A stretch of DNA of 64,000 bases from Nocardioides currus (GTDB lineage Bacteria > Actinomycetota > Actinomycetes > Propionibacteriales > Nocardioidaceae). The stretch lies in NCBI RefSeq assembly GCF_003057875.1, contig NZ_PYXZ01000007.1, positions 7,999 through 71,998 on the forward strand. Direction: 5' to 3'. Each line of letters starts with the position of its first letter. Position 1 is the first letter of the stretch. Below, piece by piece: positions 1 to 64,000 of this stretch. The notes beneath the pieces are model-generated. The model saw only the letters and a program-made list of their open reading frames with translations. It ran no database searches and was not told where the DNA came from. A program made the position numbers and the translations under genes.

Positions 1-571
1 CGCGGCCGACCGCATCCCGTTGCTCATGGACGACGAGGTCGACGTCGTCGCGCGCAACATGACCATCAACTGCACCCGCTGGCAGCAGATCGCCTTCTCG
101 GCGGAGTACTTCCGATCCGGGCAGAAGCTGCTCGTCCGCAAGGGCTCCGGCATCACCTCCATCAAGGACATGTCGGGCAAGCGCGCCTGCGCCCCGGTCG
201 GCACCACCAGCATCGAGAACATCCAGCGCCTCGCGCCCGAGGCCATCCCGGTCACCGCGGTCAACGACACCGGCTGCCTGATCAAGTTCCAGAACGGCGA
301 GACCGACGCCGTCACCACGGACGACACCGTGCTCGCCGGTCTGGCCGCCCAGGACCCCTACGCGCAGGTGCTGACGACGGAGCGACTGACCGAGGAGCCC
401 TACGGCATCGGTGTCAACGGCGAACGTGAGGACCTCGTGCGCTTCATCAACGGGGTCTTCGAGCAGATGCGGGCCGACGGGTCGTGGCAGGCGTCGTACG
501 ACAAGTGGTTGCGGCCCTCGCTCCAGACCGCCGGCACGCAGCCGACGCCGATCTATGGACGTCGCCCATGA
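1..571 (+). CDS. glnH: GlnH-like glutamate/aspartate-binding protein, 5' end missing
   Basis: This is the C-terminal 189 residues of a family 3 extracellular solute-binding protein; the reading frame is open from base 2, so the lipoprotein signal and first lobe lie outside the window. Visible are the hinge and second-lobe features of the family: RNMTINCTRWQQ, a SGKRACAPVGTTS loop that would grip the amino-acid carboxylate, and FQNGETDAVTTDD near the ligand. The sequence closely follows remembered mycobacterial GlnH, which senses aspartate or glutamate and signals to PknG; pknG lies two genes downstream, supporting a sensory rather than purely transport role. No permease or ATPase gene is adjacent. 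The stop overlaps the next start (ATGA), which implies translational coupling. Confidence 0.85.
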   Translation, partial: AADRIPLLMDDEVDVVARNMTINCTRWQQIAFSAEYFRSGQKLLVRKGSGITSIKDMSGKRACAPVGTTSIENIQRLAPEAIPVTAVNDTGCLIKFQNGETDAVTTDDTVLAGLAAQDPYAQVLTTERLTEEPYGIGVNGEREDLVRFINGVFEQMRADGSWQASYDKWLRPSLQTAGTQPTPIYGRRP

Positions 572-1680
572 CCGCTGCCCCCACCGCACCCGGCCGGCTC
601 GGGCAGCCGCTCTCGCCGGCCGAGGCGCAGACCTTCCTGCTCGACCTCGACGACTGGATCCGCGCGCGCCGCCTCGAGCTCGACCAGCTCGACGAGGCCG
701 CCCTCGCGGCCGGCCGCGGCGACGAGGTGTCCGCCGACATGATGCTGTCGTTGGCGGTCTGGCAGGCCGTGCAGCAGCGCTACCAGCTGCTCAATGCCAC
801 CTTCGACGGCGGTCGGGTCGGTCCGATCGAGGCCGAGCGGCTCTCGACGCTGGTGTGGGGCCGGCTCGACGGCGACCTCGGCAACGGCCTGGCCGTCTCG
901 CTGCCCGAGGCGTGCCGTCTCTCCGACGCGCTCGCCGGGCAGATCCAGCAGCGGCTCGCGCTGATCCCCGGCGCCGACGCCAGCGCCGCCCGGATCAAGC
1001 AGCTGCGGGCCAACCTCGAGCGCGTGCGCGACCAGGCCGAGCTCGAGCCTGCCGCGACCCGCGACGCCGCCCGCTCCACCCTCGCCGCGCTCTCGCGCCG
1101 GCTCGAGGACGTCACGTCCCGCGCCCAGCGAGGGGCCGACGTCGGCGGGCTGCTGCCGCCGCTGGAGGCCGACGCCTCCGTCTTCGAGCGCGACCTGATC
1201 GTCGGCAACGCGCGCCGCCGCGAGGCCCGCGACGACCTCGACGAGACGCGCCGGCTCCGGGCCGAGCTGGTCGCGCGTGCGACCGCACTGACCGCCCTCG
1301 TCACCACCTGCGTCAGCACCGTCGATCCCTCGCCGCACTACGCCGTACCCGACATCGAGGCCCTCGGCCCGGTGCCCAACACCCCGGACGCGATCGACGA
1401 CCACCGCAGCCGCCTGGAGCGTGTCGCCAAGGCGCTCGCCGTGGCCGAGCACGCGTACGCCGCCGCGCTGGCCGAGCATCGCCAGCTCGTCGACCTCCTC
1501 GACGGCCTGCACGCCAAGGCCGCCGCCCACGGCCTGGCCGACGCCCCCGACCTCGCCGCCAGTGAGCAGCAGGCCCGCGCTGTGCTGTCGCGCCAGCCCA
1601 CGCCCATGACGGTCGCCCGCTCCCTCGTCACGACCTACCAGTCGTGGCTCACCCAGCTGCTCACCCAGGAGTCCGCATGA
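568..1680 (+). CDS. helical, coiled-coil-rich protein of the PknG cassette
   Basis: The 370-residue product starts at the ATG that overlaps the glnH stop. It is rich in Ala, Leu, Glu and Arg with long heptad-like helices (about residues 85-230 and 260-370) and has no convincing membrane segment or signal peptide. I do not recognise a catalytic motif. In mycobacteria the position between glnH and pknG is taken by GlnX, a membrane protein with a sensor region; this product is not visibly a membrane protein, so it is either a shortened equivalent or an unrelated adaptor. Its position inside the operon suggests it helps relay the GlnH signal to the kinase, which is inference only. Confidence 0.8.
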   Translation: MTAAPTAPGRLGQPLSPAEAQTFLLDLDDWIRARRLELDQLDEAALAAGRGDEVSADMMLSLAVWQAVQQRYQLLNATFDGGRVGPIEAERLSTLVWGRLDGDLGNGLAVSLPEACRLSDALAGQIQQRLALIPGADASAARIKQLRANLERVRDQAELEPAATRDAARSTLAALSRRLEDVTSRAQRGADVGGLLPPLEADASVFERDLIVGNARRREARDDLDETRRLRAELVARATALTALVTTCVSTVDPSPHYAVPDIEALGPVPNTPDAIDDHRSRLERVAKALAVAEHAYAAALAEHRQLVDLLDGLHAKAAAHGLADAPDLAASEQQARAVLSRQPTPMTVARSLVTTYQSWLTQLLTQESA

Positions 1681-1744
1681 ACAGCACCCCACGACGTTCT
1701 TCTCCTCCGCTCCGCTCCCCCGAACAACGCCGTGAGGACCCCGC

Positions 1745-4078
1745 ATGAAGTGCCAGCAACCCGGCTGCACGGGCAGCATCCAGGACGGCTACTGCGACGT
1801 CTGCGGCATGGCTCCGGCAACGACCGCCGCAGCGGGCCCCGCTGCGAGCGCGGCCCCGGTCGCCGACGGCGGGTCCTGCGCACAGCCGGGTTGCACGGGC
1901 ACCATCGAGGACGGCTACTGCAACGTCTGCGGCTCCCCCGCCGGGGCGGCCGCGGTCGCGGAGCAGGTCGACCCCGTCTCGACGGGCACGGCCTCGGCCA
2001 AGACCTCGGCGAGCCGCATCCAGTCGGCCGCGCTGGGTTCACGCCGTGCCGGCACCACCGCCACCCGGCGGGCCGGTCACGGCTCCCAGCGGATGCGCGC
2101 CGCCCGCCTGGGCGCCGGCCTCACCGTGGTGCCCGCCGCTCCCACCGTCGACGCGCTCAAGGCCGTCGTCGCCAACCCGTCGGTGCCCGAGGAGAAGCGC
2201 ACCTGCTCCAAGTGCGGCAACGCGATCGGCCGCTCCAGCAACGGCAAGCCCGGACGCTCCGAGGGATTCTGCCCGAAGTGCGGCCAGGAGTTCTCCTTCA
2301 CGCCGAAGCTCAAGCCCGGCGACCTCGTCGGCGGCCAGTACGAGGTCGTCGGCGCCATCGCCCACGGCGGCCTCGGCTGGATCTACCTTGCCAAGGACCG
2401 CAACGTCTCCAACCGCTGGGTCGTGCTCAAGGGCCTGCTCAACTCCGGCGACCCCGACGCCCTCGCCGCCGCGATCGCCGAGCAGCAGTTCCTCGCACAG
2501 GTCGAGCACCCGCTGATCGTCGAGATCTACAACTTCGTCACCCACGAGGGCGCCGGCTACATCGTCATGGAGTGGGTGGGCGGTCGCTCGCTCAAGCAGA
2601 TCCTCAAGCAGCGGATGAAGGACAACAACGGCGCGTACGACGCCCTACCGGTCGACCAGGCCCTCGCCTACATCCTCGAGATCCTGCCCGCCTTCAGCTA
2701 CCTCCACGACCTCGGTCTCGTCTACTGCGACTTCAAGCCCGACAACCTGATCCAGGTCGGCGACGCGGTGAAGCTGATCGACCTCGGCGGCGTGCGCCGC
2801 ATCGACGACGAGGACTCCGCGATCTTCGGCACCGTCGGCTACCAGGCGCCCGAGGTGCCGCAGGTCGGCACCAGCGTCGCCTCCGACATCTACACGATCG
2901 GCCGCACGCTGGTCGTGCTGTGCATGGAGTTCCGCGGCTACCAGGGCACCTACCTCCACACGCTCCCCCCGCCCGACACGACCCCGCTGTTCCAGCAGCA
3001 CGACTCGCTCTACCAGCTGATCGCCAAGTGCTGCGCCACCGACCCGGCCGACCGCTTCACCTCCGCGGAGGAGCTGCGCACCCAGCTGCTGGGCGTGCTG
3101 CGCGAGGTCGTGGCTGCCAGGACGACGGGTACGGCGCTGACCTCCGCCGCCTCGCTGCTCTTCGAGGCCCCCGCGACGTCGGCGTCCGCCCTCGACTGGT
3201 CGCAGCTCCCCGCCCTGCGCACCGACCCCTCCGACCCCCAGTTCTCGTGGCTGGCCAGCGTCGGCGACGCCGAGCCCGCCGAGCTCATCAAGGCGCTCGA
3301 GCAGGCGCCCGAGGAGTCGGCCGAGGTGCTGCTGCGCCGGGCCCACGCGTCCATCGAGCTCGGTGACACCACCGCCGCCCGCGCCTCCACGGCGCAGCTG
3401 CTGACCCAAGACCCGTGGGAGTGGCGGGCGCTGTGGCTCGACGGTCTCGCCGCCATGAAGGACCACGACTGGGAAGCGGCGAAGGCCTCCTTCAGCGCGG
3501 TCTACCAGCAGGTCCCCGGTGAGCTCGGGCCCAAGCTCGCGCTCGCGATCGCCTGCGAGAACGGCGAGCTGCCCGAGGTGGCCGAGGGCCTGTACGCCAC
3601 CTGCGCGGCCACCGACGCCGCGTACGCCGCCCCCGCCGCGTTCGGCATGGCGCGCGTGCGGGCTGCCGCGGGCGACACCGCGGGCGCCGTACGCGCCCTC
3701 GACCTGGTGCCTCCGACGAGTCGCGGCTACCCGGAGAGCCGCCAGCTGCGCGCCGACGTGCTGCTGGCGGGAGCGCCCGACGACCTCGCCGTCCTGGACC
3801 AGGCGCTGTCCAGCATCTCCTCGGTGCGGATGGACCCCGCCGAGCGCCAGCGCTACACCGTGCGGATCCTCAGCCACGCCCTCGACGCCGTGACCAGGGG
3901 CGGTTCGACGCCCGCGGCCGCACGACCCACCGTGGGCGGGGTCTCCGCGCAGGAGGCCCCGCTGCGTGATGCCCTGGAGAACGCCTACCGCGCCCTGGCG
4001 CGCGAGGCCGACACCCTCGACTCCCGCGTCGCCCTGGTCAACCAGGCCAACGCCGTACGCAACAAGACCCTGGTGTGA
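1745..4078 (+). CDS. pknG: serine/threonine protein kinase PknG
   Basis: The 777-residue protein has the PknG layout. Residues 3-63 hold two tandem Cys4 units (CQQPGC..DGYCDVCG and CAQPGC..DGYCNVCG). Residues 154-179 form the rubredoxin-like metal site (CSKCG..CPKCG). A kinase domain spans about 198-450 and a TPR region runs to the C-terminus. Kinase residues visible are the glycine loop around 206-211, Lys229, catalytic loop YCDFKPDN with Asp328, and DLG at 346-348. In actinobacteria PknG phosphorylates FHA proteins of the GarA/OdhI type and so tunes 2-oxoglutarate and glutamate metabolism. The two extra N-terminal Cys4 repeats are unusual compared with the mycobacterial protein as I remember it. 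GAGGACC precedes the ATG. The stop overlaps the next start. Confidence 0.95.
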   Translation: MKCQQPGCTGSIQDGYCDVCGMAPATTAAAGPAASAAPVADGGSCAQPGCTGTIEDGYCNVCGSPAGAAAVAEQVDPVSTGTASAKTSASRIQSAALGSRRAGTTATRRAGHGSQRMRAARLGAGLTVVPAAPTVDALKAVVANPSVPEEKRTCSKCGNAIGRSSNGKPGRSEGFCPKCGQEFSFTPKLKPGDLVGGQYEVVGAIAHGGLGWIYLAKDRNVSNRWVVLKGLLNSGDPDALAAAIAEQQFLAQVEHPLIVEIYNFVTHEGAGYIVMEWVGGRSLKQILKQRMKDNNGAYDALPVDQALAYILEILPAFSYLHDLGLVYCDFKPDNLIQVGDAVKLIDLGGVRRIDDEDSAIFGTVGYQAPEVPQVGTSVASDIYTIGRTLVVLCMEFRGYQGTYLHTLPPPDTTPLFQQHDSLYQLIAKCCATDPADRFTSAEELRTQLLGVLREVVAARTTGTALTSAASLLFEAPATSASALDWSQLPALRTDPSDPQFSWLASVGDAEPAELIKALEQAPEESAEVLLRRAHASIELGDTTAARASTAQLLTQDPWEWRALWLDGLAAMKDHDWEAAKASFSAVYQQVPGELGPKLALAIACENGELPEVAEGLYATCAATDAAYAAPAAFGMARVRAAAGDTAGAVRALDLVPPTSRGYPESRQLRADVLLAGAPDDLAVLDQALSSISSVRMDPAERQRYTVRILSHALDAVTRGGSTPAAARPTVGGVSAQEAPLRDALENAYRALAREADTLDSRVALVNQANAVRNKTLV

Positions 4079-5205
4079 ATGTGACCTCCCTGACCTGTCC
4101 CTCCTGCGGCACCCCGGCCGAGGGCGACTCCAACTTCTGCGAGGAGTGCGGAGCCGCACTGGGCGCGAGCCCGCCCCCGGACGGCGCTCCGCGGGTGCTC
4201 GTCACCGAAGCGGCGGCCGACGAGCCGAGCCCGATCGACGACCTCGGCAGCGGTCCCATCTCGCGGGCGACCAGCCAGACCTACGCGCCCGCGCCGCCCG
4301 CCGCCGGCATCCCCGCCTGTGCGAGCTGCGGGGGCGAGGTCGGTCCCGACGGCTACTGCGAGCAGTGCGGCGTGAAGGCGCTGAGCCCGCGCGACCACTT
4401 CCGCGAGCAGCCGGCACCGTGGGTGGCCGGCGTCTGCGACAAGGGCATCCGCCACAGCCGCAACGAGGACGCGATGGCCCTCTCGGCCAGTCCCGACGGC
4501 TCCGGTGCCGCCCGGCGGGCCGTGCTCGTGGTGCTCGACGGCGTCTCCAACACCGACGACTCGCAGGTGGGTTCGCTCGCCGGTGCCCGGGCGGCGCTCG
4601 GCGCGCTCGTCGTGCCGCTGCCCGTCGGGATGGGCACCCCCGAGGGACGGCTCGCCGCGGCGACGCGGGCGATGTCGGCCGCCGTCGACGCGGCCAACGC
4701 GCAGGTCGAGTCCGCGGCACCCGCCGACGCGGCCAACCCGGCCTCGGCCACCTTCTGCGCTGCGGTGCTGGAGGGCGACACGCTGACCTACGCCAATGTC
4801 GGCGACTCGCGGATCTACTGGCTGCCCGACGGCGGCGAGGGCGTCCAGCTCAGCGTCGACGACTCCGCCGCGCAGGACCAGATCGAGGCCGGGGTCCCGC
4901 GCCTGGAGGCCGAGACGTCGGCCCAGGCGCACGCCATCACCAAGTGGCTGGGGCGCGACAGCCAGGGCCACGAGCCGCGCGTCGGCCAGATGTCCATCAC
5001 GGAGCCCGGCTGGGTGCTGGTGTGCTCCGACGGGCTGTGGAACTACGCCTCCGAACCCGCCGCCCTCGCCCAGCAGGTCGCCGCCGCAGCCACCACCGAC
5101 CCGGCCGCGCTGGCGCTGGCCCTGACCGACTTCGCCAACGCGAGCGGTGGCCAGGACAACATCACCGTCGCGCTCGCCCGGGTCTCTCCCGCGCCGGCAC
5201 CATGA
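4075..5205 (+). CDS. PP2C-family protein phosphatase with zinc ribbons
   Basis: The GTG start overlaps the pknG stop (GTGA). Residues 8-25 (CPSCG..CEECG) and about 82-101 (CASCG..DGYCEQCG) are two zinc ribbons resembling those of PknG. A PP2C domain follows with the expected metal-binding motifs: RHSRNEDA, VVLDGVSN (replacing the usual DGMGG), ANVGDSRIYWL, VLVCSDGLWNY and GGQDNITVALA. It should dephosphorylate Ser/Thr substrates with Mn or Mg, and its coupling to pknG makes it the likely antagonist of that kinase. A GTG at 4081 is a possible alternative start. No membrane segment is present, so it probably acts in the cytosol. Confidence 0.9.
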   Translation: MNVTSLTCPSCGTPAEGDSNFCEECGAALGASPPPDGAPRVLVTEAAADEPSPIDDLGSGPISRATSQTYAPAPPAAGIPACASCGGEVGPDGYCEQCGVKALSPRDHFREQPAPWVAGVCDKGIRHSRNEDAMALSASPDGSGAARRAVLVVLDGVSNTDDSQVGSLAGARAALGALVVPLPVGMGTPEGRLAAATRAMSAAVDAANAQVESAAPADAANPASATFCAAVLEGDTLTYANVGDSRIYWLPDGGEGVQLSVDDSAAQDQIEAGVPRLEAETSAQAHAITKWLGRDSQGHEPRVGQMSITEPGWVLVCSDGLWNYASEPAALAQQVAAAATTDPAALALALTDFANASGGQDNITVALARVSPAPAP

Positions 5206-5259
5206 CCGTCCCCACCCGCCCGAGACCGACCATGTCGCCTACCAGCAAGGAGCAGCCCC

Positions 5260-6546
5260 ATGGCTGAGTTCGCCGCCACCGTCTACCAGAACGAGTTCCT
5301 GCCCGACGGCGGGACCGACGTCAACGCGATCGTCACCGTGACCTGCTCCGGCGCGGGCACGGCCGGCGCCGCCGGGGCGGTCGGGTCGGGCGCCGTCGGC
5401 GAGATCATCATCGTCGACACCTCCGGCTCGATGGGCCACGAGACGATGGAGTCGGCGAAGGAGGGGGCACAGGCCGCCCTCGCCGAGATCCTCGACGGCA
5501 CCCGCTTCGCGATCATCGCCGGCACCGAGACCGCCACCCTCGCCTTCCCTCCCGTCCAGGCCGGTCCCGCGCTGGCCGTGATGGACGCCTCCACGCGCGA
5601 GCAGGCGGCGGGCGCGATCGCCGGGTTCCGGGCCGCCGGCGGCACCGCGATCGGCTCCTGGCTCGACCTCGCCGGGACCGTCTTCGCCTCGGTCCCCGAG
5701 GTCACGCAGCGGCACGCGATCCTGCTCACCGACGGCGAGAACGGCGAGCAGCCGGCCGTCCTCGACGCGGCGATCACGCGGGCGACGGGCTACTTCCAGT
5801 GCGACTGCCGCGGTGCCGGCACCGACTGGAAGGTCGAGGAGCTCCGCCGGGTCGCGACGGCCCTGCTCGGCAGCGTCGACATCATCGGCTCGCCGGACGA
5901 GATGCGCGAGCAGTTCCGCGCGATGATGCAGACCGCGATGGCGCGCGGCGTCGCCGACGCCCAGCTCCGGGTGTGGTCGCCGCAGGGGGCGCAGGTGCTG
6001 TTCGTGCGCCAGGTCGCCCCGACCGTCGAGGACCTCACCGATCGCCGGGTCGAGGTCAACGCGCTGACCGGCGGCTACCCCACCGGTGCGTGGGGCGACG
6101 AGTCGCGCGACTACCACGTCGCCGTACGCCTCCCCGCCAAGGCCGTGGGCCAGGAGCAGCTCGCCGCGCGCGTCCAGGTCGCCCTCGGCGACGACGTCGC
6201 CGCCCAGGGGCTGGTCAAGGCCACCTGGTCCAACGACTCCGAGCTCACCGCCAAGATCGACAAGCAGGTGGCGCACTACACCGGGCAGACCGAGCTGGCG
6301 TCGATGATCCAGGAGGGTCTCGCCGCGAAGGCCGCCGGGGACGACGCCACGGCGACGACGAAGCTCGGACGGGCCGTGCAGCTCGCCGCCGAGACCGGCA
6401 ACGAGGAGGCGACCACCCGGCTGAAGAAGGTCGTCGACGTGGACGACGAGAAGGAAGGCACCGTGCGCCTCAAGAAGGCGGTCGACAAGGCCGACGAGAT
6501 GGCGCTCGACACCGCCTCGACCAAGACCACCCGGATCAAGAAGTAG
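5260..6546 (+). CDS. von Willebrand factor A domain protein of the PknG cassette
   Basis: The 428-residue protein has a VWA domain at about residues 48-230 with an intact MIDAS metal site (DTSGSMG at 53-59, GGTAIGSWL later, and ILLTDGENG). A beta-rich region follows. The last 45 residues repeat a short basic motif (ATTRLKK, GTVRLKK, KTTRIKK). The metal site normally binds a partner acidic residue, so the protein probably assembles with others. The threonines in the tail are plausible kinase targets and FHA ligands, an inference from position. A good ribosome site (AAGGAGC) lies before the ATG. It sits between the phosphatase and the FHA gene on the same strand. Confidence 0.88.
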   Translation: MAEFAATVYQNEFLPDGGTDVNAIVTVTCSGAGTAGAAGAVGSGAVGEIIIVDTSGSMGHETMESAKEGAQAALAEILDGTRFAIIAGTETATLAFPPVQAGPALAVMDASTREQAAGAIAGFRAAGGTAIGSWLDLAGTVFASVPEVTQRHAILLTDGENGEQPAVLDAAITRATGYFQCDCRGAGTDWKVEELRRVATALLGSVDIIGSPDEMREQFRAMMQTAMARGVADAQLRVWSPQGAQVLFVRQVAPTVEDLTDRRVEVNALTGGYPTGAWGDESRDYHVAVRLPAKAVGQEQLAARVQVALGDDVAAQGLVKATWSNDSELTAKIDKQVAHYTGQTELASMIQEGLAAKAAGDDATATTKLGRAVQLAAETGNEEATTRLKKVVDVDDEKEGTVRLKKAVDKADEMALDTASTKTTRIKK

Positions 6547-6555
6547 GAGGCGCAC

Positions 6556-7245
6556 ATGTTGTGTCCTGCCGGCCACGAGTCCACGGCGACCGACTACTGC
6601 GACGTCTGCGGCGTCGCGATGCCCGCCGGGTCCGCGGCAGCACCTGCGGCGGCCCCGACCACGCCCGCCGCCCCGGCGGCCGCCGAGTGCCCCAACTGCT
6701 CGGCGGCCAACTCGCCCGACGCACTGTTCTGCGAGGCCTGCGGCTACGACTTCACGACCGGGTCGATGCCGCGCCGCGCCGAGCCCGTCGGCTCTCCCGC
6801 GGCGCCCGCGGCGGACACCGGCAACATCTCCCCGGCGCTGACGACCGAGTGGGTGGCGGAGGTGTGGATCGACCCCGACTGGTACGCCGACCAGGAGAGC
6901 ACCGACCCGCTCCCCTCGCCCGGCCTGCCGCAGGTCGTGCCACTGCGCAACACCTCGATCCTGATCGGGCGCGCGTCGAGGAGCCGCAACATCACCCCCG
7001 ACATCGACCTCGCCTCCGACACCGGCATCAGTCGTCGGCACGCGCAGCTGACCACCGACGGCAGCCGGTGGTGGGTCGAGGACCTCGGCTCGTCCAACGG
7101 CACGTACGTCGGTGGCGCCCTCGACACCCTGCCGAAGACCCCGGTCGCCGCCGGTCAGAAGCAGGAGGTCCGCACCGGCGACCGGATCTACCTCGGCGCG
7201 TGGACTCGCATCGTCGTGCGCAAGGCCGCCGCGGGCGAGGTCTGA
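6556..7245 (+). CDS. FHA-domain protein with N-terminal zinc ribbons
   Basis: The 229-residue product begins with Cys-rich units (CPAGH..DYCDVCG and CPNC..LFCEACG), continues through an Ala/Pro linker, and ends in an FHA domain at about 125-210. Key phosphothreonine-binding residues are visible: ILIGRASRS, ISRRHAQL and GSSNGTYVGG. FHA domains bind phosphothreonine, so this is the expected reader of PknG phosphorylation. It differs from GarA/OdhI because I see no ETTS-type acceptor motif near the N-terminus. The ATG follows AGGAGG at ideal spacing, and the gap to the vWA gene is 9 bases, so it is the last gene of the cassette. Confidence 0.9.
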   Translation: MLCPAGHESTATDYCDVCGVAMPAGSAAAPAAAPTTPAAPAAAECPNCSAANSPDALFCEACGYDFTTGSMPRRAEPVGSPAAPAADTGNISPALTTEWVAEVWIDPDWYADQESTDPLPSPGLPQVVPLRNTSILIGRASRSRNITPDIDLASDTGISRRHAQLTTDGSRWWVEDLGSSNGTYVGGALDTLPKTPVAAGQKQEVRTGDRIYLGAWTRIVVRKAAAGEV

Positions 7246-7255
7246 GGCTGCACCC

Positions 7256-7459
7256 TCACCCGCGGCGCGAGGGCGGCTGACCGGCCGAACCCATCCGGTG
7301 GTGCACCTTCGCCGGGGCCTCGCCCAGGCCGAACACCCCGGCACGCGGGGCTCCCGCGTTCGGGTCGTCGGTCCGGCTGCGTCGGCGCTGCAGCCGCTCG
7401 GCCACCACGGCCAGGCCCGCGACCACCAGCACGACGACGACCACCACGAGAGTCACCAT
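7256..7459 (-). CDS. small single-pass membrane protein
   Basis: The 67-residue product has one N-terminal hydrophobic helix (residues 2-20, nearly all Val, Leu, Ala) followed by an Arg-rich cytosolic stretch and a Pro/Gly/Arg tail. No family is recognised. The gene is supported by an expected -10 hexamer placed seven bases before its ATG and by its tail-to-tail position with the FHA gene, only 10 bases apart. It could be a small membrane regulator or a minor conserved hypothetical protein. Confidence 0.55.
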   Translation of the reverse strand: MVTLVVVVVVLVVAGLAVVAERLQRRRSRTDDPNAGAPRAGVFGLGEAPAKVHHRMGSAGQPPSRRG

Positions 7460-7466
7460 GACTCGC

Positions 7467-7472
7467 ACACTA
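7467..7472 (-). promoter_or_regulatory. -10 element, leaderless start
   Basis: TAGTGT on the minus strand ends seven bases before the ATG at 7459. That spacing places transcription start at or next to the start codon. Confidence 0.5.
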
Positions 7473-7504
7473 CGCCTGCACGGGCCCCGTGGGATGCTCT
7501 CGCC

Positions 7505-8083
7505 ATGGCCCCACCCTTCCGCGTCGGCTTCGTGACGGGCGCGACCCCCGACAAGTGGGCACGAGCCTGGCGCGAGCGTCGGCCGGAGCCGCTGGAGCTG
7601 GTGCCGGTGCTCGAGGAGGACCAGGAGCGCGGCGTACGCGACGGCAGCCTCGACATGGCGCTGGTCCGCCTCCCGGTCGACCGCAGCAACCTGCACTGCA
7701 TCACGTTGTACGACGAGGTGCCGGTGGTCGTCGCCGGCGCCGAGCACTTCGTGGCCGCCGCGGACGAGGTCGCCCTGGCCGACCTCGCCGACGAGCAGCT
7801 GGTGCGGCCGCACGCCAGCGGCTGGCGGCCCGCCGCCGAGCAGCTCGACTGGCCGCCCATGTCGGAGCAGGAGGCGATCGAGACCGTCGCCGCGGGGACC
7901 GGCGTGGTGATCGTGCCCATGTCCGTCGCCCGCCTGCACCAGCGCAAGGACGTCGTCCAGCGCCCCGTCAGCGACCTCGACCCCACCCAGGTCGGCCTGG
8001 TGTGGCTGGTCGACCGGGACGGCGAGGACACCCAGGCGTTCGTCGGCGTCGTCCGCGGACGCTCGGCCCGCAGCTCGCGCTGA
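7505..8083 (+). CDS. LysR-type substrate-binding domain protein without HTH
   Basis: The 192-residue product matches only the effector-binding half of LysR-type regulators: an alpha/beta fold beginning RVGFVTGATPDKWARAW, then DGSLDMALVRLPVD, a hinge around VPVVVAGAEHF, and GTGVVIVPMSVARL. No helix-turn-helix precedes it, and the region upstream is occupied by the divergent small membrane gene, so it is not a truncation within this window. Stand-alone proteins of this kind are common in actinobacteria and have no assigned role. A weak GATGCT lies six bases before the ATG. Confidence 0.75.
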   Translation: MAPPFRVGFVTGATPDKWARAWRERRPEPLELVPVLEEDQERGVRDGSLDMALVRLPVDRSNLHCITLYDEVPVVVAGAEHFVAAADEVALADLADEQLVRPHASGWRPAAEQLDWPPMSEQEAIETVAAGTGVVIVPMSVARLHQRKDVVQRPVSDLDPTQVGLVWLVDRDGEDTQAFVGVVRGRSARSSR

Positions 8084-8210
8084 CCCTGCCCTCACGGGTG
8101 AAACGGGTCACGCCGACGGCCCCCCGGTTCGTACCCCGGACCGGCACCCCCTAGTTTCGAAGGGTTGTCCATCCGTCCGATCACTGTCCTTCGGGAGGTG
8201 TCACGACCAC

Positions 8211-10013
8211 GTGACCCAGGCTCCGCCGCACGATCACAGCTCCACCGACCAGCACGACGAGAAGCCCGCAGCACAGCCCTCGAGGCAGCGCGTCAAGGAC
8301 GCCGTCTCGGGCCCCACGGACTCCGTCATCCCGCACCCCGCGCTCGACGTCGAGCCGCCCGCCGAGGCCGAGGGACCGAAGACGATCGACAAGGTCGTCT
8401 TCGGTGTCACCGCCGCGATCGCCGTGGCGTTCCTGGTGTGGGGCTTCCTCGACACCGCCTCGCTGTCGAGCGCATCCGGCAGCGCCCTGACCGGCACCAT
8501 GAAGTACCTCGGCTGGCTCTTCGTCCTCGCGGCGTCGGGGTTCGTCGTGTTCGCCCTGTGGCTCGCCCTGGGCAAGTACGGCAACATCCCGCTCGGTCGC
8601 GACGGCGACGAGCCGGAGTTCTCGACCACCTCGTGGGTGGCGATGATGTTCTCCGCCGGCATGGGCATCGGCCTGATGTTCTACGGCGTCAACGAGCCGC
8701 TGACGTTCTTCGCCGACACCGAGGGCTTCGCGCCGCCCGGCAGCGAGGGTCTCTCCGACCCGCAGCGCGCGGAGTCGGCGATGGCCCACACGCTCTTCCA
8801 CTGGACGCTGCACCCGTGGGCGATCTACGCCGTCGTCGGCCTCGCCATCGCGTACGGCGTCTACCGCAAGGGTCGTCTCCAGCTGATCAGCGCGGCGTTC
8901 GAGCCGCTGCTCGGTCGCCACGCCCGTGGCCCGGCCGGCAAGGTGATCGACATCCTGGCCATCTTCGCCACCCTCTTCGGCTCCGCTGCCTCCTTGGGCC
9001 TCGGCGCGATCCAGATCTCCTCGGGGCTGCAGATCGTCGCCGGGATCGGTGAGGTCGGCAACGGCGTGCTGGTCGCGATCATCGCGGTCCTGACCGTCTG
9101 CTTCGTGGTGTCGGCCGTCTCCGGCGTCGCCAAGGGCATCCAGTGGCTCTCGAACGTCAACATGGTCCTGGCCCTGCTGCTGGCGGTCTTCGTGTTCGTG
9201 CTGGGCCCGACGATGTTCATCCTCGACATGGTGCCGAGCTCCATCGCGTCGTACGTCCGCGAGCTGCCGACCATGGCCGGGCGCACCAACGTCGAGGGCG
9301 AGGAGGCCGCGGCCTGGCTGAGCAGCTACACCGTCTTCTACTGGGCCTGGTGGATCAGCTGGACCCCCTTCGTGGGCATGTTCATCGCGCGCATCTCGCG
9401 GGGGCGCACCATCCGCCAGTTCGTGACCGGCGTGCTGCTGGTGCCGAGCCTCGTGAGCCTCGCGTGGTTCGCGATCTTCGGCGGCTCCGCGATCAAGCTG
9501 CAGATGGACGGGGTCGACATCTACGGCTCCGGCGGCGTCGAGGGGCAGCTGTTCGCGATGCTCGACCAGTTCCCGCTCGCCACGGCCGCCAGCGTGCTGG
9601 TGATGGTGCTGGTCGCGATCTTCTTCGTGTCGGGGGCCGACGCGGCCTCGATCGTGATGGGTTCACTCTCCTCCAACGGCGCCATCGAGCCGAAGCGCTT
9701 CCCGGTCATCTTCTGGGGCGTCACCACCGGCGGCGTCGCCGCGGTGATGCTGCTCGTCGGAGGCGACACGGCCCTGGACGGGCTCAAGACGATCACCATC
9801 GTGGCCGCCGTGCCGTTCGTGCTGGTCATGATCGGGCTGTGCGTCGCCCTGGTGAAGGACCTGGGCACCGACCCGATGATCGTGCGCACCCGGGTGGCCC
9901 GCGAGGCCGTCCACGACGCCGTGATCGCCGGAGTCACCGAGCACGGTGACGACTTCCGGTTCACCGTCGAGGAGGAGCCGGCCGCCGAGGCCGACCCTGC
10001 CCCGAGGGCCTGA
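8211..10013 (+). CDS. BCCT-family betaine/choline/carnitine transporter
   Basis: The 600-residue protein has about 12 membrane helices and the BCCT signatures AGMGIGLMFYGVNEPL, WTLHPWAIYAVVGL and the Trp-rich WAWWISWTPFVGMFIARISRG. A hydrophilic N-terminal tail of about 60 residues and an acidic C-terminal tail flank the core; in osmoregulated relatives such tails sense salt. It should import a quaternary amine such as glycine betaine with sodium or protons. The GTG at 8211 follows GGGAGGTG. It stands alone between a LysR-domain gene and guaB1. Confidence 0.93.
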   Translation: MTQAPPHDHSSTDQHDEKPAAQPSRQRVKDAVSGPTDSVIPHPALDVEPPAEAEGPKTIDKVVFGVTAAIAVAFLVWGFLDTASLSSASGSALTGTMKYLGWLFVLAASGFVVFALWLALGKYGNIPLGRDGDEPEFSTTSWVAMMFSAGMGIGLMFYGVNEPLTFFADTEGFAPPGSEGLSDPQRAESAMAHTLFHWTLHPWAIYAVVGLAIAYGVYRKGRLQLISAAFEPLLGRHARGPAGKVIDILAIFATLFGSAASLGLGAIQISSGLQIVAGIGEVGNGVLVAIIAVLTVCFVVSAVSGVAKGIQWLSNVNMVLALLLAVFVFVLGPTMFILDMVPSSIASYVRELPTMAGRTNVEGEEAAAWLSSYTVFYWAWWISWTPFVGMFIARISRGRTIRQFVTGVLLVPSLVSLAWFAIFGGSAIKLQMDGVDIYGSGGVEGQLFAMLDQFPLATAASVLVMVLVAIFFVSGADAASIVMGSLSSNGAIEPKRFPVIFWGVTTGGVAAVMLLVGGDTALDGLKTITIVAAVPFVLVMIGLCVALVKDLGTDPMIVRTRVAREAVHDAVIAGVTEHGDDFRFTVEEEPAAEADPAPRA

Positions 10014-10020
10014 CGCGACC

Positions 10021-11495
<1,475 letters not shown>

Positions 11496-12113
11496 CTACG
11501 CGCTCGGCATGCGGCGGGGTCGCAGCCCCACGTCCTTCAGCTCCAGCTCGGCCAGCCGGGCGACCACCACCGGGTCGCGGCGCCGCCAGTCTCCCGCCGG
11601 GTCCTCGCTGACGCGCGCCAGGACCCGCATCGGCTGGTTCGTCAGGGCGCGCAGGGCGAAGAGGTCGAGGTCGTCGGCGGAGTCGATGAACCTCAGCCCG
11701 GCCGTGGCCTCCCGGACGAACCGCACCCGACCGGGCAGGTAGAACGCGGTCACCACCAGGATCGGGATCAGCGCGATCGACAGCCCGAGCACGAGCGCGA
11801 GCCGCTCGACGGCGCGCACCGACGACCGGCCGGCCTCGGCCAGGCCGTCGGAGGCGTCGGCCGCCTTGTCGAACGGCGTCGCGACCTCGTCGCCGATGAG
11901 GGGCACGTCGTCGAGCCGTCCCCCGGCGTCGCGGAGCTGCCCGGCCATGGCGGTCGCCGACTCGTCGGTCTGGCGGCCGGGCGCGGCCAGGGCGGTGGTG
12001 CCGTCGTGGACGGCGAGCCCGATCCACACCCACGCCACCAGCCAGACGACGAAGAGCAGGTCGACGACGACCTGGAACGTACGGCGGCCAGCGGTGTCGG
12101 CGTACAGCTTCAT
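11496..12113 (-). CDS. two-helix membrane protein of unknown function
   Basis: The 205-residue product has a hydrophobic helix at about 13-37 and a second at about 102-128, with a polar, probably extracellular loop between them and a C-terminal cytosolic part of about 75 residues that is rich in Arg and Asp. No catalytic motif is recognised. The C-terminal portion (ALRALTNQPMRVLARV) looks conserved in character but I cannot name it. It starts 10 bases behind the decarboxylase stop, so the two genes probably form one transcript. Confidence 0.75.
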   Translation of the reverse strand: MKLYADTAGRRTFQVVVDLLFVVWLVAWVWIGLAVHDGTTALAAPGRQTDESATAMAGQLRDAGGRLDDVPLIGDEVATPFDKAADASDGLAEAGRSSVRAVERLALVLGLSIALIPILVVTAFYLPGRVRFVREATAGLRFIDSADDLDLFALRALTNQPMRVLARVSEDPAGDWRRRDPVVVARLAELELKDVGLRPRRMPSA

Positions 12114-12123
12114 GCCCCCATGG

Positions 12124-13569
12124 TCACAGAACGCGCTGGAGCTCCGCCCACGTCCGGTCGATGTCGGCGCGCGTGGTGCGCCAGCTGCCGACGGCGACGC
12201 GCATCGCCGCCCGACCCTCGACGACGGTGTGGCTGAGGTAGGCGACGCCGCTCGCGTTGAGCGCGTGCATGGCCGCGAGCGTCGGCTCGTCGCCACCGAC
12301 GTGGCGGAAGACGACCAGGCTCAGCGAGCGCGGTGTCACGAGCTCGAACCGCTCGTCGTCGGCGACGAGCTCCTCGACGTACGCCGCGAGGTCGACGCCG
12401 GACCGGATGTGCGCTCGCAGCCCCTCGAGGCCGTAGGTGCGCAGCACCGCCCACAGCTTCATCGCGCGGAACCGGCGGCCCAGCTGCGGGTGCCAGTCGC
12501 GGTAGTCGACGACGGCGCCCGACTCGGAGGCGGCGTTGCGGAGGTATTCGGGGGTGATCGACAGCGCCTCGGTCAGGTGGGCACGTTGCTGCACCCACAG
12601 CACGCTGCAGTCGAAGGTGGTCAGCATCCACTTGTGCGGGTTGGTGACGATCGAGTGGGCGAGGTGCACCCCGGCCAGGATCCGGTCCCGGTGCTCCGGG
12701 CACACGGCCGCCACCCCCGCCCAGGCCGCGTCGACGTGCAGCCAGGCGCTCGTGCCGTCGATCGCCTCCGCGATGGCCTGGACGTCGTCGATCGCGCCCG
12801 TCGAGGTGGTGCCCACGGCTGCCTGGACGAAGACGGGGGTCCAGCCGTCGTCGATGTCGTCCGCGAGCCGCAGCTCGAGGGCGCGCACGTCCATGGCCTG
12901 CGTGGCCGGGTCGACCTCGATCGCCCGCACGCACTCCGACCCGAGGCCCGCCATCATGGCGGCCTTCACCAGCGACGAGTGGGCCTGCGAGGAGCCGTAG
13001 ACCGCCCACTTCGTCGCCCCGACGCCCGTGTCACGGGCACTACCACCGCTGGCGCGGTGCAGGGCGGCCAGCAGCGCGGTGAAGGTCGCCGTGGAGGCGG
13101 TGTCCTGGATGACCCCACCGCCGAGACCGTGGTCGGTGAGGCGGAACTGCTCCGGCAGGCCGAGCGCCTGCGCGAGCCAGTCGACCACGACCTGCTCGAC
13201 CTCGGTGACGGCCGGGCTGGTGGCCCAGATCATCCCCTGCGCGCCGATCCCGCTGGAGATCAGGTCGCCGAGGATCGCCGCCGGGGACGAGTTGGCCGGG
13301 AAGTAGGCGAAGAACCGCGGGTGCTGCCAGTGCGTCAGGCCCGGCACGACGAGCTCGTCGAGGTCGGCCAGCAGGGCGTCGAACGGCTCCCCCGCCTCCG
13401 GGGGCGCGGTCGGCAGCGAGCGCCGTACGTCGCCGGGCGCGACCTGCGCCAGCACCGGCACGTCGTCCAGGCCGGCCCAGTAGTCGGCGATCCAGTCGAT
13501 GGCGGCGTGGCCCTGGCGCCGGAACTCCTCGGGACTCATGTGTGCCGGGGTGTCGCTGTTGGGTGGCAT
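12124..13569 (-). CDS. PLP-dependent aromatic amino acid decarboxylase family protein
   Basis: The 481-residue protein belongs to the group II pyridoxal-phosphate decarboxylases (DDC/TyrDC/TDC). Residues 81-92 (WQHPRFFAYFPA), HVDAAW with Asp280 for the cofactor ring nitrogen, and NPHKWML with Lys313 as the Schiff-base lysine are all present, and length is typical. It should remove the alpha-carboxyl of an aromatic amino acid such as Phe, Tyr, Trp or Dopa; which one cannot be read from sequence. TACGTT stands six bases before the ATG. The membrane protein gene follows 10 bases downstream. Confidence 0.9.
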   Translation of the reverse strand: MPPNSDTPAHMSPEEFRRQGHAAIDWIADYWAGLDDVPVLAQVAPGDVRRSLPTAPPEAGEPFDALLADLDELVVPGLTHWQHPRFFAYFPANSSPAAILGDLISSGIGAQGMIWATSPAVTEVEQVVVDWLAQALGLPEQFRLTDHGLGGGVIQDTASTATFTALLAALHRASGGSARDTGVGATKWAVYGSSQAHSSLVKAAMMAGLGSECVRAIEVDPATQAMDVRALELRLADDIDDGWTPVFVQAAVGTTSTGAIDDVQAIAEAIDGTSAWLHVDAAWAGVAAVCPEHRDRILAGVHLAHSIVTNPHKWMLTTFDCSVLWVQQRAHLTEALSITPEYLRNAASESGAVVDYRDWHPQLGRRFRAMKLWAVLRTYGLEGLRAHIRSGVDLAAYVEELVADDERFELVTPRSLSLVVFRHVGGDEPTLAAMHALNASGVAYLSHTVVEGRAAMRVAVGSWRTTRADIDRTWAELQRVL

Positions 13570-13575
13570 GGCCCG

Positions 13576-13581
13576 AACGTA
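13576..13581 (-). promoter_or_regulatory. -10 element of the decarboxylase gene
   Basis: TACGTT on the minus strand is six bases before the ATG at 13569, a leaderless arrangement. Confidence 0.45.
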
Positions 13582-13666
13582 CTGGTCACGGTTGAGTCGG
13601 TGTACTCAGGGACGCTCGGGTAGCGCGACAGGTCCCCCACGTCGCGGATCCGGCGAGGCTTCTGCC

Positions 13667-13954
13667 ATGACGAACTCGAGCACCGCCACCAAGAACACCA
13701 CCGCCTTCGCCGCCCAGGCCGCCATCTCCTTCGGCGCCTCCCTCTTCGCGATGCTGGTCGCGATCTACTTCATGGAGGCCGACCCGTGGATCAAGGGCTT
13801 CCTGGCCCTCGGCACCCTCTACCTCACCACCTCGACCTTCACCCTCGCCAAGGTCGTGCGGGACATGCAGGACGACAACACCGTCGTCCACCGCCTCGAC
13901 GCCGCCCGCCTCGACAAGGTCCTTGCCCAGCACGACCCCTTCAAGTCCGCCTGA
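13667..13954 (+). CDS. YiaA/YiaB-family two-helix inner membrane protein
   Basis: The 95-residue protein has two hydrophobic helices, about residues 14-36 (AAISFGASLFAMLVAIYFM) and 41-61 (GFLALGTLYLTTSTFTLAK), then a charged tail with VVRDMQDD. This matches the YiaA/YiaB family, whose function is unknown. A perfect hairpin follows 23 bases after the stop. The ATG at 13667 is preceded by GAGG. Confidence 0.8.
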   Translation: MTNSSTATKNTTAFAAQAAISFGASLFAMLVAIYFMEADPWIKGFLALGTLYLTTSTFTLAKVVRDMQDDNTVVHRLDAARLDKVLAQHDPFKSA

Positions 13955-13977
13955 CGCCGTCCACGTTGCTCGACAGA

Positions 13978-14011
13978 CGAAGCCCCTCCCGGAGGTCCGG
14001 GAGGGGCTTCG
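13978..14011. terminator. perfect hairpin terminator
   Basis: Two 15-base arms (13978-13992 and 13997-14011) are exactly complementary around a four-base loop AGGT. It follows the YiaA/YiaB gene and lies opposite the end of the acyl-CoA dehydrogenase gene, so it may stop transcription from both sides. Confidence 0.75.
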
Positions 14012-14030
14012 TCGTGCGTACGGCGCCTCT

Positions 14031-14118
14031 GGTTTCCCCGGCTAAGCGGGGAAATGTGAACTTCACGTGGCATGCAAACACCCGGAAGTTCGAACTTCCC
14101 CGCTTAGCCGGGGAAACC
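14031..14118. repeat. 88-bp nested inverted repeat
   Basis: The outer arms 14031-14053 and 14096-14118 are perfect 23-base inverted copies (each contains a TTCCCCG/CGGGGAA core). Inner arms 14058-14064 and 14085-14091 (GAACTTC/GAAGTTC) enclose a GCATGC palindrome at 14070-14075. It begins 23 bases beyond the stop of the acyl-CoA dehydrogenase gene. Confidence 0.9.
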
Positions 14119-14121
14119 GAA
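14058..14121 (+). repeat. dispersed 64-bp repeat, copy 1
   Basis: This stretch aligns without gaps to 51294-51357, with 48 of 64 bases identical by hand count; the last 17 bases, from TAGCCGG to CGAA, match exactly. Shared elements in order are GAACTTC, GCATGCA, and TTCCCCG..TAGCCGGGGAAACC. Both copies sit about 20 bases behind a minus-strand stop codon. Confidence 0.8.
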
Positions 14122-14140
14122 GACGCAGGGGCGCCCCCCG

Positions 14141-15352
14141 TCAGCGCAGCTCGGCGCTGGTCAGGCCGAGGAGTCGGCGGGCCACGATCAGCAGCTGGAT
14201 CTGCTGGGTGCCCTCGAAGATGTCGAGGATCTTGGAGTCGCGCGACCACTTCTCCAGCAGCTCGGTCTCGCTGTAGCCGATCGAGCCGGCGAGCTCGACG
14301 CAGCTGAGCGTGATGTCGGAGCCGACCCGCCCCGCCTTCGCCTTGGCCATCGAGGCCTCGAGCGAGTTGGGCTTGCGGTTGTCGGCCATCCACGCGGCCT
14401 GCATGGTCAGCAGCTGCGCGGCCTCCCAGTCGGCCTCCATCTGCAGGAACTTCGCTGCGGCCGCCGACTGCACCTGGGCCGGACGGTCGTAGTCGACCTC
14501 GATGCCGGCCTGCGCGAGCAGGTCGCGGGTCAGGTCGAGCGAGGCGCGGGCGCATCCCACCGCCATGGCCGCAACCAGCGGTCGGGTGTTGTCGAAGGTC
14601 GCCATGGCTCCGGCGAAGCCCTGCTTGACGTCGATCTCGGGTGACCCGAGCAGGTCCTCGGCCGGCACCCGGCAGTCGGTGAAGGTGATCGCGGCGGTGT
14701 CGGACGCACGGATGCCGAGCTTGTGCTCGAGACGCTCGACCTTCATCCCGGGGTTGCCCTTGCGGACCAGGAACGACTTGATCGCGGCCCGGCCGAGCGA
14801 CTTGTCGAGCGTGGCCCACACGACCACGGAGTCGGCCCGGTCGCCCGAGGTGACGTAGATCTTCTCGCCGTTGAGGACGTACTCGTCGCCGTCGAGCCGG
14901 GCGGTCGTGGAGATCGACGCGGAGTCGGAGCCCGTGCCCGGCTCGGTGATCGCCATCGCCGCCCAGGTGCCGGCGAACCGCTCGAGCTGCTCCTCGTTGG
15001 CGACCGACGCGATGGCGGAGTTGCCCAGCCCCTGGCGCGGCATCGACAGGAGCAGGCCGGTGTCGCCCCAGCACATCTCGGCGATGGAGAGGACGGAGGC
15101 GAGGTTGGCGCCGTTCTTCACGGTCCCCTCGTCGGTGCCCTCCTCGCGGCGTACACCCGCGGCGCCGGCACCCTCGGACGACCCGGACTCGGACAGCCCG
15201 TCGATCATCGCGGCCAGCATGTCGAGCTCCTTGGGGTACTCGTGCTCGGCACGGTCGTACTTGCGGGAGATCGGGCGCAGCATGTTCATCGCGACCTGGT
15301 GGGCCTGGTCGACGAGCACACGGTGCTTCTTGGGGGTCTCGAGGTTGATCAT
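14141..15352 (-). CDS. acyl-CoA dehydrogenase family protein
   Basis: The 403-residue flavoprotein has the acyl-CoA dehydrogenase layout: N-terminal helical domain, central beta domain with MAITEPGTGSD and IYVTSGDRADS contacting FAD, and a C-terminal helical domain ending FEGTQQIQLLIVARRLLG. It oxidises an acyl-CoA to the 2-enoyl-CoA and passes electrons to ETF. An unusual hydrophilic insertion rich in Ser, Gly and Glu at about residues 50-80 sits in the first domain. It lies 55 bases behind a second acyl-CoA dehydrogenase gene in the same direction, so the two may be co-transcribed and could form a heteromer. Confidence 0.92.
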   Translation of the reverse strand: MINLETPKKHRVLVDQAHQVAMNMLRPISRKYDRAEHEYPKELDMLAAMIDGLSESGSSEGAGAAGVRREEGTDEGTVKNGANLASVLSIAEMCWGDTGLLLSMPRQGLGNSAIASVANEEQLERFAGTWAAMAITEPGTGSDSASISTTARLDGDEYVLNGEKIYVTSGDRADSVVVWATLDKSLGRAAIKSFLVRKGNPGMKVERLEHKLGIRASDTAAITFTDCRVPAEDLLGSPEIDVKQGFAGAMATFDNTRPLVAAMAVGCARASLDLTRDLLAQAGIEVDYDRPAQVQSAAAAKFLQMEADWEAAQLLTMQAAWMADNRKPNSLEASMAKAKAGRVGSDITLSCVELAGSIGYSETELLEKWSRDSKILDIFEGTQQIQLLIVARRLLGLTSAELR

Positions 15353-15407
15353 CGCCGGGGCCCCCGTTCGGACCGCAGCGAAGCGAGGATTCGAATGGGG
15401 TGGTTCA

Positions 15408-16796
15408 TCAGACGAGCACCGAACCTTCCATGATCCCGACGGCCCGCAGGTCGCGGTACCACCGTTCGACGGGGTGTTCCTTGACGAAGCCGTGTCCGCC
15501 GAGGAGCTGGACGCCGTCGAGGCCGATCTTCATGCCCTTGCTGGCGCACAGCTGGCGGGCGAGGGCCACCTCCCTGGCGAAGTCCTTGCCCGCTGCGGCG
15601 CGCGAGGCCGCCTTGTAGGTCAGCAGCCGCATCGACTGCAGCTCGATCGCGATGTCGGCGACCATGAACGCGACGGCCTGCCGGTGGCTGATCGGCTCAC
15701 CGAAGGCCTCGCGCTCGTTGACGTAGCCGGTGACGTAGTCGAGCACGGCCTGGCCGGTGCCGACCGCGAGGGCGCACCAGGCGAGACGGGAGAGGCGCAC
15801 GCACTCGGCGTACGTCGCTCCGTCGGTCGTGCCCAGCACGGCCTCGGCCGGCACCCGGACCCCCGTGAGTTCGAGCCGTGCGAGGGACGCGGCCCGCACG
15901 CCCATCGACGGGTCTCCCTCGACGGTCAGGCCCTCGGTCCCCGACTCGACGAGGAACAGCGTGGGCGACCCGTCGAGCTGCGCGCCGACGACGAAGAGCT
16001 CGGCCTCGGCGCCACGGACGACGGCGGTCTTCACGCCCTCGAGGACGAAGCCGTCGCCGTCGCGGGTCGCCGTGGTGGCGGGGCTGAGCACGTCGAAGAG
16101 CACGGTCGGCTCGGTCAGCGCGAGCGCCGCGACCGGTGCGTCCTCGCCGGTGAAGGCGGGGAGGTAGGTCTCCTGCTGCGACGCGGTGCCCCACAGGCCG
16201 ATCGCCGTGGCGACGCTGCCGGGAGCGAGGGCGGCCACCGCGAGGCCCATGTCGCCGCGCGCGAGCGCTTCGGCGACGAGGGCGCCGGCCATGGCCGAGC
16301 GCTCCTCGGAGATCCCGCCCAAGGACTCGGGCAGGCCGAGGATCGGCAGCCCGATCTCCTGCCCCGCGGCGAGCACCGCGTCGGGCGCGGCGCAGGCCTC
16401 GTCCGCGTCGGCCGCGGCGGGCCGCACCACCTCGGTGGCGTAGTCGGTGACGACGTCGACGAGCATCTGCTCGTCCTCGGTCGGCGTCAGGTCGAAGACG
16501 CCCCGGGGGCCGCTCGTCGCCACCGGGCGCTGCCCTGCTGCGGACCGGCGCTGGACCTTCCCGAACTGCCGACCGGCCACCGTGGCGGTGCGGAACCCGC
16601 TGCGCGTCGCGGTGAACACCAGCCGCTCGGTCTGGCGCCGCAACCCGACGCGGTCGATGAGGTCGCTCTGGGCCAGCTTGTTGAGCCCGGCGATGGCCAG
16701 CCCGATCGGGTCGCGGCTCTCCCCGGACGCCAGGCCGTGCCGGTCGCCGGAGCCGCCCATGCTGCCTCGCTTGAAGGTGTCGGTGATGAGGGACAT
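15408..16796 (-). CDS. acyl-CoA dehydrogenase family protein (longer paralogue)
   Basis: The 462-residue product carries about 100 extra N-terminal residues before the usual helical domain (FDLTPTEDEQMLVDVV). Further on are LALTEPTVLFDV in the flavin-contact region, GEPISHRQAVAFMVADIAIEL and a C-terminal LLGGHGFVKEHPVERWYRDLR. The end IMEGS replaces the usual FEGT. Electron transfer from an acyl-CoA to ETF is expected, substrate unknown. TACAGT six bases before the ATG indicates a leaderless transcript, and a palindrome overlaps it, so a repressor probably controls this gene and the dehydrogenase gene behind it. Confidence 0.88.
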   Translation of the reverse strand: MSLITDTFKRGSMGGSGDRHGLASGESRDPIGLAIAGLNKLAQSDLIDRVGLRRQTERLVFTATRSGFRTATVAGRQFGKVQRRSAAGQRPVATSGPRGVFDLTPTEDEQMLVDVVTDYATEVVRPAAADADEACAAPDAVLAAGQEIGLPILGLPESLGGISEERSAMAGALVAEALARGDMGLAVAALAPGSVATAIGLWGTASQQETYLPAFTGEDAPVAALALTEPTVLFDVLSPATTATRDGDGFVLEGVKTAVVRGAEAELFVVGAQLDGSPTLFLVESGTEGLTVEGDPSMGVRAASLARLELTGVRVPAEAVLGTTDGATYAECVRLSRLAWCALAVGTGQAVLDYVTGYVNEREAFGEPISHRQAVAFMVADIAIELQSMRLLTYKAASRAAAGKDFAREVALARQLCASKGMKIGLDGVQLLGGHGFVKEHPVERWYRDLRAVGIMEGSVLV

Positions 16797-16802
16797 GCCA
16801 AA

Positions 16803-16808
16803 ACTGTA
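16803..16808 (-). promoter_or_regulatory. -10 element of acyl-CoA dehydrogenase operon
   Basis: TACAGT on the minus strand lies six bases before the ATG at 16796 and partly inside the palindrome at 16806-16820. Confidence 0.5.
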
Positions 16809-16820
16809 ACTCTGAGTTAC
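16806..16820. promoter_or_regulatory. palindromic operator candidate
   Basis: GTAACTCTGAGTTAC has 7-base perfect arms around one base. It overlaps the -10 element of the acyl-CoA dehydrogenase gene, a position suited to a TetR- or GntR-type repressor of fatty-acid degradation. The identity of the regulator is inference. Confidence 0.55.
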
Positions 16821-16856
16821 ACACAACGCCACAACATTGCTCGTGGCGCCTGTCAC

Positions 16857-16862
16857 TAGGAT
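16857..16862 (+). promoter_or_regulatory. -10 element of def
   Basis: TAGGAT stands seven bases before the ATG at 16870, a leaderless arrangement. Confidence 0.5.
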
Positions 16863-16869
16863 CCGCCCC

Positions 16870-17484
16870 ATGCCTGACAGCAACACGCCCGACACGCCAC
16901 TGGCCCCGCACGGACCGCTTCCCGACCCCGGCACCGTCCGCCCGATGACGCGGTGGGGCACGCCGGTGATGCACCGCCCGCAGGCCCTCGTCACGTCGTA
17001 CGACGCAGCGCTCGCGCGCCTGGCCGCCGACATGGTCGCCACCATGCGGGCCGCCGACGGCGTGGGCCTGGCCGCCTGCCAGATCGGCGAGGACGTGGCG
17101 ATGTTCGTCTTCGACTGCCCCGACGAGACCGGCCGCCACACGGTCGGCGTCGTGTGCAACCCGACGCTGACGCTGCCGGAAGGCAAGGACCGCCGCCTCG
17201 ACGCCGACGACGAGGGGTGCCTGTCGTTCCCCGGGGCGTTCGTGGAGTGCGCGCGCCCGGACTGGGCGGCGGTGGACGGCTTCGGGCTCGACGGCGAGCC
17301 GGTGCACTTCGAGGGCACCGGGCTCCTGGCCCGCTGTCTCCAGCACGAGACCGACCACACGTTCGGCACCGTGTTCGGCGACCGGCTCGCGACCAAGGCG
17401 CTGAAGAAGCTCCAGAAGGCCCACGACAAGCTGGTCGACGACTACCCGCCCGAGTGGCCGGTCGGCGTCACGAGCGAGTCGTGA
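16870..17484 (+). CDS. def: peptide deformylase
   Basis: The 204-residue protein has all three deformylase motifs: GVGLAACQ at 64-71, EGCLSFP with metal-ligand Cys117, and HETDH at 159-163. It removes the formyl group from nascent N-terminal methionine using an active-site metal. The N-terminal extension of about 25 residues and the C-terminal helix rich in Lys are typical for actinobacteria. The stop overlaps the GTG start of the following RNA methyltransferase gene. Confidence 0.95.
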   Translation: MPDSNTPDTPLAPHGPLPDPGTVRPMTRWGTPVMHRPQALVTSYDAALARLAADMVATMRAADGVGLAACQIGEDVAMFVFDCPDETGRHTVGVVCNPTLTLPEGKDRRLDADDEGCLSFPGAFVECARPDWAAVDGFGLDGEPVHFEGTGLLARCLQHETDHTFGTVFGDRLATKALKKLQKAHDKLVDDYPPEWPVGVTSES

Positions 17485-18278
17485 CGATCAAGGTCACCAC
17501 CCGCAACGCGCGCTTCCAGCAGTGGGAGGCGCTTCTGCACAACCGCACCAAGCGGCACCGGCAGGGCGAGCTCGTGGTCCAGGGCGTCCGCCCGATCACG
17601 CTGGCCGTCGAGCACGGCTGGCGCATCCGCACCCTGATCAGTGACGGCCGGCCCAAGCTCTCGTCCTGGGCCCGGGACCTGTGGAAGTCGACGCCGGCCG
17701 AGCAGGTCGTGATGGCCCCGGAGCTGGTCGCCGAGCTCGGCGAGAAGGACGAGCCCAGCGAGCTGCTCGCGATCGTCGAGATGCCCGCCGACGACCTGTC
17801 CCGCCTCGACCCGGCCGGGGTCACCGTCGTCTTCGACCGCCCCACGCAGCCTGGCAACCTCGGCACCCTGGCCCGCTCGGCGGACGCCTTCGGCGCTTCG
17901 AGCCTGGTGGTGACCGGGCACGCGGCCGATCCCTACGACCCGCGCGCCGTGCGCTCCAGCACCGGGTCGTTGTTCGCCCTCGACGTCGTCCGGGCGCCCG
18001 GCCACGCGCCGGTGGTCGAGTGGGCCCGGCAGCACGGCTGCCGGGTCGTCGGCACGGACGAGACCGGCTCCGTCGACGTGCGCGACGCCGACCTGACCGG
18101 ACCCCTCGTCGTGGTCGTCGGCAACGAGACGACCGGGATGACCGCCGGTTGGCGGGAGGCCTGCGACGTGCTGGTCTCGATCCCCATGGCCGGGTCGGCG
18201 AGCTCGCTCAACGCCGCCACGGCCGGCTCGATCGTGCTCGAGGAGGCGTTCCGCCAGCGCCGGTTGGTTGCTGGTTAG
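17481..18278 (+). CDS. SpoU/TrmH-family RNA 2'-O-methyltransferase
   Basis: The 265-residue product is a SPOUT methyltransferase. The N-terminal part (about 1-105) resembles the RNA-binding region of the family. The catalytic domain has VFDRPTQPGNLGTLARSADAFGA (motif 1 with the Asn and Arg), VVVVGNETTGM (motif 2) and IPMAGSASSLNAATAGSIVLEEA (motif 3 with the knot). It methylates a ribose in tRNA or rRNA using S-adenosylmethionine; the target is not known. The GTG start at 17481 overlaps the def stop, implying coupling. Its 3' end lies in one of two copies of a GGTTGGTTGCTGGT repeat. Confidence 0.88.
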   Translation: MTIKVTTRNARFQQWEALLHNRTKRHRQGELVVQGVRPITLAVEHGWRIRTLISDGRPKLSSWARDLWKSTPAEQVVMAPELVAELGEKDEPSELLAIVEMPADDLSRLDPAGVTVVFDRPTQPGNLGTLARSADAFGASSLVVTGHAADPYDPRAVRSSTGSLFALDVVRAPGHAPVVEWARQHGCRVVGTDETGSVDVRDADLTGPLVVVVGNETTGMTAGWREACDVLVSIPMAGSASSLNAATAGSIVLEEAFRQRRLVAG

Positions 18279-18334
18279 CAACCCTGGCGCTCGGTCGTCG
18301 GAAGGACGGGCTGGTTGGTTGCTGGTGACCAACC
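18262..18334. terminator. duplicated hairpins between convergent methyltransferase genes
   Basis: The 14-mer GGTTGGTTGCTGGT occurs at 18262-18275 and 18313-18326. Each copy is followed by a sequence that folds back on it (GGTTGC/GCAACC in the first, GGTTGGT/ACCAACC in the second). The pair lies between converging genes and probably terminates both. Confidence 0.5.
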
Positions 18335-19138
18335 TCAGCGGTGCATCGCGATGTAGCACGCCACCGCGCTCGCGGCGGCCACGTTCAGGGAGTCGATCCC
18401 CTCGCGCATCGGGATGATCGCGCGACGGTCGGCCGACTGCTCCCACCGCGGTGAGAGCCCGTGTCCCTCGGACCCGAGGACCAGGGCGAGCCGGTCCACC
18501 CCGGCGACGGCCGACTCGATCGGCGTGGAGTCGTCGGCCAGCGTCAGCGCGACGGTGGTGAAGCCTGCCTCTGACAGGGCCGGCAGTGCGGCGTACCAGT
18601 CGGGCAGGCGGGTCCAGGGCATCGTGAAGACCGCCCCCATGCCGACCTTGATCGCGCGGCGGTAGAGCGGGTCCCCGCAGCGCGGCGCGAGGAGCACCGC
18701 GTCGAAGCCCAGCGCCGCCCCGGAGCGGAAGATCGCGCCGACGTTGGTGTGGTCGACGATGTCCTCCAGCACCAGCACGGACCGGGCGCCGGCGAGCACG
18801 TCGGCGACCGAGGGCAGCGGCTTGCGCTCGAACGACGCGAGCGCCCCGCGGTGCACGTGGAAGCCGGTCACCTGCTCGGCGAGGTCCTCGGCCAGCACGT
18901 AGCACGGGGCGTCCGTCGCGTCGAGCACGTCGCCCAGCCCGTCGACCCAGCGCGGGGCCATCAGCAGCGAGCGCGGGACGAAGCCGGCCTCGGCCGCGCG
19001 GCGTACGACCTTCTCGCCCTCGGCGAGGAACAACCCGTGCTCGGACTCGAGGTGCTTGCGCAGCTCGACGTCACGCAGGTCGCGGAAGTCGGCCAGCCGC
19101 GGGTCGGCCGGGTCGTCGATCCGGTGGAGCTCAGCCAC
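18335..19138 (-). CDS. SpoU/TrmH-family RNA methyltransferase (second)
   Basis: The 267-residue product has the RNA-binding N-terminal region (FLAEGEKVVRRAAEAGF) and a SPOUT domain with VLEDIVDHTNVGAIFRSGAALG, LALVLGSEGHGLSP and IPMREGIDSLNVAAASAVACY. It should 2'-O-methylate a structured RNA. The motifs differ enough from the neighbouring + strand gene that the two are diverged paralogues, not a recent duplicate. The GTG start overlaps the stop of the siroheme gene by 8 bases, so translation is coupled. Confidence 0.9.
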   Translation of the reverse strand: MAELHRIDDPADPRLADFRDLRDVELRKHLESEHGLFLAEGEKVVRRAAEAGFVPRSLLMAPRWVDGLGDVLDATDAPCYVLAEDLAEQVTGFHVHRGALASFERKPLPSVADVLAGARSVLVLEDIVDHTNVGAIFRSGAALGFDAVLLAPRCGDPLYRRAIKVGMGAVFTMPWTRLPDWYAALPALSEAGFTTVALTLADDSTPIESAVAGVDRLALVLGSEGHGLSPRWEQSADRRAIIPMREGIDSLNVAAASAVACYIAMHR

Positions 19139-20372
19139 GCGCCTGCCCGACGGGTGCGGCGTAGTGCTCGGGATGGGCGACGGCGACGACGTCGCCGACC
19201 ACGATGATCGCCGGCGGGCGCACCTGCTGGGCGGTGATCTCGTCGGCGAGGGTGCCCAGGGTGGCGAGGACCGTGCGCTCCTCGGGCATCGTCCCCTCGA
19301 CGACCACGGCAACGGGGGTGTCGGCGCTGCGGCCCTCGGCGACGAGCGTCGCCGCGATGGCGGGCGCGTTCTCGACGGCCATCAGCATCACCAGGGTGCC
19401 GCGCAGGCGGGCCAGCGCTCCCCACTCGACCAGCGAGTCGGGGTGGCCGGGCGGCAGGTGGCCGGAGATGACGGTGAACTCGTGCGCCACACCGCGATGG
19501 GTGACGGGGATCCCGGCTCGGGCAGGTACGGCGATGGCCGACGACAGTCCCGGGATGACGGTCACCGGGACGCCGGCAGCGGAGCAGGCGAGGACCTCCT
19601 CGTAGCCGCGTCCGAAGACGAAGTTGTCGCCGCCCTTGAAGCGCACGACGCGCTTGCCCTCGAGCGCGCGGGTCACGATCACCTCGTTGATGAACTCCTG
19701 CGAGGCGAAGCGACCGCGCGGGAGCTTCGTGACGTCGATCAGCTCGACGCCGTGCGGCAGCGCGTCGAGCAGCTCGCGGGGAGCAAGACGGTCGGCCACC
19801 ACGACGTCGGCCGAGGCGATCGCGTGCCGTGCGGCGACCGTGACGAGGTCGGGGTCGCCGGGTCCGCCGCCGACCAGGACGACGCCGGGCGTGCGGTCGT
19901 GCGCGTCGAGCGCACTGAGCTGGCCGTCACGCAGGGCCGTCAGGATGTCGTCGCGCAACGCGGCCGACTTCATCGGCTCACGGTTGCCCAGCACGCCGAC
20001 CGTGACCGTGCCGTGCCGGCCGGTGGCCGGGGTCCACGCGGATCCGCGCGGGGCGTCGTCGCTGCGGACGCAGAAGACGTGGCGCGCCTCGGCGGCCCGG
20101 CTGACCCGCTCGTTGGCCTCGGTGTCGTCGGTGGCCGCCACGACGTACCACGCGCCGTCGAGATCGGACTCGGTGAACTCGCGCAGGACCAGGGTGACCT
20201 CGGCGGCCATGCCCTCGAGGGCGGGCGTGACCTCGGGCGACACGACGCTGACCCGTGCCCCGGCGGCGATCAGGGCCGGCACGCGGCGCTGGGCGACGTG
20301 ACCGCCACCGACCACGACGACCTTGCGGTCGGCGAGGATCAGGCCGGAGAGGTAGGGCGTGGCGTCGCTCAT
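19131..20372 (-). CDS. cobA: uroporphyrinogen-III methyltransferase with precorrin-2 dehydrogenase domain
   Basis: The 413-residue product is a CysG-type fusion. The first 150 residues form the NAD-binding dehydrogenase/ferrochelatase part (VVVVGGGHVAQRR, VVAATDD). Residues about 165-400 form the SAM-dependent methyltransferase (VGGGPGDPDLVTVAA, VVADRLAP, VVRFKGGDNFVFGRG, VIPGLSSA). It converts uroporphyrinogen III to precorrin-2 and on to sirohydrochlorin or siroheme, the cofactor of sulfite and nitrite reductases. The ATG at 20372 has GGGGAGGA nine bases upstream; the ATG at 20381 lies too close to it. Confidence 0.9.
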   Translation of the reverse strand: MSDATPYLSGLILADRKVVVVGGGHVAQRRVPALIAAGARVSVVSPEVTPALEGMAAEVTLVLREFTESDLDGAWYVVAATDDTEANERVSRAAEARHVFCVRSDDAPRGSAWTPATGRHGTVTVGVLGNREPMKSAALRDDILTALRDGQLSALDAHDRTPGVVLVGGGPGDPDLVTVAARHAIASADVVVADRLAPRELLDALPHGVELIDVTKLPRGRFASQEFINEVIVTRALEGKRVVRFKGGDNFVFGRGYEEVLACSAAGVPVTVIPGLSSAIAVPARAGIPVTHRGVAHEFTVISGHLPPGHPDSLVEWGALARLRGTLVMLMAVENAPAIAATLVAEGRSADTPVAVVVEGTMPEERTVLATLGTLADEITAQQVRPPAIIVVGDVVAVAHPEHYAAPVGQARG

Positions 20373-20429
20373 GGCGACCATCCTCCCCGATCCGCCGGGT
20401 CCCTCCGTCCACGTCCCCCGTCGCGGACG

Positions 20430-22733
20430 TCAGCGACGCTTCTTCACCGTGATCGTGCGGCTGGCGGTGGACGGGGCCACGAGGGCGGTGCCGGTGAAGA
20501 CGGCCGAGATCTTCAGCTTGCTGCCGCGCAGCCTGGGCACCTTGAGCGAGATCACGCCCGTCGTGCCCAGCGTCATCAGCTTCTTCTTGGCGCCGACGGT
20601 GACGATGACCTGGCCGGTGACCGGTGCCGTGCCGCGGGTGACTGTGATGGTGACCTTCGGGCGGCTGCCCGCCGGGGCCTTCTTCGGGGCGCTGATGCGG
20701 GTCGTCGAGGCCGCCCGGACGGCCGGCGGCGGGGTGGTCACGGCGGGCGCCGCGACGGTCACCACCCGGGCCGGCGACGCGGAGGCGGTGAAGAGTTGCG
20801 GGTCCGCCGGGGTGAAGGTCGCGGTGTAGGAGTGCGTCCCGGCTGCGACCCCGGTCAGGACCAGCGCCGAGGACCCGCCCCCGACCCCGGAGGTCCCCAC
20901 CACGGTCGCACCATCGCGGAACTGCACCACGCCGGCAGGGTCGCCGGAGGTGGCGACCACCGGTGCGACGAGCGTGACGGTCTGCCCGACGGCCGAGGCG
21001 TCCAGGCCCGTCGTGGTGGTGGCCGGCGCGACCGTGAGGCTCGAGACCGCGGACTCCGAGCCGGCGAACTCGACGAGGCTGGCGGGCACGAAGCGGGCGC
21101 GGAAGTCGTGCACGCCGTTGGGCAGGGACGCGGTCGTCATCGTCGCGGTCGGCGACCCGGGCGAGACGCTGCCGGTGCCGACGAGGACGCCGGAGTCGCG
21201 GAACTCGACCGTGCCGATCGGTGCACCGGCCGTCGCGGTGACCGTGGCGCTCAGCTGCGCCACGCGGTCGACCAGCGTGGAGGTCAGGGTGGTGGTCGTC
21301 GGCCTCGGTGCCACGCACCCGGTCGCGGCCAGGGTGTAGGCGCCGAGCGAGCCGTAGTCGTCGTAGCCGGTGCTCCACGGACCGTTGCCCACGCCGTCGA
21401 CCGACGCGTAGTAGACGCCTGGCGCTGCGCCGTACGACACGGAGGCGCTCATGCCGGTGGCGACACTGGCGCTCGACATCCCCGACGCGGGATTGGCCGC
21501 GACGACCTCGACGCCGGCCGAGTTGAGGAGCGAGAGCCGGATGTCGAGGTTGGCGAGCTCCGCAGCGGTCGCGGTGACACCGACCGTCCCGCTGCAGGAG
21601 CCGAGGAGGAAGGTGTCGACGTCGCCGCGGCCGGTGATGTAGGCGGTGCCGGACGGAACGATCCCGGCGCCGGCGATCGTGCCGGGCGTCTCGTCGGTCC
21701 GCAGCCCGATGATGCCGCCGATGATCGCGACGTCGTCCTCCTGGTTGTCGGCGTCGGGGTAGCTGCCCTGGCTCCACTGGCTGATCGGACGGTAGTAGCC
21801 GACGCCCATGATGGGGGCCCAGGCGTTGTGGCCGGGCTCGTAGCTCGAGCTGGTGTTGGCGTCGTGGCCGAGGTTCAGGTTGTGGCCGGCCTCGTGGCTG
21901 GCCGCCTCGCCGACGCTCTTGGCCGACTCGCTCAGCATGTGCGAGAAGACCCAGGCGGGCTGGCGGTAGCCGTAGCCGTCGCCGCCCGCACCGGTGGACG
22001 TCTGGATGCGGCCGAAGACGTTGATGTAGGCGACGCCGCCGCAGCCCCCCGGGCAGATCGCGTCCTGGGTCGCGACGCTCGGGGTGACGACGACGTGCGA
22101 GCCGTACTGCAGGTCGGCGGCCGACGACCGGTTGATCGCCTCGGGTCCCGGGTCGGCGGTGGTGACGTCGACGTCGAAGGGCGCGTAGTCCTCGGCCACG
22201 ATCTTCCACACGGTCTGGACCTGGGCGAGCTCGGCGTCGGTGAAGGAGGGGCCGTTGCCGGCCGGGTCCCACGCCGGCTGCGTCACGGGCACGCCGGGGT
22301 ACGACGCGTGCCACCCGGTGGCGCTCGCCTGCGCGCCGTCGAAGTCGAGGAAGATCGTCTGCCGCGCTCCCGGCAGGCTGTGCAGCTGGAACGTCTCGGC
22401 GAGCGGCGCCTGCGCCACCGGGTCGTCCTCGGGAGGCTGAGGAGCATCGAGGACCGGCTCCTTGAAGAACAGCGCCCCGTCACGGTCGAGCCAGGTCGTG
22501 GAGTCCTCGCGGAGCAGGCCGGACAGCCGTTCCGCACTGATGCCGTTGACCGCTGCCGCGTCGTCGATCCGCCCCTCGACGAGCCGCAGTGCGGCGGCAC
22601 CGTGAGCGGGACGCGGGAGGTCGATCCGCGGGTCGGCGGCGGTCGACGAGGACGCGCTCGCCACCGACAGCCCGGACACCAGCAGGGACAGGGTGATCCA
22701 GACGCCGGCGCGCCGGGTCGTGGTGCGGTGCAT
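20430..22733 (-). CDS. secreted zinc metalloprotease with C-terminal Ig-like repeats
   Basis: The 767-residue protein opens with a signal peptide (RTTTRRAG, hydrophobic core 11-28, then ASA). A metzincin-type site HEAGHNLNLGHD at 280-291 supplies three zinc ligands and the catalytic Glu. A beta-sandwich of the pre-peptidase type follows (about 360-460). At least two Ig-like repeats come next (TVEFRDSGVLVGTG and VVQFRDGATVVGTS), then a Lys-rich C-terminal Ig-like domain. It should act outside the cell on proteins or peptides. CGAGGAGC gives a good ribosome site before the ATG. No cell-wall sorting motif is seen. Confidence 0.9.
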   Translation of the reverse strand: MHRTTTRRAGVWITLSLLVSGLSVASASSSTAADPRIDLPRPAHGAAALRLVEGRIDDAAAVNGISAERLSGLLREDSTTWLDRDGALFFKEPVLDAPQPPEDDPVAQAPLAETFQLHSLPGARQTIFLDFDGAQASATGWHASYPGVPVTQPAWDPAGNGPSFTDAELAQVQTVWKIVAEDYAPFDVDVTTADPGPEAINRSSAADLQYGSHVVVTPSVATQDAICPGGCGGVAYINVFGRIQTSTGAGGDGYGYRQPAWVFSHMLSESAKSVGEAASHEAGHNLNLGHDANTSSSYEPGHNAWAPIMGVGYYRPISQWSQGSYPDADNQEDDVAIIGGIIGLRTDETPGTIAGAGIVPSGTAYITGRGDVDTFLLGSCSGTVGVTATAAELANLDIRLSLLNSAGVEVVAANPASGMSSASVATGMSASVSYGAAPGVYYASVDGVGNGPWSTGYDDYGSLGAYTLAATGCVAPRPTTTTLTSTLVDRVAQLSATVTATAGAPIGTVEFRDSGVLVGTGSVSPGSPTATMTTASLPNGVHDFRARFVPASLVEFAGSESAVSSLTVAPATTTTGLDASAVGQTVTLVAPVVATSGDPAGVVQFRDGATVVGTSGVGGGSSALVLTGVAAGTHSYTATFTPADPQLFTASASPARVVTVAAPAVTTPPPAVRAASTTRISAPKKAPAGSRPKVTITVTRGTAPVTGQVIVTVGAKKKLMTLGTTGVISLKVPRLRGSKLKISAVFTGTALVAPSTASRTITVKKRR

Positions 22734-22830
22734 GGGTGCTCCTCGGTCGACTCCGCAGAAGGTAGGGCGCGCCCACCGCACGGCACCGGGGTTTGCCCGA
22801 AACTTTGCCCAGTTCTGTTGACCGCCCGCC

Positions 22831-22836
22831 TAGGTT
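22831..22836 (+). promoter_or_regulatory. -10 element of the PEBP gene
   Basis: TAGGTT stands seven bases before the ATG at 22844, a leaderless arrangement. Confidence 0.5.
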
Positions 22837-22843
22837 CGTAGGC

Positions 22844-23365
22844 ATGAGCATCGAACGACCCATCGCCCCCAACCCCTACGACTACCTCCCCGCCACGGAG
22901 TCCTTCACGGTGACCAGCTCGGACGTCACCGACGGCCAGCCGCTCAAGGACGACCAGGTGGCCGCGGCCGGCAACACCTCGCCGCAGCTGTCGTGGAGCG
23001 GTGCGCCGGAGGGCACGAAGTCCTTCGTCGTCACCTGCTTCGACCCGGACGCCCCGACCCCGTCGGGCTTCTGGCACTGGGACCTGGTCGACATCCCCGC
23101 CGACGTCACCTCGCTCGCGACCGGAGCCGCCTCCGGCACGTTGCCCGGCTCCGCGTTCCACGTGCGCAACGACGGCGGCGAGGCCGGCTTCATGGGTGCC
23201 GCTCCCCCGGAGGGCGACCACCCCCACCGCTACTTCTTCGTCGTGCACGCGGTGAAGGAGGAGTCGCTCGGCGTCGACGCCGACGCCTCCAACGCCGTGG
23301 TCGCCTTCAACCTCGCCTTCAAGACGCTGGGGCGCGCGATCCTGCACGGCACCTACCAGCACTGA
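22844..23365 (+). CDS. YbhB/YbcL-family Raf kinase inhibitor-like (PEBP) protein
   Basis: The 173-residue product shows the phosphatidylethanolamine-binding protein fold as found in bacteria: [69 protein letters not shown]. The ligand-site residues DPDAP and the HR pair are present. Bacterial members have no settled function. There is no signal peptide, so it is cytosolic. It is followed by an array of 22-bp repeats. Confidence 0.92.
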
Positions 23366-23370
23366 GTCTC

Positions 23371-23436
23371 CACCCGCCGAGTCGGCGCCAACCACCCGCC
23401 GAGTCGGCGCCAACCACCCGCCGAGTCGGCGCCAGT
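23371..23436. repeat. 22-bp tandem repeat, three units
   Basis: Three consecutive 22-base units (start positions 23371, 23393, 23415) are identical except for the last two bases of the third. The core is GCCGAGTCGGC, itself an interrupted palindrome. It begins five bases after the PEBP stop. Confidence 0.95.
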
Positions 23437-23443
23437 TGACTGG

Positions 23444-23575
23444 TTCACGCCGACTCGGCACTGCGTTCACGCCGACTCGGCACTGCGTTCACGCCGACTC
23501 GGCACTGCGTTCACGCCGACTCGGCACTGCGTTCACGCCGACTCGGCACTGCGTTCACGCCGACTCGGCATACCG
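23444..23575. repeat. 22-bp tandem repeat, six units, opposite orientation
   Basis: Six consecutive 22-base units (starts 23444, 23466, 23488, 23510, 23532, 23554) are identical except for the last bases of the sixth. The core GCCGACTCGGC is the reverse complement of the core of the preceding three units. The two blocks are separated by seven bases and share the 22-base period but not the flanking bases. Confidence 0.95.
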
Positions 23576-23631
23576 GGCGGGCGCCGCGAGGTGTGAGAGG
23601 ATCCTGGGTCGCGCCAGTCCCGGGGGGTTCC

Positions 23632-24429
23632 ATGCTGTACGTCGCCGTCGCGACGCGGGCCTTCCGTCGCTACTCGACCTACCGGGCGGCGACGCTGGCG
23701 GGGATCTTCACCAACTCGGTGTTCGGGATCATCTACTCCTTCGCCTACATCGCGCTCTGGCGCGCCAACCCCTCGGCCGGCGGCTACGACTCGTCCGACG
23801 CCGTGACCTACGTGTGGCTCGGGCAGGCCCTGCTGATGACCGTCGCGCTGTGGGGAGGCGGCACCACCGACGACCTCGCCGAGCGGGTCCGCACCGGCGA
23901 CGTCGCCATCGACCTCTACCGACCCGTCGGGCTGGTGGGGTGGTACCTCGCGGCCGACCTCGGCCGTGCGGCGTACCACTTCGTCACCCGTGGCCTGGCG
24001 CCGACCGTGATCGGCGTGCTGCTCTTCCACATCTCGCTGCCGGACTCCCCCGCTGCCGCCGCTGGGTTCCTGCTCAGCATCCCGCTCGCGGTGGTGGTCA
24101 GCTTCGGCCTGCGGTTCCTGGTGGCGTGCACGGCGTTCTGGCTGCTCGACGCGACCGGGGCCCGCACCCTGAGCGGAGCGCTGGCGATCTTCTTCAGCGG
24201 CATGGCGCTCCCGCTGGTGCTCTTCCCGGGCTGGCTGGGCACGCTGGCCGAGTCGCTGCCGTGGGCCGCGATGATCCAGGTCCCCAACGACATCTGGCTG
24301 GGGCGCCACACCGGCGCCGACCTGCTCGGCGCGCTCGCGTTCCAGGTGATGTGGGCCGCGGTGCTGCTCGGCTGCTGCCGCCTGGTGCTGGCGCTGGCGA
24401 CCCGGAAGGTGGTGGTCCAGGGTGGCTGA
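23632..24429 (+). CDS. ABC-2 family exporter permease (first)
   Basis: The 265-residue protein has about six membrane helices and resembles permeases that pair with NatA-type ATPases (COG4586/4587/3694 type). Features are RAATLAGIFTNSVFGIIYSF, an acidic cytosolic loop (DDLAERVRTGDVAIDLYRP) that probably contacts the ATPase, and a C-terminal helix pair. The ATG follows GGGGGG. Its end overlaps the next permease start by 8 bases, so permease, permease and ATPase form one operon. The exported substrate is unknown. Confidence 0.88.
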   Translation: MLYVAVATRAFRRYSTYRAATLAGIFTNSVFGIIYSFAYIALWRANPSAGGYDSSDAVTYVWLGQALLMTVALWGGGTTDDLAERVRTGDVAIDLYRPVGLVGWYLAADLGRAAYHFVTRGLAPTVIGVLLFHISLPDSPAAAAGFLLSIPLAVVVSFGLRFLVACTAFWLLDATGARTLSGALAIFFSGMALPLVLFPGWLGTLAESLPWAAMIQVPNDIWLGRHTGADLLGALAFQVMWAAVLLGCCRLVLALATRKVVVQGG

Positions 24430-25228
24430 GGTCCTGCACCCGGTGGCCCGCTACCGCGACCTCGCGTGGCTGTGGATCCGCGCCGAGGTGTCCTACCCAA
24501 CGTCGTTCGCGATGCTCGTGGTCGGCAGCATGCTCATCAACGCGCTCGACTTCGTCGGGATCGCGATCATGTTCTCCAGCATCGACTCCCTCGGTGGCTT
24601 CGGGCTGCGCGAGATCGCCCTGCTGTACGGCGCCACGGGGATCGGCATCGGCGTCGCCGACACCCTGATCGGCAGCGTCGAGCGCATCGGCGAGTTCGTC
24701 CGCACCGGCCGCCTCGACCAGATGCTCACCAAGCCGGTCCCGCTGCTCGTGCAGGTGTGCGCCGACCGCTTCACGCTGCGGCGCCTCGGCCGCATCACGC
24801 AGGCGACGGCGGTGCTGGTGTGGGCGCTCCCCGTCGTCGACTGGACGCTCTCGCGCGTGCTGGTCGCCGCGGTGATGGTCCTGAGCGCGAGCGCGCTGTT
24901 CTTCGGGCTGTTCGTGCTCTTCAGCTGCGTCCAGTTCTGGACGACCGACGCCAGCGAGTTCGCCAACGCGTTCACGTACGGCGGCAACACGCTCACGCAG
25001 TATCCCCTCACCGTCTTCCCCCGCGAGCTGGCGATCGCCCTGACGATCGTGCTGCCCATCGCCTTCGTCAACTGGTATCCCTGCCTCTACCTGCTCGGCC
25101 GGTCCGACCCGTTCGGACTTCCCGAGTGGTTGCAGTTCTGCTCGCCCCTGGCCGCCGCCGTCGTGGTCGCCGCCGCCCTGCTCGTCTGGCGCACCGGGGT
25201 GCGCCGCTACACCTCCACCGGGAGCTGA
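24422..25228 (+). CDS. ABC-2 family exporter permease (second)
   Basis: The 268-residue membrane protein has about six helices. It shares with the preceding gene a coupling loop of the form VERIGEFVRTGRLDQMLTKPVP, which is the equivalent of the other permease's loop, so the two are paralogues that form a heterodimer. The GTG start overlaps the preceding stop. It ends five bases before the ATPase gene. Confidence 0.88.
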   Translation: MAEVLHPVARYRDLAWLWIRAEVSYPTSFAMLVVGSMLINALDFVGIAIMFSSIDSLGGFGLREIALLYGATGIGIGVADTLIGSVERIGEFVRTGRLDQMLTKPVPLLVQVCADRFTLRRLGRITQATAVLVWALPVVDWTLSRVLVAAVMVLSASALFFGLFVLFSCVQFWTTDASEFANAFTYGGNTLTQYPLTVFPRELAIALTIVLPIAFVNWYPCLYLLGRSDPFGLPEWLQFCSPLAAAVVVAAALLVWRTGVRRYTSTGS

Positions 25229-25232
25229 CCCC

Positions 25233-26204
25233 ATGACCGCACCACCCCTGATCGACGTCGTCGACCTCGAGCGCACCTTCGACGTACGCCGCCGGGTCGA
25301 CGGGAGCCGGCGGCGCGTGCGCGAGAGCGTGCGTGCGGTCCACGACCTCACCTTCAGCGTCGGGGCCGGCGAGATGATCGGCTACATCGGCCCGAACGGC
25401 GCCGGGAAGTCGACGACCATCAAGATGCTGACCGGGATCCTCGAGCCGACCGGCGGGCACCTGCGCGTCGCGGGCCTCGAGCCGCAACGCAACCGGGTCG
25501 AGCTCGCGCGCCGCATCGGCGTCGTCTTCGGCCAACGGACGACCCTGTGGTGGGACCTCCCGCTGCAGGACTCCTTCGACCTGCTCCAGAAGATGTACCG
25601 CATCCCGACCGACCGCTACCGCGCCAACCTCGACCGGTTCGTCGAGCTGCTCGACCTCGGCGACCAGCTCGACACCCCCGTCCGCCAGCTCTCCCTGGGC
25701 CAGCGGATGCGCGGTGACATCACGGCGGCGCTGCTGCACGACCCCGAGATCCTCTACCTCGACGAGCCGACGATCGGCCTCGACGTCGTGTCGAAGGGCC
25801 GTCTGCGGGAGTTCCTGCGCGCCCTCAACGCCGAGCGCGGCACGACGCTGGTGCTCACCACCCACGACCTCCAGGACATCGAGGCGCTCTGCGACCGGGT
25901 GATCGTCATCGACCACGGCACCGCGGTCTTCGACGGCCCGCTCGCCGGACTGCACGCCCAGGGCGGCTCCACGCGCACGCTCGTGGTCGACCTGGTCGAC
26001 GAGGCCGACCCGATCAGCGTGCCGGGCGCGACCGTGCGGCGGGTCGAGGGACCTCGGCAGTGGCTGTCGTTCCCGGCCGACGCGAGCGCGGCACCGATCG
26101 TCGGCGCCATCGCCGCGGCGTACGACCTGGCTGACCTCTCGATCCAGGAACCCGACATCGAGGACGTCATCCGGCAGCTCTACCAGTCGGGAGACCGGGC
26201 CTGA
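25233..26204 (+). CDS. ABC exporter ATP-binding protein, NatA type
   Basis: The 323-residue ATPase has Walker [10 protein letters not shown], the Q-loop in VVFGQRTTLWWDLP, signature LSLGQRMRGDI, Walker B LYLDEPTIGLD and switch His in TTHDLQD. The signature carries Gln in place of the usual second Gly-adjacent residue (LSxGQR), as is normal for this family. A C-terminal extension of about 80 residues probably docks on the permeases. It completes the exporter encoded by the two upstream genes. Confidence 0.93.
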   Translation: MTAPPLIDVVDLERTFDVRRRVDGSRRRVRESVRAVHDLTFSVGAGEMIGYIGPNGAGKSTTIKMLTGILEPTGGHLRVAGLEPQRNRVELARRIGVVFGQRTTLWWDLPLQDSFDLLQKMYRIPTDRYRANLDRFVELLDLGDQLDTPVRQLSLGQRMRGDITAALLHDPEILYLDEPTIGLDVVSKGRLREFLRALNAERGTTLVLTTHDLQDIEALCDRVIVIDHGTAVFDGPLAGLHAQGGSTRTLVVDLVDEADPISVPGATVRRVEGPRQWLSFPADASAAPIVGAIAAAYDLADLSIQEPDIEDVIRQLYQSGDRA

Positions 26205-26221
26205 GGCAGCCGCCGGCCCGG
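26195..26221. terminator. short hairpin between convergent genes
   Basis: CCGGGCC at 26195-26201 pairs with GGCCCGG at 26215-26221 around a 13-base loop. It straddles the end of the ABC ATPase gene and precedes the phosphatase stop, so it may serve both. Confidence 0.4.
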
Positions 26222-26222
26222 G

Positions 26223-27416
26223 TCAGCGGCTGATGCGCTCGAGGACGAGCACCGCGCGGTCGTCGTCGCCGCGGGGCACGTCGCGCAGGATGCTGCGGGC
26301 CACGCCGTCGAAGCCACGGGTGAGCACGCGGTGGGTGGCCACGTCACGCAGCCAGGTGATGCCGTCGTCGAGGTCGCGTCCCCGGGTCTCGATCACGCCG
26401 TCGGTGTAGAACATCAACGCCTCGCCGGGCGCGAGGGTGCCCGTGCTCGCGTGCAGCTCGGGGTCGGGGACCACGCCGAGCGCCGTGCCGCGCGCGTTGT
26501 CGACGTCCCACTGCGCGAGCTCGGCCGCCCAGTGGAGCACGGGCGGGTGCCCCGCACTGGTGATCGTGTAGTCGCCGCTGGTGAGGTCGACCAGCAGGTG
26601 CACGGCGGTCGCGAAGGACTCGTCGGAGTCCTGCCGGAGCAGGAAGGTGTTGGCGGCTCGCATCAGCGCGTCGGGCGGGAGCGCGCCCACCAGTCCCCCG
26701 AGGGCGCCGGCGAACTGCAGCGCCTGCGGTCCGACGGTGACACCCTTGCCGCAGACGTCGACGAGCACCATCTCGAGCTCACGGTCCTGGCGCAGGTCCG
26801 CGACCAGGAAGTCACCGGCGTAGCGGGAGCCGTGCGAGGTGAGCATGGCCGACTGCGAGCGCCACGGCGACGGCAGCGTCGGCACGCGGCCCTGCGCCTG
26901 GAGCCGGTCGCGCAGCTGCGCGAGCATCGGCTCGCTGAGCGCTGCCGGCAGGCCTGAGCGCTGCTGGGTGGACTGCTGCACCACGAGCAGCACGCAGAGG
27001 GCGAGCAGGACGAGGGACGTGACCACCCGGCCGCCGTACGCCCCGTCGTGGACCGCGACCGCGGTGGCCCCCACCAGCAGCGCGCACGACAGCAGGGCCA
27101 GCGGCACGGACCGGAGCACGAGCACCCCCAGCAGGAGCAGCACGAACCACACCGCCGACGGGGTCACGTCGAAGGCGACCCACGCGGCCACGAAGCAGGC
27201 AGTGGCCGCGACGAGCAGCACGCACAGGACGTAGACCTGGCTGCTGCGCGAGCCCGTCCGCCAGTTCTCCACGCGCTCGTGGAAGTGCGCCGAGAGGCGA
27301 CGCAGGGAAGGCCCGAGGACGTGCAACACCTCGGAAGGGTAGAGCGCGAGGACGGGGCCCCGAGTGACAATCGAGGAGTTCGTCACCTGACCGTGACGTC
27401 CACGCACCGGCACCAC
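26223..27416 (-). CDS. membrane-anchored SpoIIE-type PP2C phosphatase
   Basis: The product has four or five membrane helices (about residues 60-155), then a PPM/SpoIIE phosphatase domain with SRYAGDFLVADL, LVDVCGKGVTVGPQAL, TITSAGHPPVLHW, LMFYTDGVIETRG and DDRAVLVLE. Metal-binding aspartates in the GDF, VDVCGKG, TDGV and DDR motifs are present. Such proteins dephosphorylate anti-sigma-factor antagonists in partner-switching systems or signal via a membrane sensor; no sigma-factor partner is adjacent. The GTG at 27416 gives 397 residues; a GTG at 27386 is also possible. The gene is divergent from the hydrolase gene, with only 17 bases between starts. Confidence 0.85.
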   Translation of the reverse strand: MVPVRGRHGQVTNSSIVTRGPVLALYPSEVLHVLGPSLRRLSAHFHERVENWRTGSRSSQVYVLCVLLVAATACFVAAWVAFDVTPSAVWFVLLLLGVLVLRSVPLALLSCALLVGATAVAVHDGAYGGRVVTSLVLLALCVLLVVQQSTQQRSGLPAALSEPMLAQLRDRLQAQGRVPTLPSPWRSQSAMLTSHGSRYAGDFLVADLRQDRELEMVLVDVCGKGVTVGPQALQFAGALGGLVGALPPDALMRAANTFLLRQDSDESFATAVHLLVDLTSGDYTITSAGHPPVLHWAAELAQWDVDNARGTALGVVPDPELHASTGTLAPGEALMFYTDGVIETRGRDLDDGITWLRDVATHRVLTRGFDGVARSILRDVPRGDDDRAVLVLERISR

Positions 27417-27420
27417 GCGT

Positions 27421-27426
27421 TAGCGT
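27421..27426 (+). promoter_or_regulatory. -10 element of the hydrolase gene
   Basis: TAGCGT stands seven bases before the ATG at 27434. The divergent phosphatase gene starts at 27416, so this promoter overlaps the region in front of that gene. Confidence 0.5.
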
Positions 27427-27433
27427 TCCGCCC

Positions 27434-28387
27434 ATGCCCGGTGCCGCCACGACCGACGTCCTCGGTCGCCCCTACACCCGCGAGACCATCGAGCTGCCCG
27501 ACGACGCCGAGGGCCCGGTCGTGGCCACGCTGGTGCGCAAGCCGACGCGCAAGCGCCGTGGGCGCGCGGTGCTGCACGTCCACGGCTTCGCCGACTACTT
27601 CTTCCAGCGCGAGTACGCCGAGTGGTGGACCGAGCGCGGCTACACCTTCTACGCCCTCGACCTGCGCAAGTACGGCCGCTCGATCCTGCCGCACCAGACT
27701 CCCAACTTCGTCGAGGACCTCGCGGAGTACTACCCCGAGATCGATGCCGCATGGCAGCGCATCACCGAGCGCGACGGCCACGACGCGGTGGTGATCTCGG
27801 CCCACTCGACCGGCGGCCTGACGATGCCGCTGTGGGCCCACGACCAGCAGCCCACCGAGCTGACGGCCATGGTCCTCAACTCGCCGTGGCTCGACCTGCA
27901 GGGTGCGGGCTGGCTGCGCAACCCGGCCACCCGGGCCGCGCTCGACCAGCTCGGCGCCCGCCAGCCACGGCGGACGATCCCGCGGCGGGTCGACACCACC
28001 TACGGCCGGGCGCTGCACGTCTCCGGGGGTGGCGAGTTCGACTACAACCTCGACTGGAAGCCGCTCGAGTCGTGGCCGGTCCACGCCGGCTGGCTGCGGG
28101 CCATCCGTCGCGGGCACGACCGGGTCCACCGCGGCATCGACGTCCCCGCCCCGGTCCTGGTGCTCTCCTCGAAGGTCTCCGGGACCGCCGCGACGCCCGG
28201 TGCGGTCGACAGCGCCGACCTGGTGCTCGACGTCACGCAGATCCGGCGCTGGGCGAGCTCGCTGGGCCGCCACGTCACCAGCATCGCCGTCGACGGCGCC
28301 CGGCACGACATGGTGCTGTCGGTCCCGGAGGTGCGCCCGCGGGTGTACGCCGAGGTCGACCGCTGGCTCACGGCGTACGTCGAGTAG
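27434..28387 (+). CDS. alpha/beta hydrolase, serine-aminopeptidase/monoacylglycerol-lipase type
   Basis: The 317-residue protein has the alpha/beta hydrolase core: VLHVHGFADYFFQREYAEWW with the oxyanion HGF, the nucleophile elbow SAHSTGG (Ser125), FYALDLRKYGRS, and a late GARHDMVLS supplying the catalytic His. The elbow has Ala where Gly is usual (AHSTGG). It should cleave esters of lipids or short acyl groups; the exact substrate cannot be read. There is no signal peptide. Confidence 0.88.
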   Translation: MPGAATTDVLGRPYTRETIELPDDAEGPVVATLVRKPTRKRRGRAVLHVHGFADYFFQREYAEWWTERGYTFYALDLRKYGRSILPHQTPNFVEDLAEYYPEIDAAWQRITERDGHDAVVISAHSTGGLTMPLWAHDQQPTELTAMVLNSPWLDLQGAGWLRNPATRAALDQLGARQPRRTIPRRVDTTYGRALHVSGGGEFDYNLDWKPLESWPVHAGWLRAIRRGHDRVHRGIDVPAPVLVLSSKVSGTAATPGAVDSADLVLDVTQIRRWASSLGRHVTSIAVDGARHDMVLSVPEVRPRVYAEVDRWLTAYVE

Positions 28388-28414
28388 GTGGCACGCATCC
28401 GGAGGCCCGCAGGT

Positions 28415-29008
28415 TCATGGACGACGATGCTCGAGGTACTCCAGGGCACGCTCGAGGTTGGCCTCTCTCGGGTGTGTCGCGTTCAAGCGGATCCAGTCGC
28501 CGTCGGGGCGGAGCAGTTGCTCCTGCCACTCACTGAGAGTCGCTTCCGCGGTGCCGAACTCCCACGCCGTCCCCGGCACCGGGGCCGTCGCTGACGCCAC
28601 CTGCGAGATCCTGGGCTCACGCTCGTCCAGTCGCGTGAGGAGGACCGAGACGTCCGGCGCCCAGAGCTCGATGAAGGCGTATCGGATCCCGGCAGCCTCA
28701 GCAATCGACTCGCCACCGTCGAGCAGTTCACGGTAGCGGCAGGGCGAGTCGAGGATCACGCTCCTACCCTGCGCGACGAGATCGCTCGAAAGACCCAGTG
28801 CCACCGCATAGCTGGCGCCGCCGGCGTCCGACATGGGCACTCCGCTCCCGAGGAGACAGCTCTTCAGGACGTCGGTGTTGACCACGACGTAGTCGGCTGT
28901 GTTGGCAATCTCGTATGCGAGCGTTGACTTGCCTGACCCCGGGACACCAGAGAGCTGAACGAGCACAGTTCCACCGTAGAGGTCCGCGATGGGTTCCGCT
29001 GCGAGCAT
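28415..29008 (-). CDS. P-loop kinase-like ATPase, possibly acquired
   Basis: The 197-residue protein has a Walker A loop near the start (QLSGVPGSGKSTLAYEIA), then YVVVNTDVLKSCL and SVILDSPCRYRELL, the layout of small P-loop kinases of the Zeta-toxin/gluconate-kinase/polynucleotide-kinase kind. A lid with LDEREPRIS follows. Such enzymes phosphorylate a small molecule, nucleotide sugar or RNA end; I cannot say which. The base composition is visibly lower in GC than the neighbours and A/T-ending codons are frequent, which suggests transfer. No antitoxin gene is adjacent. A nested inverted repeat lies upstream. Confidence 0.78.
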   Translation of the reverse strand: MLAAEPIADLYGGTVLVQLSGVPGSGKSTLAYEIANTADYVVVNTDVLKSCLLGSGVPMSDAGGASYAVALGLSSDLVAQGRSVILDSPCRYRELLDGGESIAEAAGIRYAFIELWAPDVSVLLTRLDEREPRISQVASATAPVPGTAWEFGTAEATLSEWQEQLLRPDGDWIRLNATHPREANLERALEYLEHRRP

Positions 29009-29053
29009 CGCCCCCGTCACCCAGCAGGCCGCAAGGCCGATCGAGCGACCCGG

Positions 29054-29098
29054 ACTGTGTGGTTTCGGTGTCATCAGGTGACACCCCAGCCACACAGT
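29054..29098. repeat. nested inverted repeat upstream of the acquired P-loop gene
   Basis: Outer arms ACTGTGTGG (29054-29062) and CCACACAGT (29090-29098) and inner arms GGTGTCA (29067-29073) and TGACACC (29079-29085) are all perfect and separated by four-base symmetrical gaps. It lies 34 bases downstream of the TauE gene stop, so it can be its terminator, or an end of a transferred segment. Confidence 0.7.
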
Positions 29099-29131
29099 TG
29101 CCTGCCTTGGTCGCGGTGCCTGCCGGTGTCG

Positions 29132-29890
29132 TCAGCGCAGCAGCGCGACCAGGGCGACCAGGCCGACCGCCACGATGAAGCCGCGCAGCACCGGCGCCGG
29201 CAGCCGTCGCCCGATCGAGGCACCGAGCAGCCCGCCGACGATCGCGCCGGAACCGATCAGCGCGACGATGAGCCAGTCCACGTCGGCGACGATGGCGAAC
29301 AGCAGGCCCGAGACCCCGTTGACCAGGGCGGCCAGGACGTTCTTGAGCCCGTTGAGGCGCTGGAGCGTCTCGTCCAGGCCGATGCCGAGCACCGCCATCA
29401 TCAGCACGCCCTGCGCGGCGCCGAAGTAACCGCCGTACACCCCGCACGCGAACATCAGCGGCCAGACCCACCAGGCGCCGTTGGCGGGCAGGCCGCCCGT
29501 CGACTCGTGCCGGCGCGCGACCCACGCGGAGATACGTGGCCCGGCGACCACGAGCACCAGCCCGAGGAGGATCAGGGCGGGCACGACCACCTCGAAGGCG
29601 CCCGGCTGCCACAGCAGCATCAGGCCGCCCACCAGGCCGCCGAGAGCGGACGCGCTGGCGAGGCGCAGCACGCGGCCGCGCTGCCCGGAGAGCTCGCGGC
29701 GGTAGCCGACGGCGCCGGTCACCGACCCCGGCACCAGGCCGATCGTGTTGGACACGTTGGCGGTGACCGGTGGGACGCCGAACGCCAGCAGGGTCGGGAA
29801 CGTGATCAGCGTTCCCGACCCCACCACGGTGTTGATGGTGCCGGCGGCCACCCCCGCGAGGGCGACCAGCACGGCCTCGAGCAGGCTCAC
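29132..29890 (-). CDS. TauE/SafE-family permease
   Basis: The 252-residue protein has seven or eight membrane helices and the family's twin motifs (AGTINTVVGSGTLITFPTLLAFGVPPVTANVSNT and, in the second half, YGGYFGAAQGVLMMAVLG). The family exports sulfite, sulfoacetate or similar anions, or moves other carboxylates; the substrate here is unknown. The GTG start overlaps the stop of the SPFH gene (GTGA), so it is the last gene of the NfeD-SPFH transcript. Confidence 0.88.
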   Translation of the reverse strand: MSLLEAVLVALAGVAAGTINTVVGSGTLITFPTLLAFGVPPVTANVSNTIGLVPGSVTGAVGYRRELSGQRGRVLRLASASALGGLVGGLMLLWQPGAFEVVVPALILLGLVLVVAGPRISAWVARRHESTGGLPANGAWWVWPLMFACGVYGGYFGAAQGVLMMAVLGIGLDETLQRLNGLKNVLAALVNGVSGLLFAIVADVDWLIVALIGSGAIVGGLLGASIGRRLPAPVLRGFIVAVGLVALVALLR

Positions 29891-31041
29891 TCCGCGGGAG
29901 GCTCCGGGGTGATGGCGCCACCGGCGGTCGGGTCGACCGGCGGGGCAGGCTCGACCGGAGCGTCGACGGCGGCCGGCTCGGCCTTGGCGGCGGACGTCGG
30001 CGTCTGGCTGGCCGACTCGGCGGCGGCGATGGCCTCCTCGACGACCTTGCTCGTGCCCGAGCCCGAGGGCTTCGGCAGCTGCGCCTCCGAGGGGCCCATG
30101 TCGACGCGGGTGCGCGGCGTCGCGTCCTTCGGGATGCCGGCGATCTCGTGGATCGAGGACCCGAGGCCCTCCATCGCCTTGGTGATCTCGGAGGGGATCA
30201 CCCACACCTTGTTGGCGCTGCCCTCGGCGATCTTGGGCATCATCTGGAGGTACTGGTAGGCCAGCAGCGACTGGTCGGGCTGGCCGTCGTGGATGGCCTG
30301 GAAGACGGTCTGGATGGCCTGGCCCTCACCCTGGGCACGCAGGATCGAGGCCTCGCGGTCGGCCTGGGCGCGCAGGATCTGCGACTCCCGGTCACCCTCG
30401 GCGTTGAGGATCTGCGACTGCTTCGAGCCCTCGGCCGTGAGGATCGCGGCCTGCCGCTGGCCCTCGGCGGTGAGGATGACGGCGCGCTTCTCACGGTCGG
30501 CGCGCATCTGCTTCTCCATCGAGTCCTTGATGGAGGGCGGCGGGTCGATGCCCTTGAGCTCGACGCGGTTGACGCGGATGCCCCACTTGCCGGTGGCCTC
30601 GTCGAGGACGCCGCGCAGGCCGGAGTTGATGGAGTCGCGGCTCGTCAGCGTCTCCTCGAGGTCCATGCCGCCGACGATGTTGCGCAGCGTGGTCATCGTG
30701 AGCTGCTCGATGGCCTGGATGTAGTTGGCGATCTCGTAGGTCGCGGCGATCGGGTCGGTGACCTGGAAGTAGATGACCGTGTCGATCGACACCACGAGGT
30801 TGTCCTCGGTGATCACCGGCTGCGGCGGGAACGAGACGACCTGCTCACGCAGGTCGATGAGGTAGCGCAGGCGGTCGATGAACGGCACGACGATGTTGAG
30901 GCCGGCGGGCAGGGTGCCCTTGTACTTGCCGAACCGCTCGACGATGCCGGCGCGCGCCTGCGGCACGATCCGCACCGTCTTGGCGAGCAGGACGATGACG
31001 AACAGGACCAGCAGCGCCAGCAGGATCAGGGCGATCTCCAT
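29887..31041 (-). CDS. SPFH/Band 7 (stomatin, paraslipin-like) membrane protein
   Basis: The 384-residue protein starts with one membrane helix (residues 2-22) and then the SPFH domain (VRIVPQARAGIVERFGKYKGTLPAGLNIVVPF; DNLVVSIDTVIYFQVTDP). A long coiled-coil region with repeated AEG/RAQ units (EGQRQAAILTAEGSKQSQIL) follows at about 190-260. The last 90 residues are Ala/Pro/Glu-rich and probably unstructured. Such proteins oligomerise at membrane microdomains and usually pair with NfeD, whose gene is directly upstream. Confidence 0.93.
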   Translation of the reverse strand: MEIALILLALLVLFVIVLLAKTVRIVPQARAGIVERFGKYKGTLPAGLNIVVPFIDRLRYLIDLREQVVSFPPQPVITEDNLVVSIDTVIYFQVTDPIAATYEIANYIQAIEQLTMTTLRNIVGGMDLEETLTSRDSINSGLRGVLDEATGKWGIRVNRVELKGIDPPPSIKDSMEKQMRADREKRAVILTAEGQRQAAILTAEGSKQSQILNAEGDRESQILRAQADREASILRAQGEGQAIQTVFQAIHDGQPDQSLLAYQYLQMMPKIAEGSANKVWVIPSEITKAMEGLGSSIHEIAGIPKDATPRTRVDMGPSEAQLPKPSGSGTSKVVEEAIAAAESASQTPTSAAKAEPAAVDAPVEPAPPVDPTAGGAITPEPPAE

Positions 31042-31087
31042 GGACGACTCCTTCGTGGGTCGGGCCGGTGGGACGTGGATTCGTGGA

Positions 31088-31549
31088 TCAGGACTCGAGC
31101 CGGGCGACGGGGTGCACGACGGCCGTCGCACCGCGGATCTCCAGCACCTCGACGGTCTCGCCGGGCGCGATGCTGGTGGTGTCGTCGTACGGCTCCGCGG
31201 TCCAGAACTCGCCGGCGAGCTTGATCCGGCCGGCTGCCAGGCCGGAGATCTCCTCGGTGACGACGCCCTGCCGGCCGATCAGCTTCCCGTGGCCGAGCGA
31301 CAGCTCCGGGCCGGAGTGGAAGCGCTTGACCACCGACGGGCGCACCATGGCGAGCGCGGCCACGGAGGCGGCCGACGCGGCGAGGATCTGGATGGCGACG
31401 TGGAGGTCCAGGACGGCCGCGATCATGCCGACGAGGGCACCGGCGGCGAGCATGATCAGCACCAGGTCGAGGCTGAACAGCTCAGCCACCCCCAGCACGA
31501 TGCTCAGCCCCAGCCAGGTCTCCCAGGCGTGCTCGCGGAACCACTCCAT
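31088..31549 (-). CDS. NfeD-family membrane protein
   Basis: The 153-residue protein has an N-terminal amphipathic stretch, two or three membrane helices (about 12-70), and a C-terminal OB-fold domain (LIGRQGVVTEEISGLAAGRIKLAGEFWTAEPYDD). This is the short NfeD form that partners SPFH proteins; the SPFH gene starts 46 bases behind it. No protease domain is present. TAGGGT stands six bases before the ATG. Confidence 0.9.
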   Translation of the reverse strand: MEWFREHAWETWLGLSIVLGVAELFSLDLVLIMLAAGALVGMIAAVLDLHVAIQILAASAASVAALAMVRPSVVKRFHSGPELSLGHGKLIGRQGVVTEEISGLAAGRIKLAGEFWTAEPYDDTTSIAPGETVEVLEIRGATAVVHPVARLES

Positions 31550-31555
31550 GCCCCG

Positions 31556-31561
31556 ACCCTA
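31556..31561 (-). promoter_or_regulatory. -10 element of the NfeD-SPFH-TauE operon
   Basis: TAGGGT on the minus strand stands six bases before the ATG at 31549. Confidence 0.5.
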
Positions 31562-31615
31562 TCCGGTGGGTCCTCGTCGGCACCGGTGCCACCAACCCCC
31601 GCGTGGGGACTGGGT

Positions 31616-31649
31616 CCTCGGTGCAAATCCGCGGTGCAACCCGCGGTGC
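31616..31649. repeat. three direct copies of a 9-mer
   Basis: CCTCGGTGC (31616), CCGCGGTGC (31629) and CCGCGGTGC (31641) follow each other with 3-4 base spacers, ending at the stop codon of the ABC ATPase gene. The role is unknown; the CCGCGG parts are palindromic. Confidence 0.5.
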
Positions 31650-32449
31650 TAGTCGGCGACGTGGCGGGTGCGGCGGCGGGCCGCATACCGACCGTCCTCC
31701 TCGCTCAGCTGCATCGGCATCCCGAAGGTCTCCGAGAGCGTGTCGGCGGTGACGACGCGCTCGAGCGGACCGGCGGCCACCACGCGACCCGAGCGCAGCA
31801 GCAGCGCGTGGGTGAAACCGGGCGGGATCTCCTCGACGTGGTGCGAGACCAGCACCGTCGCCGGGGAGTCCGGGTCGAGCGCGATCACCGACAGCGTGGA
31901 GACGAGGTCCTCGCGCCCGCCGAGGTCCAGACCGGCGGCCGGCTCGTCGAGGAGAAGCATCTCGGGGTCGGTCATCAGCGCACGGGCGATCTGCACGCGC
32001 TTGCGCTCGCCCTCGCTGAGGGTGCCGAAGGTGCGCTCGGTCAGGTGCACGGCCCCGACCTCGGTCAGCAAACCGGCGGCCCGGTCGTGGTCGAGCTCGT
32101 CGTAGTGCTCGCGCCAGCGCCCGAGGATGCCGTAGGACGCCGAGACGACGACGTCGCGGACCAGCTCACCGCGCGGGATCAGGTCGGCCAGCGCGGCGCT
32201 GGTCAACCCGATCCGGGGGCGCAGGTCGAAGACGTCGACGGTGCCGAGCACCTCGCCCAGGATCCCGGCGACACCCGAGGTCGGGTGGATCTGTGCGGAT
32301 GCGACCTGGAGCAGGGTCGTCTTGCCGGCGCCGTTGGGGCCGAGGATCACCCAGCGCTCGTCCTCCTCGACGGACCAGTTCACCTCGTCGAGCAGGGTGG
32401 CGCCGCCCCTGCGCACCGTGAGGTCGGCGAACTCGATCACGGCGCTCAT
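31649..32449 (-). CDS. ABC transporter ATPase, stand-alone
   Basis: The 266-residue ATPase has Walker A GPNGAGKTT, Q-loop, signature LSEGERKRVQIARAL, Walker B LLLDEPAAGLD and VSHHVEEI with the switch His. The match is to ABC ATPases of the ModF/YlmA type, which have no membrane partner gene nearby. The start is set at the ATG at 32449 because TAGGGT stands seven bases upstream; a GTG at 32458 would lie inside the promoter. The substrate or role is unknown. Confidence 0.85.
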   Translation of the reverse strand: MSAVIEFADLTVRRGGATLLDEVNWSVEEDERWVILGPNGAGKTTLLQVASAQIHPTSGVAGILGEVLGTVDVFDLRPRIGLTSAALADLIPRGELVRDVVVSASYGILGRWREHYDELDHDRAAGLLTEVGAVHLTERTFGTLSEGERKRVQIARALMTDPEMLLLDEPAAGLDLGGREDLVSTLSVIALDPDSPATVLVSHHVEEIPPGFTHALLLRSGRVVAAGPLERVVTADTLSETFGMPMQLSEEDGRYAARRRTRHVAD

Positions 32450-32456
32450 GCGCGCC

Positions 32457-32462
32457 ACCCTA
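32457..32462 (-). promoter_or_regulatory. -10 element of the ABC ATPase gene
   Basis: TAGGGT on the minus strand stands seven bases before the ATG at 32449 and decides that start. Confidence 0.5.
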
Positions 32463-32495
32463 TCCAGCGCTCGCAGGGGTGGTCGGAGGTCGTCG

Positions 32496-32501
32496 TATTC
32501 T
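32496..32501 (+). promoter_or_regulatory. -10 element of the 239-residue protein gene
   Basis: TATTCT stands eight bases before the GTG at 32510. Confidence 0.5.
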
Positions 32502-32509
32502 CATCGGCC

Positions 32510-33229
32510 GTGTCCCCCGAACTCCCGCTGTCGGCCCGACTGGCCTGGTGGATGACCGCCTGGCTGCGCGGTGCCGAGGTCACCGACCACGTCCTCGACG
32601 CCGTCACCGACGGCGACCTCGCCCACCTCGTCGACGGGCTCCCGGGGGGTACGGCGATGCTCGAGGTGCTCCTCGAGGCGCGACGCTCAGGCGCCACCGG
32701 AGCCGGGCTGGCGCTCCCCGTCGAGGGCGACCTGCTCGGGCTCGGCGGCCCGCGCGACCTCAACGACGCCGCCATCGAGTCGGGCGAGGCCGTGGTCGTC
32801 GGCACCTGGGCGCTCGTGCCGGAGGTCGTCGGCGAGGTGTGCCACTGGCGGGTCCACCAGGCCGCCCGGCGGCAGCTGCCCGACGTCGGCGAGGCCGACC
32901 GGATGCTGCGCGAGGCGCTCCTGACCTCGGCCCGGCAGCTGGCCGACCTCGACGTCGCCCGGTGGCGGCCCGATGTCGCGGACCGGCTGATGAACCTCGG
33001 CCACCGCCCGGCGCTCGAGCCGCCCCTCGGCACGCCCGCCCGGTGCGCCGACCTCGCGGCCCGCGGGCTCCAGGGCTGGGCCATCACGGAGCTCGCCCTC
33101 GAGGACGACGGTGGTGCCGTGTCGTCGTACGAGATCGAGGCCCGGCGCGCGGCGCTCCAGCCGCTGGAGCGTGCGAGCCGGCGCGCGCTGGTGGCGGCCT
33201 GCTCCCCCGAGGTGTGGCCGGAGCCCTGA
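32510..33229 (+). CDS. hypothetical protein, 239 residues
   Basis: The product is a soluble alpha/beta protein with conserved-looking stretches LSARLAWWMTAWLRG, LALPVEGDLLGLGGP and RRQLPDVGEADRMLREALLTSARQLADLDVARWRPDVAD. I do not recognise the family. The codon pattern (G or C in third position) and the -10 element eight bases before the GTG support a real gene. It is divergent from the ABC ATPase gene with 60 bases between starts. Confidence 0.8.
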   Translation: MSPELPLSARLAWWMTAWLRGAEVTDHVLDAVTDGDLAHLVDGLPGGTAMLEVLLEARRSGATGAGLALPVEGDLLGLGGPRDLNDAAIESGEAVVVGTWALVPEVVGEVCHWRVHQAARRQLPDVGEADRMLREALLTSARQLADLDVARWRPDVADRLMNLGHRPALEPPLGTPARCADLAARGLQGWAITELALEDDGGAVSSYEIEARRAALQPLERASRRALVAACSPEVWPEP

Positions 33230-33243
33230 TCACGAGCGACGGC

Positions 33244-33600
33244 TCACCTGGTCGACCACACCCCCAGCTCGTTGCCGCTCGGGTCGGCGAAGTGGAACCG
33301 CCGCCCGCCCGGGAACTCGTAGGGCACCTCCGTGATCGAGCCGCCCGCCGCCTCCACCGCCGCGACGGAGGCGTCGAGGTCGTCGGAGAAGAGCAGCACG
33401 AGGGGTCCGCCCGGACCTGCCGGCCGGCCCGGGTTGAGGCCGCCGAGCTCCCCGTCGCCCGATGGCGCCTTGATGCCGGCGTACTCCCCGCCGTAGTCGT
33501 TGAACTCCCACCCGAAGGCGTCGGCGTAGAACTCCCGCGAGGCCGCGAGGTCCGTGACGTTGATCTCGATGTAGTCGATGACGTGGTGTGTCTGGTCCAT
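33244..33600 (-). CDS. VOC-family (glyoxalase-fold) protein
   Basis: The 118-residue protein has two beta-alpha-beta-beta-beta units: IDYIEINVTDLAASREFYADAFGWEF and LVLLFSDDLDASVAAVEAAGGSITEVPYEFPGGRRFHFADPSGNELGVW. Metal-ligand positions (Glu in the first unit, and Glu in GNELG) are consistent with the fold. Small proteins of this type include dioxygenases, resistance proteins and glyoxalases, so function is open. TAGCGT stands six bases before the ATG. Confidence 0.85.
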   Translation of the reverse strand: MDQTHHVIDYIEINVTDLAASREFYADAFGWEFNDYGGEYAGIKAPSGDGELGGLNPGRPAGPGGPLVLLFSDDLDASVAAVEAAGGSITEVPYEFPGGRRFHFADPSGNELGVWSTR

Positions 33601-33606
33601 GGACCG

Positions 33607-33612
33607 ACGCTA
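33607..33612 (-). promoter_or_regulatory. -10 element of the VOC gene
   Basis: TAGCGT on the minus strand stands six bases before the ATG at 33600. Confidence 0.5.
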
Positions 33613-33679
33613 GGCCCGACCACCGACAGCGCCCACCCACCGGACGTGGACGTCGGCGTCGCGCCCGCCCGCGGGCGCC

Positions 33680-33685
33680 TAGGCT
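33680..33685 (+). promoter_or_regulatory. -10 element of serB
   Basis: TAGGCT stands ten bases before the ATG at 33696, giving a leader of only a few bases. Confidence 0.4.
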
Positions 33686-33695
33686 CGTGCCCGAG

Positions 33696-34916
33696 ATGAG
33701 CGACATCGACGAGATCCCGAAGACCCTCCTGATCACCGTCACGGGCAAGGACCGCCCCGGGGTGACGTCGGCGCTGTTCTCGACGTTCGCCGCGGCCGGG
33801 GTCGAGGTGCTCGACATCGAGCAGATCGTGCTGCGCCGCCGCCTCGTGCTCGGCGTCCTCGTCACCGCTCCCCGCGACTGGAAGAGGCTGCGCACCGCGG
33901 TCGAGCAGACCGCCGCGGCGCTGGACATGCAGGTCGAGGTCGAGCGCGGGCAGGGCGACAACAAGCCCCGGCGATTCGGGCGCTCGCACGTGACCGTCAT
34001 CGGTGCTCCGCTCAAGGCGTCCGCGATGGCGGCGATCGCCGGGCGCATCGCCGACTCGGGCGCCAACATCGACCGGATCGAGCGCATGGCCCGCTATCCC
34101 GTGACGGCCATCGACCTCGCCATCTCCGGGGTCGAGCCGGAGGTGCTGCGTCCGTTGCTCGCCGCCGAGGCGGCCGTGCAGGGTGTCGACATCGCGGTGC
34201 AGCCGGCCAACCTGCTGCGCCGGTCGCTGCGCCTGATCGTGATGGACGTCGACTCCACCCTGATCCAGGGCGAGGTCATCGAGATGCTCGCCGCCCACGC
34301 CGGCTGCGAGGCGGAGGTCGCGGAGGTGACCGCCCGCGCGATGGCGGGCGAGCTCGACTTCGAGGAGTCGCTGCGCTCAAGGGTGGCGCTGCTCGCGGGC
34401 GTGCCCGCGACCGCCCTCGACGAGGTCTACGAGGGGATCGACCTCGCCCCGGGGGCCCGCACGCTGGTGCGGATCCTGCGCCGACTCGGCTACCGGTTCG
34501 CCATCGTCTCGGGCGGCTTCAGCCAGATCACCGACCGGCTGGCCGCCGACCTGGGCATCCACTACTCGCGCGCCAACGAGCTCGAGATCGTGGACGGCCG
34601 GCTCACCGGCCGGGTCGTCGGCGACGTCGTGGACCGCGCCGCCAAGGCCCGCGCGCTGCGTGAGTTCGCGGCCGACATCGGCGTCTCGGAGGAGGCGACC
34701 ATCGCGATCGGCGACGGCGCCAACGACCTCGACATGCTCAACGCCGCCGGGCTCGGCATCGCCTACAACGCCAAGGCCGTCGTGCGCGACGCCGCCGACG
34801 CCGCGGTCAACGTGCCCTACCTCGACACGATCATGTACCTCCTCGGCATCACGCGCGAGGAGATCGAGGCGGCCGACGCGGACGCCGGCTTCCTCACCCC
34901 CGCTCCCCCGGTCTGA
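33696..34916 (+). CDS. serB: phosphoserine phosphatase with two ACT domains
   Basis: The 406-residue protein has two N-terminal ACT domains (about 8-80 and 97-170) and a HAD phosphatase domain: motif I MDVDSTL with Asp184 and Asp186, motif II FAIVSGGFSQ, motif III Lys in RAAKARALREF and motif IV GDGANDLDML. It makes serine from phosphoserine, the last step of serine synthesis. The ACT pair probably binds serine for feedback control, as in the mycobacterial enzyme. It stands alone between a divergent VOC gene and a convergent methyltransferase gene. Confidence 0.95.
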   Translation: MSDIDEIPKTLLITVTGKDRPGVTSALFSTFAAAGVEVLDIEQIVLRRRLVLGVLVTAPRDWKRLRTAVEQTAAALDMQVEVERGQGDNKPRRFGRSHVTVIGAPLKASAMAAIAGRIADSGANIDRIERMARYPVTAIDLAISGVEPEVLRPLLAAEAAVQGVDIAVQPANLLRRSLRLIVMDVDSTLIQGEVIEMLAAHAGCEAEVAEVTARAMAGELDFEESLRSRVALLAGVPATALDEVYEGIDLAPGARTLVRILRRLGYRFAIVSGGFSQITDRLAADLGIHYSRANELEIVDGRLTGRVVGDVVDRAAKARALREFAADIGVSEEATIAIGDGANDLDMLNAAGLGIAYNAKAVVRDAADAAVNVPYLDTIMYLLGITREEIEAADADAGFLTPAPPV

Positions 34917-34930
34917 GGACCGGCCCCGGA

Positions 34931-35686
34931 TCAGCCGAGCCCGACCACCACGCAGCCGGCGACGGAGTCGTCGACGACGACCTCGGTCGCCAACCCCGCA
35001 TCGGACATCGCCGCGACGGTGAGCGGCGCCTGGTGCGGTGACGTCTCGATGACGAGCACGCCGGCCGGAGCCAGCCAATCACGCGCTCCGGCGGCGATCC
35101 GCCGGTGCAGGTCCACCCCGTCCGGACCGCCGTCGAGCGCCATCCGCCGCTCGTGGTCGCGGGCCTCGGGCGGCATCAGGGCGATCGCGTCACTCGGGAC
35201 GTACGGCGCGTTGGCCGCCACGACGTCGACGCGCCCGCGCAGGTCGGCCGGCAGTGCGGCGTACAGGTCGGAGAGGTGGACGTGCGCGTCGGGCGCGTTG
35301 ACCCGTGCGCACGCCAGGGCAGCCGGGTCGAGGTCGGCGAGGTGCACCTCGCCGGCGTGGACGAGTGCCCCGACCGGCGCGACCCCGCAGCACAGCTCGA
35401 GGAACACCGAGCCCGGCGCGCATCGTGACGCGGCGACGCGCGCCAGCAGCTCGGTCCGCCGACGCGGGACGAAGACACCGGGTCGCACCGTGAGGCGCAT
35501 CCCGGCGAACTCCACCCAGCCGAGGACCGTCTCCAGCGGCTCGCCGGCCACCCGTCGCCGTACCAGCGCCTCGAGGGCGTCGCCCGTCGCGCCGCTGTCG
35601 ACGAGCAGCCCCGCCTCGTCCTCGGCGAAGACGCACCCCGCCGCCCGGAGCCGGGTCGCGAGCGCCTCGGAGCCCGCGGAGGTCAG
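34931..35686 (-). CDS. HemK/PrmC-like N5-glutamine methyltransferase
   Basis: The conserved part matches HemK-type methyltransferases: AGEPLETVLGWVEFAGMRLTV, GVFVPRRRTELLA, SVFLELCCGVAPVGALV as the SAM site, LADLDPAA, and ANAPYVPSDAI in place of the classical NPPY. Homologues I remember continue upstream with the helical segment that is here encoded between 35551 and 35686 (LRAAGCVFAEDEAGLL). No ATG, GTG or TTG lies in frame there; the only candidate is a CTG at 35686 that overlaps the preceding stop (CTGA). A GTG at 35551 would give a shorter 206-residue protein. It may modify a release factor or ribosomal protein. Confidence 0.75.
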   Translation of the reverse strand: MTSAGSEALATRLRAAGCVFAEDEAGLLVDSGATGDALEALVRRRVAGEPLETVLGWVEFAGMRLTVRPGVFVPRRRTELLARVAASRCAPGSVFLELCCGVAPVGALVHAGEVHLADLDPAALACARVNAPDAHVHLSDLYAALPADLRGRVDVVAANAPYVPSDAIALMPPEARDHERRMALDGGPDGVDLHRRIAAGARDWLAPAGVLVIETSPHQAPLTVAAMSDAGLATEVVVDDSVAGCVVVGLG

Positions 35687-36213
35687 GCGCGCCCCACGTG
35701 GAAGGCCGTCACGGTCGCCGACGCCAGGTCGAGCGCGGACCAGTCGCCGTCGAAGGTGAGCACCGTGAGGGCGCAGGTCGGGTAGCCCATCACCATGTCG
35801 GCGGCGGCCGTCGGGTCACCGTCGCCGTCGTCGAGCATCTGGGCGAGGTAGGCGACGGTCGGGTTGTGCCCGATCACCACCAGCGTGCGGGCCTCGGACG
35901 ACGTGCCGCGGACCAGGTCGAGCACCGTGTCGGGGCCGGCCGAGTAGAGGCCGTCGTCGAGCTGTGGCTCCAGGCTCCAGCCGGCGGCCTCGGCCAGTGA
36001 CTGCCAGGTCTCCTGCGTGCGCGTCGCGCTCGAGACGAGGGCGTGGTCGGGGACGAGTCCCTGCTCGGCGAGCCAGCGGCCCGCTGCGCCGGCGTCGGCG
36101 CGGCCCTCGTCGGCGAGGTGGCGGTCGTGGTCGGTCTCGCCCCACGACTCCGCGCGGGCATGGCGCAGCAGCACGAGGACGCGCTCGCGCGAGGCGGGGT
36201 TGAGGGACGGCAC
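35683..36213 (-). CDS. SixA-type histidine phosphatase
   Basis: The 176-residue product has the RHG phosphatase signature as LLRHARAESWG, then SSATRTQETWQSLAEAAG with the catalytic-site Arg, and VVIGHNPTVAYLAQML with the second His. Such short proteins dephosphorylate phosphohistidine or small phosphoesters. The GTG at 36213 is chosen because CACAGT lies six bases upstream; an upstream start at 36249 would add 12 residues. The stop overlaps the next gene. Confidence 0.85.
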   Translation of the reverse strand: MPSLNPASRERVLVLLRHARAESWGETDHDRHLADEGRADAGAAGRWLAEQGLVPDHALVSSATRTQETWQSLAEAAGWSLEPQLDDGLYSAGPDTVLDLVRGTSSEARTLVVIGHNPTVAYLAQMLDDGDGDPTAAADMVMGYPTCALTVLTFDGDWSALDLASATVTAFHVGRA

Positions 36214-36274
36214 GCGGCCACTGTGGCAGCACCCGCCAACCCCTGTCACCCCACGGCCGGGTGTGGCGTCACGC

Positions 36275-36280
36275 TAGCCT
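36275..36280 (+). promoter_or_regulatory. -10 element of the cyanophycin operon
   Basis: TAGCCT stands seven bases before the ATG at 36288. Confidence 0.5.
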
Positions 36281-36287
36281 GCCTCCC

Positions 36288-37283
36288 ATGCCCTCAGCCC
36301 CCACCCGCGGACCACTGATGATCATCGGCGGTGCCGAGGACAAGCTCCGCAAGCGCACCATCCTCAAGGACTTCGTCGTCGCGAGCGGCGGCCACGACGC
36401 CCGGATCGTGGTGATCCCGACCGCCTCGTCGCTCGGCCCGGAGATCGTCGAGGTCTACGAGGCGCTGTTCACCAAGCTCGGTGCCGCGGAGGTCACGACG
36501 GCCCGTCCCGAGAGCCGCGAGGACGCCCACGACCCCGGTCTGGTCGAGCTGCTGGAGAAGGCCACCGGCATCTTCATGACCGGCGGCAACCAGCTCAAGC
36601 TGTCGGGCGCGATCTGCGGCACCCCGTTCGGGGAGGCCATCATCGACGCGCACGAGCGCGGCGCGGTCGTGGCCGGCACCTCCGCGGGCGCGAGCATCCA
36701 GTCCTCGCACATGGTCGCGTTCGGCGTCGGCGGGGCCACCCCCAAGCAGCGCATGACGCAGGTCGCGGCCGGGCTCGGGCTGGTCTCCTCGACCGTGATC
36801 GACCAGCACTTCGACCAGCGCAACCGCTACGGCCGGCTGCTGATGATCGTGGCGCAGAGCCCGCAGCTGCTGGGCATCGGCGTCGACGAGGACACCGCCG
36901 CGGTGGTCGAGGACGTCGACGGGCACGAGGTGCTGCGTGTGACCGGGCGCGGGTCGGTCACGATCTTCGACCCGGCCCGCATGGTCTCCAACGCCCACGA
37001 GGCGCGCCGCTCGGCCCCCCTGCTCGCGAGCGGCGTGATGCTGCACGTGCTGCCGGCGGGCTCGGCGTACGACCTCACCACCCGCACCCTGGTGCCCCAG
37101 GCCCACGAGGTCGACGACACCGAGGCCGCCGAGATCGCGGAGGCCGGGCGCGACCTGCGCCAGCTCGCCCGGGACATCGCCGCCAGCGACGTGTCCCCCA
37201 CCAACCTGCGCCGGCGGCTCGCCCGCAACCGGCGCCGCGTGACCCCCGATGAGACCCCGGCAAGCGATGGAGGCATGGCATGA
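36288..37283 (+). CDS. cphB: cyanophycinase
   Basis: The 331-residue product is a peptidase S51-type enzyme: GPLMIIGGAEDK, VVIPTASS, FMTGGNQLKL, and the nucleophile elbow VVAGTSAGAS with Ser132. HFDQRNRYGRL follows with the conserved His and Arg. Cyanophycinase cuts multi-L-arginyl-poly-L-aspartate into beta-Asp-Arg dipeptides. It carries a C-terminal extension of about 55 residues rich in Arg (NLRRRLARNRRR). There is no signal peptide, which fits use of an intracellular store. The stop overlaps the cphA start (ATGA). Confidence 0.93.
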   Translation: MPSAPTRGPLMIIGGAEDKLRKRTILKDFVVASGGHDARIVVIPTASSLGPEIVEVYEALFTKLGAAEVTTARPESREDAHDPGLVELLEKATGIFMTGGNQLKLSGAICGTPFGEAIIDAHERGAVVAGTSAGASIQSSHMVAFGVGGATPKQRMTQVAAGLGLVSSTVIDQHFDQRNRYGRLLMIVAQSPQLLGIGVDEDTAAVVEDVDGHEVLRVTGRGSVTIFDPARMVSNAHEARRSAPLLASGVMLHVLPAGSAYDLTTRTLVPQAHEVDDTEAAEIAEAGRDLRQLARDIAASDVSPTNLRRRLARNRRRVTPDETPASDGGMA

Positions 37284-40051
37284 GTGAGCGTCCGACTCCC
37301 GACCTGACGATCGTCGAGACGCGGGTCTACCGCGGCGCGAACGTGTGGTCGTACGACAAGTCGATCCACCTCGTCGTCGACCTCGGCTCGCTCGAGGAGT
37401 TCCCCACCAACACGCTGCCGGGCTTCACCGAGGAGCTGATCGCCATGCTCCCCGGCCTGCGTGAGCACTCCTGCTCCCGCGGTCGCCGGGGCGGGTTCGT
37501 CGAGCGGCTCAACGAGGGCACCTGGCTCGGTCACGTCGCCGAGCACGTCGCGCTCGCGCTCCAGCAGGTCGTCGGGCACGACATCCGTCGCGGCAAGACC
37601 CGGATGGTCAAGGGCCACAAGGGCCGCTACAACATCGTCTACGGCTACGTCGACGAGCAGGTCGGCATCGAGGCCGGCAAGCTCGCGATCCGACTCGTCA
37701 ACCACCTCGTCGAGGGCGACCCCGACTTCGAGTGGGAGGCCGAGCGCGACGCCTTCATCCGTCGCGCCGAGCGCACCGCCTTCGGCCCGTCGACCCAGGC
37801 GATCGTCGACGAGGCGGTCTCGCGCGACATCCCGTGGATCCGCCTCAACCAGTACTCCCTCGTCCAGCTCGGCCAGGGTGTCCACGCCAAGCGCATCCGC
37901 GCGACGATGACGTCCGAGACCTCGTCCATCGCCGTCGACATCGCCTCCGACAAGGACCTCACCACCAAGCTCCTCGGCGCGGCCGGGCTGCCCGTCCCCA
38001 AGCAGGGTTCGGTGCGTACGGCGGACGGCGCCGTCCAGGTCGCCGACCGGATCGGCTACCCCGTCGTCGTCAAGCCGCTCGACGGCAACCACGGGCGCGG
38101 CGTGTGCCTGGACCTGCGCTCCGAGGAGGACGTGCGCAACGCGTTCCCGATCGCGGCCGAGCAGTCGCGCCGCGGCGTGGTGATCGTCGAGTCGTTCGTG
38201 ACCGGCAAGGACTACCGCTGCCTGATCATCGACGGCCGGATGGTCGCGATCGCCGAGCGGGTGCCGGCCAGCGTCACCGGCGACGGCACCTCGACCGTCG
38301 AGCAGCTCGTCGACCTCACCAATGCCGACCCGCGTCGTGGTGTGGGGCACGAGAAGGTGCTGACCCGGATCAAGGTCGACGCCGCGGCGCTCGAGGTGCT
38401 CGCCGGCCAGGGCCACAGCCTGGAGTCGGTCCCCGCGGAGGGCGAGATGGTCAAGCTCGCGCTGACCGGCAACATGTCGACCGGTGGCATCTCCATCGAC
38501 CGCACCTTCGAGGCCCACCCGGAGAACATCGAGATCGCCGAGGAGGCCGCCCGCATGGTCGGCCTCGACATCGCCGGCATCGACTTCATCTGCCCCGACA
38601 TCACCGAGCCCGTCCGCGAGGCGGGCGGCGCGATCTGCGAGGTCAACGCCGCGCCCGGCTTCCGGATGCACACCCACCCGACCATCGGCGAGCCGCAGTT
38701 CATCGCCAAGCCGGTCGTCGACATGCTCTTCCCGCCGGGCGCCACCTCGCGGATCCCGATCGTGGCCGTCACCGGCACCAACGGCAAGACGACGACCAGC
38801 CGGATGATCGCGCACATCTTCAAGGGCCTCGGCCGCAAGGTCGGCATGACCTCGACCGACGGCGTCGTGATCGACGAGCGGCTGATCATCCGGGCCGACG
38901 CCTCCGGTCCGCGGTCCGCGCGGATGGTCCTGCAGAACCCCCGCGTCGACATGGCGGTCTTCGAGGTCGCCCGCGGCGGCATCCTGCGCGAGGGCCTCGG
39001 CTACGAGCGCAACGACGTCGCCGTGGTGCTCAACGTGCAGCCCGACCACCTCGGCCTGCGCGGCATCGACACCGTCGAGCAGCTCGCGGACGTCAAGGCC
39101 GTCATCGTCGAGGCCGTGCCTCGCGACGGCCACGCCGTGCTCAACGCCGACGACCCGCTGGTGCGCGAGATGCGCCGCAAGTGCTCGGGCCAGGTCGTGT
39201 GGTTCTCGATGGAGGAGCCCGGCAGCGAGGCCCGCGAGATGATCGACGCCCACTGCCGCCGCGGCGGCAAGGCGCTCGTGCTCAATCCCTCCGAGCGCGG
39301 CGAGATGATCGTGGTCAAGCACGGCCGGCGCGAGATGCAGCTGGCGTTCACCCACCTGCTGCCCGCCACCTTCGGCGGCCGCGCCCGGATGAACGTCCAG
39401 AACACGCTGGCCGCGGCCGCTGCCGCCTTCGCCGCCGGGGCCCCGCTCCACGACATCCGGCAGGGCCTGCGCACGTTCTCGACCAACTACTACCTCTCCC
39501 CCGGACGCCTCAACGAGGTCGAGGTCAACGGCGTCAACGTCATCGTCGACTACTGCCACAACGCGCCCGGCATGAGGATGCTCGGCGACTTCGTCGACCG
39601 CGTCGGCGAGTCCCTCGAGTCGTCGCACGACCTGGCCCGTCCCTCGCGGATCGGCATCATCGCCACCGCCGGCGACCGTCGTGACGAGGACATGCGCGAG
39701 CTCGGCCACATCGCTGCCCAGCACTTCGACGTCTGCATCGTGCGCGAGGACGTCGCGCTGCGCGGTCGTGAGCGCGGCGAGGTCGCCGGACTGGTCGTCG
39801 AGGGCGTACGCGCGGCGATCGCCGAGGGCGCTCGCTGCAAGCAGGTCGAGACGGTGCTCGTCGAGATCGACGCCGTACGCCACGCCATGAACCGCGCCAA
39901 CCGCGGCGACCTGCTCGTGGTCTGTGTCGACAAGCACGGCGAGGTCATGAGCGAGCTGGAGAACTGGTCCTCGCAGGCCCAGGCCGGCTCCGGCGTCAAC
40001 GAGGACCTGCCGCTCGCCGACCCCGACTTCTCCGCACCCGCAGACTCCTGA
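37280..40051 (+). CDS. cphA: cyanophycin synthetase
   Basis: The 923-residue protein has the three-domain layout: N-terminal domain (about 1-190, RGANVWSYDKSIH, AGKLAIRLVNHL), ATP-grasp domain (about 225-480, LPVPKQGSV, YPVVVKPLDGNHGRGVCLD, DYRCLIIDGRMVA, ICEVNAAPGF), and Mur-ligase domain (GTNGKTTTSRMIAHIF near 499, then NVQPDHLGLRGIDT and VDYCHNAPG). The ATP-grasp site adds Asp to the backbone and the Mur site adds Arg to its side chain. It is translated with cphB, so synthesis and breakdown are under one promoter. Confidence 0.96.
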   Translation: MSERPTPDLTIVETRVYRGANVWSYDKSIHLVVDLGSLEEFPTNTLPGFTEELIAMLPGLREHSCSRGRRGGFVERLNEGTWLGHVAEHVALALQQVVGHDIRRGKTRMVKGHKGRYNIVYGYVDEQVGIEAGKLAIRLVNHLVEGDPDFEWEAERDAFIRRAERTAFGPSTQAIVDEAVSRDIPWIRLNQYSLVQLGQGVHAKRIRATMTSETSSIAVDIASDKDLTTKLLGAAGLPVPKQGSVRTADGAVQVADRIGYPVVVKPLDGNHGRGVCLDLRSEEDVRNAFPIAAEQSRRGVVIVESFVTGKDYRCLIIDGRMVAIAERVPASVTGDGTSTVEQLVDLTNADPRRGVGHEKVLTRIKVDAAALEVLAGQGHSLESVPAEGEMVKLALTGNMSTGGISIDRTFEAHPENIEIAEEAARMVGLDIAGIDFICPDITEPVREAGGAICEVNAAPGFRMHTHPTIGEPQFIAKPVVDMLFPPGATSRIPIVAVTGTNGKTTTSRMIAHIFKGLGRKVGMTSTDGVVIDERLIIRADASGPRSARMVLQNPRVDMAVFEVARGGILREGLGYERNDVAVVLNVQPDHLGLRGIDTVEQLADVKAVIVEAVPRDGHAVLNADDPLVREMRRKCSGQVVWFSMEEPGSEAREMIDAHCRRGGKALVLNPSERGEMIVVKHGRREMQLAFTHLLPATFGGRARMNVQNTLAAAAAAFAAGAPLHDIRQGLRTFSTNYYLSPGRLNEVEVNGVNVIVDYCHNAPGMRMLGDFVDRVGESLESSHDLARPSRIGIIATAGDRRDEDMRELGHIAAQHFDVCIVREDVALRGRERGEVAGLVVEGVRAAIAEGARCKQVETVLVEIDAVRHAMNRANRGDLLVVCVDKHGEVMSELENWSSQAQAGSGVNEDLPLADPDFSAPADS

Positions 40052-40417
40052 GTGCGGATCCTCACCCTCGCCGACCTGCCGCGGCGTACCGTCGACGCGC
40101 ACCACAGCACGGGCTTCACCGTGGGCGCCTTCGGCCTGAGCGCCGACGCCCACCTCGTCGCCGTCACCCTCGCCCCGGGCGGGGTGATCGGGCGGCACCC
40201 CGCGGTGGGGCGCCAGCTGCTGGTCGTACTCTCCGGTGAGGCACAGGTCTGCGGTCACGAGGACGTCGTACGCACCATCGGAGTCGGGGAGGCGGCGGTG
40301 TGGGAACCCGGCGAGGCACACGAGACCCGCTCGGCCACCGGGATGCTCGCGATGATCGTCGAGGGCGACCTCGACATCGGTGCCCCCGGCGAGCAGGTCG
40401 ACCGCGGCGACACCTGA
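40052..40417 (+). CDS. small cupin-fold protein
   Basis: The 121-residue product has a single cupin barrel: VTLAPGGVIGRHPAVGRQLLVVLSGEAQVCGHEDVVRTIGVGEAAVWEPGEAHETRSATG. The usual metal-binding His pair is partly kept (GRHPA, GEAHET). The GTG starts directly after the cphA stop with no spacer, so it belongs to the cyanophycin operon. It could bind a breakdown product or regulate the operon, which is inference. Confidence 0.8.
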   Translation: MRILTLADLPRRTVDAHHSTGFTVGAFGLSADAHLVAVTLAPGGVIGRHPAVGRQLLVVLSGEAQVCGHEDVVRTIGVGEAAVWEPGEAHETRSATGMLAMIVEGDLDIGAPGEQVDRGDT

Positions 40418-40469
40418 GCCGCCCGGCCTTCCCACGGTCGGAGCGGAACCGGCCGCGACGTCCGAACCC

Positions 40470-41864
40470 TCAGCCCGAGTCCGCGCGCACCGTCTCGGCG
40501 CGCTCGGAGCCCGGCCGGACGACCCGCTCCCCGAGGAGCGCGACCCCGGCGGCCCCGACGAGCGAGACGAGGGCCGTCACCACGACGGCCCGGTGCCAGC
40601 CGTCGACCAGGCCCGCCGCCGTGATCGCGCCACTGGGCGCGGCGACGACCGAGACGACGGTGACGCCCAGCGCGGAGCCGAGGTAGCGGGCCGTGTTGTT
40701 GGCGCCGCTGCCCAGGCCCGCCTGGCCGGGCGGCACGCTGGCGACGCTCTCGCGGCCCATCGCCGCGTTGAGGACGCCCGTGGCGACGCCGGCCAGGAGC
40801 AGTCCGGGCACGAAGCGAGCGGCGCCGCTGCCCGTGTCGACACCGAGGACGAGCAGCTGGCCGAGACCCACGACCGCCAGGGCGACGGCCATCTGGCCGC
40901 GACCGCTCCAGTGCGCCGGGAGGCGGCGCGCGGCGACCGCGGTCACCACGCTGGGTGCCGACCACGCCAGCATCAGCCAGGCGGCCGTCGTGGCCGAGAT
41001 CCCGAGCGCGGAGCCGACGAAGCCCGAGACGTAGGACATCAGCGCGATGATGCCGGCGCCCGTCGCCAGACCGGCGACGTTGACCGCCCGGAACGCCGGA
41101 CGGGCGAAGAGGCCGAGGGCGAGCATCGGGTGGGTCGACCGACGCTCGACCACGACGAAGGCGACGAGCAGGAGCACCCCGACCACCAGGAGCAGCACGG
41201 TCACCGGGCGACCCCACCCGCCGCGGCCCTCGGTCAGGCCCGCCAGGACCGACGCGGTCCCCGTCGCGATCAGGACCACTCCCGGGACGTCGAGGCGTGC
41301 CCGCTCGGCGCTGCGCGACTCCGGGCAGCCGCGTGCCGCCGCCGCGAGGGCGAGGCCGGCGACGCCGATCAGCACGTAGACGTCGCGCCACGAGTGGAGG
41401 GAGCCCAGGTAGTTGCCCAGCAGGGGGCCGATCGCGATGCCGGCGCCGATGCTGGCGCCCCAGACTCCGGTCGCGCGGCCGCGCTCGCCCGGGTCGGGGT
41501 GGGCTGCGGCGATCATGCCCAAGCCGGCTGCGATCACGGCTGCGCCACCCGCACCGGCGACGATGCGGGACGCGACGAACGTCGTCGCGTCGTGCGACAG
41601 CGCGCCGAGGAGCGTCGCGAGGCCGAGGACGAGTGAGCCGATCACGAACCAGCGCCGCCGGCCGTAGTCGTCGGCCAGCCGCCCGGCCGTGAGCAGGAAC
41701 GCGCCGAGCCCGATGCTCATCGAGCTCAGGATCCAGGTCGCGCCGCGGTGTCCCGCACCGAGACCGGCCACCGTCTGGTTGATGTTGGCCAGCGGCGACG
41801 TGAAGGCCACGAGCACCGTGACAGTGCCCAGCGAGGCGATGGCGAGGGTGCGACGCGGCGACAC
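40470..41864 (-). CDS. MFS drug-exporter family transporter (DHA2-like)
   Basis: The 464-residue protein has about 14 membrane helices and MFS motif A as GRLADDYGRRRWF, plus motif C-like GASIGAGIAIGPLLGNYLG, both typical of proton-driven exporters. The GTG at 41864 has AAAGGA upstream. It is divergent from an HxlR regulator gene with a palindrome between them. This arrangement is usual for exporters that are induced by their own substrate. The substrate is unknown. Confidence 0.9.
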   Translation of the reverse strand: MSPRRTLAIASLGTVTVLVAFTSPLANINQTVAGLGAGHRGATWILSSMSIGLGAFLLTAGRLADDYGRRRWFVIGSLVLGLATLLGALSHDATTFVASRIVAGAGGAAVIAAGLGMIAAAHPDPGERGRATGVWGASIGAGIAIGPLLGNYLGSLHSWRDVYVLIGVAGLALAAAARGCPESRSAERARLDVPGVVLIATGTASVLAGLTEGRGGWGRPVTVLLLVVGVLLLVAFVVVERRSTHPMLALGLFARPAFRAVNVAGLATGAGIIALMSYVSGFVGSALGISATTAAWLMLAWSAPSVVTAVAARRLPAHWSGRGQMAVALAVVGLGQLLVLGVDTGSGAARFVPGLLLAGVATGVLNAAMGRESVASVPPGQAGLGSGANNTARYLGSALGVTVVSVVAAPSGAITAAGLVDGWHRAVVVTALVSLVGAAGVALLGERVVRPGSERAETVRADSG

Positions 41865-41873
41865 GGCAGGTCC

Positions 41874-41896
41874 TTTGGTTCGGTGAACAGACCAAA
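41874..41896. promoter_or_regulatory. operator candidate for HxlR between divergent genes
   Basis: TTTGGT at 41874-41879 and ACCAAA at 41891-41896 form outer arms around GTTC-GGT-GAAC (41878-41888). It covers the expected -35 region of the regulator gene and the space before the exporter gene, so a bound HxlR dimer could repress both. Confidence 0.55.
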
Positions 41897-41902
41897 TCAC
41901 GC

Positions 41903-41908
41903 TATCAT
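41903..41908 (+). promoter_or_regulatory. -10 element of the HxlR gene
   Basis: TATCAT stands six bases before the GTG at 41915, a leaderless arrangement. Confidence 0.5.
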
Positions 41909-41914
41909 GGCGTC

Positions 41915-42427
41915 GTGCCCCTCGGAACCGACTATCCACGCCAGGACTGCGGCATCGCGCGATCGCTCGAGCTCGTGGGCGAGCGCTGGACGCTGCTGAT
42001 CCTGCGCGACTGCTTCCTCGGGGTGCGCCGCTTCTCCGACTTCCAGGCCCACCTCGACGTGTCGCGGGCCGTGCTGTCCGCCCGCCTCGACGCCCTCGTC
42101 GAGCAGCGGCTGCTGCGGCGGGTCGGTGACGGCCACCCGGAGTACGAGCTGACCGCCGACGCCCTCGACCTGTGGCCGGTCCTGCTCGTGCTCGCCCAGT
42201 GGGGCGACCACCGCACCACCCCGGGTCTCCCCCGCCGTACCTTCCACCACGTCGGGTGCGGGACCCTCGGACGGGACGGCCGCTGCGACGGCTGCGACGC
42301 CTCGCCCCGCGCCGGCGATGTCGAGACGCGGCCGGGCCCGGGGGCCGACCCCACGCTGCGTGACGACCTCGTGTCCCGTGCCCTGCGGGTGCCGCACCGC
42401 CTTCTGGTGCCGCTCGCGACGCGGTGA
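41915..42427 (+). CDS. HxlR-family transcriptional regulator
   Basis: The 170-residue protein has the HxlR winged helix: DCGIARSLELVGERWTLLILRDCFLGVRRFSDFQAHL with the family cysteine, and LSARLDALVEQRLLRRV as recognition region. The C-terminal third adds a Cys-rich segment (HVGCGTLGRDGRCDGCDAS) that may bind metal. Members respond to redox or small molecules. It is divergent from the MFS exporter gene, so it most likely controls it and itself through the palindrome between them. Confidence 0.9.
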   Translation: MPLGTDYPRQDCGIARSLELVGERWTLLILRDCFLGVRRFSDFQAHLDVSRAVLSARLDALVEQRLLRRVGDGHPEYELTADALDLWPVLLVLAQWGDHRTTPGLPRRTFHHVGCGTLGRDGRCDGCDASPRAGDVETRPGPGADPTLRDDLVSRALRVPHRLLVPLATR

Positions 42428-42431
42428 CCGG

Positions 42432-44120
42432 TCAGCTCGAGGCGGCGCGCACCTTCGCCGCGAGCTCGTCGGCGCCGTCGGGCGTCCCGCCGTGCTCGCT
42501 GATCCAGTCGTACGCCGCCTGCCGCTCGGCGTGGCACATGAGCCCGACCACGTCGCCGGCCCGGGCCTGGCCGACGAGCGCCGCAAGGCACTCGACCTCG
42601 GTCGTGTATGTCTCGATGTCCGTGACCCCGACCCGGGCGGCACCGGCGCGCAGCAGCTGGTCGATCTCGTCCATGGTCCGGTTGCGGAGGTAGCGCTCCT
42701 TGTGGCCGATGGCGAGCACGTCGCTGCCCTTCGCGCCGATCTCGCCCAAGGCGTCGATCAGCTCGTCGGTGCGGTCGCCCACGGCGCCGAGCCCGAGCAG
42801 CAGGCGGGCCCCGGGGCGGCGTACGCCCTCCATGATCTCGAGCAGGGCCTCCAGCCCGGCCTCGTTGTGGGCGAGGTCCATCACCGCGGTGACGTCGCCG
42901 GGGAGCGAGAAGAAGTTCATCCGGCCCGGGTTGTGCTCCGCGTCGGGCAGGAACGACCGCAGGCCAGCGACGACGGTCTCGACGTCGATCCCGATGGCCA
43001 GCGAGGCCGACGCGGCGGCGAGGGCGTTCTCGATGTTGAAGCGGCTGAGGCCGGCCAGCGTCATCGGGACGTCGACGAGCTCCACCAGCGGCAGCGGGTC
43101 GGCCCCCGGCTTGAGCACGGTCAGCCAGCCGTCGATCACCGTCGTGGCGCGGCCGCCGGCGTTCATCACGTCGCGGATGGCGGGCGAGTCGGGATCGCGC
43201 GAGAAGACCCACGGCTGCGCCCTGATGATCGCGGTCATGGCCAGCACCCGCGGGTCGTCGCCGTTGAGGACGGCCCAGCCCTCCTTGCGGGTGATCCGCG
43301 GGACGACCGACTTCACCTCGGCGAGCTGGTCGACGGTGTCGATCCCCTGGAGCCCGAGGTGGTCGGCGGTGACGTTGGTGACGACGGAGACGTCGTTGCG
43401 CGTGAGGCCGATCCCCTTGAGGAGGATGCCGCCGCGGGCGGTCTCGGTCACGGCGAGCTGCACCTGCGGGTGGGCCAGCACGCGACCGGCGCCGCTCGGG
43501 CCGGAGTAGTCGCCGCCCTCGACGAGCTCGCCGTCGATGTAGATGCCGTCGGTGTTGGACCAGCCGACGAGCCTGCCGTCGCCCCGGGCGATGTGGGCGA
43601 TCATCCGGCTGGTCGTGGTCTTGCCGTTGGTGCCGGTGACGGCGACGACCGGGATCCTGGGCGTGATCGTCGTCGGCCGGGTGCCGGGCTCGGCCGCTGC
43701 GACCTGCTCGGCGGCCTCGCTGACCGCACCCTCGACGTCGGGGGTGGGCAGCGCGTCGAGCGCGTGGGCCACGGCGTTGCCGAGGGCCTGGGCGCGGCCG
43801 CGGTTGCGCCACGGGAAGGCCACGACCAGCTGGTTGGCATCGGAGGTGGGCCGGACCCGCACGGCCAGCCGCCGGGTCCCCGACTCGACGGCGATCGCCC
43901 GCACGAGGCGCTCCACCGCCCGCATCGCGAACCGCTGGCGGAAACCGCTGCCGGGGGCGCCGGGCCGGGTGGTGCGCAGGCCGATGCGGCGGGCGAAGCG
44001 CAGCACGGTCTCGTCCGACGCCTCGGCGATCGTGGTGATGTCGAGGGTGAGCTTGATGGCGGCCCGGGGGAAGTAGAGGTTGGGGCCTTCGAGGACGCGC
44101 AGTTCGACGAGCGAGGTCAC
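42432..44120 (-). CDS. CphA-like Mur ligase lacking the ATP-grasp domain
   Basis: The 562-residue protein begins with a segment like the CphA N-terminal domain (VLEGPNLYFPRAAIKLTLDI; NQLVVAFPWRNRGRAQALGNAVAHAL) and passes straight into a Mur-ligase domain (GTNGKTTTSRMIAHI from 163, NVTADHLGLQGIDTVDQLAEVK, NALAAASA, VMDLAHNEAG). Compared with the cphA product in this window the whole ATP-grasp domain, about 270 residues, is absent at a clean boundary. With only the site that adds Arg in CphA, it cannot make cyanophycin alone. It may modify another polymer or act with CphA. TAGGTT stands six bases before the GTG. Confidence 0.88.
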   Translation of the reverse strand: MTSLVELRVLEGPNLYFPRAAIKLTLDITTIAEASDETVLRFARRIGLRTTRPGAPGSGFRQRFAMRAVERLVRAIAVESGTRRLAVRVRPTSDANQLVVAFPWRNRGRAQALGNAVAHALDALPTPDVEGAVSEAAEQVAAAEPGTRPTTITPRIPVVAVTGTNGKTTTSRMIAHIARGDGRLVGWSNTDGIYIDGELVEGGDYSGPSGAGRVLAHPQVQLAVTETARGGILLKGIGLTRNDVSVVTNVTADHLGLQGIDTVDQLAEVKSVVPRITRKEGWAVLNGDDPRVLAMTAIIRAQPWVFSRDPDSPAIRDVMNAGGRATTVIDGWLTVLKPGADPLPLVELVDVPMTLAGLSRFNIENALAAASASLAIGIDVETVVAGLRSFLPDAEHNPGRMNFFSLPGDVTAVMDLAHNEAGLEALLEIMEGVRRPGARLLLGLGAVGDRTDELIDALGEIGAKGSDVLAIGHKERYLRNRTMDEIDQLLRAGAARVGVTDIETYTTEVECLAALVGQARAGDVVGLMCHAERQAAYDWISEHGGTPDGADELAAKVRAASS

Positions 44121-44126
44121 CTCGGC

Positions 44127-44132
44127 AACCTA
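44127..44132 (-). promoter_or_regulatory. -10 element of the CphA-like gene
   Basis: TAGGTT on the minus strand stands six bases before the GTG at 44120. Confidence 0.5.
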
Positions 44133-44157
44133 TCGTCTGGCCCGGTGGGTGGCTGTC

Positions 44158-44928
44158 TCAGAGGCCCATCGCGTGGAAGCCGCCGTCGACGTGCACGATC
44201 TCGCCCGTGGTGGCGGGGAAGAAGTCGCTCAGCAGGGCACAGACGGCCTTGGCCGTCGGCGTGTGGTCGCTCTCGTCCCAACCGAGCGGGGCGCGGTCCT
44301 TCCACGCCGACTCGAGGTCCTCGAAGCCGGGGATCGCCTTGGCCGCGAGGGTCTTGAGCGGACCTGCCGAGACGAGGTTGCAGCGGATGCCGCTGGGGCC
44401 GAGGTCACGCGCGAGGTAGCGCGAGGTCGACTCGAGCCCGGCCTTGGCCACGCCCATCCAGTCGTACGCCGGCCACGCCGTGGTCGCGTCGAAGGTCAGG
44501 CCGACGATCGAGCTGCCCTCGGACAGCAGCGGACGGGTCGCCACGGCGAGTGACTTCAGGCTGTACGCCGAGACCTGCACCGCCTGCGCCACGTCGGCCC
44601 ACGGCCCCTCCATGAACTTGCCGCCGAGCAGGGTCTCGGGGTTGCCGTAGGCGATGGAGTGCACCACGCCGTCGAGTCCGTCGACGTGCTCGCGCACCTG
44701 GTCGGCCAGCCCGGCGAGGTGGTCCTCGTCGGTGACGTCGAGCTCGAGCACGGGCGCCTCGGCGGGAAGGCGCTTGGCGATCCGGCGGGTGATGCCGAGG
44801 GCACGGCCGAAGTTGGAGATCAGCACGGTGGCGCCCTGCTCCTGGGCGACCTTGGCCGTCGCGAAGCCGATGGAGGAGTCCATCGTCACGCCGGCCACGA
44901 GGATGCGCTTGCCGTCGAGAAGTCCCAT
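44158..44928 (-). CDS. fabI: enoyl-ACP reductase, InhA/FabI type
   Basis: The 256-residue protein is an atypical short-chain dehydrogenase: AGVTMDSSIGFATAKVAQEQGA as the NAD site, ELDVTDE, VVHSIAYG, and AYDWMGVAKAGLES with the Tyr and Lys spaced as in InhA. It reduces enoyl-ACP with NADH, the last step of each fatty-acid elongation cycle. The ATG lies one base behind the fabG stop, which is the same gene order as mabA-inhA in mycobacteria. Confidence 0.94.
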   Translation of the reverse strand: MGLLDGKRILVAGVTMDSSIGFATAKVAQEQGATVLISNFGRALGITRRIAKRLPAEAPVLELDVTDEDHLAGLADQVREHVDGLDGVVHSIAYGNPETLLGGKFMEGPWADVAQAVQVSAYSLKSLAVATRPLLSEGSSIVGLTFDATTAWPAYDWMGVAKAGLESTSRYLARDLGPSGIRCNLVSAGPLKTLAAKAIPGFEDLESAWKDRAPLGWDESDHTPTAKAVCALLSDFFPATTGEIVHVDGGFHAMGL

Positions 44929-44929
44929 G

Positions 44930-45655
44930 TCAGTGCCCCATTCCGAGTCCGCCGTCAACCGGGATGACGGCTCCAGTCACGTAGGCCGCCCCGTCGGAGG
45001 CCAACCAGGTCACGGCCGAGGCGATCTCGTCCGTCGCTGCGTAGCGCCCGAGGGGCACCTGCGCCTTGATCGTCTGCTTCTGCTCGTCGGTGAGCACGCC
45101 CGTCATGTCGGTCTCGACGAAGCCGGGAGCCACGACGTTGGTCGTGATCGAGCGCGAGCCCAGCTCTCGGGCCAGCGAGCGCGCCATACCGACCAGGCCG
45201 GCCTTCGACGCGGCGTAGTTGACCTGCCCCGCCGAGCCGAGCAGCCCCACGACCGAGGAGATGAAGATGATCCGGCCGCGCTTGAGGCGCAGCATCCCCT
45301 TGGCCGCGCGCTTGGCGAGCCGGAAGGAGCCGGTGAGGTTGGTGTCGATCACCGAGGACCAGTCCTCCTCCGACATCCGCAGGATCAGGGTGTCGTGGGT
45401 GATGCCGGCGTTGGCGACGAGGATCTCGACCGGCCCGTGGGCGGCCTCGACCTCGGCGAACGCGGCGTCGACGGCGGCCGCGTCGGTGATGTCGCACCGG
45501 ACGTCGAGCGCGCCCTCGGGCGCCCCGCCCTGCCGCGTGGTGACGGCGACGTGGTCACCGTTGGCGAGGAACGCCTCGGCGATCGCGCGGCCGATGCCGC
45601 GGTTGCCGCCGGTGACGAGGACGGATCGGGGCGCGTTCTTCGTCAGGTCGCTCAC
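44930..45655 (-). CDS. fabG: 3-oxoacyl-ACP reductase
   Basis: The 241-residue short-chain dehydrogenase has VTGGNRGIGRAIA as the NADPH site, VANAGIT, the catalytic SSVVGLLGSAGQVNYAASKAG (Ser, Tyr, Lys) and VAPGFVETDMT. It reduces 3-oxoacyl-ACP in fatty-acid synthesis and is coupled to the downstream fabI. The GTG is preceded by TAGCGT at eight bases, and a perfect palindrome lies just upstream. Confidence 0.93.
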   Translation of the reverse strand: MSDLTKNAPRSVLVTGGNRGIGRAIAEAFLANGDHVAVTTRQGGAPEGALDVRCDITDAAAVDAAFAEVEAAHGPVEILVANAGITHDTLILRMSEEDWSSVIDTNLTGSFRLAKRAAKGMLRLKRGRIIFISSVVGLLGSAGQVNYAASKAGLVGMARSLARELGSRSITTNVVAPGFVETDMTGVLTDEQKQTIKAQVPLGRYAATDEIASAVTWLASDGAAYVTGAVIPVDGGLGMGH

Positions 45656-45663
45656 GCGTCACG

Positions 45664-45669
45664 ACGCTA
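45664..45669 (-). promoter_or_regulatory. -10 element of fabG-fabI
   Basis: TAGCGT on the minus strand stands eight bases before the GTG at 45655. Confidence 0.5.
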
Positions 45670-45674
45670 GTGAT

Positions 45675-45686
45675 TACCCCGGGGTA
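45675..45686. promoter_or_regulatory. perfect palindrome in the fabG promoter
   Basis: TACCCCGGGGTA is a perfect 12-base palindrome. It begins five bases upstream of the -10 element of fabG, inside the promoter spacer, a place where a bound regulator would affect RNA polymerase. The regulator is not known. Confidence 0.5.
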
Positions 45687-45713
45687 CGCGAAAACCCTCC
45701 CGTGCGACCCGTG

Positions 45714-45926
45714 TCACTCGTCCTCGAGCCGGAACCCGATCTTCAGCCCGACCTGGAAGTGCTCGACCTGGCCGTCCTTGGCCTGGCCGCGCACCTGGGT
45801 GACCTCGAACCAGTCGATGTGGCGCAGCGTCTTGCTGGCGCGCTCGATGCCGTTGCGGACGGCCTGGTCGATGCCGTCCGGAGAGGTGCCGACGATCTCG
45901 GTGACGCGGTAGGTGCGGTTGGTCAT
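45714..45926 (-). CDS. dodecin flavin-storage protein
   Basis: The 70-residue product shows the dodecin pattern YRVTEIVGTSPDGIDQAVRNGIERASKTLRHIDWFEVTQVRGQ with the conserved Trp that stacks on flavin, and FQVGLKIGFRLE at the end. Dodecins form dodecameric shells that store FMN, FAD or CoA. GGAG lies before the ATG. It stands downstream of nothing obvious and is 58 bases from the fabG start, transcribed in the same direction towards it. Confidence 0.93.
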   Translation of the reverse strand: MTNRTYRVTEIVGTSPDGIDQAVRNGIERASKTLRHIDWFEVTQVRGQAKDGQVEHFQVGLKIGFRLEDE

Positions 45927-46027
45927 GGGGGCTCCTCGAGGTCGGCAACGGGGTGGGTGGCGGGCCGGTCGGGCACGGCGGTCCGGCGACCCGTCGAGGG
46001 CTGAGCCTAGCGACGTACAGTGGAGGC

Positions 46028-46306
46028 ATGGCCTCGCGGGACGACAACTCGGTGCGCATTACGACCGCTCCGACGAGCGTCGCCGACGACATCGCGGGCC
46101 GGCAACGGCGCTACCTCTTCTCGATGGCGGTCCGCACGGCGTGCGTCATCGGCGCCGTCGCCGTCGGTGCCGGTCTGCTGCGCTGGATCCTGGTCGCCGG
46201 AGCGGTGCTGCTGCCCTACGTGGCGGTGGTCCTCGCCAACGCCGGCCAGCGCAAGGACGACGGCTTCGACCTGCGCTCCTCGGGCTCCTACCGAGAGCTG
46301 GAATGA
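46028..46306 (+). CDS. DUF3099-type small membrane protein
   Basis: The 92-residue protein begins with VRITTAPTSVADDIAGRQRRYL and has two hydrophobic helices (about 30-47 and 49-70) followed by a short polar tail. This matches the DUF3099 family of actinobacteria. Function is unknown. The ATG follows GGAGG. A strong hairpin lies about 95 bases downstream. Confidence 0.8.
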   Translation: MASRDDNSVRITTAPTSVADDIAGRQRRYLFSMAVRTACVIGAVAVGAGLLRWILVAGAVLLPYVAVVLANAGQRKDDGFDLRSSGSYRELE

Positions 46307-46400
46307 CGCGCGACTCACAGTGTCGACGTGTTTGTCCTGACCCATCGATCATGCAAGAATCAACTTGCGACCCCAGCATCCCCCGTCTGTGGTCGCACAG

Positions 46401-46438
46401 CGGTGCCGGACAGCTTCCCCCGTGGCTGTCCGGCACCG
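46401..46438 (+). terminator. 14-bp hairpin between two small genes
   Basis: Arms 46401-46414 and 46425-46438 are perfectly complementary around a ten-base loop. It follows the DUF3099 gene and precedes the next small gene, so it can end the first transcript. Position just before the ribosome site of the next gene also allows an attenuator role. Confidence 0.65.
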
Positions 46439-46472
46439 ACCTATTTCCGAGGTGTACGTCGAGGTGAGCCGC

Positions 46473-46676
46473 GTGTCCGAGCCCGAGGCGGCCATCTGCT
46501 CGGCGAAGGGCTGCACCGACGCCGCGGCGTGGGAGCTGCTGTGGAACAACCCGAAGATCCACACCCCCGAGCGCCGCAAGACCTGGCTCGCGTGTAACGA
46601 GCACAAGGCCTCGCTGAGCGACTTCCTCGGCGCGCGCGGGTTCTTGAAGGACGTCGTCGCGCACGCCGACGCGTGA
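46473..46676 (+). CDS. small Cys-containing conserved protein
   Basis: The 67-residue product reads AAICSAKGCTDAAAWELLWNNPKIHT, then RRKTWLACNEHKASLSDFLGARGFLKDVV. Two Cys of CSAKGC and the Cys-His of CNEH could bind one zinc ion. I recall similar short proteins in mycobacteria but no function. The GTG at 46473 has GAGGTGA five bases upstream; a GTG at 46464 is inside that ribosome site. It converges on moaA with four bases between the stops. Confidence 0.75.
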   Translation: MSEPEAAICSAKGCTDAAAWELLWNNPKIHTPERRKTWLACNEHKASLSDFLGARGFLKDVVAHADA

Positions 46677-46680
46677 CCTG

Positions 46681-47667
46681 CTAGCCGCCGATCGCGGACA
46701 TCGGCCGGTCGGGCTGGAGGAACGACTCGTCGTCGATCCCGTGACCGGCGCGCTTGCCCGCCATCGCGGTGACCCAGCGATCGGCCAGCTCGTCATCGCT
46801 GGCGCCGGCCCGCATCGCCGTACGCAGGTCCGACTCCTCACGGGCGAACAGGCAGTTGCGGACCTGGCCGTCGGCGGTGAGCCGCACCCGGTCGCAGTCG
46901 CCGCAGAACGGACGGGTCACCGAGGCGATGATGCCGACGGTGGCGGGTCCGCCGTCGACGTCGAACAGCTCGGCCGGGTCGCTCCCCCGCGCCTCGCCGT
47001 GCGGGGTGAGGGTGAACTCCGCCCCGAGGCGCTCGAAGATCTCGTCGGCCGTGATCATCTCCGCCCTGCTCCAGCCGTGCTGGGCGTCGAGCGGCATCTG
47101 CTCGATGAAGCGCAGGTCGTAGCCGTGGTCCAGCGTCCAGCGCAGCAGCTCGGGGGCCTGGTCGTCGTTGACGCCGCGCAGCAGCACGGCGTTGATCTTC
47201 AGCGGCGCGAGCCCGGCCTCACGGGCCGCGGCGAGGCCGGCCACGACGTCCTTGAGCCGGTCGCGGCGGGTGATCTCGTGGAAGGTCTCGGGCCGCACCG
47301 AGTCGAGCGAGACGTTGATGCGGTCGAGACCCGCCGCACGCAGCGCGGTGGCCGTGCGGGCCAGGCCCAGGGCGTTGGTGGTCAACGAGGTCTCGACGCC
47401 GAGCTCGTGGGTGCGTCGCACGATGTCGACCAGACCGCGCCGGACCAGGGGCTCGCCGCCGGTGAAGCGGACCTCGGCGATGCCCAGGCGGCGTACGCCG
47501 ATCGTGATCAGCCGGACGATCTCGTCGTCGGTCAGGGTCTGCTCGTCGGGCAGCCAGTCGAGGCCCTCGGCCGGCATGCAGTAGGAGCAGCGGAGGTTGC
47601 ACCGATCCGTCAGGGACACCCGCAGGTCCTTGGCGACACGGCCGAAGCGATCTGCGAGTGGGAGCAT
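46681..47667 (-). CDS. moaA: GTP 3',8-cyclase of molybdopterin synthesis
   Basis: The 328-residue radical-SAM enzyme has CNLRCSYC at residues 23-30 for the first iron-sulfur cluster, RFTGGEPLVR for SAM, and CGDCDRVRLTADGQVRNC for the second cluster (spacing C-x2-C-x13-C). It ends in the required Gly-Gly. It starts molybdenum cofactor synthesis by rearranging GTP. No other moa genes are nearby. TAGACT stands six bases before the ATG. Confidence 0.96.
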   Translation of the reverse strand: MLPLADRFGRVAKDLRVSLTDRCNLRCSYCMPAEGLDWLPDEQTLTDDEIVRLITIGVRRLGIAEVRFTGGEPLVRRGLVDIVRRTHELGVETSLTTNALGLARTATALRAAGLDRINVSLDSVRPETFHEITRRDRLKDVVAGLAAAREAGLAPLKINAVLLRGVNDDQAPELLRWTLDHGYDLRFIEQMPLDAQHGWSRAEMITADEIFERLGAEFTLTPHGEARGSDPAELFDVDGGPATVGIIASVTRPFCGDCDRVRLTADGQVRNCLFAREESDLRTAMRAGASDDELADRWVTAMAGKRAGHGIDDESFLQPDRPMSAIGG

Positions 47668-47673
47668 TGCCCC

Positions 47674-47679
47674 AGTCTA
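47674..47679 (-). promoter_or_regulatory. -10 element of moaA
   Basis: TAGACT on the minus strand stands six bases before the ATG at 47667. Confidence 0.5.
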
Positions 47680-47709
47680 GGTGCGTGCTGGTCACGAGGA
47701 GGCTCCGGC

Positions 47710-47715
47710 TAGCCT
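47710..47715 (+). promoter_or_regulatory. -10 element of the SURF1 gene
   Basis: TAGCCT stands seven bases before the GTG at 47723. Confidence 0.5.
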
Positions 47716-47722
47716 CTTGACG

Positions 47723-48544
47723 GTGCGACGGTTCCGGTTCCTGCTGACTCGTCGGTGGGTGCTCTTCTTCCTCACGGTCGTCTTCCTGGCCTGGGTGGCG
47801 TGGCGGCTCGGCGAGTGGCAGTTCCACCGGCTCGAGGACCGCAAGGAGCGCAACGCGATCATCGAGCGCAACGAGACCCACGACCCGGTGGACGTCACCG
47901 ACGTGATGTCGACCGGCGCGCCGCTCAGCGAGCAGGACGAGTGGAAGATCGTCACCGCCACCGGCACCTACGACGTCGACGACACCGTGGTCGTGCGCTA
48001 CCGCACCCGCGAGGGCGCGTCCGGCGTCGACGTCGTCGTGCCGTTCGTGCTCGCCGACGGGACCAGCGTGCTGGTCGACCGCGGCTGGTTCGCCACCGAC
48101 AATCGCGGCGCCACCCCGGACGACGTGCCCGCACCGCCCGCCGGCGAGGTGACGATCGACGGCTGGGTGCGCCTCGACGCGACCGGCGACAGCACGCGGG
48201 TCAGCGACCAGTCCACCCGTGCCATCAACAGCGACCGCATCGGCGAGGCACTCGACCGCGACGTCGTCACCGGGTTCGTCGACCTGCGCTCGGAGTCCCC
48301 CGAGCCCGACCAAGCACTGTTGCCCGTTGAGCTCCCGGAGCTCGACAACGGCCCGCACTTCTTCTACGGCCTGCAGTGGTGGTTCTTCGGCCTGCTGGCG
48401 CTGTTCGGGTTCGGCTACCTGGCGTACGACGAGGCGCGCGGCGGCCGCGGGATGGTCCGCGGCTCCCGACGCGAGAAGCCCGCGGACCAGACCGGGAGCA
48501 CAGCCGGGAGCAAGGCCGAGGACTCGGACGAGGTCAGTCCCTGA
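47723..48544 (+). CDS. SURF1-family cytochrome oxidase assembly protein
   Basis: The 273-residue protein has the SURF1 layout: an N-terminal membrane helix (about 10-29) with the motif LGEWQFHRLEDRKERN, a periplasmic beta-rich domain with TYDVDDTVVVRYR and VLVDRGWF, and a C-terminal membrane helix (FFYGLQWWFFGLLALFGFGYLAYDEARG). It helps insert heme a into the cytochrome aa3 oxidase. It ends 11 bases inside the 3' end of the convergent ABC exporter gene. Confidence 0.92.
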   Translation: MRRFRFLLTRRWVLFFLTVVFLAWVAWRLGEWQFHRLEDRKERNAIIERNETHDPVDVTDVMSTGAPLSEQDEWKIVTATGTYDVDDTVVVRYRTREGASGVDVVVPFVLADGTSVLVDRGWFATDNRGATPDDVPAPPAGEVTIDGWVRLDATGDSTRVSDQSTRAINSDRIGEALDRDVVTGFVDLRSESPEPDQALLPVELPELDNGPHFFYGLQWWFFGLLALFGFGYLAYDEARGGRGMVRGSRREKPADQTGSTAGSKAEDSDEVSP

Positions 48545-50399
48545 ACTGCGTGTCGTGCAGCGTGCGGTAGAGCCCGCCCTGCGCGATCAGCTCGGCGTGC
48601 GTCCCGCTCTGCACCACACGGCCGCCGTCGAGCACCAGGATCAGGTCGGCGTTGCGCACGGTCGAGAGCCGGTGCGCGATGACCAGCGACGTCCGCGACG
48701 CCAGGGCCGCGTCCAGGGCTCGCTGCACCGCCGCCTCCGACTCGGAGTCGAGGTGCGCGGTCGCCTCGTCGAGCACCACGATCGCCGGCGCCTTCAGCAG
48801 CAGCCGCGCGATCGCCAGGCGCTGCCGCTCGCCGCCCGACAGGCGGTAGCCGCGGTCACCGACCACGGTGTCGAGGCCGTCGGGCAGGGACCGCACCAGC
48901 GCGGCGATCTGGGCCGACTCCATCGCCTGCCAGATCGCCTCGTCGTCGGCATCCGGACGGGCGTAGAGCAGGTTGGTGCGGATGGTGTCGTGGAACATGT
49001 GCGCGTCCTGCGTGACGTAACCGACCACGTCCTCGAGCGACTCGAGGGTGACGTCGCGGACGTCCAGGCCACCGACGCGTACGGCGCCCGCCGAGGTGTC
49101 GTAGAGCCGCGCGACCAGGTGGGTGACCGTGGTCTTGCCGGCGCCCGACGGCCCGACGAGGGCCACCATCTGCCCGGGCTCGGCACTGAACGTCACGCCG
49201 TGCAGCACAGGGACGCTCGGTCGGGACTCGGCCCGCGCGACGTTCTCCAGCGACTCCAGCGACACGTCCTCGGCGCTCGGGTAGGTGAAGTCGACGCGGT
49301 CGAACTCCAGGGACGCCGCACTCCGCGGCAGGGCGGCCGCGTCGGGCTTCTCCTGGATCAGCGACGGCAGGTCGAGCACCTCGAAGACGCGGTCGAAGCT
49401 GACCAGGGCGGTCATCACGTCGATCCGCACGTTGGACAGGCCCTGCAGCGGGCCGAGCAGCCGGAGCAGCAGGATGCCGAGGGCGACCAGCGTGCCGACG
49501 GACAGGTCGCCCTTGATGGCGAGGTAGCCGCCGATGCCGTAGACCATCGCGGTCGCCAGCTGCGGCAGCAGGGTCATCGCGGCGAAGAAGACGCGGGTGA
49601 GCAACGAGATGCGCACGCCCAGGTCGCGGACCACGGCCGCCTTGGCGGCGTACATCCGGTCCTCGGTCTCGCGGCGGCCGAACAGCTTGAGCAGCATCGC
49701 GCCGCCGACGTTGAACCGCTCGGTCATGGCGTTGCCGAGGTCGGCGTTGCCGTTCATCTGGTCGCGCGTCAGCCCGGCGAGCCGGTTGCCCACCCAGCGT
49801 GACGTGAGCAGCAGGAAGGGGAACAGCAACAGGCACAGCAGCGTGACCTGCCAGCTGAGGGCGAGCATCGTAACGCCGACGACGATCGCCGAGATCATGT
49901 TGGCGACCGTGCCGGACAGCGTGGAGGTGAACGCCCGCTGGGCGCCGATCACGTCGTTGTTGAGCCGGCTGACCAGCGCGCCGGTCTGGGTGCGGGTGAA
50001 GAACGCGAGCGACTGGCGCTGCACGTGCCCGAAGACCTGGGTGCGGAGGTCGTAGATCAGGCCCTCGCCGATGCGGCTCGAGAGATAGCCCCCCAGAAGC
50101 CCGAGGACCGCGTCGACGACCGCCACGACCGCGACGGCCGCCGCCAGCCAGACCACGAGGCTCGTGTTGCCCGGCGTGATGCCGTCGTCGACGATCCGCT
50201 GGAGCAGCAGCGGCGGGAGGACGACCAGCCCGGCGTCGGCGATGGTGACCGCGAGGAACATCAGGATCGTCCGCCGGTGTGGCCGCGCGAACGACAGCAC
50301 CCGGCGAAGCGTCTTGCGCTCGATCCGCTGCTCGACGACCGTGCGGTCCGAGCGCAGGAACCGCCACGGTGGTCCCCCGCTGCCGCCCATCATCGACAT
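48534..50399 (-). CDS. ABC exporter, fused permease and ATPase
   Basis: The 621-residue protein has six membrane helices (about 40-330) and a C-terminal ATPase: Walker A GPSGAGKTT, Q-loop YVTQDAHMF, signature RLSGGERQRLAIARLL, Walker B IVVLDEATAHLD and switch IAHRLSTV. It is a half-size exporter that should dimerise, either with itself or with another. The direction of transport is outward; lipid, peptide or drug cannot be decided. It starts 12 bases behind the enoyl-CoA hydratase gene. Confidence 0.93.
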   Translation of the reverse strand: MSMMGGSGGPPWRFLRSDRTVVEQRIERKTLRRVLSFARPHRRTILMFLAVTIADAGLVVLPPLLLQRIVDDGITPGNTSLVVWLAAAVAVVAVVDAVLGLLGGYLSSRIGEGLIYDLRTQVFGHVQRQSLAFFTRTQTGALVSRLNNDVIGAQRAFTSTLSGTVANMISAIVVGVTMLALSWQVTLLCLLLFPFLLLTSRWVGNRLAGLTRDQMNGNADLGNAMTERFNVGGAMLLKLFGRRETEDRMYAAKAAVVRDLGVRISLLTRVFFAAMTLLPQLATAMVYGIGGYLAIKGDLSVGTLVALGILLLRLLGPLQGLSNVRIDVMTALVSFDRVFEVLDLPSLIQEKPDAAALPRSAASLEFDRVDFTYPSAEDVSLESLENVARAESRPSVPVLHGVTFSAEPGQMVALVGPSGAGKTTVTHLVARLYDTSAGAVRVGGLDVRDVTLESLEDVVGYVTQDAHMFHDTIRTNLLYARPDADDEAIWQAMESAQIAALVRSLPDGLDTVVGDRGYRLSGGERQRLAIARLLLKAPAIVVLDEATAHLDSESEAAVQRALDAALASRTSLVIAHRLSTVRNADLILVLDGGRVVQSGTHAELIAQGGLYRTLHDTQFRD

Positions 50400-50411
50400 G
50401 CGGGGCCTCCC

Positions 50412-51197
50412 TCAGCCGGCCAGGGCCGCGGCGAGGGCGCGGAAGCGGCGCACCTGCGCCTCGCGCTCGAGGCGACGCTGCTCGTCGAGGTCACGGTCGG
50501 CTGCCCCCTGCAACAAGGTCTTGGTCTCGGAGACCACATCCAGCATCGGTGCGGCCAGGGCGGCGGCGAGCTCGGCCACGGTGACGTCCAGGTCGTCGCT
50601 CGCGACGACCCGGTTCACCAGACCGATCTCGGCGGCCTCGCGCGCCCCGACCATGCGGGCGGTGGCGCAGATCTCGAGGGCCCTGGCGTAGCCAACGCAC
50701 TCGACGAGCGGCTTTGTTCCCGTCAGGTCGGGCACGAGGCCGAGCGCGGACTCCTTCATCGAGAACTGCGCGTCCTCGCTGACCACGCGCAGGTCGCAGG
50801 ACAGCGCGAGCTGGAAGCCGGCGCCGACGGCGTAGCCCCGCACCGCGGCGATCGAGACGAAGCGCGGGTCGCGCAGGAACGTGAACCCCTGCTGGAACTC
50901 GTCGATGGCGGCGGAGGCGTCCTCGTCGCTGAGCTGGAGCAGCCCGATCACGCTCTCCTCCCCCTCGGTCGCCGGGTCGAGCATCGCCCGGTCGAGCCCC
51001 GCCGAGAAGGTCGGCCCGGCGCCCGTCACGACCACCACCCGCACCTCGTCGGGGATCTCGCGGCCGATCGCGGCGAGGGCCTTCCACATGGCGGGGGTCT
51101 GGGCGTTGCGCACCTCGGGCCGGTCCAGCGTGATCGTGGCGACCGCACCGGTCACGGAGTAGGCCAGGCCGACGGCGGCGAGATCGGGGAACGTCAT
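50412..51197 (-). CDS. enoyl-CoA hydratase/isomerase family protein
   Basis: The 261-residue crotonase has ITLDRPEVRNAQTPAMW, FSAGLDRAM with the oxyanion loop, and a region VRGYAVGAGFQLALSCDLRVVSEDAQF. It may hydrate a 2-enoyl-CoA; the acid residues at the expected place are ambiguous, so isomerase or related activity is possible. TACCGT six bases before the ATG implies leaderless transcription, and a palindromic site lies just upstream. The ABC exporter gene follows closely. Confidence 0.9.
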   Translation of the reverse strand: MTFPDLAAVGLAYSVTGAVATITLDRPEVRNAQTPAMWKALAAIGREIPDEVRVVVVTGAGPTFSAGLDRAMLDPATEGEESVIGLLQLSDEDASAAIDEFQQGFTFLRDPRFVSIAAVRGYAVGAGFQLALSCDLRVVSEDAQFSMKESALGLVPDLTGTKPLVECVGYARALEICATARMVGAREAAEIGLVNRVVASDDLDVTVAELAAALAAPMLDVVSETKTLLQGAADRDLDEQRRLEREAQVRRFRALAAALAG

Positions 51198-51203
51198 GGG
51201 ACC

Positions 51204-51209
51204 ACGGTA
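51204..51209 (-). promoter_or_regulatory. -10 element of the enoyl-CoA hydratase gene
   Basis: TACCGT on the minus strand stands six bases before the ATG at 51197. Confidence 0.45.
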
Positions 51210-51210
51210 C

Positions 51211-51222
51211 TACTCGTTGGTA
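51211..51222. promoter_or_regulatory. operator candidate before the enoyl-CoA hydratase gene
   Basis: TACTCGTTGGTA is an imperfect palindrome directly upstream of the -10 element. It resembles the TTACY..RGTAA-like sites I associate with TetR-type repressors of actinobacterial beta-oxidation, an association from memory. Confidence 0.35.
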
Positions 51223-51293
51223 ACTTGAGGAGCGACGCGGGGCGTACGCCGCTGGGCCGGCCATGCGCCGTACGAACTCCCCGCGGCAATTGC

Positions 51294-51357
51294 GAACTTC
51301 GTGCAGCATGCATGCCCCGTGAAGTCGGGGTTTCCCCGGGTAGCCGGGGAAACCGAA
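51294..51357 (+). repeat. dispersed 64-bp repeat, copy 2
   Basis: Gap-free match to 14058-14121 (48 of 64 identical by hand count). It contains GCATGCATGC at 51306-51315 and a hairpin 51329-51354 with 11-base perfect arms around GTAG. It lies 20 bases behind the stop of the ABC-F gene, matching the position of copy 1 behind its gene. Confidence 0.8.
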
Positions 51358-51376
51358 CGGGCAGCACCAAGAGAAG

Positions 51377-52975
<1,599 letters not shown>

Positions 52976-52984
52976 GAGGCCCTC

Positions 52985-52990
52985 AGGCTA
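52985..52990 (-). promoter_or_regulatory. -10 element of the ABC-F gene
   Basis: TAGCCT on the minus strand stands nine bases before the ATG at 52975, giving a leader of at most a few bases. Confidence 0.4.
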
Positions 52991-53092
52991 TCGGTGGTTC
53001 GACACTTCGCTCTCATCGTGGGCGGCCCCCGGACGACAGGGTTATGTTGAGGCGAGCCGGCCCGACCCGGGCCCGAGGGAAGGGACACCACC

Positions 53093-53281
53093 ATGCGGTT
53101 CGACCCGAAGGCCGACATCGGCACCGGCCGCGTCGACGACGCGGGGTCCGGGACCGGCGGACGGCGTCTCCCGATCCCGACGACCGCCGGCGGCGGCAAG
53201 CTGGGGCTGGTCCTCCTCATCCTCGGATTCGTCGTCAAGTACCTCTCGTCGCGTCGCGCCGCGAGCGCGGCCGCGCGCTAA
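53093..53281 (+). CDS. truncated duplicate of the YpfJ N-terminus
   Basis: The 62-residue product reads MRFDPKADIGTGRVDDAGSG, a basic PIP-containing linker, one hydrophobic helix (about 37-50) and a short RRA-rich tail. The first 20 residues match the start of the next gene's product (MRFNPKADISGGRVGDSGSG), as does the order of Gly-rich linker, RIPIP/RLPIP and membrane helix. Even the ribosome sites and the distance to the ATG are similar. It has no peptidase domain. It is probably a duplicated anchor that has become a separate membrane peptide, or the remains of a full copy. Confidence 0.75.
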   Translation: MRFDPKADIGTGRVDDAGSGTGGRRLPIPTTAGGGKLGLVLLILGFVVKYLSSRRAASAAAR

Positions 53282-53339
53282 CCTGCCTCCGACCCGCCGC
53301 TCCACCACCACGATCCGCCGCCCGGAAGGGGTACACACC

Positions 53340-54293
53340 ATGCGCTTCAACCCGAAGGCAGACATCAGCGGTGGCCGCGTCGGCGACAGCGGCTCCGGGG
53401 GCGGTGGCGGCATGGGCGGCGGCGGGATGCGCATCCCCATCCCCGGCGGCACCCGCGCCGGCGGCGGCATCGGCGGCCTCATCATCATCGTGCTGATCTT
53501 CGTCATCAACAGCTGCCTGGGCGGGGGTGGCGGCACGGGCCTGCCGTCACCCGACAGCGGGATCGACGCCGGCTCCCAGACCGGCAACGCGCAGGGACTG
53601 CAGAAGGACAGCGAGCGCTACGCCAACTGCAAGACCGGCGAGGACGCCAACAACGACCCCGACTGCGCCCGCAAGGCCGTCGCCGTGTCGCTCGAGGACT
53701 ACTGGACCACCACCCTGCCCGAGCAGGCGGACGTGCAGTTCACCCCGGCGCAGATCATCACCTTCAGCGGCGGCGTCGACACCGGCTGCGGCCAGGCCAC
53801 CTCACAGGTCGGCCCGTTCTACTGCCCCGCCGACCAGCAGATCTACCTCGACACCACGTTCTTCGCCGACGTCCTGGAGGGCCAGCTCGGCGGGCAGGGT
53901 GGTGACTACGTCGAGCCCTACGTCCTCGGCCACGAGTTCGGCCACCACATCCAGAACCTCCTCGGCACCATGAACCAGGTCCGCACCCAGAAGGGCCCCG
54001 ACTCGGACGCGGTCCGCCTCGAGCTCCAGGCCGACTGCTACGCCGGGATGTGGACCAAGGACGCCAGCGACGGCGACGGTATCTTCCTCGACCTCGACCA
54101 GGGCGACATCGACGAGGCCCTCGACGCCGCCAAGACCGTCGGCGACGACCGCATCCAGCAGCAGTCGGGGCAGCGGGTCAACCCCGAGGGCTGGACGCAC
54201 GGCTCGTCCGAGCAGCGCCAGCGCTGGTTCGGCATCGGGTTCGACCAGGGCACCCTCGAGGCCTGCGACACCTTCTCGGCCAGCGAGCTCTGA
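53340..54293 (+). CDS. ypfJ: YpfJ-type neutral zinc metallopeptidase
   Basis: The 317-residue protein has a Gly-rich N-terminus, one membrane helix (about 43-58), a small linker and a peptidase domain with HEFGHHIQNLLG (zinc ligands and catalytic Glu) and LELQADCYAGMW further on. The N-terminus faces the cytosol and the peptidase lies outside. Substrate unknown. The ATG at 53340 has GGAAGGGG upstream. Directly in front lies a short gene that duplicates its first 60 residues. Confidence 0.93.
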   Translation: MRFNPKADISGGRVGDSGSGGGGGMGGGGMRIPIPGGTRAGGGIGGLIIIVLIFVINSCLGGGGGTGLPSPDSGIDAGSQTGNAQGLQKDSERYANCKTGEDANNDPDCARKAVAVSLEDYWTTTLPEQADVQFTPAQIITFSGGVDTGCGQATSQVGPFYCPADQQIYLDTTFFADVLEGQLGGQGGDYVEPYVLGHEFGHHIQNLLGTMNQVRTQKGPDSDAVRLELQADCYAGMWTKDASDGDGIFLDLDQGDIDEALDAAKTVGDDRIQQQSGQRVNPEGWTHGSSEQRQRWFGIGFDQGTLEACDTFSASEL

Positions 54294-54311
54294 CGCCGGG
54301 CCGACACGCGC

Positions 54312-55214
54312 TCAGCCGAGCAGCGCCTCGATCTGCGCCGCCTGGCGCTGCATGGCGTGGACGTACGGCGCCACGCTGGGGTGGGAGTACTTCCCGGCCA
54401 GCGCACCCTCGCCGTCGGCGACCCGGCGCAGCGCCCAGTCGAGCCGGCTCAGCGAGGTGTAGACGGCCGTCGTCCTCGCGCCGGCCGCAGCGACGGGTGC
54501 GAGGTCGGGATCGGCCAGCCCCTCGACGTACGCCGCGAGGAGGGGCTCGAAGTCCTCGCGGGTCGCGAGCGCCCACAACCCGAGGTCGTGGCCCACGGCA
54601 CCGGTGCCCAGGGAGCTCCAGTCGATCGCCACGACCTCGTCGCCGGCGCGACCGCGCAGGTTGGCCGGCGTCGGGTCGCCGTGCTGGAGCACCTGGGGCG
54701 CAGTGTCCAGGGCGTCGAGGTGCCGCCCGCGCTGGCGCCAGAGGTGGTCGGCGACGTCGGCGAGCGTGGTGCGCGCGAGGGTGGTCCAGCCGCCGCGCCG
54801 CTCGGTGCGCGCGAGGCGCTCGCGCAGCTGCCCACGCGCCAGCCAGGGCTCCTCGGGCACCGGCGTCCGGGCGAACCGGCCGAGCGCCCGGGCCGCGAAC
54901 AGCCCCGGGTTGTCCACCTCCGCGACCACCTCCTGCACGAGGGTGGTGCCCTCCTCGTCCTGGTCGACCCGCACCGTCACCGGACCACGGAGACCGGGCG
55001 TCTGCGCGACCAGGCCGTGCAGCGCGACCTGCGGCTCGCGCTCCCACCAGGCGAACGAGCGCCAGTCGGACAGCTCCGGCTCGTCGCCGTCGACCGGCCC
55101 GCGCAGCCGTTTGACGACGACCTCACGACCGGTCTCGGTGGCCAGCCACACGCCGACGACGGACGGGCTGGCGCCTGCGGGCAGCCGCTGCCAACCGGGT
55201 TCGGGCTGCCACAT
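54312..55214 (-). CDS. aminoglycoside-phosphotransferase-fold protein
   Basis: The 300-residue product has the APH fold: VVVKRLRG with the ATP-binding Lys, and the catalytic loop VLQHGDPTPANLRGR followed by VAIDWSSLGTG, the HGD..N and D pair of APH enzymes. The family phosphorylates antibiotics, choline, homoserine or fructosamine; most chromosomal copies are not resistance genes. TAGCGT stands seven bases before the ATG. It precedes YpfJ on the opposite strand (convergent). Confidence 0.85.
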   Translation of the reverse strand: MWQPEPGWQRLPAGASPSVVGVWLATETGREVVVKRLRGPVDGDEPELSDWRSFAWWEREPQVALHGLVAQTPGLRGPVTVRVDQDEEGTTLVQEVVAEVDNPGLFAARALGRFARTPVPEEPWLARGQLRERLARTERRGGWTTLARTTLADVADHLWRQRGRHLDALDTAPQVLQHGDPTPANLRGRAGDEVVAIDWSSLGTGAVGHDLGLWALATREDFEPLLAAYVEGLADPDLAPVAAAGARTTAVYTSLSRLDWALRRVADGEGALAGKYSHPSVAPYVHAMQRQAAQIEALLG

Positions 55215-55221
55215 GGGGCTG

Positions 55222-55227
55222 ACGCTA
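55222..55227 (-). promoter_or_regulatory. -10 element of the APH-fold gene
   Basis: TAGCGT on the minus strand stands seven bases before the ATG at 55214. It lies right at the 3' end of the ABC-2 permease gene. Confidence 0.45.
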
Positions 55228-56786
55228 GCCGATGTCGCGGCTCCGGAAGCGCAACCAGGCGGCCACCAGCGCCAGGCCCGCCAGGGCGGTCATCGCCAGC
55301 TCGGGGCGCCACGTGACGGCCTCGACGGGATACTTCGGCACGTGGGAGTACGGCGACAGGCCGACCACCCAGTCGGGGAGCCGCAGGCTCTCCCCCACCT
55401 GGCCGAGCGTGACGAACACCGCCAGCAGCCCCCAGCCGGCGATCGCCCACCGGCTGCGGAGCGTGAGCAGGACCAGGCCGAGGGCGAGGACGAGCCACGT
55501 CGCCGGCGCCTGCACCAGAGATGCGCCCACCGCGGCGAGACCGTCGCCGCGACCGAGCGCGGTGGCGAGCCCGGCGACGAGCAGCAGCCAGGTGGTGCCG
55601 AGGATCGCGAGCGCGCCCACCGCGAGCAGGAGCCGGTCGCGCGAGGTGGCGGTGGCCAGCACCGTCTCGCTGCGCCCGTCGTGCTCGTCGCCGGCGGCGC
55701 GGGTGATGATCGCGATCCCGAAGCAGGTGATCACGACCGCCACGACAGAGGTGATCGCGGCGAGCAGGGCGTCCTGCACGCCACCGATGCCGCCCATCGC
55801 CTCGATCACCGCCCGGGCGCCGTCGGAGTCCAGCATCGAGCCGATGCTGGGGATGATCGATCCCATCAGCACGCCCATCACGCCGATGCCGACCGTCCAG
55901 CCGACGACCGCCGTGCGCTGGGTGCGCCACGCGAGCGTCACCGCGTCGCGCAGCCGGGGCGAGCCGGTCGCCGGACCCGGCCGGTCGGGCAGCAGTCCCG
56001 CACCGAGGTCGCGGCGGCGCCGCAGGCCGAGCGCGACCGCAACGAGCACCCCGGCGAGCAGCGGGTGGAGCAGGAGCACCCAGGCCCGTGGCGAGGACCA
56101 GGCGCTGAGCTGGGTGCCCCACCCGAACGGGCTCAGCCAGCTCAGCCAGGTCACCGACGTGTCCCCCACCGCCCGGAGGAGGTACGCCGCACCGATGATC
56201 GCGGACGCCAGGAACCCGACGGCGCGCGCACTGCTCGAGACCTGGGCGGCGAGCAGCGCAACCGCCGACCCGACCAGTCCGATGCCCGTCCACGACGCAC
56301 CGAACAGGACCGAGCCCGCGACCGGCAGGCCGCTCGCGACGTCGGCGGCAGCAGCCAGCACCCCGATCGCCACGCACGCCAGGCCCGCCTCGAGCACCGC
56401 CGCGGCCACGGGGGCGTCAGGCCCGACGGCGGTCGCGCCGACGAGCTCCGCGCGACCGGTCTCCTCCTCGACCCGGGTGTGGCGACGCACCAGCACGACA
56501 CCGAGGAAGGCCACGAACGCGGCGTACAGCACGGTCATCTTCGTCATCGCGAGCTCGCCGAGGCTGGTGACGTCGAGGACGGGACCGTAGAGCGCGACGA
56601 TCGCGGGGCTGGCGTTGATCGCCTCGGCCGCGGCGACCTGCTCGCGGGTGTCGGAGTAGAGGCTCGCCGTGCCCGCCGCGCTGGCGACGACGGTGAGCGT
56701 CAGGACGCCGAGCCACGCGCCGATGAGCACGCGGTCGCGGCGCAGCTCGAAGCGGACGAGCAGCCAGGTGCCGTGCAGGCGCTCGG

Positions 56787-56790
<4 letters not shown>
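55225..56790 (-). CDS. ABC-2 exporter permease, 12-helix type
   Basis: The 521-residue protein has about 12 membrane helices in two similar halves ([13 protein letters not shown] at the start; [25 protein letters not shown] in the middle). This is the fused permease that pairs with DrrA/NatA-type ATPases in actinobacterial polyketide or lipid exporters. Its GTG or ATG start overlaps the ATPase stop by four bases. The exported compound is not known. Confidence 0.88.
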
Positions 56791-57677
<887 letters not shown>

Positions 57678-57684
57678 GCCTCCG

Positions 57685-57690
57685 ACTCTA
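57685..57690 (-). promoter_or_regulatory. -10 element of the ABC-2 exporter operon
   Basis: TAGAGT on the minus strand stands seven bases before the GTG at 57677. Confidence 0.5.
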
Positions 57691-57701
57691 GGCCCGTCAG
57701 G

Positions 57702-58304
57702 TCACGCGTTCGTGACGTCGACCGCGACGGCCTGGGCGTCGGCGATCGCCTGGTCCAGCACCGCGCGCCGCGGGTCGGGCACCGGCAACCAGGGCGCGAC
57801 CACGGACTGTCCGGCCAGGCGGGCGTCCGCCAGCACCTCGGTCACCGCCGCGTGGTCGCCGCCGGTCACGAGCGGTCCGGGGCGCAGGATCCGCGCGGCG
57901 TGGTCGGCCGCCGCCTCGTAGGCCTGCCGGGCCTGGTTGTCGCGGCGTCGCGCGAAGCGCTGCTGGCTCTGCCCGCCGGCCTTCGTGCGGCCCTGGACGT
58001 GGCGCTGGCCGATCTTGTGCTCGACCAGGTCGGGCCCGGCCAGACGTGCGACGGCGAAGCCGCCCTTGCGGACCAGCAGCACGCCCCACTCCCCCGGCGT
58101 CCGCACGGCGGCGACGAACGCGCCGACCTCACCGATGCCGTCGTACGCCGCCGCGAACGGCAGCACCGCTCGGAAGTGTGATCCGTCGTCGGCGTCGCCG
58201 AGGAGCGCGCCGTCGCGGACCGTGAGCGACGTCGCTCCGTGCCGGCCGCCGAAGTTGCCGACCCAGCGGTCGAGTCGATGGGCCGGGACCAGGACGATCG
58301 CCAT
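57702..58304 (-). CDS. acVLRF1-type peptidyl-tRNA hydrolase/release factor
   Basis: The 200-residue product fits the actinobacterial Vms1-like release factor 1 family. An alpha/beta domain (WGVLLVRKGGFAVARLAG) leads to KIGQRHVQGRTKAGGQSQQRFARRRDNQA, which carries the release-factor-like GQSQQR loop (111-116) between basic residues. Vms1-type proteins cut the nascent chain from tRNA on stalled ribosomes. The gene starts two bases after the NYN gene stop, so the two are translated together, which supports a role in RNA or ribosome quality control. Confidence 0.85.
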   Translation of the reverse strand: MAIVLVPAHRLDRWVGNFGGRHGATSLTVRDGALLGDADDGSHFRAVLPFAAAYDGIGEVGAFVAAVRTPGEWGVLLVRKGGFAVARLAGPDLVEHKIGQRHVQGRTKAGGQSQQRFARRRDNQARQAYEAAADHAARILRPGPLVTGGDHAAVTEVLADARLAGQSVVAPWLPVPDPRRAVLDQAIADAQAVAVDVTNA

Positions 58305-58306
58305 GC

Positions 58307-58849
58307 TCAGAGGAAGTCGAGCGGATCGAACTCGTCGATCGGGATGACCCGGACGCGAGGCAGGGCCGAGTTGAACGCGCCGACGTCGTACTCCAGGTCG
58401 ATGATCCGCACGCCCGGCAGTCCCCGGAAGGCGGCGTTGACGAACTCGCCGAAGCCCACGACGCCGACCTGCCGTCGGCCGTCGCACAGCGCCGAGACCT
58501 GGTCGACGAAGTCGCCGTCGTGGCTGGCCAGGATGACGTCCGCGTCACGAGAGACCAGCGCCTCCGCGGTGCGCTGGATGGCGATGTCGACGATCTTGCC
58601 CGGCCCGCTCAGCGGCACCGGCTTGAAGCCGATGGCGATCAGGGCCTGCACGAAGGTGGTGGGCAGCTCGGTGCCGGCCGCCAGGAAGAACAGCCCGGTG
58701 ACGGGCTGGTCGAAGGCGCGCTCGCTCCACTCGAGCAGCCGGTCCCAGCGCGGCCGTTCCTCGGGCCGGGGACGACGGCCGAGGATCGAGCTGCCGAGGG
58801 TGGCGTCGATGTTCTCCCCGTCGATGAGGAGATAGGTCTGGCGCTCCAT
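58307..58849 (-). CDS. NYN-domain putative RNase
   Basis: The 180-residue protein has the NYN/PIN-like layout: YLLIDGENIDATLGSSIL with the first acidic residues, a central VDIAIQRTAEALVSRDADVILASHDGDFVDQVSAL and VGVVGFGEFVNAAF. The Asp pair in DGEN and ASHDGDF can hold the metal. Such domains cut RNA. The ATG overlaps the stop of the ASCH gene by one base (a GTG at 58852 overlaps by four), and the release-factor gene follows two bases after its stop. Confidence 0.88.
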   Translation of the reverse strand: MERQTYLLIDGENIDATLGSSILGRRPRPEERPRWDRLLEWSERAFDQPVTGLFFLAAGTELPTTFVQALIAIGFKPVPLSGPGKIVDIAIQRTAEALVSRDADVILASHDGDFVDQVSALCDGRRQVGVVGFGEFVNAAFRGLPGVRIIDLEYDVGAFNSALPRVRVIPIDEFDPLDFL

Positions 58850-59223
58850 CACTGCTCGTTCCGGTAGACCACGCGGAAGTGCTCGACGACCTCGTCGCCG
58901 ACCTCGACCTCCTCGACCTCGAGCAGGGCGACGGGATGGCCGGCGCCGTCGCAGAGGATCGACAGGGCACCCGCGACGGGCATCTCCGCGCCGTCCTCCT
59001 CGTAGGCCGCGGCTGGGGCGTGCGTCGCGATCGGCTCGCCGGCGTCGAGGCCGGCGACGAACGCGTCGGCCTCCTCCGGCGTCTCGCCGTAGGACCAGGC
59101 CGGGGGCCGGACCACCTCGAGGGTGGTGGGACCGAAGTAGGCCGGGGCCACGTTCAGCTTGGCGTGGAACCGGGCCAGCTCCCAGAAGCTGCCGATCTCG
59201 TCGCTACCGGTCTGCTCCGTCAT
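58849..59223 (-). CDS. ASCH-domain-like protein
   Basis: The 124-residue product resembles ASCH proteins: IGSFWELARFHAKLNVAPAYFG, PPAWSYGETPEEADAFVAGL, and GALSILCDGAGHPVALLEVEEVEVGDEVVEHFRVVYR. The usual Lys-Thr motif is replaced by EPIATHAP, so any nucleic-acid activity may be altered or the protein may be only a binder. Its own TAGGGT lies six bases before the ATG, and NYN and acVLRF1 genes follow without gaps, so it heads a three-gene operon. The assignment rests on overall pattern. Confidence 0.7.
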   Translation of the reverse strand: MTEQTGSDEIGSFWELARFHAKLNVAPAYFGPTTLEVVRPPAWSYGETPEEADAFVAGLDAGEPIATHAPAAAYEEDGAEMPVAGALSILCDGAGHPVALLEVEEVEVGDEVVEHFRVVYRNEQ

Positions 59224-59229
59224 GCCGCG

Positions 59230-59235
59230 ACCCTA
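59230..59235 (-). promoter_or_regulatory. -10 element of the ASCH-NYN-acVLRF1 operon
   Basis: TAGGGT on the minus strand stands six bases before the ATG at 59223, so the operon can be transcribed apart from the SUF genes upstream. Confidence 0.5.
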
Positions 59236-59268
59236 GCCGCTCCTCGCGAGCGCGGATCCGGGAGAGCC

Positions 59269-59634
59269 TCAGGCCTGGCGCGGTGGGAGCTGCGCGAGGG
59301 CGTCGCGCACCAGCGCCAGCCGGGCGGCCACGGCGACCTTGCCGCGGATCCCCTTGGCCGCGTCGCCCAGCGACTCCTGGACCGCCGCGAGCACCTGCGC
59401 GTCGGAGAACGACGGCCGGGTGCCCTCCGCGACCTCGTGGTCGGGCAGGGCGAGCAGGACCGGCAGCACCTGGCCGCCGACGGCGTCGAGCACCTGGTAC
59501 TGCTCGTGACGCGTCAGCGCAGCCCACGTCTCCTCGCGGTCCGCGCGGCGGCGTACGCCTCGACGTCGCGCGCCGGCCACCGTCTTGGCTGCGGCGGTCA
59601 CCGCGACAGTGAGCTCGTGCTCGGTGAAGCGCAC
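59269..59634 (-). CDS. hypothetical helical protein behind the SUF operon
   Basis: The 121-residue product is all-helical in look, with basic patches (GARRRGVRRRADREE) and LTRHEQYQVLDAVGGQVLPVLLALPDHEV. I do not recognise the family. The GTG at 59634 lies two bases after the stop of the SufT-like gene, so it is co-transcribed with the SUF genes and may help the pathway. A helical, basic protein could bind RNA or a partner. Confidence 0.65.
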   Translation of the reverse strand: MRFTEHELTVAVTAAAKTVAGARRRGVRRRADREETWAALTRHEQYQVLDAVGGQVLPVLLALPDHEVAEGTRPSFSDAQVLAAVQESLGDAAKGIRGKVAVAARLALVRDALAQLPPRQA

Positions 59635-59636
59635 GC

Positions 59637-60008
59637 TCAGACGTTGAAGCCGAGGGCGCGCAGCTGCTCGCGGCCGTCGTCGGTGATCTTGTCCGGGCCC
59701 CACGGCGGCATCCAGACCCAGTTGATCGCGACGTCGTTGACGATGCCCTCGAGGGCCGAGTTGGTCTGGTCCTGGATGACGTCGGTCAGCGGGCAGGCAG
59801 CGGAGGTGAGCGTCATGTCGAGCACGACGTTGCTGCCCTCGTCGAGGTGCACGTCGTAGACCAGTCCGAGGTCGACGACGTTGATGCCGAGCTCGGGGTC
59901 GACGACGTCCTTCATCGCCTCGGTCACGTCGTCGACGGTGACGGTCGAGCCGGCGCCGGTCGAGGTCGCCTCGGGGACGTCGGGCAGGTCGCTGTTGTCG
60001 ATGGTCAT
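59637..60008 (-). CDS. SufT-like (MIP18/DUF59) iron-sulfur assembly factor
   Basis: The 123-residue product has a variable N-terminus and then the MIP18 domain: VTEAMKDVVDPELGINVVDLGLVYDV, LDMTLTSAACPLTDVIQDQ with the conserved Cys, and WVWMPPWGPDKITDDGREQL. It helps load iron-sulfur clusters on targets. The ATG overlaps the sufU stop (ATGA), so it is part of the SUF operon. Confidence 0.9.
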   Translation of the reverse strand: MTIDNSDLPDVPEATSTGAGSTVTVDDVTEAMKDVVDPELGINVVDLGLVYDVHLDEGSNVVLDMTLTSAACPLTDVIQDQTNSALEGIVNDVAINWVWMPPWGPDKITDDGREQLRALGFNV

Positions 60009-60457
60009 GAGGTCTCCTTCGAGAGGGTCTGGGAGGTGGCGTCCTTGAACGCCATCCACGAGAGCAGGGCGCACTTCACACGCGCGGGGAACTTGGCCAC
60101 ACCGGCGAACGCGATGCCGTCCTCCAGGACGTCCTCGTCGGGCTCGACCTGGCCCTTGCCCTGCATGAGCTCGAGGAACGTCTGGTGGATCTGCATCGCC
60201 TCGTCGACCGGCTTGCCGATCAGGAGGTCGGTCATCACCGAGGTCGAGGCCTGCGAGATGGAGCAGCCCACGGCGTCGTACGACACGTCGTCCACGACAC
60301 CCTCGGACAGGTGCACCCGCAGGGTCACCTCGTCGCCGCAGGTGGGGTTGACGTGGTGCACCTCCGCCTCGAACGGGTCGCGCAGGCCCGCGTGGTGGGG
60401 GTGCTTGTAGTGGTCCAGGATGATCTCCTGGTAGAGCGAGTCGAGTGCGGCATCCAT
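60005..60457 (-). CDS. sufU: SufU iron-sulfur scaffold/sulfur-transfer protein
   Basis: The 150-residue protein has the zinc or cluster ligands Cys40 (PTCGD), Cys65 (VGCSIS) and Cys129 (RVKCALLSW) with the Asp of GDEVTL, as in SufU. It accepts sulfur from SufS by ligand swap and hands it to SufBCD. It lies three bases behind the sufS stop. Confidence 0.94.
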   Translation of the reverse strand: MDAALDSLYQEIILDHYKHPHHAGLRDPFEAEVHHVNPTCGDEVTLRVHLSEGVVDDVSYDAVGCSISQASTSVMTDLLIGKPVDEAMQIHQTFLELMQGKGQVEPDEDVLEDGIAFAGVAKFPARVKCALLSWMAFKDATSQTLSKETS

Positions 60458-60460
60458 GGA

Positions 60461-61717
60461 TCAGCCCACCTTGAAGTAGGAACGCGTGTAGTTCAGGCCC
60501 TCCACGAGCGCATCGATCTCGGCCGGCGTCGTGTAGAGGTAGGACGACATCCGGGTCGAGGCCTGCACGCCGAAGCGGGCGTGGGCGGGCTTGGCGCAGT
60601 GGTGACCGGCGCGAACGGCGACGCCGCGCGAGTCGAGGACCTGGGCGATGTCGTGCGGGTGGACGCCGTCGAGCTCGAAGGAGATCGCGCCTCCGCGCGA
60701 TGCGGCGTCGAGCGGTCCGAGCACCCGGACGCCGGGCACCGACGCGAGGCCCTCGAGCGCGTAGCCGGTGACGGCCTGCTCGTGCGCGTGGACGGCGTCG
60801 AGCCCGACGTGGTCGAGGTAGTCGACCGCGGCGCCGAGGCCGATGGCCTCGATGATCGGCGGGGTGCCGGCCTCGAACTTGTGCGGGATCCCGGCGTACG
60901 TCGAGCGCGCCATCGTCACGGTCTCGATCATCTCGCCGCCGCCGTGGAACGGGGGCAGCGCCTCGAGCACCTCACGACGACCCCACAGCACGCCGATCCC
61001 CGTGGGGCCGACGACCTTGTGGCCGGTGAAGACGAGCAGGTCGGCACCCGAGGCCACGACGTCGATCGGCAGCTGGGGCGCGGCCTGCGAGGCGTCGACG
61101 ACCACGACCGCGCCCACCTCGTGCGCGCGGGCCGCGATCTCGGCGACCGGGTTGATGGTGCCGAGCATGTTGGAGACCCAGGTCAGCGAGACGACCTTGG
61201 TGCGCTCGTTGATGAGCTCGTCGATGTTCGACAGGTCGAGGCGACCGTCGTCGGTGAGCCCGAACCAGCGCAGGGTCGCGCCCGTGCGCTCGGTGAGCAG
61301 CTGCCACGGCACGATGTTGGAGTGGTGCTCCATCTCGGTGATGACGACCTCGTCGCCCTCGCCGACCGACAGCTCGCCGCTCGCCCACGCGAACGTGTTG
61401 GCGACCAGGTTGAGCGCCTCGGTCGCGTTCTTGGTGAAGATGACCTCGTCGCGGCTCGGTGCCTTGATGAACGCGGCCACCCGGTCACGCGCCGCCTCGA
61501 ACGCCTCCGTCGACTCCGCGCCGAGCTGGTGCATGGCACGGGAGATGTTGGCGTTGTGGTGCTCGAGGTGGTCGACCATCGTGTCGATGACGACCTGCGG
61601 CTTCTGCGAGGTGTTGGCGCTGTCGAGGTAGACCAGCGGCAGGCCGCCTGCGAGCTGGCGCTCGAGGATCGGGAAGTCCTTGCGGATGATCTCGAGCTCC
61701 GGAAGCAGTCCTTCCAT
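60461..61717 (-). CDS. sufS: cysteine desulfurase SufS
   Basis: The 418-residue PLP enzyme has YLDSANTSQKP, ATEALNLVANTFAW, TEMEHHSN, FTGHKVVGPTG with Lys234 as the Schiff-base residue, and the mobile active-site Cys374 in AGHHCAKP. It takes sulfur from cysteine as a persulfide for the SUF scaffold. The ATG at 61717 is chosen; a GTG at 61720 is next to it. Confidence 0.95.
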   Translation of the reverse strand: MEGLLPELEIIRKDFPILERQLAGGLPLVYLDSANTSQKPQVVIDTMVDHLEHHNANISRAMHQLGAESTEAFEAARDRVAAFIKAPSRDEVIFTKNATEALNLVANTFAWASGELSVGEGDEVVITEMEHHSNIVPWQLLTERTGATLRWFGLTDDGRLDLSNIDELINERTKVVSLTWVSNMLGTINPVAEIAARAHEVGAVVVVDASQAAPQLPIDVVASGADLLVFTGHKVVGPTGIGVLWGRREVLEALPPFHGGGEMIETVTMARSTYAGIPHKFEAGTPPIIEAIGLGAAVDYLDHVGLDAVHAHEQAVTGYALEGLASVPGVRVLGPLDAASRGGAISFELDGVHPHDIAQVLDSRGVAVRAGHHCAKPAHARFGVQASTRMSSYLYTTPAEIDALVEGLNYTRSYFKVG

Positions 61718-61764
61718 CACGTGCCCACCTTCCTGGTGTCGTCGTCGATCGATGGCTGGGGCCG

Positions 61765-62525
<761 letters not shown>

Positions 62526-62529
<4 letters not shown>

Positions 62530-62861
62530 GAGGGGGTGACTCCATTCAGGGTGGTCTCGACGTCGACGTAGACGTCGGTGTCGCGGATCTCGACGGGGAA
62601 GGTGGCGACCGGCTCGGTCGCGGGGAACGTGGTGGGCTTGCCGGTGCGCAGGTCGAAGGTCGACCCGTGCAGCCAGCACTCGATGGTGCAGTTGGCGACG
62701 TCGCCCTCCGAGAGTGAGACGGCGGCGTGCGAGCAGAGGTCCTGCAGCGCGAAGACCTCGTCGCCGTCGCGGGCGACCGCGACCTCGAGGCCGTCGACGA
62801 GCACGCCGAGCGCCTCGTCAGCGGGCACCTCGTCGAGGGAGCAGACGCGGACGAAGGTCAC
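62526..62861 (-). CDS. Rieske-type ferredoxin of the SUF operon
   Basis: The 111-residue protein has the Rieske ligands CSHAAVSLSEG and CTIECWLHGSTFDLRTGKP (Cys-His pairs) in the small ferredoxin form. In actinobacteria such a gene normally stands between sufD and sufC. It may supply electrons for cluster assembly or repair. The GTG overlaps the sufD stop (GTGA) and its stop overlaps the sufC start. Confidence 0.93.
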
Positions 62862-64000
62862 GACGCGTCCTCCCGCAGCACGTTCTTGGCCAGCTCGGCC
62901 TCGACGGTCTTCATCAGCCGGTCCTCGATGGAGGGCACGCCGACCTGGCGGATCAGGTCGTTGAAGAAGCCGTGGACGACCAGGCGCTGGGCCTCCTGCT
63001 CGGAGATGCCGCGCGACTGGAGGTAGAACAGCTGCTCGTCGTCGAAGCGGGCGGTGGCCGACGCGTGGCCGGCGCCCTCGATCTCGCCGGTCTCGATCTC
63101 GAGGTTGGGGATCGAGTCGGCCTGGCAGCCGTCGGTGAGGACGAGGTTGCGGTTCTCCTCGTAGGTCTCGATGCCCTCGGCGACCTTGCGGATCAGCACG
63201 TTGCCGACCCACACGGTGTGCGCCTTCTCCCCCTGCAGCGCGCCCTTGTAGACGGCGTGCGACTTGGTGCGGGGCGCGTTGTGGTCGGCGAAGATGCGGT
63301 GCTCGATGTGCTGGCCGGCGTCGGCGAAGTAGAGGCCGAGCAGCTCGGCGGAGCCGCCGGGGCCGTCGTAGGTGACGTTGGCGTCCATCCGCACGACGTC
63401 GCCGCCGAAGGAGATCGCCGCGTGCTTGTACGTCGCGTCGCGACCGACCCGCGCCTGGTGGTGCGAGAGGTGGACGGCGTCGTCGGCCCAGTCCTGGATC
63501 GAGACGACCGAGACGTCGGCGCCGTCCCCGACCGCGATCTCGACGACCGCGGCGATGGTGGACGAACCGGTGTGGTTGAGCACCACGATCGCCTTGCTGT
63601 GCGCCCCGAAGCGCATCGCGACGTGGCCGGCCTCGGTGACCGAGACGTCCTCGCCGTCGAGGTCGACGACGATCGGCTCGGCGACCTCGGTGTCGGCCGG
63701 GACGTCGATCAGGAGGCTCGAGGGCACCTCGGCCAGGACGCGGGCGGCCCAGCGGGTGTTGGGCACGAGACCGGAGATGCCGCGCAGGCTGCGGGCCTCG
63801 TCGCCCGAGACGCCCTCGATCCGCACGCCGGCGGGCGTGTTCCAGGTGCAGGAGGTCGCCGAGCGCATGAACTCCGCGTCGGCGTGCAGGCCCTTGAGCC
63901 GCTTGAGCGGGGTGAAGCGCCAGATCTCCTCGCGACCGGTGGGGGCCTCGTGGTCGGCGACCTCGAAGGACCCGGCCGGGTGCAGGTGGCTCTCGACCTT
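62858..64000 (-). CDS. sufD: SufD scaffold protein, 5' end missing
   Basis: The frame is open to the edge of the window, so at least 380 residues are present and the N-terminus lies beyond base 64000. The upstream part reads GREEIWRFTPLKRLKGL, a hallmark of SufD. The core has the beta-helix repeats of the family, and the C-terminus has SHAVYKGALQGEKAHTVWVG, GHASATARFDDEQLFYLQSRGISEQEAQRLVVHGF. With SufB and SufC it forms the scaffold on which clusters are built. Confidence 0.94.
   Translation of the reverse strand, partial: KVESHLHPAGSFEVADHEAPTGREEIWRFTPLKRLKGLHADAEFMRSATSCTWNTPAGVRIEGVSGDEARSLRGISGLVPNTRWAARVLAEVPSSLLIDVPADTEVAEPIVVDLDGEDVSVTEAGHVAMRFGAHSKAIVVLNHTGSSTIAAVVEIAVGDGADVSVVSIQDWADDAVHLSHHQARVGRDATYKHAAISFGGDVVRMDANVTYDGPGGSAELLGLYFADAGQHIEHRIFADHNAPRTKSHAVYKGALQGEKAHTVWVGNVLIRKVAEGIETYEENRNLVLTDGCQADSIPNLEIETGEIEGAGHASATARFDDEQLFYLQSRGISEQEAQRLVVHGFFNDLIRQVGVPSIEDRLMKTVEAELAKNVLREDAS

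Follow-up and report, generated by a model that had tools for sequence, protein, structure and literature searches.

A pknG operon of Nocardioides currus whose kinase, phosphatase and FHA reader carry zinc ribbons, with an ArnB-like vWA protein as its proposed hub

We analyzed a stretch of 64,000 nucleotides from Nocardioides currus (the window), in which genes for a GlnH-like sensor, the kinase PknG, a PP2C phosphatase, a vWA protein and an FHA protein form a cassette with small zinc ribbons on kinase, phosphatase and FHA reader. We consider it somewhat probable that the cassette encodes a single phospho-signalling system, responsive to amino acids and organized around an ArnB-like vWA hub, to which PknG, PP2C and the FHA protein are tethered by their ribbons. 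A sequence-only reading of the same DNA had suggested that the ribbon-bearing proteins assemble on a common partner; by analogy with the archaeal ArnA-ArnB pair, the vWA protein is our candidate for that partner, and its putative role as a hub goes beyond the earlier reading.

Gene content and extent of the operon

The features of the cassette, in window coordinates, are as follows.

2..571, + strand: GlnH-like solute-binding lipoprotein, 3' part, starting upstream of the window (Pfam SBP_bac_3, 4e-17)
568..1680, + strand: coiled-coil protein, 370 aa, all helical, of no known family (homologues in 90 of 101 loci)
1745..4078, + strand: PknG Ser/Thr kinase with two N-terminal ribbons, rubredoxin, kinase and TPR (PknG_TPR PF16918, 7.5e-55; Pkinase, 8.7e-31)
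1751..1804, + strand: PknG zinc ribbon 1, C-x4-C-x8-C-x2-C, DGYCDVC (sequence)
1877..1930, + strand: PknG zinc ribbon 2, C-x4-C-x8-C-x2-C, DGYCNVC (sequence)
2204..2281, + strand: PknG rubredoxin-like Cys4, common to mycobacterial PknG (PknG_rubred PF16919, 2.3e-25)
4075..5205, + strand: PP2C phosphatase with two N-terminal ribbons (PP2C_2, 3.6e-10; Stp1-type PP2C, 3e-26)
4096..4149, + strand: PP2C ribbon 1, FCEEC type (sequence; consensus of 76 relatives)
4318..4368, + strand: PP2C ribbon 2, DGYCEQC type (sequence; consensus of 76 relatives)
5260..6546, + strand: vWA protein, ArnB-like, proposed hub (VWA_3_C, 3.6e-20; AF2 model; Foldseek)
6268..6300, + strand: vWA residues 337-347, VAHYTGQTELA, start of the helix bundle (most conserved 11-mer of the family)
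6499..6543, + strand: vWA C-terminal tail MALDTASTKTTRIKK, candidate phospho-switch (tail conservation, 43 aligned relatives)
6556..7245, + strand: FHA reader with two N-terminal ribbons, ArnA-like (FHA, 1.4e-14; best PDB matches ArnA)
6562..6609, + strand: FHA ribbon 1, CxxxH..DYCDVC, Cys3His (sequence; C-x3-H in 72 of 72)
6688..6741, + strand: FHA ribbon 2, CPNC..ALFCEAC (sequence; alignment with ArnA)

The gene set named by the sequence-only reading (GlnH, PknG, PP2C, vWA and FHA) was present in the window. The genes had been described as contiguous and often overlapping: pknG and the PP2C gene do overlap, by 4 bp, and the remaining intergenic gaps within the window are 9-64 bp, but a coiled-coil gene that had not been listed lies between glnH and pknG. 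The position of this gene is conserved, its product had no Pfam or NCBIfam match, and its AF2 model (pLDDT 95.7) is entirely helical; identification by fold was rejected, as no PDB match had an E-value below 0.4 despite the confident model. The operon reaches beyond the upstream edge of the window, where it includes GlnX (6302-7606 of locus L005), an AAA ATPase, an unknown protein and TelA. A promoter and terminator scan gave no signal exceeding background.

The cassette was found in Nocardioides, Streptomyces, Cellulomonas, Actinomadura, Nocardia, Terrabacter and Acidimicrobiia. Co-occurrence among actinobacteria bore out the grouping of the genes: those for PknG, PP2C, vWA and FHA are co-located from Acidimicrobiia through to Streptomyces rather than scattered, and the linkage of glnH/glnX to pknG is kept in most loci. 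Within the genus Nocardioides, presence of the operon is patchy. We found no prior description of this PP2C-vWA-FHA extension of the pknG operon in the open-access literature.

GlnH-GlnX-PknG signalling is known in mycobacteria and corynebacteria, with GarA/OdhI as its substrate. GlnH, GlnX and PknG (rubredoxin, kinase and TPR) are homologous and linked both there and in the cassette, and the PknG of the window has the PknG_TPR region, a rubredoxin-like domain before the kinase and the glnH/glnX linkage. It matched PDB 2pzi at 5e-137, and the best PDB match of GlnH was the M. tuberculosis protein (6h1u, 5e-47). In the GlnH pocket, the residues that hold the amino-acid backbone are kept, but most cassettes have His, Asp or Gln in place of Trp232. 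Mycobacterial PknG differs: it lacks the extra ribbons, and no PP2C, vWA, FHA or coiled-coil gene is linked to it. A GarA-like gene is located elsewhere in the N. currus genome, and GarA/OdhI there has a double ribbon. We rejected this ribbon as an obligatory link to the operon: judged by how far alignments extend, it is kept in operon-less Nocardioides and absent in operon-bearing Cellulomonas, Terrabacter and Nocardia.

Zinc ribbons across cassettes

The ribbons shared by kinase, phosphatase and reader proved a stronger feature than first reported. Two Cys4 units had been assigned to each of the three proteins; each does carry two ribbons, but the first FHA unit is CxxxH..CxxC (Cys3His) in all 72 relatives having two FHA units, and PknG has its usual rubredoxin domain besides, and therefore three metal sites. 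The rubredoxin residues C154, C157, C176 and C179 were invariant among 10 PknGs. Ribbons were conserved on all three proteins from Acidimicrobiia to Streptomyces; of 82 complete cassettes, essentially all had them, and each unit has a consensus of its own.

Counted by DNA pattern in the 4.5-Mb genome, DG[FY]C..CG occurs three times, each time in the cassette, and 7 of the 12 [FY]CxxCG sites lie within it. Across 82 related complete loci, the cassettes (496 kb in total) contained 520 [FY]CxxCG sites and the 1,210 kb outside them 2, a motif density about 600 times greater than in flanking DNA. The Cys motif is clustered in the cassette beyond chance; a search for such units in unrelated neighbours, which would have spoken against a shared module, found them almost absent.

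Ribbon presence follows the cassette, not the taxon. Four genomes (one Mycobacterium and three Nocardia) have both PknG types, with ribbons only on the PknG linked to the cassette and its vWA gene. As the sequence-only reading had claimed for mycobacterial relatives, canonical Mycobacteriales PknGs have the rubredoxin unit only (13 of 13), although these ribbon-less PknGs form one clade and the contrast thus amounts to about one evolutionary event.

The vWA protein, the FHA reader and the ArnA-ArnB pair

The AF2 model of the vWA protein (pLDDT 91) has a vWA domain in a split beta-sandwich and a C-terminal helix bundle; as modelled, this is the three-domain fold of archaeal ArnB. Foldseek matched it to 4fx5 (1e-55), ArnB 8s05 (6e-22) and ArnE/vWA2 5a8j (5e-18). 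The first of these, a Catenulispora acidiphila vWA protein known from its structure alone, is a clear full-length orthologue, tail STKTVR included. All 17 VWA_3_C matches across 45 genomes adjoin a PknG, and 31 genomes had no match. For the FHA protein, the best PDB matches were ArnA structures (8s05_C and 5a8i), with the ribbon included in the alignment. FHA ribbon 2 also contains the hairpin DALFC..CG of the ArnA interface, and its Cys spacing equals that of the vWA-binding zinc finger of ArnA.

In the published archaeal system, the ArnA ribbon contacts the beta-sandwich and helix bundle of ArnB (PMC12852372), the phosphorylated C-terminus of ArnB (threonines) is bound by the ArnA FHA domain (PMC12852372, PMC6509490), and PP2A is found in association with ArnA/ArnB and breaks the complex apart (PMC7472852). 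In the cassette vWA protein, conservation over 11-residue stretches is highest in VAHYTGQTELA on the presumed dock side and in the C-terminal S-T-K-T-x-R tail. Matched by the order of secondary-structure elements to the ArnB interface (PMC12852372), the former appears to correspond to the ribbon-docking side of ArnB. In the tail, S420, T423 and R425 were invariant and T421 was 98% conserved among 43 aligned relatives.

Like the Sulfolobus system for archaellum regulation (kinases ArnC/ArnD, phosphatase PP2A), the cassette has neighbouring genes for a reader with ribbon and FHA domain and for a vWA protein with split beta-sandwich and helix bundle. The vWA C-terminus is Thr-rich in both, a kinase and a phosphatase act on the Arn pair, and nutrient input to Arn has a parallel in the amino-acid sensor of the cassette. 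The cassette differs in that its operon includes a membrane receptor and a PknG-type kinase, its phosphatase is a PP2C, its kinase and phosphatase carry ribbons too, and its tail motif is S-T-K-T-x-R rather than the ETTRR repeats of ArnB. Its host is bacterial and has no archaellum; the resemblance is one of mechanism only.

A proposed vWA hub and its alternatives

In the mechanism that we propose, GlnH would bind an amino acid outside the cell, the signal would cross the membrane via GlnX, and PknG would be activated inside, following the pathway established for mycobacteria and corynebacteria. Writer (PknG), eraser (PP2C) and reader (FHA protein) would each be held on the vWA protein by their N-terminal ribbons, which would dock at a surface between beta-sandwich and C-terminal helix bundle like that used by the ArnA ribbon on ArnB. 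PknG may phosphorylate the tail threonines (STKT-x-R), and perhaps also the helix bundle. Binding of the phosphothreonine by the FHA domain would then tighten what had been a loose association through the ribbons; PP2C would reverse the tail phosphorylation. Signalling through GarA/OdhI may operate alongside the hub.

Several observations count against a vWA hub. Ribbons are small, promiscuous folds; the similarity between the FHA and ArnA ribbons is short, at only 11 bits; and the contrast with Mycobacteriales is close to a single event. Three PknGs (L081, L192 and L211) have a ribbon and no linked vWA gene, with vWA encoded elsewhere in two of these genomes. The PknG and PP2C ribbons (C-x4-C; DGYC) are unlike the ArnA type and therefore may bind elsewhere. 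For ArnB itself, those mutants of Thr pairs that were testable still bound ArnA, and all retained motility control (PMC6509490).

Docking of the ribbons on another common partner, namely the coiled-coil protein, GlnX, TelA or the membrane, is unlikely. The coiled-coil protein and GlnX match the vWA protein in constancy within the core operon. However, TelA, present in 53 of 101 loci, is absent from the Streptomyces, Nocardia and Actinomadura cassettes, cassette-less Mycobacteriales have GlnX yet no ribbons, and direct structural precedent for ribbon docking exists for vWA only.

We give somewhat less credence to the ribbons as joint redox or metal sensors, through which oxidation or zinc loss would switch writer, eraser and reader together. 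Every unit is a zinc-type Cys cluster, and in M. tuberculosis PknG the activity of the kinase is modulated by the redox-active rubredoxin, according to passages in PMC8546545 and PMC6069109 that cite this. Yet the ribbons also conserve residues other than Cys (PGC.G, DGYCD.CG and ALFCE.CG), a pattern expected for surfaces that bind a partner, one of the FHA units is Cys3His in all cases, and an Actinomadura PknG (L188) retains a ribbon with the rubredoxin missing.

It is improbable that the operon is a TerY-P-type kinase-PP2C-vWA triad for metal stress or phage defence, with TelA as stress partner. Such triads likewise hold these three genes in one operon, with a ribbon on the kinase and TelA nearby in some lineages; here the three are adjacent and accompanied by ribbons, TelA is the opening gene in Nocardioides and relatives, and patchiness within the genus would fit. 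However, the TerY-P kinase ribbon is C-terminal (PMC11090510), whereas the PknG ribbons are N-terminal and its C-terminus is TPR, and we rejected the assignment because of this difference in position. The vWA protein is also of the three-domain ArnB type, which may set it apart from TerY, the cassette has an FHA reader and a GlnH-GlnX receptor, and TelA is missing in about half of the loci. Assignment to a defence system was rejected as well, the PADLOC matches being generic kinase similarity only. We find it very improbable that recombination copied the ribbons from protein to protein as structural baggage without a common function: they are common small domains, and GarA/OdhI in the same genome carries two, a trait not tracking the operon, but the order and consensus of the units are particular to each protein and have persisted over deep divergence, and the two PknG types contrast within four genomes.

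The vWA hub thus remains our preferred reading. The kinase PknG, a drug target and the subject of much study, is known nearly only from mycobacteria and corynebacteria, and the genomes suggest that in these lineages it has been pared down from a larger apparatus that had a phosphatase, a reader and a scaffold of its own. More tentatively, and a little short of probable in our view, the cassette may be a bacterial counterpart, in actinobacteria, of the ArnA-ArnB (and Sec23/24-like) scaffold, in which kinase, phosphatase and reader would all attach to one vWA hub by their ribbons and a single receptor-driven complex would write, erase and read one phospho-tail; M. tuberculosis and related species would then have only a remnant PknG, after joint loss of hub, phosphatase, reader and ribbons. 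If PknG has indeed been reduced, the finding of substrates, the role of the N-terminus and the opposing phosphatase could be addressed in Streptomyces or Nocardioides. The Catenulispora structure 4fx5 would gain a context, and the ribbon-vWA phospho-switch, characterized so far in Sulfolobus, would be a mechanism common to archaea and bacteria.

Operon architecture and zinc ribbons

The sequence-only reading had proposed a kinase–phosphatase–vWA–FHA cassette with shared zinc ribbons, which was confirmed from genes and motif counts. The genes it listed are present, but it overlooked a coiled-coil gene.

Features of the operon (window positions unless L005, the stretch upstream of the window, is named)
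L005 2874-6305: TelA, 174-aa protein and CbbX/EccA-like AAA ATPase, opening the operon in some lineages only
2-571, +: glnH, 3' part (the window opens inside the gene)
568-1680, +: coiled-coil gene between glnH and pknG, all-helical 370-aa protein
1745-4078, +: pknG
4075-5205, +: PP2C
5260-6546, +: vWA
6556-7245, +: FHA

The operon starts in L005 with TelA (PF05816, 1.7e-92), the 174-aa protein, the AAA ATPase and a GlnX-type protein. Almost all genes overlap or lie ≤64 bp apart, the exception being the glnX-glnH interval, which holds a short repeat in two copies. This ~65-bp sequence (ACGACGTTCTTCTCCTCCGCT...), found twice between glnX and glnH and again before pknG (L005 7600-7740; window 1677-1744, its single copy within the window), may be an interspersed repeat. 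An ambiguous base (N) lies inside glnH at L005 position 7998, directly before the window. The closest named pknG relatives in a similarity search were from Nocardioides. The coiled-coil protein, for which family searches and structural comparison returned no family and no structural match, is conserved in the cassette and absent with canonical mycobacterial PknG.

PknG carries two C-x4-C-x8-C-x2-C units N-terminal of its rubredoxin domain, PP2C one FCEEC-type and one DGYCEQC-type unit, and the FHA protein the units CxxxH..DYCDVC and CPNC..ALFCEAC. Two Cys4 units had been claimed for each carrier; the number held, but the first FHA unit is Cys3His. As a DNA pattern, [FY]CxxCG has 12 sites in the 4.53-Mb genome, 7 of them within a 5-kb cassette stretch; the others fall in a GarA-like FHA protein (2), a NudC-like Nudix protein (1), a membrane protein (1) and a 40-codon frame (1) that is probably no gene.

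In this genome the homologue of GarA/OdhI, the known PknG substrate (G000:C3:50396-50938; L121, also L110/L111), has an N-terminal double zinc ribbon. Judged by alignment reach, the homologues of other Nocardioides, Kribbella, Streptomyces and Actinomadura share this trait, and those of Mycobacterium, Nocardia, Cellulomonas and Terrabacter lack it; its distribution is independent of operon presence.

Ribbons and cassette linkage across relatives

We compared 80 PknG-centred loci from named genomes, picked by similarity to the window so that frequencies are biased, and loci from further genomes sampled by family and phylum. In the 82 loci with PknG, PP2C, vWA and FHA, all three carriers had ribbons wherever the N-terminus was complete; those exceptions to the automatic ribbon count that were inspected by eye came from wide linkers, odd Cys spacing (L065), single units for two, or contig ends. 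Unrelated neighbours were nearly free of the motif, with 2 [FY]CxxCG sites in 1,210 kb outside these cassettes versus 520 in 496 kb inside. The TelA-174-aa protein-AAA block is an accessory of Nocardioidaceae, Cellulomonadaceae, Kribbella and relatives; cassettes of Streptomyces, Nocardia, Actinomadura and Actinoplanes lack it.

As the sequence-only reading had held for mycobacteria, canonical mycobacterial and nocardial PknGs lack the units; they carry rubredoxin only, and their neighbours include no PP2C, vWA or FHA. Both kinds occur together in Mycobacterium sp. OAS707 and in three Nocardia species, with ribbons on each cassette-linked copy and none on the unlinked copies (seven altogether). 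Additional Actinomadura copies adjoining vWA have ribbons, one without a rubredoxin domain. Counter to a strict rule, three loci (L081, L192, L211) encode PknG with ribbons but no linked vWA. In the PknG tree, whose root is not fixed, the Mycobacteriales copies lacking ribbons group in a single supported clade beside the Nocardia/Mycobacterium cassette copies, so ribbons and cassette were probably lost together in one event; this is suggestive, but amounts to few independent tests.

A cassette without GlnH lies on a Tolypothrix (cyanobacterium) contig (L102), whose GC content of 37-45% throughout suggests lateral transfer rather than contamination.

Ligand input and the vWA protein as candidate partner

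GlnH retains the residues that hold the amino-acid backbone in M. tuberculosis GlnH (Arg147, Ser/Thr164, Arg169, Asp250; roles from PMC6069109), and its ligand is probably an amino acid. Two positions differ from M. tuberculosis: most cassettes have His, Asp or Gln in place of Trp232, and Arg usually replaces Lys161. The ligand cannot safely be narrowed to Asp/Glu.

Of the earlier interpretation, a common partner is the better half, ahead of joint metal or redox sensing; the strongest candidate for that role is the vWA protein. Of 45 genomes searched, 14 contain its family (PF18571), and each of the 17 matches adjoins a PknG. An AF2 model built with 43 relatives (pLDDT 91) matched best the Catenulispora orthologue 4fx5, followed by ArnB from the structure of the Sulfolobus ArnA-ArnB complex (8s05, E 6e-22) and the ArnB paralogue 5a8j; the best PDB matches of the FHA protein were ArnA. 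Among 11-residue stretches, conservation in the family peaks at two: VAHYTGQTELA, where the helix bundle begins, and EMALDTASTKT in the tail. S420, T423 and R425 are invariant and T421 is 98% conserved; the MIDAS residues are also invariant. In a divergent Streptomyces-family PknG-like/vWA pair (L028 ~11000-12500), the vWA protein retains STKT and has a C-terminal zinc ribbon of its own.

In Sulfolobus, the ArnA ribbon docks on ArnB between beta-sandwich and helix bundle (PMC12852372), ArnC phosphorylates the ArnB C-terminus, exposing sites for the FHA domain (PMC12852372; PMC6509490), and PP2A breaks up the complex (PMC7472852). For the cassette, we infer any mechanistic step beyond gene content, fold and conservation. 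The 2026 study (PMC12852372) named the Catenulispora protein a structural orthologue and described such proteins as mostly without a multi-phosphorylation role; the operon context argues that actinobacterial vWA proteins take part in phospho-signalling.

Follow-up and report, generated by a model that had tools for sequence, protein, structure and literature searches.

The locus raises the question of what a relative of cyanophycin synthetase (CphA) without an ATP-grasp domain could contribute beside a complete cphA gene. The window, meaning the whole stretch of DNA analysed, is 64,000 nt of Nocardioides currus (NCBI RefSeq GCF_003057875.1, contig NZ_PYXZ01000007.1, positions 7,999-71,998, forward strand); the features discussed are collected in Table 1. 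Cyanophycin is a nitrogen-store polymer, and the systems described so far comprise CphA1, the cyanobacterial CphA2, cyanophycinase and isoaspartyl dipeptidases. In CphA1 the G domain, which adds aspartate, alternates with the M domain, which adds arginine to the aspartate side chain, the chain lying between the N domain and Mcore (PMC9427784, PMC9262961). The original prediction was of a CphA paralogue missing only the ATP-grasp (G) domain, which with a single active site might edit cyanophycin, prime it or build a different polymer.

Table 1. Features of the cyanophycin locus, in window positions
Feature	Position	Strand	Basis
G-less CphA paralogue (N-M ligase), 562 aa, GTG start	42432..44120	-	ORF call, TIGR02068
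Diverged CphA-type N domain, ~residues 1-127, without Cx19HxxEH peptidase site	43740..44120	-	hhalign E 8e-6; model; HxxEH 0/111
Mcore, ~residues 156-392: P-loop K167, Mg ligands T190 and E226, D253-H254, K270	42945..43655	-	Pfam PF08245; residue counts 111/111; boundary from TeCphA1 (PMC9427784)
P-loop TGTNGKTTT, residues 162-170	43611..43637	-	sequence
Mlid, ~residues 393-545; ATP contacts R400 and H418 kept; CphA R801, D804, F816, D824, D884 replaced	42486..42944	-	Pfam PF02875
YLRNR, residues 477-481, adjoining the position aligned with the MurE DNPR selectivity motif	42678..42692	-	alignment
Complete cphA (CphA1), 923 aa, Cx19HxxEH, G and M sites intact	37280..40051	+	TIGR02068 1175 bits
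cphB, cyanophycinase, 4 bp overlap with cphA start	36261..37283	+	TIGR02069 247 bits (cut-off 126.6); PF03575
Small cupin directly 3' of cphA	40052..40417	+	PF07883

The cyanophycin synthetase model TIGR02068 matched the complete CphA over profile positions 2-860 and the paralogue over the Mur part only (profile 475-854), where the score of 384 bits was below the equivalog cut-off of 850. As predicted, the Mur motifs are near-identical in the two proteins: the string VTGTNGKTTTSRMIAHI is the same in both and DHLGL.GIDT is common to them. Pfam matched Mur_ligase_M and Mur_ligase_C in the paralogue, and neither an ATP-grasp domain nor the N-domain family PF18921 was matched in it. When profiles built from the N regions of 111 paralogues and 87 CphAs were compared, paralogue residues 3-130 were colinear with CphA 10-149 (E = 8e-6, probability 83%). 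The proposal that the CphA N domain had been kept was therefore borne out by this match and by the structural model, although the domain is too diverged for PF18921. The Mur domain starts near residue 155 in the paralogue versus 491 in CphA, so that about 335 residues are absent rather than the 270 or so first estimated.

Structure prediction of the paralogue gave an AlphaFold model with a mean pLDDT of 92.7 when 12 CphA rows were among the 52 aligned, and 90.0 with none. The CphA-free model aligned 522 of its 562 residues to TeCphA1 (7wae_A, residues 1 to 877) with Z 50.0 and rmsd 3.6. The best non-CphA Mur ligase reached Z 32.6 over 344 residues, in a comparison in which families missing from the listing are not thereby excluded. 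By sequence and predicted structure, the paralogue is thus a protein of N and M domains in the CphA arrangement that lacks only the G domain, in agreement with the original prediction of CphA descent and of one remaining ligase site.

That a Mur ligase of the usual cell-wall or folate type lies beside cphA by chance is scarcely credible. The Mur fold would allow it, and fabI, directly upstream in 74 of the 80 Nocardioidaceae loci (median gap 40 bp), makes part of the neighbourhood unrelated to cyanophycin. Against this, the best MurE model gave 97 bits on the paralogue (cut-off 476) compared with the 384 bits of TIGR02068, FolC gave 35 bits against a cut-off of 162.65, and MurC, MurD, MurE, MurF and FolC are each encoded elsewhere in the genome. 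On these scores and genes and on the Mur-domain tree a cell-wall or folate identity was rejected, and the grouping that would have refuted the original prediction was not seen. In that tree a branch supported at 100/99 separates the paralogues, together with three alphaproteobacterial-type proteins, from 19 CphA-like rows, which include Legionella and Deinococcus proteins. The tree is unrooted and leaves out the far outgroups MurC, MurD and FolC. In a first tree containing them, MurC joined the paralogues through a branch 6 units long; this was flagged by treekit and taken as long-branch attraction, and the tree was rebuilt. Rooting with MurE was uninformative, and the rows L001_MurEF and L002_MurEF are the same sequence.

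A separate G-less protein was seen on a plasmid of Legionella adelaidensis (L151:5302-7170, 622 aa), with an intact CphA N domain bearing CxnHxxEH and a Mur domain. Its gene lies directly before those for a cyanophycinase and an isoaspartyl peptidase, and no CphA was annotated in the fetched stretch. Because this protein falls outside the paralogue Mur clade, the G domain seems to have been lost more than once.

In the window, the paralogue gene lies 37 bp downstream of fabI on the same strand, and its start position is the same in orthologues. Its best matches among the species genomes were from Nocardioides, at identities of 91% and below. The fabG-fabI pair occupies 44158-45655 (-), and the ligase may be co-transcribed with these fatty-acid synthesis genes. 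The ends of cphA and the paralogue gene are 2.38 kb apart, which matches the predicted distance of about 2.4 kb. A gene for an MFS efflux transporter and one for a divergent HxlR-type regulator stand between them (40470-42427); since the former was found in only 9 and the latter in only 6 of the 80 Nocardioidaceae loci, the two genes are perhaps a recent insertion. The small cupin was present in 38 of the 80 and always on the cphA strand.

With respect to co-occurrence with cphA, genomes of Actinomycetota were surveyed in four samples, those of relatives, order, phylum and class, which overlap so that their counts are not additive; outside this phylum the survey covered plasmid records only. 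Of 39 relatives, 19 gave matches at E <= 1e-30, all 19 having both the paralogue and CphA, and the other 20 had neither. Among the 342 genomes of the order sample, CphA exceeded the cut-off in 110 and the paralogue was found in 109 of these, 40 from the first listing and then 69 of the remaining 70. The sole miss (G461) has a contig that ends 2 kb after cphA, and the paralogue is split into pieces in two genomes (G672, G605). Seven further genomes of this sample gave weak matches only (E 1e-62 to 1e-75), of a strength that elsewhere mapped to the ATP-grasp part. The phylum sample of 396 genomes held 22 with CphA over the cut-off and one with a fragment (G176), and the paralogue or pieces of it were present in 23/23; one 67% complete assembly (G272) had the paralogue alone, without CphA. 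In the class sample (296 genomes), 30 had CphA-type matches, 25 of them with the paralogue and five without, and the paralogue was therefore rejected as a universal companion of CphA. The association is near-strict in the sampled Actinomycetota, which supports the predicted link to cyanophycin metabolism.

The five class-sample exceptions were of two kinds. Two genomes (G849 and G967; loci L210 and L211) carry a single divergent CphA, which has leucine at D804 in L210 and lacks the N-domain metal site in L211. The other three (G753, G787 and G773; loci L213, L214 and L215) belong to one genus and have two full CphAs each. The second CphA of this genus forms its own long branch, with D824 changed to R, S and L and with intact G, N and M sites. 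A second full CphA altered at D824 is in keeping with a common requirement for a second specificity, as read from the sequences of this one genus.

Gene order was conserved in all 91 regions in which both genes were seen. Among the 80 Nocardioidaceae loci cphA was in view in 73, where it was always convergent with the paralogue gene (gap -3 to 4548 bp), and two loci of full length (L044, L079) had no cphA within 8 kb. The same convergent order was found in 18/18 regions from other families, orders and classes, one paralogue (L195) being placed by search coordinates as it had not been gene-called; cphB was adjacent to cphA in most of the regions. In the plasmid collection, a CphA covered 80% or more of the query in 19 of the 25 matching records, and four of these (Shinella, Roseateles and two Ruegeria) gave a second match. 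In the three fetched, from Shinella, Ruegeria and Roseateles, the second match is a RefSeq "Mur ligase family protein" encoded directly 3' of cphA on the same strand.

The residues of the M site were then compared with those established for CphA1. The M site of TeCphA1 comprises K499, T500, T522, E558, R731 and H748 (PMC9427784), and the M domain of SuCphA1 is inactivated by the double substitution D585A H586A (PMC9262961). Counterparts of all these residues were present in 111/111 paralogues; the catalytic residues counted in all 111 are K167, T190, E226, D253, H254, K270, N286, D289, N365, R400, D415, H418, N419, G448-D449-R450 and R479. The dN/dS of six paralogue pairs, a rough estimate from a simple NG86 count in GC-rich DNA, was 0.15-0.46. 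A pseudogene or decaying duplicate was rejected on these two results. Twenty-two invariant residues are specific to the paralogues and seven of them occur in all three alphaproteobacterial-type proteins, which argues for a specialised protein rather than a decaying one.

A different pattern was found at positions which in CphA contact the chain or may govern selectivity. The primer-making site Cx19HxxEH is found in 83% of CphA1s (PMC9262961); the N-domain peptidase motif CxnHxxEH was present in 83/83 CphAs examined here, versus HxxEH in 0/111 paralogues. E607, an M-domain residue of SuCphA1, touches the chain that occupies the N site (PMC9262961). The equivalent E611 was glutamate in 89/89 CphA, and among the 111 paralogues it was replaced by R (77), K (14), Q (10), H (5), W (2), T (2) or S (1). 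R801, D804 and F816 were each invariant in 89/89 CphA; in the paralogues R801 was mostly T (71) or Q (22) and never R, D804 was L (85), I (17), M (5) or V (4), and F816 was mostly S (63) or A (44) and never F. D824 was conserved in 87/89 CphA and replaced by K (98) or L (13), and D884 in 86/89, the paralogues having A (86), Q (10), G (5), S (4), E (3) and three others, with no D. Five near-invariant CphA residues at chain-contact or selectivity positions were replaced in 111/111 paralogues.

The DNPR motif of MurE selects the incoming amino acid, and D824 of CphA aligns with it. We infer that D824, D804 and D884 of CphA probably read the incoming amino acid. Next to the aligned position, Y477 of the YLRNR motif was found in 111/111 paralogues and in 3/3 of the alphaproteobacterial-type relatives, and falls in an alignment gap in CphA. 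Some variation was seen at these positions: the CphA of Sphingobium (L154) has A at 824 and T at 884, distant paralogues carry L at 474 in place of K, and an acid is retained at 804 in the alphaproteobacterial-type proteins. A concentration of the lost CphA invariants in the lid (5/21 versus 8/64 in the core) was unconvincing. The N domain carries an average charge of +7 in the actinobacterial paralogues, and this charge was dropped as a hint of an anionic chain because the sign is opposite in the alphaproteobacterial-type proteins (-10 to -15).

Taken at a probability of about 0.45, our preferred reading from sequence and model is that the paralogue serves the cyanophycin pathway as an ATP-dependent side-chain ligase with one active site, which would act in trans on an aspartate backbone and probably with a residue other than arginine. 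Support for the enzyme class is good, and the substrate is proposed. The protein would have arisen from CphA through loss of the G domain, the part which adds backbone aspartate, and since G is absent it would be unable to extend the backbone. In effect it would do the work of one half of CphA1. Because N and a complete M are present, chain binding and activation of a side-chain carboxylate would be expected. The N domain may have been retained as a chain anchor, and the M site would activate the free side-chain carboxylate of the aspartate that ends a backbone synthesised by the adjacent CphA, to which an amine could then be coupled in trans as in the M domain of CphA itself. Loss of the acidic residues disfavours arginine as the incoming residue; with less confidence, a neutral or acidic amino acid might be added instead, giving a mixed or capped polymer. 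Against this reading, the change at the E607 position may only follow loss of the peptidase site, because E607 touches the chain bound there. The variation at 824, 884, 474 and 804, the unconvincing clustering of losses in the lid, the opposite N-domain charge of the alphaproteobacterial-type proteins and the five class-sample genomes with CphA alone also count against it.

Several other functions would draw on the same evidence. A repair or finishing enzyme, placing arginine on exposed terminal or unsubstituted aspartates when the M site of CphA lags or a chain breaks, is an unlikely function but one consistent with the retained N domain, the near-strict co-occurrence with cphA, and the preserved ATP site, Mg ligands, D253-H254 and K270. 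R450, R479 and R481, in the region aligned with the MurE amino-acid site, are also kept. The five uniformly replaced residues and the 22 invariants peculiar to the paralogue speak against an unchanged arginine specificity. The changes at selectivity positions would suit synthesis of a different homopolymer or conjugate on a non-CphA acceptor, in the manner of FolC and PgsB/CapB with one Mur-type site, and in FolC one such site suffices for polyglutamylation. The strongly basic N domain of the actinobacterial members also favours such a role, but it is absent from the alphaproteobacterial-type set; moreover, the Mur domain groups with CphA, and the paralogue tracks cphA in the sampled genomes with G272 as the only case without it. 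We regard this polymer as improbable.

A non-catalytic partner, which would form mixed oligomers with CphA or hold chains and regulate polymerisation, appears no more probable than a different polymer. CphA1 forms oligomers and binds chains through its N domain (PMC9262961, PMC9427784), and the co-occurrence with cphA would be as expected, but a scaffold would not need the catalytic residues that are invariant in 111/111. Recycling, in which beta-Asp-Arg dipeptides or free aspartate released by cyanophycinase would be coupled into a new conjugate or primer, is very unlikely. It gains from cphB in the same cluster and from the gene order around the Legionella G-less relative, although that protein is outside the paralogue clade and the primer-making motif is kept in all 83 neighbouring CphAs. 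The latter, together with its loss from the paralogue, also weakens the priming role suggested in the original prediction, and a primer enzyme is disfavoured. As to its other two suggestions, editing and a different polymer, the evidence tends towards another side-chain residue on an unchanged backbone. Returning to the side-chain ligase, a broader and rather doubtful extension is that actinobacterial cyanophycin is the product of two enzymes: CphA would lay down aspartate and arginine, and the G-less ligase would put a neutral or acidic residue, perhaps glutamate, on some aspartate side chains. The polymer would then differ from plain poly(Asp-Arg) and be tunable in nitrogen content, with the second, D824-altered CphA playing the same part in the genus without the ligase. 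Under nitrogen limitation, Synechocystis PCC 6308 is reported to make cyanophycin in which glutamate replaces arginine (cited in PMC8560796), which makes a second specificity chemically plausible; its tie to the paralogue is speculation.

Among known systems, CphA1 (TIGR02068; PDB 7lg5, 7lgq, 7wae) has the same N and M arrangement and shares the M-site residues for ATP, Mg and catalysis; the paralogue differs in lacking the G domain and Cx19HxxEH, and in replacement of the E607, R801, D804, F816 and D824 equivalents. CphA2, the cyanobacterial beta-Asp-Arg polymerase, likewise derives from CphA, with a single ligase site remaining and no N-domain peptidase motif (PMC9262961). It works with G, the M-domain P-loop and Mlid being absent (PMC9427784), whereas the paralogue keeps both of these and lacks G; this mirror-image relation makes the question of function directly testable. 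The Shinella, Ruegeria and Roseateles ligases share the Mur clade, the seven paralogue-specific invariants and the absence of G, but are co-directional with cphA and have a longer, very diverged and acidic N part. MurE shares the Mur ligase fold and mechanism and has its C-terminal selectivity motif at the same place, its own N domain standing where the paralogue has one of CphA type. A study of 35 Actinomycetota genomes with CphA1 found cyanophycinase and dipeptidase in all (PMC10206079), and part 1 of its Results and its Discussion make no mention of the paralogue gene. No description of a G-less CphA-type ligase was found in the literature searched, to which subscription papers on CphA2 and on the first CphA1 structures did not belong. 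Nearly every sampled actinobacterial CphA is accompanied by this second ligase, which curated family models do not separate. If it does add another residue, what natural cyanophycin consists of in these bacteria has been presumed and not known, and polymer engineering would gain a stand-alone module with which to alter the side chains.

Further variants of the family were seen during the survey. Two Deinococcus plasmids encode CphA relatives with degenerate N-domain metal sites (L148:6002-8176 and L153:4678-7194), the former without most of the G domain and the latter with a degenerate one; in both, R occupies the position of SuCphA1 E607. In one family, two paralogues (L118 and L119, from G123 and G177) carry a long C-terminal extension, repeat-like (TPR-like) by eye, and the extension is shorter in L122 (G345).
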